This document shows, piece after piece, positions 1-46,057 of a stretch of 46,057 bases of DNA. Positions within the stretch are counted from its first letter, which is position 1. Each line of letters opens with the position of its first letter. This stretch comes from Spirochaetales bacterium. GTDB taxonomy: Bacteria > Spirochaetota > Spirochaetia > Sphaerochaetales > Sphaerochaetaceae. The translations under genes were made by a program, and so were the position numbers. The notes under the pieces were generated by a model. The model made no database searches, had not been told where the DNA came from, and saw only the letters and a program-made list of their open reading frames with translations. The stretch lies in contig JAFVDZ010000055.1 of assembly GCA_017478205.1 (NCBI GenBank), positions 1-46,057 of the forward strand, written 5' to 3'.

Positions 1-22
1 ATGGATAAGAAAAAGTAAAGGC

Positions 23-544
23 TCAATGAGCAAGAGAATTGACCTTATCGAGGATAATCTTGACAATTTCCTCTGGATTCTTGTCATCTGTGTCGATTAC
101 AAGGTCTGCAATAGAGGTATCAGAATTGTCGATATTGTAAATCCTCTTGTATCGTGCACTATCGTGCAGGTCTCTTCCTTCTGTCTCCTTGATCCTGTCC
201 TCAAGCACTCCACCTTCTCTCTTGAAGACTCTCAAAGCTCTAGTCTCAGCCTTAGCTTTCAGATACACCTTGAGATCAGCATCCTTCAGCATCCAGATTG
301 CAAGTCTTGAGCCAAGAACACAATTCTCTTCGGCCATTGCCATCTCAACCTGTCTCATATCAAGCTCACGGTCGATATTGTCATCTGTTTCTGCCAGCTT
401 GCAGAAATCCCAGAACTCTATCTTCTTCTCCTTTGCCAACTGGCGGAAAGTGAAGTTAATTAGCTTGTAGCCAAGCTTTTCACTTAAAAGAGTGCTTACT
501 GTTGTGTTTCCACATCCAGATTTAGAGCTAATTGCAATTCTCAT
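23..544 (-). CDS. Cytidylate kinase-like P-loop protein (COG1102 type)
   Basis: A 173-residue protein of the short, archaeal-type (d)CMP kinase shape, expected to phosphorylate CMP/dCMP in the cytosol. The N-terminus starts a beta strand (MRIAIS) followed by a P-loop-like SGCGNTT at about residues 9-15. An RD motif and a later lid-like segment rich in Arg/Glu (REGGVLEDR, about 109-117) follow. The normal Walker A Lys is replaced by Asn, so either this is a divergent nucleotide-binding site or the activity differs from a standard kinase. The start overlaps the stop of the upstream yicC-like gene by 4 nt (ATGA), which places it third in a murC-yicC-kinase operon. A second, unrelated cytidylate-kinase-like protein lies at 5841-6482. 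Kinase-fold assignment is fairly sure; the substrate is inferred. Confidence 0.7.
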   Translation of the reverse strand: MRIAISSKSGCGNTTVSTLLSEKLGYKLINFTFRQLAKEKKIEFWDFCKLAETDDNIDRELDMRQVEMAMAEENCVLGSRLAIWMLKDADLKVYLKAKAETRALRVFKREGGVLEDRIKETEGRDLHDSARYKRIYNIDNSDTSIADLVIDTDDKNPEEIVKIILDKVNSLAH

Positions 545-1410
545 TCTATATTCCTTATCTGTTCTCTTATATTTTCAAGATGGTCTTTCATCTTAACGGT
601 CTCAAGATTGATCTCGGCAAGCTGGCTCTTGCTTGCTGTTGTATTCACTTCCCTATTCATCTCCTGGCAAAGGAAATCGATACGCTTTCCTACACTCTCA
701 TCTAGTTCGAGGAGTCTGAAATACTCCTTGAGGTGAGTTCTGAGCCTGTTCTGTTCCTCATTGATGGAATACTTCACAAGAAGTGTTCCTACTTCCTGAA
801 GAAGTCTATCTTCATCGACCTTCGAACTGTCCATGAGTTCGTTATACTTTGTAAGCAGTAGATTTTTGAAGTAATCTTCGATAGAGGAAATCTTCTCTGC
901 AATCCTATCATTGCATTCCTGGAAAGCGAGGCCCAACTTCTTAAGATCCTTTCTTGTTCCTTCCCCTTCTCTCCTCTTCGACTCCTCGAACATCTTCAGA
1001 GCACCATCAAGACACTGTTCAAGTGCTTCACGATATTTCTCAGAGTTCCTTTCACTTGTGCTAGTGACAAGACCCTCAATCGAAAGAAGATCGGAAGCTG
1101 AGAGAGACACAGGATAACCTGTAATCTTTTCAATCTCACTAAAGGCATCGGCATACATTTTCACTGCCTCTCTGTCAACATTTACCTTGACATTAGTCTC
1201 AAGCACCTTGAGACGGCAGAAAACCTCTACCTTTCCTCTTGAAGCAACCTTTGAAATCTTTTCGTCTATCATAGCCTCAAAAGGATTGAGAATGTTGCTG
1301 ATGTTATGCTGGATATCAAGATAGCGATTATTGTAGCTCTTGATCTCAACTTCTAGAGAAAAATTCTCATTGCTCTGGCTCATATAGCCATAGCCAGTCA
1401 TACTTTTCAT
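541..1410 (-). CDS. yicC: YicC family endoribonuclease-like protein
   Basis: A 289-residue protein with the typical YicC opening MKSMTGYG, the N-terminal YicC domain (about 1-155) and the C-terminal DUF1732 domain (about 200-289) ending in the conserved region around CQEMNREVNT and MKDHLENIREQI. YicC proteins are implicated in RNA turnover; E. coli YicC has been described as an endoribonuclease. Length is normal for the family. It overlaps the MurC-type gene upstream by 4 nt and the kinase-like gene downstream by 4 nt, so translation of the three is probably coupled. Many bacteria keep yicC next to a nucleotide kinase (gmk); here a CMP-kinase-like gene takes that place. Confidence 0.9.
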   Translation of the reverse strand: MKSMTGYGYMSQSNENFSLEVEIKSYNNRYLDIQHNISNILNPFEAMIDEKISKVASRGKVEVFCRLKVLETNVKVNVDREAVKMYADAFSEIEKITGYPVSLSASDLLSIEGLVTSTSERNSEKYREALEQCLDGALKMFEESKRREGEGTRKDLKKLGLAFQECNDRIAEKISSIEDYFKNLLLTKYNELMDSSKVDEDRLLQEVGTLLVKYSINEEQNRLRTHLKEYFRLLELDESVGKRIDFLCQEMNREVNTTASKSQLAEINLETVKMKDHLENIREQIRNIE

Positions 1411-2735
1411 AGTTTTTCCTTCAGTTCAATTATCTTGTCAATTAGAAAGCGATTGTTACCGGCTCCCATGGTAATACATACGTCTCCCCTTTTCAAGAAA
1501 GATGAGACAAAGGTTAAGCACTCAGCTTCGTTAGGTATATATAGATAGTTGTCTCTACTCTTTTTCTCCCAGATTCTTTCAATCAGAAGTCTTGATGAAT
1601 CATAGGAAGAGACATCTCCTCTTGCAGAGCTGTATACACTTTGCAAGAGGAGAATATCAGATAATGAAAGTGAGGATGCAAAATCATCAAGCAGAGCCTC
1701 AGTCCTTGATGATGTATGAGGCATGAAGATGACAACAAGTCTACTTTCTGGATAACGCATCCTTAGGTTTTCAATTGACACTCTGATTTCACTTGGATGG
1801 TGTGCATACTCATCGATATAGACAATTCCATCCTGTTCTTTAACAACCTCATTTCTTGCTGCGATCTGGCAAGGCACATCAAGCAAGGATGTTATCTTTT
1901 TAAATTCATCCATCAAAGTCTTTTCATCGAATTCAAGCTTGAGACTCATGAGAGATACACAAAGAGAGGCTGCAATATAGTCTTCAGCTATCTTGCGGCT
2001 CATAAAAAAAGCAAGTGAATCAACATCATAGGAAGTGTTCATCCCATAGTAGATCACTCTGATATCCTTCCTTTCTTCTCTCCAAACATCCACAAGAGCC
2101 TTGATGGACGAATGAGCAATGACGACAGCGTTTCGTTCAAGGGATACAAACCTTTTATGGAAAGCCTCTCTTACCGCAGATATATCCTTGAAGTAATCAG
2201 GATGATCGAATTCTATGTTGGTAATGACAAGGATACTAAGAGAATAAAGTAAAAAGTGCTCCTGATACTCACAGGCTTCGATCAGAAGATAATCATCACC
2301 TGAATGATATGAAGTTTTCTTATCTTTCAGAAATGAACCATATATAGATCCACCCTTGATGCCAAGCTTTTCCATTAGATAAGAGGAAACTGCAGCTGTT
2401 GTTGTCTTTCCATGTGTTCCCGATATACCTGCTGTAAGACGTGCAAGAGATAGCTCTCTAAGCATTTCAGGATAAGACAAAGAAAGGATTTGTCCTTTCC
2501 TTGCTTCATCCATTGCTCTGATGCTCCTCTTTTCAAAGGCAGAGGAGTATATGAGCAAATCTATTTCATCTGGTAGAGATGATGAGAGAGGAAGAATTGG
2601 AATGCTAGATAAAAGTGGGGATGTGAAGAAATCTTCATCGACGTCCATGCCGATTATCTCATGGCCGCCCTTTTTCAGGAAAGATGCCAGATGGCTCATA
2701 CCTGTTCCCTTAATTCCAATCAACAAAATCCTCAT
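1407..2735 (-). CDS. murC: UDP-N-acetylmuramate--L-alanine ligase (MurC-type Mur ligase)
   Basis: A 442-residue Mur ligase expected to add L-Ala to UDP-MurNAc in cytosolic peptidoglycan precursor synthesis. It has the N-terminal Rossmann segment (GIKGTGMSHLA, about 7-17), the ATP-binding P-loop GTHGKTTT (about 105-112), the carbamylated-Lys/metal region and an ITNIEFDHPDYF motif (about 190), and a C-terminal domain with HHPSEI (about 307). That order and length fit MurC; the muropeptide ligase Mpl is the closest alternative, because the EACEY segment differs from the classic MurC EADESD. An AGGTG element lies about 12 nt before the ATG. It is the first gene of the murC-yicC-kinase operon and sits just after the terminator of the zinc-ribbon gene. 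Confidence 0.8.
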   Translation of the reverse strand: MRILLIGIKGTGMSHLASFLKKGGHEIIGMDVDEDFFTSPLLSSIPILPLSSSLPDEIDLLIYSSAFEKRSIRAMDEARKGQILSLSYPEMLRELSLARLTAGISGTHGKTTTAAVSSYLMEKLGIKGGSIYGSFLKDKKTSYHSGDDYLLIEACEYQEHFLLYSLSILVITNIEFDHPDYFKDISAVREAFHKRFVSLERNAVVIAHSSIKALVDVWREERKDIRVIYYGMNTSYDVDSLAFFMSRKIAEDYIAASLCVSLMSLKLEFDEKTLMDEFKKITSLLDVPCQIAARNEVVKEQDGIVYIDEYAHHPSEIRVSIENLRMRYPESRLVVIFMPHTSSRTEALLDDFASSLSLSDILLLQSVYSSARGDVSSYDSSRLLIERIWEKKSRDNYLYIPNEAECLTFVSSFLKRGDVCITMGAGNNRFLIDKIIELKEKL

Positions 2736-2764
2736 GTTTAAAAGTTACACCTATTTTTGAAAAT

Positions 2765-2791
2765 AAAAAACCGAGAGCATTTCACTCCCGG
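2765..2791 (-). terminator. Intrinsic terminator of the zinc-ribbon gene
   Basis: On the minus strand a 7-bp stem (CCGGGAG paired with CTCTCGG, one G-U pair) is followed by six T. It lies about 30 nt after the stop of the 54-residue zinc-ribbon gene and just before murC. Confidence 0.8.
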
Positions 2792-2820
2792 TCAACATTC
2801 TCTTCGCGTCCGAAAAGAAC

Positions 2821-2985
2821 TTACTTCTTGAGCTTAGCGTTGCACTGCTTACAGATCATGAGCTTTGCACCGTCCTGCTCTACTTCGTAAAGACACTTGA
2901 TCTCAGTTCTCTTGCAGATTGGGCAAGTTGCTCTACCGTTGTTAGCGAGCTCTCTGATACCAGTACCTCTATGTGCTTTGGACAT
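2821..2985 (-). CDS. Small zinc-ribbon protein, 54 residues
   Basis: Starts MSKAHRGTGI and ends NAKLKK. It contains two CxxC knuckles, Cys21/Cys24 (CPIC) and Cys45/Cys48 (CKQC), plus an extra Cys31, giving a compact zinc ribbon with a basic N-terminus and C-terminus. A strong ribosome-binding site (AAGGAG) lies 6 nt before the ATG, and an intrinsic terminator follows, so the ORF is well supported despite its size. Basic ends plus a zinc ribbon suggest binding to RNA, DNA or the ribosome, but I do not recognise a named family and assign no function. It lies 83 nt downstream of a two-TM protein gene on the same strand and may be co-transcribed with it. Confidence 0.8.
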   Translation of the reverse strand: MSKAHRGTGIRELANNGRATCPICKRTEIKCLYEVEQDGAKLMICKQCNAKLKK

Positions 2986-3068
2986 ATTCTACTCCTTAAG
3001 GTTGAATTTTTGCGCTTTTATGACTGTAAGGTTTTAAACAATGCTTGTCAACAAGAAAGCAAAAATCC

Positions 3069-3455
3069 CTACTCCTCATCACTCTTCTTTTCTTCTTCTG
3101 AAGCTTCTTCCTTCTTTTCTACGACTACTTCAGCCACTTCTTCCTTGCTTTCAACTTTTTCAGAAGCATCCATTACCTTTTCAGCTTCCTCTGTCTTCTT
3201 CTCAGCTGGATTCTTTACAGCCAAGTATGCAAAGACACAGACAAGGACAATTCCGAGAACGAATGCCATATGGGAGAAAGCAGAAAGGATCTGATTCATA
3301 GCACTGTTCTTGACTACTATCTGAGTGTAGCTATAGCCAAAGCCTTCATAGTGAACCTTCTGAAAACCAGATGCGATAGCACAGGCCTTCAGGATAAAAC
3401 TACTTACCAATGAGATGATCGAAAGGATCAATGTAACGATTGTACTTCTTTTCAT
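3069..3455 (-). CDS. Two-TM membrane protein with acidic/lysine-rich tail
   Basis: A 128-residue protein starting MKRSTIVTLIL. Hydrophobic segments lie at about 5-28 and 62-84, and the last 40 residues are an almost pure Glu/Lys/Ala/Val tail (for example KKEEASEEEKKSDEE) that should be disordered or helical and cytosolic. I chose the ATG at 3455 because it overlaps the upstream stop codon as TAATG and has AAAGGTGG just before it; the same frame stays open for another 20 codons upstream, but these lie inside the preceding gene. No family recognised. Translation is probably coupled to the methyltransferase-like gene upstream. Confidence 0.7.
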   Translation of the reverse strand: MKRSTIVTLILSIISLVSSFILKACAIASGFQKVHYEGFGYSYTQIVVKNSAMNQILSAFSHMAFVLGIVLVCVFAYLAVKNPAEKKTEEAEKVMDASEKVESKEEVAEVVVEKKEEASEEEKKSDEE

Positions 3456-4093
3456 TATTTTGCCACCTTTGTACATATTATAGATACAGCACGCCCAAGG
3501 CCATCTGTTGTACACTCCTCAAGTCCCTTGAAGGCAAAGCCAATTACCTTAAGTGTCTCCATAAGATCTTGAACTGTATAGACCTTCCAGCGATGCTTTA
3601 TTTCACTTTGATACCAAACCTCTATCTCCTTAGCAGGCCCAACTACAGGGCTAATCGCATCCTGGAATGTCAGGATAAAGGTTCCATTCACCTTCAGATG
3701 ATCATAGACATCGAATAGATGCTTAACAGCATCACTTTTTTCGATCGAGTTGATATATAGAGGTGAGTAGATAAAATCATAATTTCCATCGATAGTTTGA
3801 ACGAGCTTTACAGTGCATTCCTGATCTGTGTTGTACCTGAAGTCTTCAATAAACTCCCTATCTAAACACAGAGCATCCACATTGTCACACAGCTCTCTCA
3901 TGACCAGTGAAGGAATCAGGCCATATTTTCCAAGCGACAGGGCCCTTGAATCCTTCTTGATATTACCTATCTGCCCTTCAAGTGCCTCATAGAGGTTCGT
4001 GTTGTCACTGATCCAGGCTTTGAATTCATTTACCATATCTTGAATATATTCAATTTCAGATAGCTCGTGCAGATTTTCACTGAAAAAACACAT
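3455..4093 (-). CDS. Class I SAM methyltransferase-like protein (degenerate)
   Basis: A 212-residue protein with a Rossmann-like order: a beta-strand/loop ALSLGKYGLIPSLV (about 51-64) where motif I should be, an acidic strand end (LCLDREF, about 75-81), YDFIYSPLYI (about 105-114) as motif IV, and a long helix followed by VNGTFILTF (about 134-142) typical of the post-IV strand. The SAM-binding glycine motif is weak (LGKYG rather than GxGxG), so catalytic competence is uncertain. It begins a minus-strand cluster with the two-TM protein (1-nt overlap) and possibly the zinc-ribbon gene. It diverges from the FKBP gene with 73 nt between the starts. Confidence 0.55.
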   Translation of the reverse strand: MCFFSENLHELSEIEYIQDMVNEFKAWISDNTNLYEALEGQIGNIKKDSRALSLGKYGLIPSLVMRELCDNVDALCLDREFIEDFRYNTDQECTVKLVQTIDGNYDFIYSPLYINSIEKSDAVKHLFDVYDHLKVNGTFILTFQDAISPVVGPAKEIEVWYQSEIKHRWKVYTVQDLMETLKVIGFAFKGLEECTTDGLGRAVSIICTKVAK

Positions 4094-4166
4094 TTTTCTC
4101 TATTCTTTCTACAGTACTTTAATTTTTTCTTGTTTATCATTACATTGATATCAAGGAGATCAATCA

Positions 4167-5402
4167 ATGTTTAAGAAAACAATCCTTTCAATTCTTCTTA
4201 TTGCAGTCCTTACAACAGGACTTTTTGCTTTTGGCTCCAAGGAACAGGTAGTCAAGAATGTACCTGTTTACGTTCAGTCAATTGAAAAGAATAAGAAAAA
4301 CTATATTATAAGTGGTGAAGACGAGAGTGGTTCAGTCAATGAATATACTCTCGAAAAGAACAAGAATACCAAGAGTTTTGCATTTGAATCAGTAAAGGAA
4401 GGCTCTGTTCTAATTCTTGACATCTCCGACAAGGGAAATGTCTTGAATATCCAGGACAAGACTATCGATTACAAGAACAAATCATATTCGGTTCAGTTCC
4501 CAAGCCAGAAGAAAGCTACAATCTGGCAAATCGAGAAGCCAGTAGAGCTCAAGGACCGCTTCAGCTATGCATATGGCTTCCAGTTCTTCGTAAGCAACGC
4601 ACAGCAAGGCGTGACATTCAATGCAAAGTATCTTGCAAGAGGTATTCTTGATACTGTAGCAGAAAGAGAGAACCTATTCGCAGCTGATGATTTCATGCCT
4701 ATCCTCGATAGCTACATGAAGGGCGAAAAGACTATGCAGAGCATCGATGAGACAATGCTTCCAAAATCACTTGATGAAGTCATTGCCCTTACAAAGAGTG
4801 AAAACGAATTCGATATCTACTCATATGCACTTGGCTACTACTTCACAGTTTACTTCATGGTCTACAATGGTATCGAACTTGATGCTCAGCGCTTTGCAGA
4901 AGGTGCGATCACAGCACTTTATGATATCGAACATGTAATGACAGATGAGGAGATCACAAGCTCTATCGAAGAGTACTACAACATCCTCATAGCCCGTCAG
5001 GAAGAAATGCTCAAGGAACTTGCAGCATACAACCTCAAAGAAGCCGAGAGCTTCCTTGAAGAGAATAAAAAGAATGCAGATGTTATCATTACAGAATCTG
5101 GCCTTCAATATATCGTCAAGGAAAAGGGTTCAGGTGCAAGACCAACAAATGAAAGCACAGTCAATGTCGACTACCGTCTCACAGATCTTACTGGCGAGGT
5201 TATCGATGAAAATGAAAATATCAGCTTCCCACTCTCTGGTGTTGTTCCAGGCTTTGCAGAAGCAGTTTCACTGATGCGTGTGGGCGATAAGATCACATGC
5301 TATGTACATCCATCTTTGGGTTATGGAGAAATGGGAACTCAGACAATCCAGCCAAACACACTTCTCATTTTCGACATTACTCTAAATTCGATTGAAAAGT
5401 AA
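4167..5402 (+). CDS. Exported FKBP-type peptidyl-prolyl isomerase with two FKBP_N-like units
   Basis: A 411-residue protein with a signal peptide (residues 1 to about 21, ...TTGLFAFG) and so a predicted periplasmic or anchored location. Residues 25-110 form a beta-rich region of unknown type. Two segments look like the Mip/FkpA dimerisation domain FKBP_N: about 129-185 (FSYAYGFQF...) and about 215-300 (YSYALGYYF..., ending in a long helix). The catalytic FKBP domain follows at about 308-411, with VNVDYRL, VVPGFAEAVSLMRVGDK, LGYGE and PNTLLIFDI. The floor Trp of FKBP is Phe here. It should catalyse cis-trans isomerisation of Xaa-Pro bonds in envelope proteins. AAGGAG lies 7 nt before the ATG, and a strong terminator follows. 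Confidence 0.88.
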   Translation: MFKKTILSILLIAVLTTGLFAFGSKEQVVKNVPVYVQSIEKNKKNYIISGEDESGSVNEYTLEKNKNTKSFAFESVKEGSVLILDISDKGNVLNIQDKTIDYKNKSYSVQFPSQKKATIWQIEKPVELKDRFSYAYGFQFFVSNAQQGVTFNAKYLARGILDTVAERENLFAADDFMPILDSYMKGEKTMQSIDETMLPKSLDEVIALTKSENEFDIYSYALGYYFTVYFMVYNGIELDAQRFAEGAITALYDIEHVMTDEEITSSIEEYYNILIARQEEMLKELAAYNLKEAESFLEENKKNADVIITESGLQYIVKEKGSGARPTNESTVNVDYRLTDLTGEVIDENENISFPLSGVVPGFAEAVSLMRVGDKITCYVHPSLGYGEMGTQTIQPNTLLIFDITLNSIEK

Positions 5403-5422
5403 TCGCGTGGCCTAGATAAAAT

Positions 5423-5466
5423 AAGTCGTGAAATGGACACTTCAGTCCAGGACACGACTTTTTTTA
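5423..5466 (+). terminator. Intrinsic terminator after the FKBP gene
   Basis: AAGTCGTG pairs with CACGACTT (5453-5460), with an inner TGGAC/GTCCA stem, then a run of T. It lies between two convergent genes and overlaps the end of the minus-strand YhcH-like gene by a few bases. Confidence 0.9.
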
Positions 5467-5844
5467 TATATGGAAGGTTACATCCTTGATTTCAACAGGA
5501 AGGTTTACACTTACACAGCGTCTATAACTTCCTTCAGAGAGAGCAAGAAAGCGACCTTCGGAAAGAATGAACACCTTCTCATGATCAAGAGTTGAAACTA
5601 TCTGCTCACCCTCCAGTGTTACAAGCACAGCAACCTTATCTTTTGGCACTGTGAATTCAATTCCCTTCGAGGATGTAAGGGCTGTTTCGACTGTGTATGT
5701 TACATCTTTGTTTTCAGGACAAGAATACACTCCTGCCTTGTCCCTGTAAGGAATGGACCTGTCTAGGAGTGTAATTACATTGATTAGGTTCTTCAGAGCC
5801 GGAAGATAGCTCTCCAGCTCTGAAAGAGTATCGAAAATGATCAA
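5464..5844 (-). CDS. YhcH/YjgK/YiaL-like cupin protein (divergent)
   Basis: A 126-residue protein. The opening MIIFDTLSELESY and the following helix match the start of YhcH/YiaL (DUF386) proteins, and the C-terminal half (FTVPKDKVAVLVTLEGEQI..., then ...VEIKDVTFHI) fits the last strands of their cupin barrel. It is shorter than the usual 150 residues or so and lacks the conserved HRKYID-type segment, so metal and sugar-acid binding cannot be assumed. The start overlaps the stop of the upstream cytidylate-kinase-like gene by 4 nt (ATGA), so the two form an operon. Family assignment is tentative. Confidence 0.45.
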   Translation of the reverse strand: MIIFDTLSELESYLPALKNLINVITLLDRSIPYRDKAGVYSCPENKDVTYTVETALTSSKGIEFTVPKDKVAVLVTLEGEQIVSTLDHEKVFILSEGRFLALSEGSYRRCVSVNLPVEIKDVTFHI

Positions 5845-6482
5845 ATTGTAGTTCCCTTATGTCTCTTGTGGATTTCGGTAAAGCTTATAATCTGATCGAC
5901 ACAGCCGTCAATTCCCAAAAGTGAGCTATCAAGAGAAAGATCATAGGTTCTGCACATTCCCCACTTCTGATCTGAATAGTAGTTATAGAAGTTGGCTCTA
6001 CTCTTATCATTCTTGAGGCAATAGTCCTCAGCCTTCGCCGCCTCTACCTGGTAGACATTGACAGCTCTCTCAACTCTTGACTCTATAGGTGCATGAACAA
6101 AGACTGAAATCACATCTGGGTTATCTCTCAGAACGTAGTCAGCACAACGACCAATGATTACACAGGAGCCCTGCTCTGCAACCTTCTTGATAGTCTTGCT
6201 TGTGATCAAGAAAAGTTGATCGTTGAGAGGCATCTCATTGTAGCCAATTGCGCCAGTTCGCATTGGATAGTTGCCCATCACAAGTGAATAAAGCAGCATT
6301 GATGCTGGTTTCTCATCTGCATTGTGGAAAAGTGATTCACTAAGTCCACTATCCTTACTTGCCATAGTAAGAATTTCCTTATCGTAGTAAGGAATTCCAA
6401 GTCTCTTGGATAGAGCTTCTCCGACCTTTCTTCCCCCACTGCCAAACTGTCTGCCAATACAATAAATAACCTTCTCTGCCAT
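5841..6482 (-). CDS. Cytidylate kinase-like family protein (PF13189 type)
   Basis: A 213-residue protein with the family signature CIGRQFGSGGRKVG (about 8-21), then the conserved LGIPYYDKEIL (about 28-38) and VIIGRCADYVL (about 108-118). This group resembles CMP kinase but has GSGGR in place of the Walker A GKS/T; the substrate is not settled for most members. A good ribosome-binding site (GGAGGG) precedes the ATG and a TATAAT box lies about 30 nt upstream. It forms a two-gene operon with the YhcH-like protein. Confidence 0.8.
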   Translation of the reverse strand: MAEKVIYCIGRQFGSGGRKVGEALSKRLGIPYYDKEILTMASKDSGLSESLFHNADEKPASMLLYSLVMGNYPMRTGAIGYNEMPLNDQLFLITSKTIKKVAEQGSCVIIGRCADYVLRDNPDVISVFVHAPIESRVERAVNVYQVEAAKAEDYCLKNDKSRANFYNYYSDQKWGMCRTYDLSLDSSLLGIDGCVDQIISFTEIHKRHKGTTI

Positions 6483-6572
6483 AATGCCCTCCAGTACTGA
6501 AATATATTATAGCAACCACTAAAGCGCTCAATAAAGTTTTTTTGCCTCAAATTCTTATCATAAAAGGCTCAA

Positions 6573-6702
6573 TCATAAATTTTGGGTGATTTGACATTTC
6601 TTTTCTGCTTTCTCGAAAGAATCAAGCAGTTCCTTGACATTGCCAATCTGATATTCCGTGAGCCTGCTTCCTGAGATAATCAATGAAATCGATCCCCTTC
6701 AT
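6573..6702 (-). pseudogene. Possible frameshifted small gene
   Basis: The 430-base stretch 6483-6912 has no intact gene. On the minus strand an ATG at 6702 with GGAG upstream begins MKGIDFIDYL and soon terminates. Another frame joins at that point and continues SGSRLTEYQIGNVKELLDSF... to a stop at 6573. Joined, the two would give about 40 sensible residues, which suggests a short gene broken by one frameshift. No family is recognised, and at this length the coding look could be chance. Confidence 0.25.
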
Positions 6703-6792
6703 GAGTTTGTCTCCTTTTTCAAATTCATGATAGGAGAGTTACCACAACATATGATGTCCTACTAAATCTCAAAAGTCACTGATTCTAAAATA

Positions 6793-6844
6793 TGCAATTA
6801 CAAAAACGCAATCATTTTACTTAACTTGTAATCATATGATTGCA
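6793..6844. promoter_or_regulatory. Palindromic operator-like repeats upstream of the antitoxin gene
   Basis: A perfect 12-bp palindrome AATCATATGATT lies at 6830-6841. Its half-site recurs as GCAATCAT (6808-6815) opposite ATGATTGC (6836-6843), with a weaker copy TGCAATTA at 6793-6800. Such repeats about 70 bp before a RelB-type antitoxin fit the usual autoregulation by the antitoxin or toxin-antitoxin complex. That role is inferred from position and symmetry. Confidence 0.5.
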
Positions 6845-6912
6845 TTTGCTACTCAGATGTAATACACTGAAGCTGAGAAAAGACACATTTACTACGATTG
6901 GAGGTAAAGAAA

Positions 6913-7191
6913 ATGGCAAGCACACTGGTCCAATTCCGAACAGAAGATACGGAAAAGCTGAAATCCATTCAGATTCTTGAAAAGTTGGGACTGTCACTTC
7001 CGGCATACCTTCGGATGTGCATGTCCAGACTGAATCAGGAAAACGGGATTCCTTTTAGCATGAAGCTGGGAGAAGAACAAAACCCCGGCATTCGCGCCCT
7101 GCAGAGAGCAAGCAGGATTGCCGAGGAGTATGGTATTTCCGATATGTCATTGGATGAAATCAACGCGGAAATAGCTGAAGCGAGAAAGTAA
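6913..7191 (+). CDS. RelB/DinJ-like antitoxin
   Basis: A 92-residue protein, MASTLVQFRT... . The N-terminal third looks like the ribbon-helix-helix of RelB/DinJ (a short strand, then helices around LKSIQILEKLGLSLPAYLRM, about 16-35), and the C-terminal tail is acidic and helical as expected for toxin wrapping. GGAGG lies 7 nt before the ATG. The frame is also open from a TTG five codons earlier, but that would put the ribosome-binding site inside the coding region. The stop is directly followed by the PIN toxin gene. Codon choice (AACCCC, CGCGCC) is more GC-rich than the neighbours, consistent with acquisition. Confidence 0.75.
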   Translation: MASTLVQFRTEDTEKLKSIQILEKLGLSLPAYLRMCMSRLNQENGIPFSMKLGEEQNPGIRALQRASRIAEEYGISDMSLDEINAEIAEARK

Positions 7192-7620
7192 GTGATTATG
7201 AAGTACTACGCAGTAATCGATACCAATGTCCTCGTTTCAGCAATGCTGAAGCACCACTCAGTCCCAGGAAGTATCATTGACCTGGCATTCGACGGCCCAA
7301 TCATTCCGGTCCTGAATGATGCAATTGAGAAGGAGTACCGGGAAGTCCTTTCACGCCCGAAGTTCCATCTCCCCACAGATCTGATCGAAGACCTCCTGTC
7401 TTCGTTTCATCAAAGGGGGCTTTATGTCAATGCAGAAAAACTCAATATTGAACTTCCCGACCCGAAAGACAGGGTCTTTTATGAAGTCGTCATGGAAGAA
7501 CGTAAGGAAGAGGATGCTTATCTAGTGACCGGCAATATCAAGCATTTCCCAGAAAAGCCATATGTAGTAACACCGAGAGAGATGCTGAATATCATATTGG
7601 AAGATTGGGAGAATTATTAG
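7192..7620 (+). CDS. PIN-domain toxin (COG1569 type)
   Basis: A 140- to 142-residue PIN-domain protein expected to be a metal-dependent RNase and the toxin partner of the preceding antitoxin. Visible PIN features are the first acidic strand VIDTNVLVSAML (about 8-19), a central Glu (EKEYREVLSR, about 47-56), and the C-terminal acidic cluster EEDAYLVTGNIKHFP (about 116-130). Two starts are possible: GTG at 7192, immediately after the antitoxin stop, or ATG at 7198; the antitoxin end supplies the ribosome-binding region for either. The pair sits beside a decayed transposase, a common setting for mobile toxin-antitoxin modules. Confidence 0.8.
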   Translation: MIMKYYAVIDTNVLVSAMLKHHSVPGSIIDLAFDGPIIPVLNDAIEKEYREVLSRPKFHLPTDLIEDLLSSFHQRGLYVNAEKLNIELPDPKDRVFYEVVMEERKEEDAYLVTGNIKHFPEKPYVVTPREMLNIILEDWENY

Positions 7621-7632
7621 ACATATCCATCA

Positions 7633-8055
7633 TTATCCGATGGAATAAAGAGGTGAGAAACAAATGGCACAGACCTGGCTTTCCACCGATACGTGGCAAC
7701 GCATCAAAGTAATTCCCGCCACAAACTCGCAGTTCCTCCGTGATCCTGTGCCCCTGGCCTGGAATGATATCTCCTGCATGCTGTATTCTCCGCAATGTGG
7801 GCATCTGTATCTGTACTTGTCGAATCTCAGTTCTGTGAGTCTCTTTCCGATACTCAGATGTCTCAGGTTCACCGCATAGATATCGTGCACATGCATCCTG
7901 CAGCCACATCGGGCGCATGTCCTATCATTACTGTCTGCGAGCTCTCCATGGATGAGGTAGACCTCTCTGCCTGTTTAGGTCCATCTTGCTTCTGTTTGTG
8001 TATTGGTAAATCCTTCCACGTTGAGGGAATTGTGATATAGTTTGCCATGGGTCAT
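7633..8055 (-). pseudogene. ISL3-type transposase N-terminus, decayed
   Basis: Reading from an ATG at 8055 (AGGAG upstream), the frame gives MTHGKLYHNSL..., a stop codon at 7977-7975 after 26 residues, then an open stretch with two zinc knuckles: CARC followed by HVHD, and YRCPHCGE before ISFQARG. This is the N-terminal zinc-finger pattern of ISL3-family transposases, normally 400 residues or more. After ISFQARG the expected continuation GHRITEELR appears in another frame, so there is a frameshift near 7750. The helix-turn-helix and DDE catalytic region are absent. The element is therefore a dead fragment. It borders the toxin-antitoxin pair and may mark how that pair arrived. Confidence 0.7.
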
Positions 8056-8072
8056 CTCTCCTGTTTTTTTTC

Positions 8073-8098
8073 GCTAATTTAAACTTAAGAGTAGACCC
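8073..8098 (-). repeat. Candidate terminal inverted-repeat end of the ISL3 relic
   Basis: On the minus strand a segment beginning GGGTCTACTCTTAAGTTT lies about 20 nt upstream of the transposase ribosome-binding site. ISL3 elements commonly begin GGGTCT or GGCTCT at this distance. I could not find a matching opposite end in the window, so the assignment rests on position and the first bases only. Confidence 0.35.
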
Positions 8099-8110
8099 TA
8101 TTTTTTTCAA

Positions 8111-8331
8111 TATCTGTTATCTATTTCTTCATCCCCCAAAAAAAGTGATTGACCCTCATAAAATCTCAAAATCTACTTATAGCTACCCAGGGTTGTACTA
8201 TAGGACAGTTTTTAACTTACATAAGAATTTGAAATGTCAGAACATAGCTTTATAAACTCTCTTGATGTGGCGCTTAAAATAGAGGAAACTCGAGAAGAAG
8301 ATAAAATATAGTAAAAGTCAAGGAATAGAAA
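8111..8331. other. Intergenic stretch beyond the IS relic
   Basis: These 220 bases between the ISL3 relic and the TPR gene hold no clear gene. A 25-codon ORF (8234-8311, MSEHSFINSL...) has no ribosome-binding site and is not called. The TPR gene has its own AAGGA just before 8332. Confidence 0.4.
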
Positions 8332-9546
8332 ATGAAGATAGAACCAAGACCAATGTGCTCATGTGGCAAAGTTCATCCTTTAGGAGAGAGCTGTGATATT
8401 TCTCAGAACAATCTCGATGAACTGAAAACAGCTTATGATAGAGCATTGAAGGAGTTTGGCAAGGATAGTGCTGTCACAGCTACTATCGGTATGAACATTG
8501 CTCTTAGTGGAAATGATGCTGAAAAGATAGAGATAGCTGCACGAGAAATCTTGAGGACTATGGAAAAGACCAACATCCTCTATCTTCAATCCTACTTCAT
8601 CCTGCTTCAGACCTTTACAGATAGGAGAATGAAAAAGGAAGCATTTGCAGTAGTAGATGAAATCTATTCATACCTTGAAACCGAAGAGGCCCAGACTTTC
8701 ACAAAGGAAGTCATGATAAACTTTGCAGGTAGCAGTGGACTATTCCTAAAGGCCTTTGGTGAGAAGACTGCAACTCGTTACATCGATAAAGCTATAGACT
8801 TTGCAAAGGACAAGAGCCTTGAAGAGAGTGAAGGATATGCTCTTCTTCTCACAGCCAAAGCGCAGATATTGGAAGGGGATAGCCTGATGTGTGTCGATTC
8901 TCTTCCTCTCATGGAAGAAGCATTCAACATTCTAGTAAAGGTCGATGGATATGAAGCGAAGCTCACAGAACAAATGTTTGAGGACATCATGGACCTCCAC
9001 ATCAAATTCAAGAGTGAAAAGAGCTATGTTGATGCCTACCTTGATAAGATTCTCTCTTCGATCGAAGACAAGGAAAGTGATACATATATCTCTTATGCTC
9101 TCACTCCAGGTGCCTACTATATAAATAGAGGTATGGAAGATGAAGCGATAGAACTTGCAGATCGTTTCATCGAAAAAAGAGAAGGAACTGATCCACTACA
9201 TCTTCAAGCAATCTACCTCAAGGCTCTAGCAGAGCAGAGCAAGGGCAATCATAGGGCAGCTCTCAGACTATTTACAAAACTCAAGGAGATAACTGTTGGT
9301 TTCTATCGTGATGGTTCATCACAGATCGGTACAGTGCTTTCCTCTATCGCTTTCAACGCAGAAAAGGTCGGTCGCTATGAACTTGCAGCCAAATCTCTTG
9401 AGGAGCTTATAGCAAGAAACGCTCCTTCTCCATCCCTTGGTTCAAGACTAGATGTACTGATGAAACTCAGGGAGCTCTATCAGCTTTCGGGTCACCAAGA
9501 TCTTGCAGATGAAATTGATATGGCACTTAGCAATCTGAAACCTTAA
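8332..9546 (+). CDS. TPR-like helical repeat protein with N-terminal Cys motif
   Basis: A 404-residue, mostly helical protein with repeated amphipathic helix pairs of TPR type (for example around AIYLKALAEQSKGNHRAALRLF, about 287-308, and VGRYELAAKSLEELI, about 343-357). The N-terminus has a compact Cys/His cluster, Cys9, Cys11, His15 and Cys21 (CSCGKVH...GESC), which could bind one zinc. No signal peptide, so cytosolic. It ends convergently with the FAD dehydrogenase gene; the two stop codons share TTAA and overlap by 4 nt. Such proteins are usually scaffolds; nothing in the sequence names a partner. Confidence 0.65.
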   Translation: MKIEPRPMCSCGKVHPLGESCDISQNNLDELKTAYDRALKEFGKDSAVTATIGMNIALSGNDAEKIEIAAREILRTMEKTNILYLQSYFILLQTFTDRRMKKEAFAVVDEIYSYLETEEAQTFTKEVMINFAGSSGLFLKAFGEKTATRYIDKAIDFAKDKSLEESEGYALLLTAKAQILEGDSLMCVDSLPLMEEAFNILVKVDGYEAKLTEQMFEDIMDLHIKFKSEKSYVDAYLDKILSSIEDKESDTYISYALTPGAYYINRGMEDEAIELADRFIEKREGTDPLHLQAIYLKALAEQSKGNHRAALRLFTKLKEITVGFYRDGSSQIGTVLSSIAFNAEKVGRYELAAKSLEELIARNAPSPSLGSRLDVLMKLRELYQLSGHQDLADEIDMALSNLKP

Positions 9547-11072
9547 TTTTCTTTCTTCCCAATCAAGATATTTGCAGCGGCAATGCCATCGAGGGCAGCT
9601 GAGACAATGCCACCTGCATACCCAGCTCCCTCACCTACAGGATAAAGTCCCTCAAGTTGTGTAAAATCCTCTCCTCTGAGGATTCTGACAGGTGAGCTTG
9701 TCCTAGTTTCAGGTGCCATGAGGACAGCATCGTTTGTTATGAAGCGACCTCGTGTCATTCTTCCAAAGTCATTAAAGCCGTCCCTCAGACGGGATGTTAT
9801 GATTTCAGGAAGCACCTCATCGATCTTTCTTGAGACAACACCTGGCGCATATGAAACTTTTGGAAGCGAAGTGCTCTCCTTGTTCTGTATAAAGTCTCCC
9901 ATTCTTTGACATGGAGCCTTATAACCATTCATGAAGCAATTTCTTTCAATCTCTTCAAGATATCTCATCATCCCAAGAGTATCCTGATATGGGATATCCT
10001 CTCTCTTGAGCTGGACAACCATTCCACTGTTTGCCCATCTACCACCTCTATTTGATGGACTCATGCCATTGACAACCAATGCATTCTCTTCAGTGCTTGC
10101 GGGAACAACAAAGCCACCTGGACACATACAGAATGAGTATACTCCCCTCTCACGAACCTGAGTTACGAAGCGATAGCTTGCTGCAGGAAGATATAATCCT
10201 CGCCCATTTGCACTATGATATTGCATCTCATCGATAAGAATCTGAGGATGCTCAAGGCGAACACCAATTGCCACATCCTTAGCTTCTAGGCTATATCCCT
10301 CTTCATGAAGGAATCGATAGACATCCCGAGCTGAGTGACCTGTTGCCAGAATTACAGGACCACGAAACTCACTTCCATCTTGGCATCTGACACCAACTAC
10401 ACTATCTCCCTTTCTGATAAGAGATGTTACTTTGGTGCCAAAATGAACTTCACCACCATATTTAATTATTGTGTTCCTGATATTTTCAATGACACGAGGA
10501 AGTTTATCTGTTCCAATATGTGGATGAGCATCTGAGAGAATATCCTGAGATGCACCATGCTGGCAGAAGAGGGAGAGAACTTTGTTCACATCTCCCCTTT
10601 TTACACTTCTTGTATATAGCTTCCCATCTGAGAATGCACCTGCACCACCCTCACCGAAGGCATAATTCGATTCAGTATCAAGTACACCATCTCTTGAAAG
10701 AGTTGCAGTATCTACCCTTCTCTTATGGACATCCTTTCCTCTCTCAAGCACGATTGGTCTGTATCCATGTTCAAGCAGCGTCAATGATGCAAACAATCCA
10801 GCAGGTCCACTTCCAACAACTATTACAGAATCCTTGCAAGCTTCCTTGAATGGTGTGATATCGTAGATCACTTTTTCTTCTTCACCGATGAAAACTCTGA
10901 CTCTACCCTGGATTTTTACATCCATTCTTCTTGCATCGATGCTTTTCTTTATAAACCTTACACCATTGATATCTTCACTCTTGAGTTTGAGTTTTCTTGC
11001 AACAAAACTCTTGAGCTTTTCTGCAACCCCAGCTTCCATAGGGGTTAGAACAACATCCAATTCCTTGATCAT
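9543..11072 (-). CDS. FAD-dependent dehydrogenase, COG2509 type
   Basis: A 509-residue flavoprotein. After an N-terminal domain of about 80 residues (RARRMDVK-like basic strand typical of COG2509), the FAD-binding dinucleotide fold starts at about 84 with VVGSGPAGLFAS, followed by VLERG, YAFGEGGAGAFSDGKL (about 138-153), an ATGHSARD motif (about 243-250) and a C-terminal GEGAGYAGGI (about 478-487) that completes the FAD site. Members are widespread but poorly characterised oxidoreductases; the substrate is unknown. The ATG at 11072 has no ribosome-binding site, and a TATATT box ends 6 nt before it, so its mRNA may be leaderless. Divergent from the ABC-F gene. Confidence 0.85.
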   Translation of the reverse strand: MIKELDVVLTPMEAGVAEKLKSFVARKLKLKSEDINGVRFIKKSIDARRMDVKIQGRVRVFIGEEEKVIYDITPFKEACKDSVIVVGSGPAGLFASLTLLEHGYRPIVLERGKDVHKRRVDTATLSRDGVLDTESNYAFGEGGAGAFSDGKLYTRSVKRGDVNKVLSLFCQHGASQDILSDAHPHIGTDKLPRVIENIRNTIIKYGGEVHFGTKVTSLIRKGDSVVGVRCQDGSEFRGPVILATGHSARDVYRFLHEEGYSLEAKDVAIGVRLEHPQILIDEMQYHSANGRGLYLPAASYRFVTQVRERGVYSFCMCPGGFVVPASTEENALVVNGMSPSNRGGRWANSGMVVQLKREDIPYQDTLGMMRYLEEIERNCFMNGYKAPCQRMGDFIQNKESTSLPKVSYAPGVVSRKIDEVLPEIITSRLRDGFNDFGRMTRGRFITNDAVLMAPETRTSSPVRILRGEDFTQLEGLYPVGEGAGYAGGIVSAALDGIAAANILIGKKEN

Positions 11073-11135
11073 GTGCTTAATATATCAGCAACGTTCTTGA
11101 GAGAGAAGATATTTAATTGTTATTATCCCTGTGTT
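11073..11135. promoter_or_regulatory. Compact divergent promoter with two leaderless-type starts
   Basis: Only 63 nt separate the two start codons. Plus strand: TTGAGA (11097-11102), an 18-nt spacer, TATTAT (11121-11126), then 9 nt to the ATG at 11136. Minus strand: TATATT ends 6 nt before the ATG at 11072, with TTCTCT 17 nt further upstream. Neither start has a Shine-Dalgarno. Promoter assignment is by consensus matching. Confidence 0.5.
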
Positions 11136-12989
11136 ATGAATGTCCTTTCCATAGAGAATCTAATGAAGACTGTTAATGATGAGCCTCTCTTTTCTGAGGT
11201 CTCTCTTGGCCTTGAACATAATGAAAAAGTAGGTATTGTTGGCAAGAACGGAGCTGGCAAGTCTACATTTTTGAAAGTGATCAGTGGAATCCTCCACCCA
11301 GATGAAGGAAAGATCAGCAAAGCCTCTGATGCAGATATGGTCATGCTTGACCAGACTGTTTCCTTCAAGGAAGGAACAACCATCAAAGAGTACTTCTATG
11401 AAGGGCAGGGTCACAGACTCGATATACTTAGAGATAGTGAAAAGGCACTTGTAAGTGGAAACGACAAAGAGTATCAGCGCCTATTGCCTCTGTTGACAAA
11501 TCTCGACTGCTACAAGCTTGAAGTCGATTTCGTCTCTTTACTTACAGATATGGGTCTGAATCTTCCACTTGATACCAAGATGGAAAAGCTATCTGGTGGT
11601 GAACAGAAGAAGGTTGCAATCGCAAGAGTCTTTGCAGTCAAACCCTCAATCATCCTACTTGATGAAATCACGAACCATCTAGATATCAAGACAATAGAAT
11701 ATATCGAGTCCTATATTCAAAATGTCAATGCAGCAGTAATCCTAGTTACTCACGACAGATATATTCTCAACTCAGTCTGCTCTACAATCTGGGAGTTAGA
11801 TAGAGGACACTTCTATAACCATCCAGGATCATATGAAAGTTATCTTGAAAGAAGAGCTGAAAGGATCGACATGGAACAAAAGGAGCAGGATAGACTCCAG
11901 AACATCCTCAATCGTGAGTTGATTTGGCTATCTCGCGGTCCTCAAGCGAGAACAGGAAAGGACAAGAATAGAAAAGAAAGGATCATGAACATGCTTTCTC
12001 AAAGAAAGAATGTCCAGGATGTAAAGCAGGTCCAGTTCTCATCTCTCGAAAGAAGACTTGGAAAGAAGATTCTCGATATCGAAGGTGTTGGTTATTCCTA
12101 TGGAGAGAGGACACTCTTTAAAGATGTCACATACGACTTCAAGAAAGGAGACCGTATTGGCATCGTTGGTGATAATGGAAGTGGGAAATCAACATTCCTT
12201 GATATAATTACAGGCGCTCTAAAACAGACCGAGGGAACGATAGATGTAGGTATAAACACCTATTTTGGCTATTATGACCAGCTTGGAAGGAACCTCGACA
12301 CAAAGAAGACAGCTTTGGAGTATATCAATGAAATCGGATCTAGAATTCTCATGGGAAGCGGAGAAGTTTCCTCCTCCCGTTTCCTTGAAATCTTTGGCTT
12401 TCCTGTCTCAAGACAGAGAACTGAAGTATCTGTATTTTCAGGTGGTGAGAAACGAAGATTATATCTATTGTCAAAGATTGCAAGAAACCCTAATTTCCTA
12501 GTTCTCGATGAACCAACAAACGACCTGGATATCAAGACAATGGAGAATCTGGAGGAGTATATATCCTCATTTCCTGGCTGCGTTCTGATAGTAAGCCACG
12601 ACAGAGCCTTCCTCGACTGCACTTGTGATATGCTCTTGATACTGGAAGATGGGAAGATGACACTCTTTCCAGGTCACTACTCCCAGTACAAGGAACAGAA
12701 AGACAAGATAAAGGCTGAAAAGGCAGAGAATAAGAGTGAAGGCAAGAAAAACTGGAAGATGCCTAGAGAAAAGAAAGGCCTATCATTCAAAGAGAAAAAA
12801 GAATTCGAAGAGCTGGAAATAGAAATTAGCTCACTTGAAGAACTTATTTCCCGTCTTGAAGAAAGCTTTGCAACTTCCGATGTAACTGAAGATGGAAATC
12901 TTCAGGAGCGAACACAGAAATATGAAAAGGCAAAGCAGGAGAAGGATGAAAAGGAAGAGCGCTGGCTCTATCTTGCTACAAAGGAGTAA
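11136..12989 (+). CDS. ABC-F family ATPase (Uup/Ettl-like)
   Basis: A 617-residue soluble protein with two ABC domains and no membrane segments, the ABC-F arrangement that acts on ribosomes as translation factors. First domain: Walker A GKNGAGKST (about 36-44), signature LSGGEQKK (about 151-158), Walker B LLDEITNHLD (about 174-183; Ile in place of the usual Pro). Second domain: GDNGSGKST (about 346-354), FSGGEKRR (about 437), VLDEPTNDLD (about 460). A linker with basic helices and a C-terminal coiled coil (last 80 residues) fit Uup-like members. I chose the ATG at 11136 because it starts the conserved MNVLSIENL; the frame extends 21 codons upstream but reads into promoter sequence. The stop abuts the convergent membrane-protein stop with no gap. 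Confidence 0.88.
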   Translation: MNVLSIENLMKTVNDEPLFSEVSLGLEHNEKVGIVGKNGAGKSTFLKVISGILHPDEGKISKASDADMVMLDQTVSFKEGTTIKEYFYEGQGHRLDILRDSEKALVSGNDKEYQRLLPLLTNLDCYKLEVDFVSLLTDMGLNLPLDTKMEKLSGGEQKKVAIARVFAVKPSIILLDEITNHLDIKTIEYIESYIQNVNAAVILVTHDRYILNSVCSTIWELDRGHFYNHPGSYESYLERRAERIDMEQKEQDRLQNILNRELIWLSRGPQARTGKDKNRKERIMNMLSQRKNVQDVKQVQFSSLERRLGKKILDIEGVGYSYGERTLFKDVTYDFKKGDRIGIVGDNGSGKSTFLDIITGALKQTEGTIDVGINTYFGYYDQLGRNLDTKKTALEYINEIGSRILMGSGEVSSSRFLEIFGFPVSRQRTEVSVFSGGEKRRLYLLSKIARNPNFLVLDEPTNDLDIKTMENLEEYISSFPGCVLIVSHDRAFLDCTCDMLLILEDGKMTLFPGHYSQYKEQKDKIKAEKAENKSEGKKNWKMPREKKGLSFKEKKEFEELEIEISSLEELISRLEESFATSDVTEDGNLQERTQKYEKAKQEKDEKEERWLYLATKE

Positions 12990-14093
12990 TTACAAAAGAG
13001 CATAGAATGGGTATAGGATTATCTGGATTGCAGAAAGCTCTGTTGTCTGAAGTATAACGCCTTTCTTTATCAAGAAAAAACCTAATGAGATCATGATAAA
13101 GCCAACAATGTAGAAGGCAATCTGTTTTCTGAGAAGCATCAGCACTTCTCTTGCAATTGGCATCAATTCTCTATCAGATAGCTCTATATTCATGCTCTGA
13201 AGCAGCTTCTCCCCCTTAGCAACATGCTCATTTAGTTTCCTTAGTTCAATCAAGACTCCATCAACTACAGATCTTTCCCTGATTATACTGATTACATAAG
13301 GAAGCAAGGATCTTGCAGTTCTGATAAGTCCAACAATAAAGAGCAGTATGGAAGATGCCATAAACATGGCAGAAATATATGCGCTAAGGCGTTTACCAAA
13401 GATTGGGGTGACCGAGAACATGATCGAAAAGAGATAGAGAAGGAGAATTTCAAGACTCCTTCTATACTTATTCGAGAATGAAAGTCTGATGAACTTGGTC
13501 ATCTGTGACTTGATATAGTTCTTTGCAGTTTTGACCAGCGTCTCCTTGAGTTGATGTTCCTTCTCGATCAGATCCTCATTCATCTTCTTGAGATTCTTAT
13601 AGACGTCTGTAAGCTGGTTCTCTTCAAGATAGTTACCAGCAAAGCTACCTGCCATCGCACCCATCTTTGCACCGACTACTGCTCCACCGAAAAGACCAAA
13701 GGTCTTCATACCAAACTTCTTGAGTCTAGGTGGGAGATTATCAACGACATGCATCGCCTTTTCAGGGTCTCTCTTGATCTTTTCGATTGTCTTTCCAAAG
13801 AGCTTGCTCATCAAAGTGTTCTTCTTTGGTTTTGGATCTCTTGCAGGTAGTTTGCTTCTAAGTCTTTCAAGAGGTGCAAAATTGCATAGCAACGCCGAAA
13901 TTGCAGATTTTCTTGCATCTAGAGGAACTTCACGGTCAGAAGCGATCTCCTTTAAAAGCAAGACCTCTTCATCACCATTCAACTCATCATTTTCTGTTTC
14001 TTCAGGATAGCTGATGCTTTCGATCTCGACATCTTCTGCCAGATCTTGTGCCCTTTTGAGGTTTACATCATATTTTCTATCATTCAGATCCAT
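12990..14093 (-). CDS. Membrane protein of unknown function with glycine-rich segment
   Basis: A 367-residue protein starting MDLNDRKYDV. The N-terminal 110 residues are charged and cytosolic. A Gly/Ala-rich amphipathic stretch (GLFGGAVVGAKMGAMAGSFA, about 142-161) precedes a helix, and hydrophobic segments follow in the second half (around ILLLYLFSIMFSV, AMFMASSILLFIVGLI, IAFYIVGFIMISLGFFLI and the C-terminal IIILYPFYALL-like end). No family recognised. The start at 14093 is preferred over a TTG 12 codons upstream because that TTG coincides with the -35 box TTGTCG, which is followed by 17 nt, TATATT and 7 nt to the ATG; there is no ribosome-binding site. Divergent from the TetR gene. Confidence 0.65.
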   Translation of the reverse strand: MDLNDRKYDVNLKRAQDLAEDVEIESISYPEETENDELNGDEEVLLLKEIASDREVPLDARKSAISALLCNFAPLERLRSKLPARDPKPKKNTLMSKLFGKTIEKIKRDPEKAMHVVDNLPPRLKKFGMKTFGLFGGAVVGAKMGAMAGSFAGNYLEENQLTDVYKNLKKMNEDLIEKEHQLKETLVKTAKNYIKSQMTKFIRLSFSNKYRRSLEILLLYLFSIMFSVTPIFGKRLSAYISAMFMASSILLFIVGLIRTARSLLPYVISIIRERSVVDGVLIELRKLNEHVAKGEKLLQSMNIELSDRELMPIAREVLMLLRKQIAFYIVGFIMISLGFFLIKKGVILQTTELSAIQIILYPFYALL

Positions 14094-14172
14094 AGTGAAT
14101 AATATATCAATCTTGAGTACAAACGACAAACCACTTTTTAATTAATTCTTTTACTTAGATGAAATAAGAAAA

Positions 14173-14194
14173 TGTTAACGAAAATTCGTTATCA
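14173..14194. promoter_or_regulatory. Operator 1 for the TetR-type regulator (22-bp palindrome)
   Basis: TGTTAACGAAAATTCGTTATCA is an imperfect palindrome built on TAACGAA/TTCGTTA. It matches operator 2 at 14241 in nearly every position (AACG in one copy, ACCG in the other). It lies upstream of the -35 box of the regulator promoter and about 80 nt from the divergent membrane-protein gene. Confidence 0.65.
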
Positions 14195-14210
14195 ATTTAC
14201 TCCCGCCTGG

Positions 14211-14240
14211 TTGACATTGATATCACTTTCAACTTATATT
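14211..14240 (+). promoter_or_regulatory. Promoter of the tetR-tolC-RND operon
   Basis: TTGACA (14211-14216) is followed by 17 nt and TTATAT (14234-14239). Transcription would start near 14247, inside operator 2, so a bound repressor would block initiation. This is the only good promoter before the efflux genes, so the regulator probably controls itself and the whole operon. Confidence 0.65.
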
Positions 14241-14262
14241 TGTTACCGAAAATTCGGTTACA
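14241..14262. promoter_or_regulatory. Operator 2 for the TetR-type regulator (22-bp palindrome)
   Basis: TGTTACCGAAAATTCGGTTACA is a near-perfect palindrome (half-site GTWACCGAA). It overlaps the expected transcription start and lies 68 bp from operator 1, centre to centre. It ends 7 nt before the regulator's ATG. Confidence 0.7.
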
Positions 14263-14269
14263 AAAGAAG

Positions 14270-15412
14270 ATGAAAAGAAACACTAAACTTGAAATCATAG
14301 AATCTGCAATCAAGCTTAAGGCAGACAACCCATTAGATAATCCAAGTCTTCAAGACATAGTCACAAGCATTGGAATATCCAAAGCTGCCGTCTACAGACA
14401 TTTCAAGAACAAGCAGGAACTTGATGATGAAATCGATAGTGTCCTGAATGAGGATGCAGCAAGATTCTTTGAAATTGCCAGCCAGAATCCCAAAGATATT
14501 ACTCCTATACTGATTCTTCTTGCCAACTACTGCGTCAAGAAGAATCACCATATGAGAGTTCTTTTCATGAAGATAATGAAAAACGCCGTTCTCAGGTCAA
14601 AATTTTGTCAGCTAATTACAGGTAAAGGCTACAGAGAAGATACAATTGCGACAATCTTCATGGCTACACTCTTTGGCATACACGTAGAAGAGTTGAGAAT
14701 TACCAAGAAAGACGTCAAGGAAAATGAAATTGAGAAGATTGTCAACCATATAATCACATGTCTTGATAATGGTATTCTTGAATTCAACGATATCGATAAG
14801 AATAAAATTCATAAAATCTTTATGAATTCCATTCCAAAAGATGAAGATATCAAGGAAGATAAGTATCTAAATGCATTGAGCGACCTGATCGTCAAAAGTG
14901 GGATATCCTCGATCACAATCAAGAATATTGCCCTAACTCTTGGCCAGGCTGAAAGCACACTCTACTCTAAATTCACAACCAAGGAGGAGATGATAAGGTA
15001 CACAGCAAGAAAGGAGCTCAAAAACCTGCTCTGCCCTCTTCAAAAGAAGATGGAAGAGTATGACGAGAGCTCAGAAAAGCTAATTGCAATGTTTTCATTC
15101 ATTTCGAACTACATTGCCCTTTCTCCTGAACTGACAAGCTATATCCTTCTTCTCTGCATCCCTAGAAATCAAGAAAAGGAACATTTTATAGTAGAGGATT
15201 TCTACAACATGATTTCCTGTATTCCTATACAGGATATACATGTCAAATATGATTCAAACATCGAGCACTTGAAATTCTGGTGCTTTGCCCTTGCAGTTGT
15301 TCTAGGCATAACCACTAGACAACAGACTTTTAAGGATAGAAAGGATAGTATCTTTTCCATCTTCGATTATATAAGAAACGGAATATATACCGACAATAAG
15401 GAGAATATATGA
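14270..15412 (+). CDS. Tandem TetR-type regulator with two helix-turn-helix units
   Basis: A 380-residue protein, about twice the usual TetR length. The first TetR DNA-binding unit is at about 5-50, with the helix-turn-helix around SLQDIVTSIGISKAAVYRHF (27-46). A second at about 198-245 has TIKNIALTLGQAESTLYSKF (217-236), with the same LYxxF ending and following KEEM-type helix. Each is followed by about 130 residues of helical, ligand-domain-like sequence. The chain therefore looks like two fused TetR subunits that could form a single-chain pseudo-dimer. I start at the ATG at 14270 (purine-rich AAAGAAG just before it) because the ten upstream codons overlap operator 2. The stop overlaps the TolC gene start by 4 nt. 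It most likely represses its own operon and the efflux genes. Confidence 0.8.
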   Translation: MKRNTKLEIIESAIKLKADNPLDNPSLQDIVTSIGISKAAVYRHFKNKQELDDEIDSVLNEDAARFFEIASQNPKDITPILILLANYCVKKNHHMRVLFMKIMKNAVLRSKFCQLITGKGYREDTIATIFMATLFGIHVEELRITKKDVKENEIEKIVNHIITCLDNGILEFNDIDKNKIHKIFMNSIPKDEDIKEDKYLNALSDLIVKSGISSITIKNIALTLGQAESTLYSKFTTKEEMIRYTARKELKNLLCPLQKKMEEYDESSEKLIAMFSFISNYIALSPELTSYILLLCIPRNQEKEHFIVEDFYNMISCIPIQDIHVKYDSNIEHLKFWCFALAVVLGITTRQQTFKDRKDSIFSIFDYIRNGIYTDNKENI

Positions 15413-16698
15413 AAGCAAACAAGATCGTGTTATTCATGATCCTACTTCTCCTCGCCATCGCTGTTCTTCCAGCAAGAAGCATCAGCGTTGATGAGGCTGT
15501 GAATCTAGCTCTCTCTTCATCTCTTCAGATGGAGAATGCCAAGCTTGAGCTTGATTCACTAAAGAGACAGAGCAAGGATTCCTGGGGAACACTATTACCA
15601 ACGATGAGAGTTTCAGGCACCCTTGCCAAGGCAGAAAATCCTGCTACATATCAGGAATTTTCAAACACCTCGGCCAATCTGGCTTTTAACTTCAGCTTCA
15701 ACTTCTCACCTGCCATGATAACCTCAATCAGGGCAACAAAGCAGAGTTACATCAATGGACTACTAACATATGAGCAGGCTAAAGCAGAGATGAAGGTCAA
15801 TGTCGAAAAGCTTTATTATGCAATTGTCCTTCAGGAAGAAGCTTTGAAAATCAAGCAGGATTCATTGCAGATAAAGAAAGATAGAATGGATCAGGCTTTG
15901 ACAGACTTTGAAAATGGCTATGTTCCTGAACTCTATGTTCTCAACACTCAGGTAACATATCAGAATGCAAAGCCAGAAGTTGATGAAGCAGAGCTTTCTC
16001 TTGCAGCAAACAAGAGAAATTTTGCATTCCTCCTTGGCCTTGATATTTCAGAAGAGATCACACTCACTGATACAATCGACCAGGATATGGTCGAGATCAA
16101 TGAAGCCACTCTTCTTGGTAATATCGCAATGAGATATGACCTTAGCAATATCGCAAATTCAGCAAAGCTTCTAAAGCTTAATAAGAGAGCACTTCAGGAG
16201 AGTGCATTCCTGCCAGCAGTAGCTGTCACAGGTGCCTATGGACAATCTCTTGGTGTTATCAAGGATGACAACTGGCTCGACCTTGACAACTACATAGAGA
16301 CCAAATCTCTCTCCGTCACTGTAGCTTATGATCTTGCAAACCTCTTCCCTCAGTCCTCTACAAGACAGAATCTCAAGAAGATAAAGGAAACTGAGAATCA
16401 GCTTTCAATCCAGTACAGGATGGCTGAAGAAGGAGCAAGACTCGAGGTTCTCTCACTGTTTGATAAGCTCCAGACAACCAAGGAGCAGATCGAAAACTTT
16501 GACAGAACTGTAAGACTTGCTGAAAGCAGCTACAAAATGACCCAGGAATCCTACAACAACGGTACAAGTGATTATCTGGACTTAAAGGATGCAGAAAACT
16601 CTCTTGCACAGGCAAGACTCGGTAGACTCTCAAGTCAATACGATTACCTTTCTGCACTCATCGATCTTGAATATGCAACTAATCAGAATATCCGATAA
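15409..16698 (+). CDS. TolC-family outer membrane efflux protein
   Basis: A 429-residue protein with a signal peptide (about 1-25, cleaved near LPARS) and two internally similar long-helix halves typical of TolC. Markers are SVDEAVNLALSSSLQMENAKLEL (start of the first half, about 26), a second half with a similar heptad pattern, and the conserved YxNGTSDYLDLKDAENSLAQA region (about 383-402) near the end. It should form a trimeric outer-membrane and periplasmic channel for the RND pump encoded downstream. AAGGAG lies 6 nt before the ATG; the start overlaps the regulator stop by 4 nt, and 12 nt separate its stop from the adaptor gene. Confidence 0.9.
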   Translation: MKANKIVLFMILLLLAIAVLPARSISVDEAVNLALSSSLQMENAKLELDSLKRQSKDSWGTLLPTMRVSGTLAKAENPATYQEFSNTSANLAFNFSFNFSPAMITSIRATKQSYINGLLTYEQAKAEMKVNVEKLYYAIVLQEEALKIKQDSLQIKKDRMDQALTDFENGYVPELYVLNTQVTYQNAKPEVDEAELSLAANKRNFAFLLGLDISEEITLTDTIDQDMVEINEATLLGNIAMRYDLSNIANSAKLLKLNKRALQESAFLPAVAVTGAYGQSLGVIKDDNWLDLDNYIETKSLSVTVAYDLANLFPQSSTRQNLKKIKETENQLSIQYRMAEEGARLEVLSLFDKLQTTKEQIENFDRTVRLAESSYKMTQESYNNGTSDYLDLKDAENSLAQARLGRLSSQYDYLSALIDLEYATNQNIR

Positions 16699-16710
16699 AG
16701 GAATTACAAT

Positions 16711-17604
16711 ATGAAAAGAAGAAATGTAATGATTCTTGCAGCACTTATTGCTGTAGTGACCTTAACATCCTGCTCCAAGGGCCAGGCTTCAAAAGAAGTA
16801 GCGCAGACAGATGCAGTGATTACAACTCCTGTATATGTATCAGATGTAAAGACAGGTACTATCATCGAGTATCACAGATTTGGTGGTACTGTAACAGCTA
16901 AGGATTCTGTCACTATCCTTCCAGATGCTGCCGGCAAGATTGCTAGCGTACTTGTAGAGGAAGGCGATGTAGTCAAGAAAGATCAGGTAATTGCTACTGT
17001 CGACCCTTCAAGAGCTGGACAGACATACAATCTTTCCCCAGTCAAGTCTACACTTGATGGAACTGTTACAAGCGTAAATGCATCCTATGGTGATACAGTC
17101 AGCCAGGCAACACCAGTTGCAATCGTACAGACGCTTGATAATCTTGAAATCTCTTTCAATGTCATCGAAAAGTTCGTGAACATTGTCAACAAGGGAAACA
17201 AGGCCATTGTTACCTTCGATGCATTCCCAGATGAAGAGTTCAGTGCAACCATTACCTATACAAGCCCTACCCTCGATACAAACACAAGATCCAGAAGTGT
17301 CAAGGCTAAGCTTGATAAGGCTGATGACAGAATCATCGCTGGTATGTATGCACGCTTGAATGTAATCACAGAGGAAAAGAACAATGTTATCGTAATTCCT
17401 TATTCAGCAGTTTCAGTTACCAACAGTGGTTCCTTTGTATACATTATCAAAGATGGTCAGGCTTTCAAGACTGATGTCGAAATTGGTATCAGACAGGGCT
17501 CAGATGCTGAGGTCCTCAGTGGTCTCAAGGTTGGCGACAAGCTCGTTACCAGAGGTCAGACTCTGCTTTCTGATGGCGCAAACGTAAGAATTATCAACAA
17601 CTAA
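16711..17604 (+). CDS. RND efflux periplasmic adaptor, lacking the alpha-hairpin
   Basis: A 297-residue lipoprotein-type adaptor. The signal peptide ends LTSCSKG (Cys about 21), so it should be lipid-anchored. The two lipoyl half-motifs are present (GKIASVLVEEGDVVKKDQVIATVD, about 71-94, and LDGTVTSVNASYGDTV, about 112-127) but are separated by fewer than 20 residues, with no long coiled-coil hairpin as in AcrA or MexA. The beta-barrel (around FSATITYTSPTLDTNTRSRSVKAKL) and membrane-proximal domains (from about 225) follow. Borrelia BesA is known to lack the hairpin in the same way. It should link the RND pump to TolC. Confidence 0.88.
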   Translation: MKRRNVMILAALIAVVTLTSCSKGQASKEVAQTDAVITTPVYVSDVKTGTIIEYHRFGGTVTAKDSVTILPDAAGKIASVLVEEGDVVKKDQVIATVDPSRAGQTYNLSPVKSTLDGTVTSVNASYGDTVSQATPVAIVQTLDNLEISFNVIEKFVNIVNKGNKAIVTFDAFPDEEFSATITYTSPTLDTNTRSRSVKAKLDKADDRIIAGMYARLNVITEEKNNVIVIPYSAVSVTNSGSFVYIIKDGQAFKTDVEIGIRQGSDAEVLSGLKVGDKLVTRGQTLLSDGANVRIINN

Positions 17605-17617
17605 ATCAGGAGAAAAG

Positions 17618-20600
17618 ATGTCAATTTCAAGAACTAGTGTACGTAAACCAGTTACCGTACTTATCATTTTCATCCTCCTTGTACTGCTCGGTCTGAACAG
17701 TGCGCAGAAGCTTGCAATCGAGCTCATTCCTGATCTCGATATTCCATATGTCATTGTTTCCACAACATATCCGAATGCAAGCCCTGAAGAGGTTGAAGAC
17801 AAGGTAACAAAGACCTTGGAAAATGCACTTTCCTCGGTTTCGGGTATAAAGAATCTGACCAGTACATCACGAGAAGGTCAATCCATGGTAATGATGGAAT
17901 TCGAGGTTGGTACCAATCTCGATGATGTTTCCATCACTGCACGAGATAGAATCGATCTCATAAGAGATTATCTTCCAGAGGATGCAGATAGCCCTATCTT
18001 GATAAAGATCGACCCATCAATGATGCCTATCATGGTACTCACCATGAACTCAAGCACAAGGACCGCAGATGAGATCAAGAAGATTGCAGATGACGTCCTT
18101 TCACCTAGAATCGAGCAGCTCGATGGTGTTGCATCAGTATCACTCATGGGTGGTCGAACAAGAGCAATCAGAGTCGAGATTCCAAAGGATAGACTTGAAG
18201 CCTATGGCCTCACCTTCTCATCAATTGGCCAGATGATCGCAGCACAGAATATGAACACTTCTGTTGGTAATATCACAGAAAATGGTATCGAGTATTCTGT
18301 TCAGGCAGATGGTCTTTTCACAAGTGTCGAGGAAATCGGTGAGACTGTTATCAGCTACAAGGCTCTCTCTGATGGAAAGATACATCAGATCAGACTCAAT
18401 GAGATTGCTAACGTCTACGATGGCTATAAGGATGCAGATTCCTACACCTACTCTTTCGGTGAGGAGTGTGTAGCTCTTACCATCTCAAAGCAGACAGGAA
18501 AGAACAGTGTTGCAACAGCTAACAAGATCATTTCAAAGCTTGATGAGTTCAGAAGCATCATTCCTTCCGACTGTGATATCCAAGTTGTCTATAACTCTGC
18601 AGAAGAGATCGAGAATGCAATCAATAACGTTGCTTCATCAGCACTCACTGGTGCAATCTTTGCAATTCTTGTTCTTCTCCTCTTCCTTAGAGCAATCAAG
18701 TCAACTATCATCATCGGTATCACAATCCCAATCTCCATTGTCATCACATTGCTTTTGATGTATTACTCTGGATTCTCACTGAACATGATGACACTTTCAG
18801 GTCTCGCACTTGGTGTCGGTATGCTCGTCGATAACGCAGTCGTTGTACTTGAGAATATCTTCTCATATCAGGAGAGAGGAACAAGACCAACAGTTGCAGC
18901 CATCTTGGGTTCTGAGGAAATGGTCATGGCCATCACCTCTTCAACCTTGACTACAATCTGTGTATTCCTTCCGCTTGTCATGTACAAGAAACAGCTAGGA
19001 ATACTTGGTCAGATTTTCGATCAGCTTTCATTGACTATTGTATACTCACTTCTTTCATCTCTTGTTGTTGCTGTTACACTCGTACCTGTACTTTCAAGTA
19101 AGTACCTTGTAACAAAGAACCTCAAGACAAGAAAGAACAAGAAGTTCTTCAAGGTCACTGAAGATCTCTTCATAAAGCTCGATAATGGATATGCATCAGC
19201 TGTAAGATGGATCCTCCACCACAAGGCTATCTTCATCGGTGTCATCTTCATCCTCTTGGTTCTCTCAATCAAGATGGCAACTATCATTGGCTTTACATAT
19301 ATGCCAGACCAGGAGTCAACTTCCCTATCTGTAAAGGTTGAACTTGCTCAGGGTACAGACCTCGAGACAACACGTGATGTAATCAATAGAGTTGATAAGG
19401 CATTGCTTTCAACCTTCAAGGGTGTGAAGACCAATGCAGCCATGATCGGTTCATCCATGATGATGAGCAGTTCAGCAGGTACCAACTCTGGAACAATCAT
19501 GTATACGTTCTACACTGCAAGTGAAAGAGAGGAAGGTTGGGATACTGGCACAACAGCAAAGGCTAAGGTCGACCTCATCAAGGACGACTTCCCAGAAGCT
19601 ACAATCACTGTATCCGAATCAACAAACACATCATCAATGGGTGGCTCATCCGGTATCGCTGTAAAGGTCATCTCAACAGACCTTGATGCAGTTAGAGAGG
19701 TTTCTGGACAGATTGTCACTCTCCTTGAAGAGAAGGCAGGCTCTCTTGTAAAGAATGTCGACTCCTCAATGGAAGATGGAACACCTCAGCTCACTATCAA
19801 GTACGATAGAGACAAGATGTATTCACTTGGTATCAACATTGCTACTGCAAACGCAGAAGTAAAGGCTAATATCGGTGGCTCCACATTTGCACGCTATAGA
19901 GAACAGGGTGAAGATGTCGATGTAATCCTTACTCTCCCAGATGAGGACAAGAAGACACAGCTCGATCTTGAGGATATCATGGTCACAAGCTCTTTCGGCA
20001 ACCAGGTACCACTTTCGGCCTTTGCTTCCGTTGTTGAGACAAGAACAGCTCTCTCCATCTCAAGAGAGAATCAGAGCCGTATCGTAACTGTTTCAGCATC
20101 AAGCACTGGTCTCAAGCCACTTTCTGAAACTCAGAAGGATATTGCAAAGCTCATCGATGAGAACATCCCAGTCAGCGACAATGTAATCATCGACTACTCA
20201 GGTGACTATGAAAGCATGATGGATGCAATCAAGACCTTCACGGAAATCATCATCGTAGCTATCTTGATGGTATTTGCAGTCATGGCAGCTCAGTTCGAAA
20301 GCTTCTTGAAGCCATTCATCGTTCTCTTCTCTATGCCACTTGCAGTCATTGGTATCGTTGCAATCTACACAATGACAGGACTTCCATTCAATGTTATCAC
20401 AGCAGTTGGTTGTCTTATCCTTGTTGGTATTGTAGTAAACAACGGTATCGTACTTGTCGACTACATTGGTCTTATGCAGAAGAGAGGACTCAATCTTGAA
20501 GAAGCCTGTGTAGAAGCAGCAAGATCAAGACTCAGACCTATCTTGATGACTACACTCACAACTGTTCTAGCTCTTGTTCCAATGGGATTCTTCCCTGGTG

Positions 20601-20794
20601 AAGGTGCAGAATTCTCAGTACCAATTGGACAGACAGTACTTGGTGGTCTTTCATTCTCAACCTTGATGACACTCTTCATGATGCCTACCCTCTACTATAT
20701 CTTCGGAAAGGGCAAGGAAAAGAGATCTATCAAGAGAAAGCAGAAGGAACTCCAGGAAGCACTCAAGGAGGATGAAAAGTATGCAGAAGCTTGA
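17618..20794 (+). CDS. RND-family efflux transporter (AcrB-like)
   Basis: A 1058-residue inner-membrane pump with the RND layout: TM1 (about 12-30), a large periplasmic loop (about 31-340), TM2-6 (about 345-500), a second TM7 and loop (about 540-870), and TM8-12 (about 875-1025). The TM4 region has GLALGVGMLVDNAVVVLENI, carrying the Asp needed for proton relay, and a second glycine-rich segment near TM10 (VGCLILVGIVVNNGIVLVDY). It should export hydrophobic or amphiphilic compounds using the proton gradient; the substrates are unknown. AGGAG lies before the ATG and 13 nt separate it from the adaptor gene. The 3' end overlaps the next small gene. Confidence 0.93.
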   Translation: MSISRTSVRKPVTVLIIFILLVLLGLNSAQKLAIELIPDLDIPYVIVSTTYPNASPEEVEDKVTKTLENALSSVSGIKNLTSTSREGQSMVMMEFEVGTNLDDVSITARDRIDLIRDYLPEDADSPILIKIDPSMMPIMVLTMNSSTRTADEIKKIADDVLSPRIEQLDGVASVSLMGGRTRAIRVEIPKDRLEAYGLTFSSIGQMIAAQNMNTSVGNITENGIEYSVQADGLFTSVEEIGETVISYKALSDGKIHQIRLNEIANVYDGYKDADSYTYSFGEECVALTISKQTGKNSVATANKIISKLDEFRSIIPSDCDIQVVYNSAEEIENAINNVASSALTGAIFAILVLLLFLRAIKSTIIIGITIPISIVITLLLMYYSGFSLNMMTLSGLALGVGMLVDNAVVVLENIFSYQERGTRPTVAAILGSEEMVMAITSSTLTTICVFLPLVMYKKQLGILGQIFDQLSLTIVYSLLSSLVVAVTLVPVLSSKYLVTKNLKTRKNKKFFKVTEDLFIKLDNGYASAVRWILHHKAIFIGVIFILLVLSIKMATIIGFTYMPDQESTSLSVKVELAQGTDLETTRDVINRVDKALLSTFKGVKTNAAMIGSSMMMSSSAGTNSGTIMYTFYTASEREEGWDTGTTAKAKVDLIKDDFPEATITVSESTNTSSMGGSSGIAVKVISTDLDAVREVSGQIVTLLEEKAGSLVKNVDSSMEDGTPQLTIKYDRDKMYSLGINIATANAEVKANIGGSTFARYREQGEDVDVILTLPDEDKKTQLDLEDIMVTSSFGNQVPLSAFASVVETRTALSISRENQSRIVTVSASSTGLKPLSETQKDIAKLIDENIPVSDNVIIDYSGDYESMMDAIKTFTEIIIVAILMVFAVMAAQFESFLKPFIVLFSMPLAVIGIVAIYTMTGLPFNVITAVGCLILVGIVVNNGIVLVDYIGLMQKRGLNLEEACVEAARSRLRPILMTTLTTVLALVPMGFFPGEGAEFSVPIGQTVLGGLSFSTLMTLFMMPTLYYIFGKGKEKRSIKRKQKELQEALKEDEKYAEA

Positions 20795-21068
20795 AATTGT
20801 AATGTCAGAAGCTATTGATAACGATTTTCTCCACCGCTGTGATGTCAGAGGCATCGCTCAGCACTATACAAAGGTCGAGAATGTCTATGGAAAAGGAAAT
20901 CAGAATCCTAAGCTTGGAAATGAAGTCTGGCCTCAGGTAAACGTGCACTATATGATCGTAGTGCGCGATGAAGAGGTAGAGCCTATCAAGATGGTCATAA
21001 ACTCTCTAAGAAGAGATTTCCCAGATGATGGTATCGCCTGCTTCATAAGTCCATGTGAAGAACTATAG
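20781..21068 (+). CDS. PG0541-like small protein associated with the RND pump
   Basis: A 95-residue cytosolic protein with strands and helices in a ferredoxin-like or PII-like order (MQKLEIVMSEAI..., then VNVHYMIVVRDEEVEPIKMVINSL...). It resembles the PG0541 type of transporter-associated proteins found after RND genes in Bacteroidetes and other phyla. I chose the ATG at 20781 because AGGAGG lies 9 nt before it, inside the pump gene; a second ATG at 20772 directly abuts that site. It overlaps the pump gene by 14 nt. A role in sensing or modulating the pump is inferred from context only. A strong terminator ends the operon 8 nt after its stop. Confidence 0.6.
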   Translation: MQKLEIVMSEAIDNDFLHRCDVRGIAQHYTKVENVYGKGNQNPKLGNEVWPQVNVHYMIVVRDEEVEPIKMVINSLRRDFPDDGIACFISPCEEL

Positions 21069-21076
21069 AAAATACA

Positions 21077-21112
21077 AAGCTCCGGCAGTTAATTCTGACC
21101 GGAGCTTTTTTC
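21077..21112 (+). terminator. Terminator of the efflux operon
   Basis: AAGCTCCGG (21077-21085) pairs perfectly with CCGGAGCTT (21099-21107), followed by T residues. It lies between convergent genes and may also stop transcription from pta on the other strand. Confidence 0.9.
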
Positions 21113-21154
21113 TAACTCAAAATAGGGAGAAGTAATCTTCTCTCACTTAAGCTA

Positions 21155-22189
21155 TTAGTTAGCCTGAAGAGCTGTTACAGCAACTGTTGCTACGATATCG
21201 TCAACATTACAGCCACGGCTGAGGTCGTTGAGAGGTCTAGCAAAGCCCTGACAGATAGGACCGATTGCCATCCAGCCACCCATTCTCTGGCAGATCTTGT
21301 AACCGATGTTACCTGCGTTGATGTTAGGGAAGATGAAAGTATTGGCGTGTCCTGCAACCTTTGAGCCTGGAGCCTTGAGCTCACCTACTTCTGGAGCAAC
21401 AGCAGCATCGAACTGGAATTCACCATCGAGAGCAAGATCTGGAGCAGCAGCCTGAGCAAGCTTTACAGCTTCCTGTACCTTTGGAACGCTCTTGAAGAAC
21501 TTATCATCATTACCAGATCCCTTTGTGGAGAAGCTGAGCATTGCAACTCTTGGTTCTACGCCAGCAATCTTCTTAGCTGTATCAGCACTTGCGATAGCGA
21601 TATCAGCAAGCTGTTCTGCTGTAGGCTCGATGTTGATTGCACAGTCACCCATTACACATACACCTTCTGGGACATACTTGTTTCCACCTTCTGGAGCAAC
21701 CATAATGAAGGAAGAAGAAACGGTCTTGATGCCAGGAGCTGTCTTGATGACCTGCAAGCCTGGGCGGAGAGTGTTAGCAGTTGAGTGGCAAGCACCAGAT
21801 ACGAAGCCATCTGCATCGCCAGCTTTGAGGATAAGAGCACCATACATGGTTCTGTCCTTGAGGATATATGCCTTAGCAGCAGCTACATCTGCATATTCAG
21901 GAGCACCTGTCTTCTTGTTGATCTTTCCTTCGCGCGCCTTGAAAAGGAGCTCTGCATACTTATCTGCATTCTTGTCTGTTGCTGGGTCAACAAGCTGAAC
22001 ACCAGAAAGGTCAACATTTGGGCATGCAGCCTTGACCTCTGCCTCTGTTCCGAGAAGGATGATCTTTGCAATACCCTTCTTTACGATGATGGAAGCTGCT
22101 TCTACGACTCTCTTGTCCTCACCTTCACAGAGAACAATGGTCTTACCAGCTGCAGCAGCTTTTGCCTCAAGTTCTTTTACAAAATCCAT
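21155..22189 (-). CDS. pta: Phosphate acetyltransferase
   Basis: A 344-residue short-form phosphotransacetylase converting acetyl-CoA and phosphate to acetyl-phosphate, the usual step before acetate kinase in fermentative ATP formation. Typical elements are IVLCEGEDKRVVEAA (about 18-32), GFVSGACHSTANTLRPGLQVI (about 133-153) and NINAGNIGYKICQRMGG (about 296-312) with GPICQGFARPLNDLSRGC. It lacks the N-terminal regulatory domain of the long enterobacterial form. The start at 22189 is set by MDFVKEL and GAGGAAAAG before the ATG; the frame remains open for another 31 codons upstream, which look non-coding. Its acetate kinase partner is not in the window. Confidence 0.95.
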   Translation of the reverse strand: MDFVKELEAKAAAAGKTIVLCEGEDKRVVEAASIIVKKGIAKIILLGTEAEVKAACPNVDLSGVQLVDPATDKNADKYAELLFKAREGKINKKTGAPEYADVAAAKAYILKDRTMYGALILKAGDADGFVSGACHSTANTLRPGLQVIKTAPGIKTVSSSFIMVAPEGGNKYVPEGVCVMGDCAINIEPTAEQLADIAIASADTAKKIAGVEPRVAMLSFSTKGSGNDDKFFKSVPKVQEAVKLAQAAAPDLALDGEFQFDAAVAPEVGELKAPGSKVAGHANTFIFPNINAGNIGYKICQRMGGWMAIGPICQGFARPLNDLSRGCNVDDIVATVAVTALQAN

Positions 22190-22407
22190 AAACTTTTCCT
22201 CTTTTATTAAAGTTATATTTGCAATTGATAAACTAACTTTATCACTTTTTTTCCCATTCCGCCATGAATAAAGATATTTCATTCAATATTTAAAAATATT
22301 TAATTTGTCAAATTGAGGAAAACTCATTTCTCTGTTCTTCTGTCACCACTTGAAGAACCTTTTTCAGGAGAAAGAAATAAATTTAACTAAAATGTTTTCA
22401 AAAGCTA

Positions 22408-22436
22408 GTGACATTTTCACCAAATTACTTTATTAA
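22408..22436 (+). promoter_or_regulatory. Promoter of rpsU
   Basis: GTGACA (22408-22413), a 17-nt spacer and TATTAA (22431-22436), about 45 nt before the coding start. Consensus match only. Confidence 0.45.
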
Positions 22437-22482
22437 TTTAAGTCGATTCTTGAGCCTTTAGGCAGAGGGGGTGAGTTATAGT

Positions 22483-22692
22483 ATGGCATATGTATCCGTA
22501 GATACCGATGAACCTATCGAGAAAGTCATTAGACGTTTCAAGAGAATGGTTGAAAAGGAAGGTATCATCAGAGAGTTCAAGATGCGCAGGTATTTTGAGA
22601 AGCCATCCGCAATCCAGCACAAGAAGGACAAGACTCTTGCTAGAAAGCAGATGCTCAAGAAGAAAAAGATGCACGCATCCAAAGCTTACTAA
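22483..22692 (+). CDS. rpsU: 30S ribosomal protein S21 (bS21)
   Basis: A 69-residue basic protein, MAYVSVDTDEPIEKVIRRF... ending in a Lys-rich stretch (RKQMLKKKKMHASKAY). The opening strand, the RRFKRMVEKEGI helix and the basic tail match bS21, which binds the 30S platform near the anti-Shine-Dalgarno. The ATG at 22483 lies after AGAGGGGGTGAG; a GTG four codons earlier is an alternative start with the same ribosome-binding region. It is monocistronic, with its own promoter and terminator. Confidence 0.92.
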   Translation: MAYVSVDTDEPIEKVIRRFKRMVEKEGIIREFKMRRYFEKPSAIQHKKDKTLARKQMLKKKKMHASKAY

Positions 22693-22703
22693 TAATACTC
22701 ACG

Positions 22704-22733
22704 AGGAACTTCGGACTGAAGTTCCTTTTTTTA
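22704..22733 (+). terminator. Terminator of rpsU
   Basis: AGGAACTTC (22704-22712) pairs with GAAGTTCCT (22718-22726), with a 5-nt loop and seven or more T after it. Confidence 0.9.
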
Positions 22734-22846
22734 TCTTTTACCAATTGAGAAAATACCCATTCATTCTTATAAAAATTTATTAGATTAATTTTACTTGGGA
22801 TTTCAGCTTATATAAGTAGCTACCCTGAATTAATTTGGAGGAAATT

Positions 22847-23854
22847 ATGAGAAAGGTTCTTACAATAGCACTTGTTGCTCTTATGTCCGCATCTCTTTTT
22901 GCTGGAGTAAAAACAAGCGGTTATGTACAGGGTGCTGCGACTTACGTCAAGAATGAGAAGTCTAATCCTATTCTTTTGGGTAATGACGATGACAACAAAG
23001 CACAGGTTGTCATAACAGACGAAAATGAGGTATGGGGTACAACACTTTACGCTCAGAAGCAGCTTTTTAAGACTAACACATGGGTCGATTTGATGAAGCT
23101 TGCAAAGGTCGATTCCGAATTCAAAGCAAAGCTCTCTATCCTTACTGGTGACAAGCTCTCTACCCTTTCCGCTTATAGAAATCTTGCAGATCAGGATAAC
23201 TACTGGAGACTTAGAAACGAGATGGCAGATGGTACTAGCTTCAATGCAGAAATCGGATATAGCGATCTCGTAAAGGCTCAGGCTGGCATGCAGATCTGGC
23301 AGGGTTCTGTTACCAGAAAGAACAGAGAAGACAAGACATCATTCTTCACATCTGTTCTGGTAACTCCTGTCGAAGGATTCAAGGCAAGTGCTGGTTATGG
23401 TATCTATGATTTGGATACAGATAAGGATGCATATGTTTTAGCAGCTGATATCGATTTTGCAAAGATTGCATCTCTTGATTTCTCTTTCGGTTTTGGTCTT
23501 GCATATACCAATGGTTCCTACTATGACAAGGACAGCTCAGCTTTCAAGAAGTATGATGATGGTATCTTTACAGCTCAGGTCTTTGGTGATTTTGGTCATT
23601 TGACAGCTTATTGTGAAATCTCCTACTTCGACTTCAACGAGTTCAAGCTTGGCGGTAAATACAGAATCGACAAGAATCTGGTTGGTGGGGCATACATCTA
23701 CTTCGATGATTACGACAATTTCGATGCAACTGAAAATACAAGGTTTGGTGTTGATGCAACTTATACAGTCAGCAAGAACATCGAGCTCTATGGTATCGTA
23801 GAATGGGAAAAGAGAAATCTTTCTGCTGAAGGAAGATGTAAGGTCAGCTTCTAA
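22847..23854 (+). CDS. Outer-membrane beta-barrel-like protein
   Basis: A 335-residue protein with a signal peptide (1 to about 19, ...SASLFAG) and then alternating hydrophobic/polar strands rich in Tyr, Phe, Asp and Gly. The last strand ends CKVSF with a terminal Phe, the usual mark of barrels recognised by the BAM machinery. It resembles spirochaetal porin-like proteins in style but I cannot name a family. GGAGG lies 8 nt before the ATG at 22847. Monocistronic, with a terminator close behind. Confidence 0.65.
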   Translation: MRKVLTIALVALMSASLFAGVKTSGYVQGAATYVKNEKSNPILLGNDDDNKAQVVITDENEVWGTTLYAQKQLFKTNTWVDLMKLAKVDSEFKAKLSILTGDKLSTLSAYRNLADQDNYWRLRNEMADGTSFNAEIGYSDLVKAQAGMQIWQGSVTRKNREDKTSFFTSVLVTPVEGFKASAGYGIYDLDTDKDAYVLAADIDFAKIASLDFSFGFGLAYTNGSYYDKDSSAFKKYDDGIFTAQVFGDFGHLTAYCEISYFDFNEFKLGGKYRIDKNLVGGAYIYFDDYDNFDATENTRFGVDATYTVSKNIELYGIVEWEKRNLSAEGRCKVSF

Positions 23855-23876
23855 TCCTATAAAGAATTCATTGATC

Positions 23877-23904
23877 AGGCTTGGGCAAAACCCAGGCCTT
23901 TTTT
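23877..23904 (+). terminator. Terminator of the barrel protein gene
   Basis: AGGCTTGGG pairs with CCCAGGCCT (one G-U pair, loop CAAAA) and runs into six T. Confidence 0.85.
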
Positions 23905-24039
23905 GTTGTTCATAAATAACCTATACATCGTGCAAAAAATTGGAGAAAGCTTTAGCTATACACAGATAAAATAAAACTCCTTATAGTCCAAGTGTAACCG
24001 CCTAAAGTGTACCACAGGAAAATAAGGAGGATATTTTGT

Positions 24040-24150
24040 ATGAGCAAAGTTTTAGCCCATGCAAACTAGAAAAGTAAATTCTTATATGCACAAAGGCACT
24101 AAAGGAAGATTTATCATGACCAAAAAAAGGCTGTAATCAAGTCATTTTGA
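24040..24150 (+). pseudogene. Small broken ORF with strong ribosome-binding site
   Basis: The stretch 23905-24183 has no intact gene. AAGGAGG lies 9 nt before an ATG at 24040. The frame reads MSKVLAHAN, a TAG, KSKFLYAQRH, a TAA, then RKIYHDQKKAVIKSF and a stop at 24148. Two stops in an otherwise protein-like run of 36 codons suggest a decayed gene start. Just upstream, AAGTGTAACC and AAGTGTACCA lie 6 nt apart, the kind of short repeat seen at some IS ends. No family is certain. Confidence 0.3.
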
Positions 24151-24165
24151 CTATCATACAGCCTT
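24122..24165 (-). terminator. Terminator of the lipoprotein gene (minus strand)
   Basis: On the minus strand AAGGCTGTA pairs with TACAGCCTT, followed by a T run, beginning about 20 nt after the lipoprotein stop codon. Confidence 0.8.
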
Positions 24166-24183
24166 GTTAGCTAATTGATGAAA

Positions 24184-24696
24184 TTAATAGTAGTAGATCC
24201 CTTTCTGGACCAATGTCTGCTCAAATGCCTTTCTTGTAATATCGAAGTTGTAGTTGGAAATCATACCATCCTTCTCAATTGCAATTGATACCCGTGATTC
24301 AGATGTAGGAATCTTTGCAAGTTCATACACGGAAGGTCCAATTCTGAGCTGACCATAGGAATAAACGGTAAAGGAATCAAGGACACCCGGTTCGATAGGT
24401 GTAGAGATAGAATATCCATTAGGATGATCCTTATCGCCTTGGATGATCATAAGATATGTCTGTCCAAGATATGAGATAGTACTTTCATTCCAATCGATAT
24501 AGATTGTGCTATCAGTCAGGTTCTTTACATAGATTACATAAGCTGACGTTTCGTTTGTGCCACCCTGAGGAACGACAGTGATCTCAGCTACTCCTTCTCC
24601 AACAATTGTCCTGTCTTGGACAAAGCCATCGGATGTAACAGAGAGACAGCTAACAAAAAGCATTGAAATAAGTATCAGTGACAGAATCTTCTTCAT
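24184..24696 (-). CDS. Putative lipoprotein, 170 residues
   Basis: The signal peptide MKKILSLILISMLFVSC has a lipobox with Cys17, so the mature protein should be lipid-anchored. The rest (about 150 residues) is beta-rich, with segments such as YVIYVKNLTDSTIYIDW that suggest an Ig-like or jelly-roll fold. No family recognised. AGGAAGGA lies 9 nt before the ATG at 24696, preferred over an upstream in-frame start 13 codons earlier. A terminator follows directly. Its neighbours on the same strand are two barrel-like envelope proteins. Confidence 0.65.
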   Translation of the reverse strand: MKKILSLILISMLFVSCLSVTSDGFVQDRTIVGEGVAEITVVPQGGTNETSAYVIYVKNLTDSTIYIDWNESTISYLGQTYLMIIQGDKDHPNGYSISTPIEPGVLDSFTVYSYGQLRIGPSVYELAKIPTSESRVSIAIEKDGMISNYNFDITRKAFEQTLVQKGIYYY

Positions 24697-24797
24697 CTCT
24701 AAATCCTTCCTATTCCTACATTTTATAATAATCAAAAATCAGTGCATTTCAAAGATAGTTGTAATGAAAATTTACTATGCACACGAAAACTACAAAC

Positions 24798-24830
24798 AAA
24801 AAAAGAGCTCACAAAAAACTATGTGAGCCC
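24798..24830 (-). terminator. Terminator of the 178-residue envelope protein gene
   Basis: On the minus strand GGGCTCACA (24822-24830) pairs with TGTGAGCTC (24805-24813), with one G-U pair, followed by seven T. It lies about 20 nt after the stop. Confidence 0.85.
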
Positions 24831-24851
24831 CAGACGATATTTTCCTTTATT

Positions 24852-25388
24852 TTACTTCAGCTTATATGCACCAAAGAAGGTGAAACCAATATATGGTTCT
24901 TCAGCTTCTGTATAGAAAGAAAGGAAGGTCTCTGCACCATATGAAATTCTGTTGTCATTATCCTTTTTCAGACCAACCTTCCAGGTAAGAGCAAGATCAT
25001 GAGATCTATCTTCATCAATGATTCTATCATCACAGTTGAATGCATATCTAAGACCTGCTCTGGTAAACAACTTAAGTCCATTGTCCTTTTCCCAGTTTGT
25101 ACCTGCAAGAGCCTCAACATAATAGCCGCTATCAATGTTGCAATCTCTGAAGATATTGTGCCAGCCATCTTTATTCATGAAAATGTAACCAGCAGAAGTC
25201 TGCAGATCTACAAAGCTATTGAACGCATTTTCAAATGTAAGAGATGCTCCGGTGGTAAAATAGGTGTCAAAAAGCTCTCCCATCCCAAACTCGCCACCAA
25301 CATAGATACCCTGATTCCTATCTGTTGCTGCAAACAGAGTTGTGGAAACCAGCAATATCAAAGTCAAAACGATAAAAACCTTTTTCAT
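24852..25388 (-). CDS. Exported beta-barrel-like envelope protein, 178 residues
   Basis: Signal peptide MKKVFIVLTLILLVSTTLFA, then about 160 residues of predicted strands with Gly/Tyr/Phe alternation (GIYVGGEFGMG..., FIGFTFFGAYKLK-like end). The size fits a small 8-strand barrel. It resembles the next gene upstream (25464-26087) in signal peptide, strand pattern and the aromatic C-terminus, and may be a distant paralogue. Start chosen at MKKVF; four upstream codons are in frame. No named family. Confidence 0.55.
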   Translation of the reverse strand: MKKVFIVLTLILLVSTTLFAATDRNQGIYVGGEFGMGELFDTYFTTGASLTFENAFNSFVDLQTSAGYIFMNKDGWHNIFRDCNIDSGYYVEALAGTNWEKDNGLKLFTRAGLRYAFNCDDRIIDEDRSHDLALTWKVGLKKDNDNRISYGAETFLSFYTEAEEPYIGFTFFGAYKLK

Positions 25389-25463
25389 ATTAACTCCCAA
25401 ATCAATGAAATAAATTATAATTCAACAAAGCATATATTTAAACAATTAATATGCCTAAAATTT

Positions 25464-26087
25464 TCAATAGACGTAAGAAACACCTACACTACCAGTAAGT
25501 CCAAATCCCTTGATTTTATCAGTGCTTGTGCCATCGAACTTCTCATCACAGTAGAGAGGAAGATATGCAGAGCAACCTACCTTGAGGTTTACGTGGTTAG
25601 TTTCCTCAAGTGAGACGAGGAACAAAGGCTCTAAGGTAGCACCAAAGATATATCCTTCGATATCCTGCTCGAACAAATTAATGTCTCTGTGGCGAACATC
25701 TATACCTGCATTAGTTACGAAAAATACCTTTCTGTTGACTCTCATCTTGTATGAAAGACCAAATCTTAGATTCTGAAGTTCCATCAAGGTATAGGAATCA
25801 AGACTGCTGATATTTCTTGTAACTCCATCCTTGTTGATAGACCAAGGAGCCTCGAAGAGAGTAAAATCATAGAAGATACCAAAAGGCAAACCAAATAGAT
25901 AATTAGCACCATTGAGTACAATGTCATAACCCTTGTACTCGAATTCGCTATCGAAAGAGTCGTACTTGGTTTTAGTATATGAAGCTCTGAATTCAGCACC
26001 GACAAAACCATGCATGGAATTACTACCAGCAAAGAGAGTAGCTGAAAACAAAACAATCAAAAGACAACAAACAACGAACCTTTTCAT
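25464..26087 (-). CDS. Exported beta-barrel-like envelope protein, 207 residues
   Basis: Signal peptide MKRFVVCCLLIVLFSATLFAG, then a strand-rich chain with the typical small-barrel pattern (HGFVGAEFRASYTKT, FGLSYKMRVNRKVFFVTNAG) ending FGLTGSVGVSYVY. AGGAG lies 9 nt before the ATG at 26087. 75 nt separate it from the next barrel gene on the same strand, with no terminator between, so the two may be co-transcribed. Function unknown. Confidence 0.6.
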   Translation of the reverse strand: MKRFVVCCLLIVLFSATLFAGSNSMHGFVGAEFRASYTKTKYDSFDSEFEYKGYDIVLNGANYLFGLPFGIFYDFTLFEAPWSINKDGVTRNISSLDSYTLMELQNLRFGLSYKMRVNRKVFFVTNAGIDVRHRDINLFEQDIEGYIFGATLEPLFLVSLEETNHVNLKVGCSAYLPLYCDEKFDGTSTDKIKGFGLTGSVGVSYVY

Positions 26088-26217
26088 TTGAACAACTCCT
26101 AGCACGAAAGTTCACTAATTCATAATATAATAATCTGTTGTTTTTTCTCTATATAGTTTTTTAAGATTGCCAGCAATTTCCATTATTTTCTTAAAACAGT
26201 AAAAATGCTGGATACAA

Positions 26218-26439
26218 TCAATTCACAATTATATCCTCCTCACCTCCAATGCAAAAAAGGCCACGAAAAACGCAACCTTCACTGATTTTATTCAGAACAA
26301 TCTTGACTGATTCTCTTTTGGGAAGAGCTGCAATTTGTTACGGCTCTTGTTTCTTTTCATCCATAATGGCCATGCTGAGTTTTTGTGCATCCATAAAGGC
26401 TTTACTGACTTCCTCTGCACTCCTAAATAATAGAATCAC
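26218..26439 (-). pseudogene. Possible relic ORF with one in-frame stop
   Basis: The 470-base stretch between the barrel gene and the tRNA has no intact gene. On the minus strand from 26439 the frame reads through MDAQKLSMAIMDEKKQEP, a TAA, then QIAALPKRESVKIVLNKISEG... to a stop at 26218. The composition on both sides of the stop is protein-like, which suggests a decayed gene, but no family is recognised and chance cannot be excluded. Confidence 0.25.
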
Positions 26440-26501
26440 GATTTAAATTTGACAGGTTTCAATAGTATTTGTCTTGTGCTTTGATTGATAATATCAAAAC
26501 C

Positions 26502-26554
26502 TCAAAAAAAAGAGCTTTCATTGACTCTATTGGTATAAGAATCCAGAAAGCTCT
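26502..26554 (-). terminator. Terminator downstream of tRNA-Leu
   Basis: On the minus strand AGAGCTTTC (26546-26554) pairs perfectly with GAAAGCTCT (26511-26519) over a 26-nt loop and is followed by eight T. It starts about 22 nt after the tRNA 3' end. Confidence 0.75.
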
Positions 26555-26576
26555 ATTCTAATTTATGATTTTCAAT

Positions 26577-26660
26577 TGCCCCGAACGGGGATCGAACCCG
26601 TACGTCCTTGCGGACACAGGATTTTAAGTCCTGTGCGTCTACCAGTTCCGCCATCGGGGC
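26577..26660 (-). tRNA. tRNA-Leu (anticodon UAA)
   Basis: An 84-nt class II tRNA with acceptor GCCCCGA/TCGGGGC, D-arm GGCGGAACTGGTAGACGC, anticodon stem CAGGA/TCCTG around TTAA with UAA, a variable arm (TGTCCGCAAGGACG) and T-arm ACGGGTTCGATCCCCGT. The discriminator is A and CCA is not encoded. It reads UUA and UUG Leu codons. Confidence 0.97.
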
Positions 26661-26759
26661 AACGAATAAATTATTACCACTATTCCAATCTCTTTTCAAG
26701 CTTGTTGTTTTTTACCAAAGTTAACATTATATTTTTATATATAGGATGGTTTATACAAA

Positions 26760-27218
26760 ATGAAAGATATGTTCTATGGCTTTGCCGCAGGAGCTGTATT
26801 GGCTCTTGTTGTATATATTGTAATGAAAGTAAAGTCTCTTCACATTATTTCTACAAACAAGAAAGAGATCGAGAAGCTCAAGAAGATGCTTGCTGACAAG
26901 ATGGAAATTGAGCATGAAGGACTTCAGAAACTCAAAGAAGAGAATGAAAAACTCAAGACTGAGAACAGTAACCTCAAGGTATCTGTCCAGACTTGGTCAC
27001 AGAAGCCAGACAGAAGAGAGCTTCAGCGTCTACAGATCTATCAGACTGCTGCTGATAGGCTCACAATAAACGCACCAGGATTTGGACCTGCATGGCAGAC
27101 AGCACTCAAGGAAAGCGAGAAGGAATTTGAAGAGACCTTCGTTGGAATTCAACCCTTCTTCAAGAAGTTCATCCCAACCAAGACGGATGCTTCCGTCATA
27201 AAGGAACTTGAAGACTGA
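26760..27218 (+). CDS. Membrane-anchored coiled-coil protein
   Basis: A 152-residue protein with an N-terminal membrane segment (MFYGFAAGAVLALVVYIVMKV, about 4-24, no cleavage site), then a coiled coil (about 34-80, with LKEENEKLKTENSNLK) and a C-terminal globular part (about 85-152). An AGGATGG element lies about 10 nt before the ATG. Not a family I can name. It is followed by a GAAA-loop terminator. Confidence 0.7.
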   Translation: MKDMFYGFAAGAVLALVVYIVMKVKSLHIISTNKKEIEKLKKMLADKMEIEHEGLQKLKEENEKLKTENSNLKVSVQTWSQKPDRRELQRLQIYQTAADRLTINAPGFGPAWQTALKESEKEFEETFVGIQPFFKKFIPTKTDASVIKELED

Positions 27219-27225
27219 TGAAATT

Positions 27226-27254
27226 GGCCAGCTGGAAACAGTTGGCTTTTTTCA
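27226..27254 (+). terminator. Terminator of the coiled-coil protein gene
   Basis: GGCCAGCTG pairs with CAGTTGGCT across a GAAA tetraloop (wobble pairs in the stem) and is followed by six T. Confidence 0.8.
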
Positions 27255-27321
27255 TCCATACAAATTACACATACCTTTATGTGAATCTTTATTATACTTC
27301 TTTTATTGGAGTTATTGATAA

Positions 27322-28053
27322 ATGGCTGACAACAACACATTTCTTCAACCTGTCAATTCTTTTGAAGATAACATGAAGATGCTAGACCAGATGCTTGAAT
27401 TCAAAAATCTGCTGATGATCTACAGCTCTGCAATGAAGATGATAAGCACAAGGCTTCAGATTCTCGATGAAGACTATGCAATAAAGAACGAAAGAAATCC
27501 AATTCATTCGATAAAATCAAGGCTGAAGTCTACAGCCTCCATCATCGAGAAGTTACATAGAAGGAACCTTCCTGTGACTGTTGAATCGATCAGGGAAAAC
27601 CTTCACGATGTTGCAGGTGTCAGGATAATCTGCTCATATCTTGATGATATATATGATATTTCAAGAGCGATTCAGAAGCAAAAGGATCTCAAACTGAAAT
27701 CCATCAAGGATTACATCGCATTCCCAAAGGAAAATGGCTACAGGTCTCTTCACCTAATTGTCTCTATTCCTGTTCATCTTATCAGCGATTCCACTGAAGT
27801 CGATGTAGAGATACAGATACGAACAATTGCGATGGACTTCTGGGCTTCCCTTGAGCATACACTAAGGTACAAGAACCAGATCAAGAATATCGATGAAATT
27901 GTCGACCGACTTCGCTACTGCGCAGAAAGTATCACAGAGCTCGACCTTGCGATGATGACAATAAGAAATAGCATCGAAAAGGACGACTCCCCTTCTGATA
28001 TCAGAAGCCAGCTAGTTGATAAACTGAAAAAACTTGAGAAGGATTTCAAGTGA
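27322..28053 (+). CDS. Small alarmone synthetase (RelA/SpoT-domain, RelQ-like)
   Basis: A 243-residue protein consisting of a single synthetase domain without the HD hydrolase, TGS or ACT domains of long RelA/SpoT. Hallmarks are ENLHDVAGVRIICSYLDDIY (about 92-111), IKDYIAFPKENGYRSLHLIV (about 131-150) and VEIQIRTIAMDFWASLEH (about 162-179), which form the GTP and ATP site. It should transfer pyrophosphate from ATP to GDP or GTP to make (p)ppGpp. The flanking helices fit the tetrameric RelQ/YjbM type. GGAG lies about 10 nt before the ATG. The stop overlaps the TatD start by 4 nt (GTGA). Confidence 0.88.
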   Translation: MADNNTFLQPVNSFEDNMKMLDQMLEFKNLLMIYSSAMKMISTRLQILDEDYAIKNERNPIHSIKSRLKSTASIIEKLHRRNLPVTVESIRENLHDVAGVRIICSYLDDIYDISRAIQKQKDLKLKSIKDYIAFPKENGYRSLHLIVSIPVHLISDSTEVDVEIQIRTIAMDFWASLEHTLRYKNQIKNIDEIVDRLRYCAESITELDLAMMTIRNSIEKDDSPSDIRSQLVDKLKKLEKDFK

Positions 28054-28805
28054 ACAACTTCACAGACACACACTTCCACCTTTCATCCATGAAGGAGAAA
28101 GGTGTAGATATATTATCGCTCCAGATCGAGTCTGGCATGGATATCGGTTGCGAACCAGAAGATATCAAGCCAAGGCTTGAACTCATCAAACACTTTCCTT
28201 CAATCGTATACTCGGTTGCAGCAGGTCCTTGGTGTGCAGATAGAGAAGAATCTGCAGAAGAACTTGTCAATCTCCTAATTGAAAACAACAGAGACACGAA
28301 GCCTTCATTCATCGGAGAAATTGGACTCGACTATTATTGGAAATATGGTACAGTCGAAAAGCAGAAGGAGCTTTTCATAAGGCAGCTTGAGCTTGCAGAT
28401 TCCTATCACCTTCCTGTCGCTCTTCACATCAGAGATGCAGAAGATGACACAATAGAGATATTGAAAGACCACTCTCCGATCAAGGGAGGAATCCTCCATT
28501 GTTTTTCATGCTCCTGGAAACTTGCAGATCTTGCTCTTGAGAAGAACTTCATGATCTCTTTTGCAGGAAATGTCACTTATAAATCGAACAAAGTCATCCA
28601 AGAAATCGCTAGCAAAATTCCTCTTGATAGACTTCTTCTTGAAACAGATAGCCCTTATCTTTCTCCCCTCCCTTACAGAGGAAAGATCAATACTCCTCAT
28701 CAGATTGAGTTCACATATCAATTTGTTGCAGGATTAAGAAATATCTCTGTTGATTGCTTAAAAGATACGGTCAAGGAGAACTTTGAGACCCTTCTTGCAA
28801 GGTAG
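28050..28805 (+). CDS. TatD family metal-dependent DNase
   Basis: A 251-residue TIM-barrel hydrolase. The metal-binding order is visible: TDTHFHL (about 5-11), GEIGLDYYW (about 91-99), HIRDAE (about 127), HCFSCSW (about 149) and ETDSPYLSPLPYRGKINTP (about 198-216). Family members degrade single-stranded DNA or process nucleic-acid ends. The start is a GTG at 28050, sharing GTGA with the stop of the alarmone synthetase gene, with AGAAGGA upstream. The last 48 nt overlap the convergent gene on the opposite strand. Confidence 0.9.
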   Translation: MNNFTDTHFHLSSMKEKGVDILSLQIESGMDIGCEPEDIKPRLELIKHFPSIVYSVAAGPWCADREESAEELVNLLIENNRDTKPSFIGEIGLDYYWKYGTVEKQKELFIRQLELADSYHLPVALHIRDAEDDTIEILKDHSPIKGGILHCFSCSWKLADLALEKNFMISFAGNVTYKSNKVIQEIASKIPLDRLLLETDSPYLSPLPYRGKINTPHQIEFTYQFVAGLRNISVDCLKDTVKENFETLLAR

Positions 28806-29468
28806 AACCTTATAAGGAACGGCTCCTCCTTCACCTCCTCTCTTTGCTCTAAGTATCATCTCTTTGTAATCAGGGCCAACAGCAAAGATGACAGGGATTG
28901 TCTCTAGAGCAATTGAGTACAAGTCAGTTGTCATCACATCGATACCCGAGGCTCTAAGAAGTTCAAGAGAACTGTTTGGCTCTATGGCAATTATCAAGCT
29001 AACACCATCATTCTTAAGTTCCTCAGAAAGAACTTTGGCCTGAACACTGCTTATATTCTTATCGTAGGAATACTTCAGGAAGCCCTCTTTTGCCATTTCA
29101 GCAATCTTGATCTGATCAAGAGAGGTTGAATCATAGAGGATGCATGCTTTCTGATCCTCTTCTACACTCTCGAAGGCGGTTTTCCACATTGCATCAGTAT
29201 CTGGGACAAAAGAAAGAGAGCCAACTGTATAGACATGCTCATTCCCATCTTTGAGATTCTTTATTGGTGTGATGAAAGGAATACTCTCTTTTTTCTCTTC
29301 CTTGAATGAAACTCTATAAGCCTTTATCAGATCTGTCCTTATAAGTTTTTTCAAAAATATTCTTTCACCTTCAACGCAATCGACCCTGACCACAGGCAAA
29401 TTGAGGAATACTGCCGTTGGTATAGCTACAAGGATCAAGAGGATAACAAGCTTTTTCAGAAATTTCAT
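28758..29468 (-). CDS. Exported protein of unknown function, periplasmic-binding-like
   Basis: A 236-residue protein with an N-terminal signal anchor (MKFLKKLVILLILVAIPTAVFL, 1-22). The rest alternates strands and helices; SLIIAIEPNSSLELLRASGIDVMTTD and VIFAVGPDYKEMILRA look like parts of a type I periplasmic-binding fold, but no family is certain. The start at 29468 has no ribosome-binding site; TTGAAT, 16 nt and TAATAT end 10 nt before it, so the mRNA may be nearly leaderless. Its last 15 codons are antisense to the end of tatD. Divergent from the aldolase gene. Confidence 0.5.
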   Translation of the reverse strand: MKFLKKLVILLILVAIPTAVFLNLPVVRVDCVEGERIFLKKLIRTDLIKAYRVSFKEEKKESIPFITPIKNLKDGNEHVYTVGSLSFVPDTDAMWKTAFESVEEDQKACILYDSTSLDQIKIAEMAKEGFLKYSYDKNISSVQAKVLSEELKNDGVSLIIAIEPNSSLELLRASGIDVMTTDLYSIALETIPVIFAVGPDYKEMILRAKRGGEGGAVPYKVLPCKKGLKVLLDRIF

Positions 29469-29520
29469 CACATTGAAAATATTAATCGAAATCGAAGAAT
29501 ATTCAATAAGTGTCAAACAA

Positions 29521-29549
29521 TTGACTGTAGAATTAGATTAAGTTAGAAT
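29521..29549 (+). promoter_or_regulatory. Promoter of the aldolase gene
   Basis: TTGACT (29521-29526), exactly 17 nt, TAGAAT (29544-29549), with the start codon 29 nt later behind a strong AGGAGG. A consensus-type strong promoter for a glycolytic gene. Confidence 0.65.
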
Positions 29550-29577
29550 TTCAACAAAATCTAGGAGGAGATTCTCA

Positions 29578-30576
29578 ATGACTAGTTATAAAGAACTTGG
29601 CCTTGTAAACACGAGAGATATGTTTGCAAAGGCAGTCAAGGGTGGATATGCTGTTGGTGCATATAACTTTAATAATATGGAGCAGATGCAGGCTATCGTA
29701 GGTGCTTGTGTAGAGACTAAGGCTCCAGTAATTTTGCAGGTTTCACGCGGTGCTAGAGACTATGCAAATATCAACCTTCTCAGAAACATGGCTCGCGGTG
29801 TTGTAGAGTATGCTCATGAGCTTGGTTGCGATATTCCTATCGTTCTTCACCTTGACCATGGTGATTCCTTCGAAACCTGTAAGCAGTGTATCGATAACGG
29901 TTTTTCTTCTGTAATGATCGATGGTTCCTCCCTTCCATACGAAGAGAACATTGCTGTAACAAAGAAGGTTGTAGATTATGCTCACCAGTTCGATGTAACA
30001 GTTGAAGGAGAGCTCGGCGTTCTCGCAGGTATCGAGGATGAAGTAAGCTCTGCTGTCAGCCACTACACACAGCCAGAAGAAGTAATCGACTTCGTTTCCA
30101 GAACAGGTGTTGATTCACTCGCAATCTCAGTAGGTACCTCACATGGTGCTTTCAAGTTCACTCCAGAGCAGTGCACAAGAAACGCTGACGGTATTCTCGT
30201 ACCACCAGAACTCAGATTCGACATCCTCGCTGAGATCGAAAAGAAGCTCCCAGGCTTCCCAATCGTTCTCCATGGTTCTTCTTCCGTACCACAGCAATAT
30301 GTAAAGATCATCAACGAATATGGCGGAAAGCTTGTTGACTCTATCGGTATCCCAGAAGAGCAGCTCAGAAAGGCAGCTAAGTCTGCTGTATGTAAGATCA
30401 ATATCGACTCTGATGGCCGTCTCGCTATGACAGCTATGATCAGAAAGATCTTCCATGACAAGCCAGCTGAGTTCGACCCAAGAAAGTACCTTGGACCAGC
30501 TAGAGAAGAGCTCAAGAAGATGTACATGCACAAGAACATCGAGGTTCTCGGTTCCGCAGGTCACGCTCTTGACTGA
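29578..30576 (+). CDS. fba: Class II fructose-1,6-bisphosphate aldolase
   Basis: A 332-residue zinc-dependent aldolase of glycolysis and gluconeogenesis. Marks are GGYAVGAYNFNNMEQMQAI (about 22-40), HLDHGDSFE (about 90-98) with the metal-binding His and Asp, EGELGVLAGIED (about 143-154), VGTSHGAFKF (about 189-198) and VLHGSSSVP (about 231-239). The long C-terminal part matches the class IIB Treponema/Clostridium form. AGGAGG lies 8 nt before the ATG. It has its own promoter and terminator and strongly biased codons, as expected for a highly expressed gene. Confidence 0.96.
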   Translation: MTSYKELGLVNTRDMFAKAVKGGYAVGAYNFNNMEQMQAIVGACVETKAPVILQVSRGARDYANINLLRNMARGVVEYAHELGCDIPIVLHLDHGDSFETCKQCIDNGFSSVMIDGSSLPYEENIAVTKKVVDYAHQFDVTVEGELGVLAGIEDEVSSAVSHYTQPEEVIDFVSRTGVDSLAISVGTSHGAFKFTPEQCTRNADGILVPPELRFDILAEIEKKLPGFPIVLHGSSSVPQQYVKIINEYGGKLVDSIGIPEEQLRKAAKSAVCKINIDSDGRLAMTAMIRKIFHDKPAEFDPRKYLGPAREELKKMYMHKNIEVLGSAGHALD

Positions 30577-30600
30577 TAGATTCTGATTATAAACTTAACC

Positions 30601-30636
30601 AAGGGAGATGCAATTTTTGGTCATCTCCCTTGTTTT
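30601..30636 (+). terminator. Terminator of fba
   Basis: AAGGGAGATG (30601-30610) pairs with CATCTCCCTT (30622-30631) over an 11-nt loop, followed by GTTTT. Confidence 0.88.
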
Positions 30637-30681
30637 ATTTAGATATTTGTTATCAAATTGATTAAAATATCTTCAAACACT

Positions 30682-30783
30682 TTGACAGTATCAAAATCGA
30701 TATGTTACATTTTGTTCTTGTGATGCTTAATCACAAACTGTATTTTTTATGGCTTTGTAAAAAGAAAAAGCTAAGGAGATTAA
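30682..30783 (+). promoter_or_regulatory. Promoter and leader of the infC-rpmI-rplT operon
   Basis: TTGACA (30682-30687), 17 nt, TTACAT (30705-30710). The leader then has a perfect 7-bp hairpin TTGTGAT/ATCACAA (30718-30736) and a TTTTTT run 7 nt later, before AAGGAG and the TTG start of infC. The hairpin plus T run could serve as an attenuator or a binding site for L20; this is inferred from position. Confidence 0.55.
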
Positions 30784-31311
30784 TTGGCTACTAAAGATTT
30801 ACGTATCAACAGACAGATTCGTGCTCGCGAAGTTCGTCTAATTGATGAAAATGGTGAACAGAGAGGTGTTATGAGCACCTTCGAAGCATTGCAGCTGGCA
30901 GATGAAGCCAGACTGGACCTGGTCGAAGTTTCCCCTAATGCAAATCCACCTGTCTGCAAGATTCTCGATTTTGGTAAATATCGTTATGAAATGGAGAAGA
31001 AACAGAGAGATGCCAAGAAGAATCAGCAGGTCGTAAAGATCAAGGAAATCAGAATGCAGCCAAAGATCGATAAGGGCGATCTGGAAACCAAGAGCCGATT
31101 TATCTCTGAATTCCTTCAGGACGGTAACAAAGTCAAGGTTTCTGTTCGTTTCAGAGGTCGTGAGCTTGCTCACATCGAACTTGGCAATGTTGTTCTCGAT
31201 AAGATACTTGCGATTCTTACCGAAAATGGAGTACAGTATAATGTCGATAAGGGAGCCTTCATGGAAGGCAAGATGATGAGTATGTTCATCTCTCCCGCTA
31301 AGAAGAAATAA
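30784..31311 (+). CDS. infC: Translation initiation factor IF-3
   Basis: A 175-residue IF-3 with both domains: N-terminal ([20 protein letters not shown], about 7-26; [23 protein letters not shown], about 40-62) and C-terminal ([17 protein letters not shown], about 84-100; [14 protein letters not shown], about 117-130). It binds the 30S subunit and checks start codons. The only start with correct spacing is TTG at 30784 (AAGGAG 5 nt before it), so this IF-3 begins at a non-standard codon, as in many bacteria where IF-3 represses its own unusual start. First gene of the operon with rpmI and rplT. Confidence 0.95.
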
Positions 31312-31312
31312 G

Positions 31313-31361
31313 ATCCGTACGGATTTTATATAACGTAGCTTCAGGGGTTACTTGTTCCCTG
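31313..31361 (+). promoter_or_regulatory. Structured infC-rpmI intergenic region
   Basis: ATCCGTACGGAT (31313-31324) is a 12-bp palindrome directly after the infC stop, and CAGGG/CCCTG (31342-31361) forms a second hairpin about 15 nt before the rpmI ribosome-binding site. In other bacteria L20 represses this operon by binding RNA in this region; whether these hairpins do that here is inferred. Confidence 0.4.
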
Positions 31362-31382
31362 CGGCGCGAAAGGATGGTTACT

Positions 31383-31580
31383 ATGCCAAAGATGAAAACA
31401 AGAAAAGCTGCTGCAAAGCGCTATTCAGTCACCGGTTCTGGCAAGGTCAAGTACAAGAAGCAGGGCCTTCGCCATATTCTCACTAAGAAGACAACCAAGA
31501 GAAAGAAGAATCTCAGACACGCTGGTATTCTTTCAGACGTTGAAGCAAAGAAAGCAAAGACAATGCTTCCTTACGCTTAA
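31383..31580 (+). CDS. rpmI: 50S ribosomal protein L35 (bL35)
   Basis: A 65-residue highly basic protein starting [13 protein letters not shown], with the bL35 core [35 protein letters not shown] precedes the ATG at 31383. It lies between infC and rplT, the conserved order. The three codons upstream in frame are not needed. Confidence 0.96.
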
Positions 31581-31598
31581 TTAAAGGAGTGAGATAAT

Positions 31599-31955
31599 AT
31601 GCCAAGAGCAGTTGACGGAACAAAGCACAAGGACAGGAGAAACAAGATTCTCGAACAGGCCAAGGGTTACTATGGCCGCAGAAGCACCAACTGGCGTGTC
31701 GCTAAGGACGCAGTCGCAAAGGCTGGCCAGTATGCATATCGTGGTAGAAAGGAAAAGAAGAGAGATTTCAGAAAGCTCTGGATTGCTCGTATCAGCGCAG
31801 CAGTACAGGCTGAGGGTCTCAACTATTCCCAGTTCATGCACGGTCTCAAGCTTGCTAACATTGACCTTAACAGAAAGGCACTGTCCAACATGGCTATCGA
31901 AGACAAGACTGCATTTACAGCTCTTGTTTCTCAGGTCAAGACAGTACTTGCTTAA
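31599..31955 (+). CDS. rplT: 50S ribosomal protein L20 (bL20)
   Basis: A 118-residue basic protein with the bL20 pattern MPRAVDGTKHKDRRNKILEQ, then GYYGRRSTNWRVAKDAV and WIARISAAVQAEGLNYSQFMHGL. It is needed for early 50S assembly and often represses its own operon. AAGGAG lies 9 nt before the ATG, and 18 nt separate it from rpmI. Confidence 0.97.
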   Translation: MPRAVDGTKHKDRRNKILEQAKGYYGRRSTNWRVAKDAVAKAGQYAYRGRKEKKRDFRKLWIARISAAVQAEGLNYSQFMHGLKLANIDLNRKALSNMAIEDKTAFTALVSQVKTVLA

Positions 31956-31990
31956 GACGTTATATTGAATTCAAGTAAAGGAGGTTTTCA

Positions 31991-32329
31991 ATGACGCTTA
32001 TCGAAAGTAGCAAACTTCTACAAGAGAGGATTCACAAGGCAATTGCTTTGATTGAAAGGCTCAGAGCCGACAAGGAAGAACTTGTCGACAGACTCAACAT
32101 GGTGACAAACCATAATAATGAGCTTCAGGAGCTCCTTGAGAAGAACTCCACAGATCAGGCTGCAATCGAAACTGCGATCACAGAAGCCCTCGAAAGCTTG
32201 GATTCCCTCCAGCTCGACGAGCTCGAGAACTTCGGTACTATGTCTACCGAGGAGCTTGAAGCCGCTGAAAGCTTCACCCTTGATGGTGCAGCTCAGGATA
32301 TCGAGACATTTGAGGACAACAGTCTTTAA
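31991..32329 (+). CDS. Small coiled-coil protein (ZapB-like in shape)
   Basis: A 112-residue acidic protein. Residues about 5-55 form a clear coiled coil (LLQERIHKAIALIERLRADK and following heptads), and the second half is acidic and Ser/Leu/Glu-rich. It lies 35 nt after rplT with AAAGGAGG 8 nt before the ATG and before the operon terminator, so it probably belongs to the infC operon. Its length and coiled-coil form resemble the division protein ZapB, but that is shape, not homology I can prove. Confidence 0.6.
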   Translation: MTLIESSKLLQERIHKAIALIERLRADKEELVDRLNMVTNHNNELQELLEKNSTDQAAIETAITEALESLDSLQLDELENFGTMSTEELEAAESFTLDGAAQDIETFEDNSL

Positions 32330-32357
32330 GATCAAGTCGTTGTGCACAATGAAAGTT

Positions 32358-32388
32358 ACAGGAAAGCATCGTCTTTCCTGTTTTTTTA
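32358..32388 (+). terminator. Terminator of the infC operon
   Basis: ACAGGAAAG (32358-32366) pairs with CTTTCCTGT (32373-32381) over a 6-nt loop and runs into seven T. Confidence 0.9.
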
Positions 32389-32515
32389 TGCAAATTAATT
32401 AATAAATATGTCGTTTTCATTATTTTTTTTCATTTCATGAATGATATATAATCTAAAAGAGGCCACTCTATTACATGAGTGTGATTTGAAACTACAGATC
32501 TAGAGGAGGATACAA

Positions 32516-33709
32516 ATGAATTTCATCTTTATTTCCCCACAATTTCCCCACACCTATTGGCTATGGTGCAACAGACTTAAGAAAAATGGTGTAAACATTC
32601 TTGGAATCGGTGATACCCCATATGACGAGCTGAGCTATGAACTCAAGAGCTCACTAAATGAATATTATAAGGTTTCCAATCTGGAAAATTATGATGAAGT
32701 ATTCAGAGCAGTTGCTTTCTTCTCCTTCAAGTATGGAAAGATCGACTGGATAGAATCCAACAACGAATACTGGCTTACACAGGATGCTCGTCTCAGGACC
32801 GATTTCAACATTACAACAGGTGCTGACTCAAAGCAGGTCCAGAAGTACCGCTACAAGTCTGCAATGAAGAAGTATTACGAGGAAGCAGGTGTTCCTACAG
32901 CACGCTATCTCAAGGTCACTACACTAGACAAGGCACTTAGCTTTGCAGATGAAGTCTCCTACCCTGTCTTTGCAAAACCAGATAATGGAGTTGGTGCATT
33001 TGGTACATATAAGATTGAAAACAAGAAGGACATGGAAGCTTTCTTCCAGGATAAGCCAGATACTCCATACATCATGGAAGAGTTCATCACAGGAGACATC
33101 TACTCATATGATGCAATCATCAACAGCAAGTATGAACCACTCTTTGAGTCCATGTCATTGTTTCCACCTTCAATTTCAGAAATTGTCAACAAGAGCCTCG
33201 ACCTTGCCTACTATACTGCAGCAACTGTTGATGAGAATCTAAAGAAACTCGGCAGAGCTACAGTAAAGGCTTTCAAGGTAAATCAGCGCTTTGTTCACAT
33301 GGAATTCTTCCGCCTCACAAAGGCAAAGAAAGGTCTTGGAAAGAAGGGAGATTTCATCGGACTTGAGGTCAACATGAGACCAGCTGGAGGTTATACACCT
33401 GATATGATGAACTATGCTCATGCAACTGATGTCTATCAGATCTGGGCAGATATGGTCACATATGACGAGAGAAGAGTCGAAGAAAATGGTCTCGACCACT
33501 ACTGCGTCTTTGCTTCCAGAAGAGATATCCACTCATATGTACACTCTCATGATGAGATCATGGCAAAGTACGGAGATAGGATCGTAATGAATGAAAGGAT
33601 GCCAGATGTACTTGCAGGTACGATGGGCAACTACCTCTATACAGCACATGCTAAGGATGAGGATGATGCTAAAGAGTTCATCGCTTTCGTTCAAGAACAG
33701 GTAAAATAA
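32516..33709 (+). CDS. ATP-grasp carboxylate-amine ligase-like protein
   Basis: A 397-residue enzyme of the ATP-grasp fold. The N-terminal pre-ATP-grasp domain (about 1-105, FIFISPQFPHTYW...) is followed by the ATP-binding region: KYRYKSAMKKYYEEAGVPTARYL (about 109-131), YPVFAKPDNGVGAFGTYKI (about 148-166), YIMEEFITGDIYSYDAII (about 184-201) and the metal-binding end FIGLEVNMRPAGGYTPDMM (about 281-299). It should join a carboxylate to an amine through an acyl-phosphate; substrates unknown. AGGAGG lies 7 nt before the ATG. A TATAAT box lies about 65 nt upstream, and a terminator follows. Confidence 0.85.
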   Translation: MNFIFISPQFPHTYWLWCNRLKKNGVNILGIGDTPYDELSYELKSSLNEYYKVSNLENYDEVFRAVAFFSFKYGKIDWIESNNEYWLTQDARLRTDFNITTGADSKQVQKYRYKSAMKKYYEEAGVPTARYLKVTTLDKALSFADEVSYPVFAKPDNGVGAFGTYKIENKKDMEAFFQDKPDTPYIMEEFITGDIYSYDAIINSKYEPLFESMSLFPPSISEIVNKSLDLAYYTAATVDENLKKLGRATVKAFKVNQRFVHMEFFRLTKAKKGLGKKGDFIGLEVNMRPAGGYTPDMMNYAHATDVYQIWADMVTYDERRVEENGLDHYCVFASRRDIHSYVHSHDEIMAKYGDRIVMNERMPDVLAGTMGNYLYTAHAKDEDDAKEFIAFVQEQVK

Positions 33710-33722
33710 CCTCAAAAAAAAG

Positions 33723-33752
33723 GGTCCAGAACAACATTTCTGGACCTTTTTT
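33723..33752 (+). terminator. Terminator of the ATP-grasp gene
   Basis: GGTCCAGAA (33723-33731) pairs with TTCTGGACC (33738-33746), followed by a T run. An A run precedes the stem, so it could also act on the other strand. Confidence 0.9.
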
Positions 33753-33763
33753 CTATTTATGAA

Positions 33764-33793
33764 TTGTTAGTTTTATCCATTACTTGGTATACT
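33764..33793 (+). promoter_or_regulatory. Promoter of the 6S-like RNA
   Basis: TTGTTA (33764-33769), 18 nt, TATACT (33788-33793), about 7 nt before the deduced RNA start. Confidence 0.5.
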
Positions 33794-33799
33794 ACAATC

Positions 33800-33980
33800 A
33801 ATTCCGGGTGGCTGCTATGTCTCTTGGCGCATTTTACACTTGACGGGTGCTGGCATAGATAGATTGCATTGCTCCTACCTCTCTAATGAAGTTTAAAGGA
33901 ACAGAATTTCTAATCTTAACTAGGCGCCCCCCTTGAACGAACAGGTTCAAGAGTTTCAAGGCCACCCGGATTTCTTTTTT
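33800..33980 (+). ncRNA. ssrS: Probable 6S RNA
   Basis: No gene fits 33753-34025, but a structured RNA of about 181 nt does. CCGGGTGGC (33804-33812) pairs perfectly with GCCACCCGG (33961-33969) and is followed by TTTCTTTTTT, so the outer helix also acts as terminator. Inside, GGGTGC (33845-33850) pairs with GCGCCC (33924-33929) and AGATT with AATCT, giving a long upper arm. A large bubble between the two helices carries on its 3' side the hairpin CTTGAAC-GAACAG-GTTCAAG (33932-33951), very like the CUUGAAC/GUUCAAG hairpin of E. coli 6S. Closing stem, central bubble with a 3' hairpin, upper arm and length all fit 6S, which binds RNA polymerase. A tool search was not possible. Confidence 0.6.
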
Positions 33981-34025
33981 CTTTCACTGTTTCCGTTTAT
34001 AAGAAAAATCATTATACTTGATGCC

Positions 34026-35315
34026 ATGAATGAAAATATCCAGTATATAACAATTCCTTCATCACTCGAGAAGGAGATCAAGGGCTTCAAGGTAAGAAGC
34101 GACATCAAGATACCAATCCAACTTCCTAACGGTGTAAAGAAACCTCTTGCAGAACATATCACAATACAAGCGATCTGCGCTGGTATCATAATTGTAATTG
34201 CATACCATCCAGAAGATAAGAACTTTGAGTATTACAAGGATTTCCTGCTCTCTTGCCAGCCAGACTGTATCCAGGAACTGAATACTGCAGCAATTACAAA
34301 GGAGCGTCAGAAGGATTATCCATTTGCTGAACAGCTGTTTCTAGCTGTATATCACCTGCTTCCTCAAAGTGCATCCTGCATAAACCTTGCAACACTCTAC
34401 TCTTCCTGGGCTGCTTTCAAGAAGAAAGAAAACAATGAAAAGGAAGAGGATTTCTACACAGCGAAGTGTCTCAATACATTGAAGGATGGACTTGAAAAGT
34501 TTGGAGAAAACGAAGCAATCCTCGCAGAGCTTGGTTCTGTAGAGTCCTATCTTGGAAATCTTGAAGAGGCAAATGAATACCTTTCACGCTATGTAAAGGT
34601 TGCAACTGAAGGTGAAAAGAAAGAAAAGCTCAAGAAGATTCTAAAGGAAGTCAGGTTCAGAATCGACAGTGATAATGAGATCAACCAGGCTTATGATTTC
34701 ATGATGCTTGAAGAAGAGGACAAGGCACTTAGATCCATCGATAGCTTCCTTAAAAAAAATCCTAACATCTGGCATGGCCACTTCATAAAGGGCTGGGCAC
34801 TAAGAAAGAAGAAGGAATATGCTGAGGCCGAAAAATCCTTCCTCCGCTGTCTTGAACTCGGAGAGAGCAACAGTGAAATCTACAACGAACTTTCCATCTG
34901 TTCTCTTGAAACAGGCAGAAGAGATCTTGCAAAGAACTATCTTGATATCGCAATCGAGCTTGATAGTGACAACTTCACACTCATGAACAATCTTGCATAT
35001 CTCAATCTGGTTGATGGCGATTATGACGAAGCCAAGAAATGGATTGAAAAGTGTCGACAGATCGCGCCCGAGGACAAGCAGATCAAAGCTATGATGGAAG
35101 AGTATACTGACAAGACTGGTGAAGAGTTCAAGGACATCATCACAGAAGAGCTTGTAAAGACTCCAGATGATGATAAAGCGAGAGAGAAGATGAACGACTT
35201 CGATGGTGAAGATGATGGCTATGAGGAAGAACTCAAGGCCCTCAGCGAAGAGGACTACGTCAAGGGCTTCTCTACTGTAAACATGAAGAAATTCACCCTC
35301 GAGGATGAGGAGTAA
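34026..35315 (+). CDS. TPR-repeat protein
   Basis: A 429-residue protein. After an N-terminal beta-rich domain (about 1-80) come helical repeats of TPR type (for example around EAILAELGSVESYLGNLEEANEYL, about 165-188; WHGHFIKGWALRKKKEYAEAEKSFL, about 246-270; NFTLMNNLAYLNLVDGDYDEAKKWI, about 315-339), then an acidic C-terminus (FDGEDDGYEEELKALSEED). No signal peptide, so a cytosolic scaffold. I start at ATG 34026: the 31 in-frame codons upstream read back into the 6S-like RNA and its terminator. TATACT ends 7 nt before this ATG and there is no ribosome-binding site, so the mRNA may be leaderless. The stop is followed 3 nt later by tsaE. Confidence 0.75.
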   Translation: MNENIQYITIPSSLEKEIKGFKVRSDIKIPIQLPNGVKKPLAEHITIQAICAGIIIVIAYHPEDKNFEYYKDFLLSCQPDCIQELNTAAITKERQKDYPFAEQLFLAVYHLLPQSASCINLATLYSSWAAFKKKENNEKEEDFYTAKCLNTLKDGLEKFGENEAILAELGSVESYLGNLEEANEYLSRYVKVATEGEKKEKLKKILKEVRFRIDSDNEINQAYDFMMLEEEDKALRSIDSFLKKNPNIWHGHFIKGWALRKKKEYAEAEKSFLRCLELGESNSEIYNELSICSLETGRRDLAKNYLDIAIELDSDNFTLMNNLAYLNLVDGDYDEAKKWIEKCRQIAPEDKQIKAMMEEYTDKTGEEFKDIITEELVKTPDDDKAREKMNDFDGEDDGYEEELKALSEEDYVKGFSTVNMKKFTLEDEE

Positions 35316-35318
35316 AAG

Positions 35319-35738
35319 ATGCATATCATATCACATAGTGAAAAAGAGACCCAGGAGATAGGAAGAAAGGTAGCCCTGAAAATTACCAAAGGAAGCGTAA
35401 TTTCCCTCAGAGGTTCATTAGGTGCAGGCAAGACTGTCTTTGCGAAAGGCTTTGCAAAGGAACTTGGCATCACAGAAGCTATCGTCTCCCCTACTTTCAC
35501 TCTTGTTCAGGAATATGATGGAAAACTCAAGATGTATCATCTCGATCTATACCGACTCTCTGGTGAGGATGAATTTGAATCCATGGGAGGAGAGGATTTT
35601 CTCTACTCAGATGGAGTTACCTTGATCGAATGGAGCGAGAAGATTGAGGCTATGCTTCCAGATTCAACCATCTATATCAACATAACGATCAATGAGGACC
35701 TTTCTAGAGATATTGAGATCAAAGGACTTGAATTATGA
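35319..35738 (+). CDS. tsaE: tRNA t6A threonylcarbamoyladenosine ATPase TsaE
   Basis: A 139-residue P-loop protein of the TsaE (YjeE) family: GSLGAGKTVFAKGFAKELG (about 32-50) as Walker A with Thr-Val switch, SPTFTLVQEY (about 57-66), HLDLYRL (about 74-80) and LIEWSEK (about 103-109). It binds TsaB/TsaD and drives the t6A37 modification of ANN-decoding tRNAs. GGAG lies 6 nt before the ATG. The stop overlaps tsaB by 4 nt. Confidence 0.95.
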   Translation: MHIISHSEKETQEIGRKVALKITKGSVISLRGSLGAGKTVFAKGFAKELGITEAIVSPTFTLVQEYDGKLKMYHLDLYRLSGEDEFESMGGEDFLYSDGVTLIEWSEKIEAMLPDSTIYINITINEDLSRDIEIKGLEL

Positions 35739-36433
35739 ACGTACTATCAGTAGATACATCAACAAATGTACTCCATCTTGCACTCAGAAGTGACAATGGA
35801 TTTGAAGAGAGAATGCTCTCTCTTCCAATGCAGCACTCTGAGCGTCTATTGATGGAAATAAAGGAACTTGCAAAAAGACAGAGTCTGACACTCAAAGATC
35901 TCGACTTACTTGTCTGTACCAGAGGTCCTGGTGCCTTCACATCCTTAAGAATTGGAATGTCCTGTCTTAAAGGAATTAGTGTTGCACTTGATAAACCAAT
36001 GGTCTCTGTCCCTACTCTCAAAGCACTCTCTCTTGCAAGTGGTGCAAGTGAAGATGCTATCTTGACTGTAATCGATGCAAGAAAAAAAAGATTCTATCTT
36101 GGCCTCTACGACAGAGAGGGAAATGCACTGATGGAAGATATCGATGGAAATGCAGAGAATCTTGTAGATAGACTCTCTAATTTCTCATCAATCTATATAA
36201 CTGGCCCAGATGCAAAGCTTTTTTCGACAAAACTGAAGCCATTATTGGTGGATAACCAGAAACTGATTGTTGATAATATCGATATAAGGCCACTTGGTTT
36301 GGTTCTTATCGATATGGGAATCAAGCAGTATGAAAATAAAGGAGCTGACGACATCGGTCAAGGTCCTGTCTACATCAGAAGATCTGATGCAGAAGAAGCA
36401 CTGCTTGAAAAACTAAAGGGAGAAGAAAAATGA
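35735..36433 (+). CDS. tsaB: tRNA t6A biosynthesis protein TsaB
   Basis: A 232-residue ASKHA-fold protein: VLSVDTSTNVLHLAL (about 3-17), a central HSERLLMEIKEL (about 29-40), GPGAFTSLRIGMSCLKGISV (about 67-86) and the DARKKRFYLGLYD segment (about 113-125). It is the pseudo-catalytic partner of TsaD and TsaE. TsaD is not in this window. The start overlaps tsaE and the stop overlaps trxB (ATGA both times), so the three are translationally coupled. Confidence 0.93.
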   Translation: MNVLSVDTSTNVLHLALRSDNGFEERMLSLPMQHSERLLMEIKELAKRQSLTLKDLDLLVCTRGPGAFTSLRIGMSCLKGISVALDKPMVSVPTLKALSLASGASEDAILTVIDARKKRFYLGLYDREGNALMEDIDGNAENLVDRLSNFSSIYITGPDAKLFSTKLKPLLVDNQKLIVDNIDIRPLGLVLIDMGIKQYENKGADDIGQGPVYIRRSDAEEALLEKLKGEEK

Positions 36434-37332
36434 GAAATGTAGATGCTGTTATTATTGGAGCAGGTCCTGCTGGAGTTACTAGCGCAATCTATCTAAAGAG
36501 ATATGGTTATGAAATTGCACTCCTCGATCCAATGGGAGTTGGCGGACAGCTCATGATGATCAACGAGATCGAGAATTATCCTGGATTCAAGAATGCCAAG
36601 GGCTTCAAGCTAGCTCAGGATTTTGAAGAGCAGCTCAATTTCCTTGGCAGTGAAGTCGAGTATACGCTTGTCAAATCTATTGAAAAGACAGAGGATGGCA
36701 AATTCCTTCTAAAGACTGATGTCGATGATATTGAAACAAGAGGCATCATCATCGCAACAGGGGCAAAGCATAGCAAGCTTGGTATCCCAGGCGAGGATAA
36801 GTTCGAAGGTAAAGGTGTTAGCTATTGTGCTACCTGTGATGGACCATTCTTCAAGAACAAGAAGGTTGTCGTCGTTGGTGGTGGAGACACAGCTTTGACC
36901 GATGCACTCTATCTTGCAAAGCTCTGCTCAGAAGTTATTCTTGTTCATAGAAGAGATCAGTTCAGAGCTCAGAAGATACTTCAGGACAGAGTAAAGAATG
37001 AAGAGAAGATCAAGTGTGTGATGAAGGCAAATGTTGTCTCTATCAATGGCGAAGAGAAGGTCACATCTGTCACACTCGACAATGGAGAAACAATTCAGGC
37101 TGATGGTATCTTCATCTTTACAGGCATTGTCCCAACCTCCGAGCTCTTTAAAGATCTCACCGAGATGGACAACAGAGGCTTCATCATCACAAATGGAAAG
37201 ATGGAGACAAGTCACAAGGGCATTTTTGCGGCAGGTGATGTAAGAAACACTGCACTAAGACAGGTTGTCACAGCAACCGGAGATGGTGCAGTAGCTGCAG
37301 CAAGTATGGACGAATACCTTTCCAACAACTAA
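36430..37332 (+). CDS. trxB: Thioredoxin reductase
   Basis: A 300-residue low-molecular-weight thioredoxin reductase: FAD-binding VIIGAGPAGVTSAIYLKR (about 7-24), the redox pair Cys133-Ala-Thr-Cys136 (CATCDGPF), the NADPH-binding VVVVGGGDTALTDALYL (about 146-162) with HRRDQFRAQ (about 174-182), and the C-terminal FAD segment GIFAAGDVRNTALRQVVTATGDGAVAA (about 264-290). It passes electrons from NADPH to thioredoxin in the cytosol. Last gene of the tsaE-tsaB-trxB unit. Confidence 0.95.
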   Translation: MRNVDAVIIGAGPAGVTSAIYLKRYGYEIALLDPMGVGGQLMMINEIENYPGFKNAKGFKLAQDFEEQLNFLGSEVEYTLVKSIEKTEDGKFLLKTDVDDIETRGIIIATGAKHSKLGIPGEDKFEGKGVSYCATCDGPFFKNKKVVVVGGGDTALTDALYLAKLCSEVILVHRRDQFRAQKILQDRVKNEEKIKCVMKANVVSINGEEKVTSVTLDNGETIQADGIFIFTGIVPTSELFKDLTEMDNRGFIITNGKMETSHKGIFAAGDVRNTALRQVVTATGDGAVAAASMDEYLSNN

Positions 37333-37380
37333 TTTTTATTGTAAATCACCAATATATAACCAGCAAATTTGCATTTTTCC

Positions 37381-37409
37381 TTGACTTGCCAAATTTGTTG
37401 GTTTCTAAT
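37381..37409 (+). promoter_or_regulatory. Promoter of glgA, leaderless type
   Basis: TTGACT (37381-37386), 17 nt, TCTAAT (37404-37409), then 9 nt to the ATG at 37419, without a Shine-Dalgarno. The expected transcription start falls within a few bases of the start codon. Confidence 0.5.
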
Positions 37410-37418
37410 TTTAACTAT

Positions 37419-38858
37419 ATGAAAGTACTGATGGTGAGTTCGGAAACAGTGCCATTCTCCAAATCTGGAGGATTGGCCGATGTAGTAGGCTCTCTTTCTC
37501 CTGCACTTGTGTCATCAGGTGTCGAGACGAGAGTCCTAATGCCTTTATATGGTTTTATAAACGAAAAAGGATTCAAATATAAATATACATTGACAGTATC
37601 AATGCTCGATAAAGACGAGAAGATTGATATCGTCTCCATCAAACACAAAGGTGTTGAATATGTTGCTTTGAAACATCCTGTCTTTACAGAAAGAAAGGGC
37701 ATCTATGGAGATACCTCCTTCACCCCTTATGGCGACAATGCATATCGCTATCTTCTCATGAGCAAGGCTGTGCTTCAATACATGAAGAAGAGCCGATTCA
37801 TGGCTGATATAGTTCACTGTCATGACTGGACAAGTGGACTTGTCCCATTCCTTTTGAAGAAAGAAGGTTTCCTTTCCTACTCCATTTTCACTATCCACAA
37901 CCTCGCATATCAGGGAACATTCTCAAGGTTCGATGCTCTTCCATTAGGTTTCGAAACTGAAGAAGAGATGTTCTCTGGAGAAGGAATCGATAGAAGATTC
38001 AATATGCTGAAAGCAGGACTCATCTATTCTGATATGATCACAACAGTATCGGAAAGCTATGTCGATGAGATCCAAGATAAGGAACAGGGCTGTGGCCTTG
38101 AGGATATCCTCAGAGCAAGAAAGGATTGTCTTGCTGGCATCCTAAATGGCATCGACACAGATGAATGGAGTCCTGAAACTGACAAATACTTCAAGACTCA
38201 CTTCACAAGCAAGGATCAGAGTGGAAAGAAGAAGCTCAAGGCTAAGGTCCAGGAAAAGTTTGGACTCAATAAAGAGGCAGATACTCCGCTCATTGCTATG
38301 ATAAGCCGAATTGCAGAGCAGAAAGGTTTCCATGAACTATTGCACGGAACTCCTTGTGCACTTGAAAAGATACTCAACATGAAGTGTCAGGTTCTCTTGA
38401 TCGGAACTGGAGACAAGGAGTATGTCGACAAACTCAATGAGCTTGCAGCAAGGTATAAGAATCTAAGTGTGAATATCATCTTCTCACAGGAAGCTTCACA
38501 TCTTGTCGAAGGCGCTGCAGATTTCTTCCTGATGCCATCAAGATATGAACCATGTGGACTTAACCAGATGTATTCACTCAGATATGGTACACTACCTATA
38601 GTTCATGAGACTGGAGGCTTGAAGGATACTGTTATCGATATCGATAGCGATGTCTATAAAGGAAATGGTTTCTCATTCAAGGTTCTCAACTCTGATGAGA
38701 TTGTAAACTGTGTAAAACGTGCACTTAGCTTCTATAATAAGGGAAGCAAGGCAGTCGAAGAGGCAAGAAGAGTTGGTATGGAAACTGATTTTTCTTGGAA
38801 TGAATCAGCCCAAAAATATATAAAGATATATAAAAAACTACTTGGAGGTACAAAATGA
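37419..38858 (+). CDS. glgA: Glycogen synthase (ADP-glucose type, GT5)
   Basis: A 479-residue GT-B glycosyltransferase that extends alpha-1,4-glucan from ADP-glucose. It starts MKVLMVSSETVPFSKSGGLADVVGSL (the KxGGL motif at about 15-19 binds ADP) and contains HDWTSGLVPF (about 133-142), IDTDEWSPETD (about 238) and the C-terminal SRYEPCGLNQMYSLRYGTLPIVHETGGLKDTV (about 371-402). A TTG 11 codons upstream is in frame but falls in the promoter. The stop overlaps glgC by 4 nt. Confidence 0.95.
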   Translation: MKVLMVSSETVPFSKSGGLADVVGSLSPALVSSGVETRVLMPLYGFINEKGFKYKYTLTVSMLDKDEKIDIVSIKHKGVEYVALKHPVFTERKGIYGDTSFTPYGDNAYRYLLMSKAVLQYMKKSRFMADIVHCHDWTSGLVPFLLKKEGFLSYSIFTIHNLAYQGTFSRFDALPLGFETEEEMFSGEGIDRRFNMLKAGLIYSDMITTVSESYVDEIQDKEQGCGLEDILRARKDCLAGILNGIDTDEWSPETDKYFKTHFTSKDQSGKKKLKAKVQEKFGLNKEADTPLIAMISRIAEQKGFHELLHGTPCALEKILNMKCQVLLIGTGDKEYVDKLNELAARYKNLSVNIIFSQEASHLVEGAADFFLMPSRYEPCGLNQMYSLRYGTLPIVHETGGLKDTVIDIDSDVYKGNGFSFKVLNSDEIVNCVKRALSFYNKGSKAVEEARRVGMETDFSWNESAQKYIKIYKKLLGGTK

Positions 38859-40165
38859 ATAAGAAAAGCAAAGACAAGCAGAAGAAGGTGCTTGCCATTA
38901 TTCTCGGTGGAGGAAGAGGCACAAGACTCTATCCTTTGACAATGGATAGATCAAAACCAGCAGTTCCTTTCGCTGGTAAGTATCGTCTCGTTGATATCCC
39001 AATTTCCAACTGTCTAAACAGTGGCGTCAACAAGATCTATGTCCTTACTCAGTTCAATACTGCTTCCCTTCACAACCATATCGTAAGCACATATCAGTTC
39101 GACTCTTTCTCTGGTGGCTTTGTTGAGATTCTCGCAGCTGAACAGACATACTCATCTGAATCATGGTATCAGGGTACAGCAGATGCTGTAAGAAAGAACC
39201 TCAAGCACTTCCATGACCAGAATGCAGACTACTACATCGTACTCTCTGGTGACCAGCTCTATGCTATGGACTTCCAGGATATGCTCAAGAGACACATCGA
39301 TACAGGCGCTGACTTCACAGTTGCAGCAAAGCCTATTTCAAGAGCTGAAGCAACAGGTCTTGGTATCATGTCTGTAGATGAAAAAGGTATGATCAAGAAG
39401 TTCTATGAGAAGCCAGCTGCTGACATGGATATTTCTGACTACCGCGTCAACGAAGCATTGATGAAGGATCAGCTTGGCAAGAAGGTCGATTCCTCCAACG
39501 AATATCTCGCATCAATGGGTATCTACATCTTCAATGCAAAGGCAATGGAAGAGATGCTCAACAATGATGAGACTGATTTCGGTAAGGAAATCATTCCTGA
39601 GTCTATCAAGACCAGACCAGCTGCAGCATATCTCTTCGATGGTTTCTGGGAAGATATCGGTACTATCAAGGCATTCTATGAGTGTAACCTCAACCTTGCA
39701 TCCATCCACCCAGACTTCAACTTCTACGATGAGGATATGCCAATCTACACACACAGAAGACACCTTCCAGCAACAAAGATGAACTTCTGTAACATCTCCT
39801 ACTCACTCGCATCTGAAGGTTCCATCATTACCAACGCATACATTGTCAACTCAATCGTTGGTGTAAGAACAATCATCGAATCTGGTGCTTCCCTTGATGG
39901 TGTATACTGCATGGGCGCAAGCTATTATGAAACCGATGCTGAAAGAGAGCAGAATGCAAAGAATGGTATTCCTAATATCGGTATTGGTAAGGGCACAATC
40001 ATCCGCAGAGCAATCATCGACCAGAACGTTAGAATTGGTGATGGTTGTAGAATCGGTATCGATGACATCCCAAGACCAGAAGGCGATTTCGATATGTATT
40101 CAGTTCACGATGGAATCATCGTCATCAACAAGAATGCAATCATCAAGTCCGGTACAGTTATCTAA
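38855..40165 (+). CDS. glgC: Glucose-1-phosphate adenylyltransferase
   Basis: A 436-residue ADP-glucose pyrophosphorylase, the committing step of glycogen synthesis. The N-terminal nucleotidyltransferase has GGGRGTRLYPLTMDRSKPAVPFAGKYRLVDIPISN (about 13-47), the ADP-glucose-binding YQGTADAVRKNL (about 105-116) and GDQLYAMD; the C-terminal left-handed beta-helix carries hexapeptide-like repeats (for example IGKGTIIRRAIIDQNVRIGDG, about 371-391). GGAGG lies 7 nt before the ATG. Operon with glgA; branching and degrading enzymes are not in the window. Confidence 0.95.
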   Translation: MNKKSKDKQKKVLAIILGGGRGTRLYPLTMDRSKPAVPFAGKYRLVDIPISNCLNSGVNKIYVLTQFNTASLHNHIVSTYQFDSFSGGFVEILAAEQTYSSESWYQGTADAVRKNLKHFHDQNADYYIVLSGDQLYAMDFQDMLKRHIDTGADFTVAAKPISRAEATGLGIMSVDEKGMIKKFYEKPAADMDISDYRVNEALMKDQLGKKVDSSNEYLASMGIYIFNAKAMEEMLNNDETDFGKEIIPESIKTRPAAAYLFDGFWEDIGTIKAFYECNLNLASIHPDFNFYDEDMPIYTHRRHLPATKMNFCNISYSLASEGSIITNAYIVNSIVGVRTIIESGASLDGVYCMGASYYETDAEREQNAKNGIPNIGIGKGTIIRRAIIDQNVRIGDGCRIGIDDIPRPEGDFDMYSVHDGIIVINKNAIIKSGTVI

Positions 40166-40185
40166 AACAATACCAAATCATCTGA

Positions 40186-40213
40186 GTGGGGACCGTTGAG
40201 TCCCCATTCTTTT
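40186..40213 (+). terminator. Terminator of glgAC
   Basis: TGGGGAC (40187-40193) pairs with GTCCCCA (40200-40206), loop CGTTGA, followed by TTCTTTTT. It lies just before the convergent minus-strand gene. Confidence 0.85.
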
Positions 40214-40220
40214 TACCATC

Positions 40221-40601
40221 TTAGATAAGAACAAGATATGGGAAAAGAAAATGCAGCACAGTAATTGTCAAAAGTAAATATCCCTTCACAGGGGATGGAT
40301 TGAGAATATCCCTAGCATCCCCACCCTTTATATACTTTATATAGAAGTAAGCTGAATAGAAACATGCAAATGCAGGAACTAGATTTCCAAGATATCGTGG
40401 GCCTGGATCTTGTGGAAAGAGCAGATTCAAAACAGTAAGCACAGGGCCTAAGATAATTATGAAGTTTCTAAAGAGCTTGTCTGAATGAAGACGAAGACGA
40501 AATGAGAATACAAATGCAAACAGCCTACGATAGGAATCATAGAGCGCTGTAGAAGCTGCAAGGAATAGATAGATAAGAGTAATCACATAAAGTTGAATCA
40601 T
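40221..40601 (-). CDS. Small membrane protein, about four TM segments
   Basis: A 126-residue very hydrophobic protein with segments at about 3-19, 45-62, 73-90 and 106-126, basic residues in the loops (YRRLFAFVFSFRLRLHSDK), and no signal cleavage site. No family recognised. The start overlaps the stop of the NAD(P)HX repair gene by 4 nt (ATGA), so it is translated with it. Confidence 0.6.
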   Translation of the reverse strand: MIQLYVITLIYLFLAASTALYDSYRRLFAFVFSFRLRLHSDKLFRNFIIILGPVLTVLNLLFPQDPGPRYLGNLVPAFACFYSAYFYIKYIKGGDARDILNPSPVKGYLLLTITVLHFLFPYLVLI

Positions 40602-42004
40602 CTCATCCTACCCACCATTTCAACTAGGTCTTCGCTTGTAAAGAAGCCCTTTTCTTCATTCAGTCTATGACCTGCTACCTGATGATAGAGGCAAGCAGTA
40701 GCAACACTTTCGCCCTGGCAGAGCAAGCTTGCAACAATTCCAGAAAGCACATCTCCACTACCAGCAACGCCAAGTGCAGGGTTAGAGCCATCAATGCTGA
40801 TTATACTCTTTCCTTTTGAAACAGTTACTACACTACTCTTTGCAACAATACTTGCATCGAGTTCTTGAGAAAGCTTCAACAGAAGATCGTAATATTCATC
40901 AGGAGTATCGAAAGATGATCTGCCACTCAAAGTCTTCAACTCTCCAAGATGTGGAGTGAACACTAGATTACTGCTTACTGTCATCTTGTCTTTTAATTTT
41001 GTGAATGTGCTTATTCCATCAGCATCTATAACAATTGGACAGGTTGCACTCTTCAAAATCTTTTCAAGTAACTTCTCTTTCCCCTTTCCAATTCCAGGTC
41101 CAAAGAGGATCGCATCAAACTTTTCATCCCCCTTGTAACTGTCAAAATCTCTAACCATTGGAGAAAGGTTCTCCTTGGCGACGATCGAAAGGATCGTCTT
41201 GTCAGTATATATCGTTACAAGACCACTACCTGATAGGAATGCAGCTCTAGCTGAAAGCCTGACAGCACCTGTGAAAGCTTCTGAACCACCAAAGATTGCA
41301 ACATGGCCTCTCTTGTTCTTGTAACTATCTGCATCCATCTTGGGAAGAACAAGATCACTCTCATCAAGAAGAGAGAAATTACCCAAGACTCTTTTCATTG
41401 CATCAGGCGCAAATGAAGGGTTTATCACCTTGATCTTTCCGCACAAGGCTCTGCTTGATGGAGTGAAAAAGCATCTTTTTGAAAACCCAAATGTTATAGT
41501 TCTTTCAGCTTTGACAATGCAGTTGTAGTTCGATCTATCACCAAGTCCAGATGGACAGTCAATACTGATGACCTTTGAGCCAAGACTGTTTATCTTCTCG
41601 ATTATCTTCTTTCCCTCATCTCTGACATCACCTTTAAGGCCAATGCCATAAAGACCATCGATTATAAGGTCTCCTTCGATCAGGGAAGTAAAGGGAACTC
41701 CAAAGAAGGTTGCGATAGCTCTCTGCTTAGCTCTATCTGGACTTTCCTTTCCCTTCAGAGCACAGATTCGAACATTCTCATATCCTCTAGAATAGGCAAT
41801 TCTTGCAGCAGCAATTGCATCAGCTCCATTGTTTCCAAGGCCTGAAACGAAGATGCAGGTCTTAGCTTTTTTGAGGTCATCTTCGATCTCATAGAAAAAG
41901 CTGAGAGCAGCATTTTCCATTAGTGATAATCCTGGAAGTCCAAATTCATCCTGTGTGATCATATCGAGGTTCTTGGCCTCATCAGCTGAAATAATATACT
42001 GCAT
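40598..42004 (-). CDS. nnr: Bifunctional NAD(P)H-hydrate epimerase / dehydratase
   Basis: A 468-residue fusion that repairs damaged NAD(P)HX. The N-terminal epimerase (about 1-205) begins MQYIISADEAKNLDMITQ and has FVSGLGNNGADAIAAARI (about 52-69) and SIDCPSGL (about 148). The C-terminal ADP/ATP-dependent dehydratase (about 220-468) has HVAIFGGSEAFTGAVRLSARAA (about 234-255), a VFTPHLGELKTL motif (about 351-362) and the catalytic NPALGVAGSGDVLSGIVASLL (about 413-433). Length and order are standard for the fused form. Divergent from the thiamine-transport operon. Confidence 0.93.
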   Translation of the reverse strand: MQYIISADEAKNLDMITQDEFGLPGLSLMENAALSFFYEIEDDLKKAKTCIFVSGLGNNGADAIAAARIAYSRGYENVRICALKGKESPDRAKQRAIATFFGVPFTSLIEGDLIIDGLYGIGLKGDVRDEGKKIIEKINSLGSKVISIDCPSGLGDRSNYNCIVKAERTITFGFSKRCFFTPSSRALCGKIKVINPSFAPDAMKRVLGNFSLLDESDLVLPKMDADSYKNKRGHVAIFGGSEAFTGAVRLSARAAFLSGSGLVTIYTDKTILSIVAKENLSPMVRDFDSYKGDEKFDAILFGPGIGKGKEKLLEKILKSATCPIVIDADGISTFTKLKDKMTVSSNLVFTPHLGELKTLSGRSSFDTPDEYYDLLLKLSQELDASIVAKSSVVTVSKGKSIISIDGSNPALGVAGSGDVLSGIVASLLCQGESVATACLYHQVAGHRLNEEKGFFTSEDLVEMVGRMR

Positions 42005-42069
42005 GTAAAAAATCTACCTTTTTTTTATTCTCAAGTCCACCATTGACTTCTTCTGTAAGATAAGAATAT

Positions 42070-42189
42070 GCTTCTCTTAAGCCCGGGGTGGCCTATTATG
42101 GCCTGAGATCAAACCCGTTACCTGATCTGGATAATACCAGCGTAGGGAGCGCAACTGTTCTATCCTCCGGACAAGTATATAAGGAGGAT
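42070..42189 (+). promoter_or_regulatory. TPP (thi-box) riboswitch with ribosome-binding-site sequestering helix
   Basis: The aptamer (about 42070-42150) has the diagnostic GGGGTG and CTGAGATCAAACCC elements followed by ACCTGATCTGGATAATACC and AGCGTAGGGAGC; the P1 helix is GCTTCT with GGGAGC. The expression platform has ATCCTCC (42162-42168) perfectly complementary to GGAGGAT (42183-42189), the thiB ribosome-binding site, so TPP binding probably hides the site. TTGACT at 42043-42048 may be the -35 box. Confidence 0.95.
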
Positions 42190-42193
42190 TTCA

Positions 42194-43219
42194 ATGAAGA
42201 AATCAATTTTTATTATTCTTGTTCTTTTCATCGCCCTTTCTCTTTGCTTTGCTAAAGGTCAAAAAGAAGAGAAGACAGAAGAGAAGGTTCTCACACTCTA
42301 TTGCTACGACACATTCTCATCAGAATGGGGATCTGGCCCTACTCTAATTCCTCTCTTTGAAGAAAAGACAGGCATCAAGGTAAACGTAGTATCCACTGGA
42401 GATGCAGTCCAGATGCTCAATCAGGCAATCAAGGAAGGAGATAGTTGCCCAGCAGATGTAGTCATGGGAATCAGTGATGATAGCGCAAATGCTGCATACA
42501 GCGCAGACATTTTCATGCCATACAGATCAAAGGAGCTTGAAAACATCTCATCTGATATCATCTGTGATGATGACTATAGATTGCTTCCTTTCGACTATGG
42601 TGCCTTTGCATTTGTATTTGACACAGAATCTAGCATTCCTGAACCAAAGTCTCTTGAGGATATGAAGAACCCAATCTACAAGGATAAAGTAATTCTCATC
42701 GACCCAAGAACATCCTCAGTTGGTCTGGGGCTTCTCTTGTGGACAATTGAAGTATATGGTGAAGATGGCTATCTCGATTGGTGGCAGGCTGTAGGCAAGA
42801 ATTCACTCACAATTGCTGATGGCTGGTCAACTGCATATGGCCTTTTCACAGAAGGCGAAGCTCCAATCGTGCTTTCATACACAACCAGCCCTGTTTACCA
42901 TGCAATGTGGGAAAAGAGCACAAGATATAAGGCCCTTATCTTCCCAGAAGGACATGCAAAGACTATCGAAAGCATTGGTATCATGAAAAACAGCAAGCAC
43001 AAGGAGGAAGCAAAGGCCTTTGTAGACTTCATCCTCTCTGAGGGTCAGGTCGAAACAGCTGTTGCAAACTCCATGTACCCTGCAAACAATAAAGTTACTC
43101 TTCCTGAGGAGTATAAGTATGCTCCAGTTCCTGAAAAACTTTTGTTTATCGATGAAGAAATCATCGCTCAGAAGCTTGATAAGTGGACAGAAGAATGGAC
43201 AAAGGTTATGGTTAAGTAA
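42194..43219 (+). CDS. thiB: Thiamine ABC transporter, substrate-binding protein
   Basis: A 341-residue periplasmic protein with a signal peptide (about 1-20, ending CFA before KGQKEE) and a type II binding-protein fold: TLYCYDTFSSEWG (about 34-46), PLFEEKTGIKVNVV (about 54-67), DVVMGISDD, DWWQAVGKNSLTIADGWSTAYGLF (about 196-219) and APIVLSYTTSP. It should capture thiamine or its phosphates; the riboswitch supports this. AAGGAGG lies 6 nt before the ATG. The stop and the next start share TAATG. Confidence 0.92.
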   Translation: MKKSIFIILVLFIALSLCFAKGQKEEKTEEKVLTLYCYDTFSSEWGSGPTLIPLFEEKTGIKVNVVSTGDAVQMLNQAIKEGDSCPADVVMGISDDSANAAYSADIFMPYRSKELENISSDIICDDDYRLLPFDYGAFAFVFDTESSIPEPKSLEDMKNPIYKDKVILIDPRTSSVGLGLLLWTIEVYGEDGYLDWWQAVGKNSLTIADGWSTAYGLFTEGEAPIVLSYTTSPVYHAMWEKSTRYKALIFPEGHAKTIESIGIMKNSKHKEEAKAFVDFILSEGQVETAVANSMYPANNKVTLPEEYKYAPVPEKLLFIDEEIIAQKLDKWTEEWTKVMVK

Positions 43220-44883
43220 TGAAAGAAAAGAGGTTTGATTACTACACAGCAATTAGCATTCTTCCTTTGCTGATTCTAATTCTAGTATTCTTCCTCCCTT
43301 TGTATCAGAATCTCAGGATGGCCTTCATCGAAGAAGGCTCCTTTACTATAGAAAGGGTCGAGGAGTGTTTCCAATCTGCTTACAACAGACAGATACTACT
43401 CTTTACACTGAAACAGGCAGCACTCTCGTCCCTTTTCTCTATTCTTTTCGCACTCCCAGGTGCATACCTATTTTCAAACTATCGCTTCACTTTGAGAAAA
43501 CTTATATTGAGTATCTCAAACCTCTGTTTCTTTTTGCCTTCGATTCTTGTCGTCCTCGGCTTTGTAATCTTTTATGGCAACAGTGGTGTATTGAACACTC
43601 TCTTGATGAAGATGATGAAAACAAGTGAGCCACCACTCAAGATACTCTATTCATTCAAAGCGATAATTCTTGCTCACGTATTTCTGAATTTCCCTATAGC
43701 TCTCTCTCTGATAACTGACACATGGAGCCATCTTTCCCAAAACCAGGAGAATGCATCTCTCTCTATGGGAGCATCGGGGCTTGGAACCTTCATTAGAGTA
43801 ACACTTCCAAGAATACTTCCAGTCATTCTATCTGCAGCACTTCTGATCTTCCTCTTCTGTTTTACAAGTTTCTCTATCATCCTTGTTCTTGGAGGAGGAC
43901 CACAATTTACAACGATCGAAGTCGAGATATACAGACTGAACAATATAGTTCTCGACCAGGAAAAGGCAGCAGCCTTGAGTGTCTACTCCTTCACGATGAA
44001 CCTCATCTGCCTTACTATCTACCTACTATTCTCTTCACTCTTCAAGAATAAAGAAAAGAATAGGATCTCAAGGCTAAGAAGACCAACTTCACGCCTTACA
44101 TATCTTGCAATTTCACTCTATATCCTGTTGATGCTGATATTCTTCTTCTCCCCTCTCGTTTCCATTGTATGGAGGAGCTTCTACTCAACAAGCCAGCGCT
44201 ATGGAACAGGATATACAACTCGTGCATATAGAGAGCTCTTTGGGCTTGAAAGCTCTATCGCTCTCGCAAATACGCTAGATGCAATAATGAATTCAATTCA
44301 GATAGCAATTCTTTCTGCCTGCGTTTCTACTATCATTTCACTCTGCCTTGCTCTCTGGATTTCCAAAAGGAGAAAAGGTGGCATCTTTGAACTTCTATCG
44401 ATGCTTCCAATGGCAATTAGCAGTGTAACACTTGGCCTTGGATACTCCATATTGAGAGCAAACATAAGTGAAGACTCAATCCTTTCAGGTCCAGTGCTCG
44501 TAATTCTTGCTCACACTGTGATCATTTTGCCATTCTGCCTAAGAACACTGCTTCCAGTTCTCAGAAGCCAGAATGAGAACAAGCTCAATGCTGCATACAC
44601 AATGGGATATGGTGTCATGAAGGCATCTTTCGATATCGAGATTCCAACAATCAAGAGCAGTATTATAAGAGCCTTCATATTTGCTTTCGCTCTCTCCATG
44701 GGAGAAGTGAATGCAACCCTCACACTTGCACGAGGCAAGGTTTCTACTTTACCATTGCAAATATACAGACTCATAAACTCCTATAACTATCAGAGTGCAT
44801 GTGCAGTCGGAACAATTTTGATAACGATAACCTTTATCGTGTTTCTACTTTGTGAGTATCTGTTCAGGGAGGGCGAAAGATGA
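43219..44883 (+). CDS. thiP: Thiamine ABC transporter, permease
   Basis: A 554-residue inner-membrane permease made of two fused units, as in ThiP and FbpB-type proteins. About 12 TM segments are visible. Each half carries the EAA loop that contacts the ATPase: ENASLSMGASGLGTFIRVTLPRI (about 177-199) and NKLNAAYTMGYGVMKASFDIEIPTI (about 454-478). It starts at the ATG overlapping the thiB stop by one base and ends overlapping the ATPase gene by 4 nt. Confidence 0.9.
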   Translation: MKEKRFDYYTAISILPLLILILVFFLPLYQNLRMAFIEEGSFTIERVEECFQSAYNRQILLFTLKQAALSSLFSILFALPGAYLFSNYRFTLRKLILSISNLCFFLPSILVVLGFVIFYGNSGVLNTLLMKMMKTSEPPLKILYSFKAIILAHVFLNFPIALSLITDTWSHLSQNQENASLSMGASGLGTFIRVTLPRILPVILSAALLIFLFCFTSFSIILVLGGGPQFTTIEVEIYRLNNIVLDQEKAAALSVYSFTMNLICLTIYLLFSSLFKNKEKNRISRLRRPTSRLTYLAISLYILLMLIFFFSPLVSIVWRSFYSTSQRYGTGYTTRAYRELFGLESSIALANTLDAIMNSIQIAILSACVSTIISLCLALWISKRRKGGIFELLSMLPMAISSVTLGLGYSILRANISEDSILSGPVLVILAHTVIILPFCLRTLLPVLRSQNENKLNAAYTMGYGVMKASFDIEIPTIKSSIIRAFIFAFALSMGEVNATLTLARGKVSTLPLQIYRLINSYNYQSACAVGTILITITFIVFLLCEYLFREGER

Positions 44884-45887
44884 GCGAAGTAAGGCTTGAA
44901 AATGTAATTGTTGAATATCCAGACTTCAAGCTCGATGTCTCATTTTGCGCAAAAGAAGGTGAATTTGTCTCCGTAATTGGACCTTCTGGAAGTGGAAAAT
45001 CTACAATCCTTTCTCTAATTGCAGGCCTAATTCCAGTACAGAAAGGAAACATAATCCTTGGCGAAAGAGATATCACGAAAGAAAAGATTCAAAAAAGGCA
45101 CGTAGGCATTGTATTCCAGGACTATGCCCTTTTTGAGAATATGAACGTTGCAAGAAACATTTTATATGCTCTCAAATTCCACAAGATGAGCAGGAAGGAA
45201 AGAAAGGAAACTCTCAGCTTGCTTCTTTCCCTTGTCGACCTTGAAGGCTTTGAAAAAAGAAAGATAGCTACCCTCTCTGGTGGACAGTGTCAGAGAGTTG
45301 CTCTTGCACGCGCTCTTGCAACCTCTCCGGAAGTACTGCTACTTGATGAACCACTTTCTGCACTCGATGCGAGCCTCAGACGACACCTTAAAAACGAGAT
45401 CAGAAGAATCCATGACCACGCAGGAGGAATGACAACTATCTATGTCACTCACGATATCGAAGAAGCCATGAGTATCTCAGACAGGATTGTCATCATAAAG
45501 GATGGCAAGGTTGAGATGAACGCAAAGCCAGAAGAGATCTACCACAACCCCGCCACACTCTTCACAGCAACCTTCTCAGGTGATGGCACAGCACTTCCAG
45601 CAAGTCTATTTTCTGACAACAGCAATTTCGACACTATATTCTTTCGCCCTGAAGCAGTGCGCTTAAATGAGGGACAGTTCCATGGTGACTTTGAAATGCA
45701 CCTCTGCCTCGATTACTGCTCGGTGCTCTCAGCAGAATATCTTGGTTCGAAATATCTTGTGAGACTCGATTTCAGGGGCCATGAGATCAAGGCAGAAACC
45801 TTTGAAAGACCATCATCAAAATATGTCAGCGTATATATCAGAAAACCTATGATAATATTCTTCAAAGATGGCAAAAGAGTCGATTGA
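44880..45887 (+). CDS. thiQ: Thiamine ABC transporter, ATP-binding protein with C-terminal domain
   Basis: A 335-residue ABC ATPase: Walker A GPSGSGKST (about 35-43), Q-loop VFQDYALF (about 78-85), signature LSGGQCQRVALARAL (about 136-150), Walker B VLLLDEPLSALD (about 155-166) and the switch His in YVTHDIEEA. E. coli ThiQ is about 230 residues; here a further 100-residue TOBE-like domain follows (FFRPEAVRLNEG and beyond), as in PotA/FbpC-type ATPases. It powers uptake with ThiB and ThiP. No terminator is visible after it. Confidence 0.88.
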   Translation: MSEVRLENVIVEYPDFKLDVSFCAKEGEFVSVIGPSGSGKSTILSLIAGLIPVQKGNIILGERDITKEKIQKRHVGIVFQDYALFENMNVARNILYALKFHKMSRKERKETLSLLLSLVDLEGFEKRKIATLSGGQCQRVALARALATSPEVLLLDEPLSALDASLRRHLKNEIRRIHDHAGGMTTIYVTHDIEEAMSISDRIVIIKDGKVEMNAKPEEIYHNPATLFTATFSGDGTALPASLFSDNSNFDTIFFRPEAVRLNEGQFHGDFEMHLCLDYCSVLSAEYLGSKYLVRLDFRGHEIKAETFERPSSKYVSVYIRKPMIIFFKDGKRVD

Positions 45888-45937
45888 ATCCATTGATATA
45901 AAAGCATTATATTACTTTACTCATTGTTGACACTTGA

Positions 45938-46057
45938 CTAGGCAGCCCTTTTGATGCTGATTGAGAAGGAGGCGAGGAAAGCCTTAACGATCTCGAAGAT
46001 GGCAGACTTTAGTTCGTTCTCATCGATATCGAATCTTCTTGACATCTCGGCAACGAA
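45938..46057 (-). CDS. C-terminal end of an unidentified gene (cut by the window edge)
   Basis: The minus strand is open from the window edge to a TAG at 45940-45938, giving 39 residues: FVAEMSRRFDIDENELKSAI... ending LASFSISIKRAA. It has a helical pattern and uses codons like its neighbours. The N-terminus lies outside the window, so no function can be given. Confidence 0.45.
   Translation of the reverse strand, partial: FVAEMSRRFDIDENELKSAIFEIVKAFLASFSISIKRAA

Follow-up and report, generated by a model that had tools for sequence, protein, structure and literature searches.

A tandem TetR protein predicted to repress its own RND efflux operon, and its double-length family in spirochaetes

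The window analyzed here (the whole stretch of DNA under study, 46,057 nucleotides from a Sphaerochaetaceae genome) carries at 14270–15412 on the forward strand a gene for a predicted repressor in which two TetR units follow one another in a single chain. This protein is likely to act as a dedicated autoregulatory repressor on the RND efflux operon that it heads. One chain would form an intramolecular pseudo-dimer, with one helix-turn-helix (HTH) placed on each arm of its operator. Its domains, its operon, its operator with the conservation of that operator, and the conservation of both HTHs are apparent from sequence comparison, as set out below.

The reading frame is open from the ATG at 14270 to the TGA at 15410–15412 and encodes 380 residues. 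This ATG is preferred as the start because the two closest orthologues begin in the same way (MKRNT...); an upstream TTG (14240) was considered and disfavoured, as it would fall within the conserved operator. TetR proteins are usually, if not universally, homodimers of chains of ~200 residues; here 380 residues hold two units. When the two halves were scanned separately against PF00440 (TetR_N), residues 9–51 of the N-half matched with E 2.8e-10 (40.3 bits) and residues ~202–243 of the C-half with E 2.1e-5 (24.6 bits), both above the curated cut-off of 24 bits, and the whole protein matched over two stretches with E 2.9e-17. The initial claim of two TetR units per chain, made in a sequence-only reading of this DNA, is borne out by these matches together with the AlphaFold model. 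A genome-wide scan places both TetR_N matches inside one 414-codon open frame, the sole gene with two TetR_N in one frame within the 1.9-Mb genome, where other TetR genes are also present. Nor is the frame an assembly artefact, since full-length homologues occur in more than 100 other genomes. The N-terminal DNA-binding domain (residues 5–51; 14282–14422, +) contains the predicted recognition helix SKAAVYRHF, in which S37, K38 and A40 are invariant among 75 homologues, and is followed by a putative ligand/dimerization domain (residues ~52–172; 14423–14785, +) that is helical in the AlphaFold model. The C-terminal DNA-binding domain (residues 195–241; 14852–14992, +) has AESTLYSKF as its predicted recognition helix, with S229 and Y232 of this HTH invariant in the same 75 homologues, and precedes a second putative ligand/dimerization domain (residues ~242–372; 14993–15385, +) assigned from model helices and from profile likeness to the N-half ligand domain.

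The AlphaFold2 model of the window protein, with the 75 homologues as input, has pLDDT 90.3 and pTM 0.86; that of a family member only ~20% identical to it (L077) has pLDDT 91.6 and pTM 0.90. With pTM this high, the halves are expected to have a fixed arrangement relative to each other. In the window model TetR-like helices are predicted in the N-half at 5–19, 27–34 and 38–42 and in the C-half at 198–210, 217–224 and 228–234, each series being followed by an all-helical block of ligand-domain size. Full-length Mce3R of M. tuberculosis (9b7y) is the closest solved structure to each of the two models, with E 1.5e-6 and TM scores of 0.55/0.54 (window) and 0.56/0.57 (L077) over 402/422 columns. 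Mce3R is the only significant solved relative over the full length, the TM score (query) of single TetR chains being no higher than 0.39; a single-chain pseudo-dimer, as had been proposed beforehand, stands as the best structural reading of the models. The fit to Mce3R has an rmsd of 8–9 Å, which indicates that the angle between the halves differs.

The halves have diverged, as the sequence-only reading had supposed: BLASTP detects no similarity between N-half and C-half (E 0.32), yet a profile-profile comparison aligns them with E 5.3e-15. Mean pairwise identity across the family is 49% in the DNA-binding domain and 18% in the ligand domain of the N-half, and 42% and 22%, respectively, in those of the C-half; with conservation confined to the DNA-binding domains, and present in the two of them, neither HTH looks vestigial. 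The ligand-domain profiles of the two halves also match each other (E 8e-6), whereas in an admittedly small control two sets of single spirochaete TetRs gave no match (E at least 0.19). By this comparison the halves more probably stem from a tandem duplication than from a joining of unrelated genes, and the gene fusion originally suggested is less likely where it would have joined different TetRs. Within the spirochaetes the family goes back a long way, and its probable origin is one TetR gene duplicated in tandem.

The tandem TetR gene stands first in an operon of the order repressor, outer-membrane efflux protein (OEP), membrane fusion protein (MFP), RND transporter. The TolC/OEP gene (15409–16698, +; PF02321, E 4.9e-40) has a start codon that overlaps the repressor stop (ATGA), and is followed by that of the periplasmic adaptor MFP (16711–17604, +; PF16576, E 1.3e-22) and that of an RND transporter of the AcrB/AcrD/AcrF family (17618–20794, +; PF00873, E 5.4e-240). 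A scan of 84,980 species, from which the best 80 loci were taken, returned 79 double-length proteins, all spirochaetal and mostly from Treponema (among them T. berlinense, T. ruminis, T. parvum, T. saccharophilum and T. zioleckii, with one from a MAG titled Brevinematales); the remaining locus, from Desulfacinum, encodes a single TetR. Downstream of these 80 loci an OEP gene is found in 75, an MFP gene in 72 and an RND gene in 68, and the loci that do not show these genes are contig ends or the one single TetR. Wherever a double-TetR locus has enough downstream sequence the OEP gene comes next, and MFP and RND genes nearly always follow.

Double-length proteins are widespread in the phylum, occurring in 70 of 393 sampled genomes and in 32 genera. 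In the taxonomic family of the window a double-length homologue is present in 8 of 139 genomes, and there these proteins (E 1e-121 or better) are sharply set apart from single TetRs (1e-16). The two nearest relatives of the window protein are encoded by a Sphaerochaetaceae MAG (61% identity) and a Spirochaetales MAG (53%). In two other genomes, G486 (locus L208) and G443 (locus L209), an apparent frameshift interrupts the double-TetR gene, reflecting either sequencing error or loss of the repressor; that these split genes represent a pre-fusion state was rejected, because their overlapping reading frames look like frameshifts of a double gene.

Upstream of the window gene a sigma-70-like promoter is predicted from a -35-like hexamer TTGACA (14211–14216, +) and a -10-like hexamer TATATT (14235–14240, +), with 11 of 12 matches and an 18-bp spacer. 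The upstream region (14130–14270) also holds two copies of an inverted repeat, 68 bp apart: a predicted distal operator TGTTAACGAAAATTCGTTATCAA (14173–14195), which has a counterpart in the orthologue L068, and a predicted proximal operator TGTTACCGAAAATTCGGTTACAA (14241–14263). The proximal copy covers the expected transcription start, since it starts at the nucleotide next to the -10 hexamer and stops 6 bp short of the ATG. Both are instances of a near-palindromic 20-bp motif, GTTACCGAA-NN-TTCGGTAAC, that lies upstream of 79 of 82 genes, the other three being at contig edges. All 79 readable promoters score at least 15 of 18, against none of 800 control stretches drawn from the same loci (top control score 14), and dinucleotide shuffles of the window gave no chance match. 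Searching the whole genome with up to one mismatch returned no site beyond these two, and so no sign of a wider regulon, which suggests a local regulator. The ACCG centres of the two arms are 11 bp (~37 Å) apart, the usual TetR spacing.

In distant families of the phylum the operator survives in the form of GTTA(A/C)CG-type boxes; a termite-treponeme member has GTTACCGAAC.GGTCGTTAAC. Promoters often hold two or three boxes, at spacings of about 20 and 25 bp. Upstream of the repressor genes of L100 and L104 two boxes stand back to back, ~20 bp apart, and form perfect 24-bp palindromes (e.g. ACGGTCGGTAATATTACCGACCGT), an arrangement that may accommodate two adjacent repressors; L070 and L071 have three tandem boxes ~22 bp apart immediately 5' of the start codon. 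Some single TetRs of ~200 residues in related genomes (the g10 group: L012, L015, L028) are preceded by a shorter palindrome, AGTTACCGAACGGTAACT, whose TTACCG arms agree with those of the double-TetR operator and whose arm centres lie 7 bp apart instead of 11 bp. The g16 group of single TetRs (199 residues, from the taxonomic family of the window) has no such box upstream.

It is most likely that the halves of one chain pair on DNA, that the protein represses, that the stoichiometry is as described here, and that a ligand releases it. One chain would fold as an intramolecular TetR pseudo-dimer in the manner of Mce3R, with the N-terminal HTH on one arm of the operator and the diverged C-terminal HTH on the other, so that one chain would serve per operator. 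Repressor bound at the proximal operator would block RNA polymerase, given that this operator covers the expected transcription start, and a pump substrate entering a ligand domain may then alter the spacing of the HTHs and cause the DNA to be released. Mce3R seats both its HTHs, ~32 Å apart, on one duplex (PMC11667970), and the 11-bp arm distance of the spirochaete operator would suit this mode.

If two different HTHs read the operator, its arms might be expected to differ, and several observations bear on this. Position 9 departs from A in one arm only (29 one-arm cases and no two-arm case, against 20 one-arm cases expected, at 45% clustering), an excess with permutation P of 0.002–0.013 that varies with the clustering; deviations at position 5 share an arm with those at position 9 in a ratio of 18:1, as expected from two different HTHs. 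In every readable box of the window clade the upstream arm is nearer consensus and the gene-proximal arm deviates more. A general test of arm asymmetry across operators was not significant (P 0.07–0.19), which, together with the rmsd of the models to Mce3R, counts against the pseudo-dimer explanation. Substitution of A by S at residue 227 of the C-terminal HTH tracks the change from C to A at operator position 5 (phi 0.86), and residue 17 of the N-half likewise tracks the operator (phi 0.92). Assignment of arms to HTHs by such covariation was rejected, because the entire signal is one deep clade split and fails phylogenetic control and multiple testing; for the same reason the covariation of residue 227 with position 5 also counts against the preferred explanation. 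The earlier expectation that the protein can bind non-identical half-sites did not hold in that form: the predicted operator is near-palindromic in all readable homologues, and its asymmetry, at positions 5 and 9, is subtle. A refined version is offered tentatively, at somewhat below an even chance, in which single-chain TetRs throughout the spirochaetes have duplicated and diverged HTHs that read, one of them, a strict GTTACCGAAC arm and, the other, a freer GTTA[C/A]CGA arm followed by a variable base, linked in cis; within this version the strict arm is probably read by the N-terminal HTH. If true, the family would provide a natural series of stepwise loss of operator symmetry after repressor duplication.

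The near-symmetry of the operator also counts against the intramolecular pseudo-dimer, because a plain homodimer acting through one kind of HTH would produce it too. In such an arrangement two chains would pair N-half to N-half on the palindrome, leaving the C-half for dimerization, ligand sensing or a second operator (by looping between the boxes 68 bp apart). Besides the near-palindrome in all homologues, the greater invariance of the N recognition helix (S37, K38, A40) and the frequent occurrence of two or three boxes per promoter are consistent with it. However, AlphaFold confidently packs the halves of one chain together and each of the two models fits Mce3R from end to end, the C-terminal HTH is conserved nearly as well as the N-terminal one, and identical HTHs would not readily explain why the arms differ at position 9; we consider the inter-chain homodimer unlikely.

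Palindrome and non-identical HTHs would be reconciled if each box were bound, as by QacR or DesT, by two single-chain pseudo-dimers arranged about its dyad, the box being palindromic and the site of each chain asymmetric. Mce3R is indeed a C2 dimer of pseudo-dimers, although each of its protomers holds a separate duplex (PMC11667970). This arrangement is nonetheless improbable: a 20-bp box is short for two dimers, and with ACCG arms spaced at 11 bp a single TetR unit fits already. That the box belongs to a different regulator, with the tandem TetR acting elsewhere or as an activator, is conceivable insofar as the genome has other TetR genes; it is very improbable in view of the joint occurrence of box and tandem TetR in all 79 readable promoters across the phylum, the presence of the box only at this locus in its own genome, and the finding that the best box matches in the taxonomic family (0–1 mismatch) are nearly all found in front of tandem TetR genes. 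The single-chain pseudo-dimer with one HTH per arm is accordingly preferred.

Double TetRs are a recognized but uncommon subfamily: 204 have been predicted in Actinomycetes, and the structure of one is solved (PMC11667970). The predicted proteins of Actinomycetes have the same tandem domain order, and belong to another phylum (PMC11667970). Mce3R likewise has two TetR units in a chain of ~400 residues with both an N- and a C-terminal HTH (9b7y; PMC11667970), and is reported to have one ligand-binding domain per chain (PMC11667970); the two different ligands put forward in the sequence-only reading are speculative. Unlike the near-palindromic spirochaete operator, however, its site is non-palindromic and 25–27 bp long (PMC11667970), and it controls lipid genes, whereas the spirochaete target is an RND efflux operon. 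The spirochaete family profile aligns with the Mce3R sequence over the first HTH region only (72 residues, E 3.9e-16), no better than with ordinary single TetRs, and the two double forms therefore probably arose independently; the spirochaete family differs in operator, target and sequence. AcrR, MtrR and TtgR are local repressors that likewise adjoin an RND operon, and the N-half HTH resembles those of AcrR and MtrR; unlike the double-length spirochaete protein, all three are homodimers of ~210 residues. No NCBIfam equivalog comes near its cut-off (MtrR 42.9 of 280 bits, AcrR 40 of 271 bits), and a literature search found no description of a spirochaete tandem-TetR family. The only solved double TetR binds a non-palindrome, and here there is a large independent family (more than 100 sequences) with a fixed operon context and a recognizable operator, which makes it possible to test what advantage a repressor has from being in tandem and whether the two HTHs differ in how they read DNA. 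A likely regulator of an RND efflux operon is also named for many treponemes. Such a repressor may also suit designed gene switches, since it would require no subunit assembly and its HTHs could be changed separately.

On the other side of the promoter region lies a divergent gene (12990–14129, -) without a Pfam family, whose likely start is an ATG at 14093; its product is 69% identical in the nearest relative (L068), which shares the arrangement. The distal operator (14173–14195), located in the shared intergenic region, might also control this gene. Also beside the efflux operon, an ABC-F type duplicated ATPase (11073–12989, +) and an FAD-dependent oxidoreductase-like protein (9543–11072, -) are encoded, both ordinary by Pfam.
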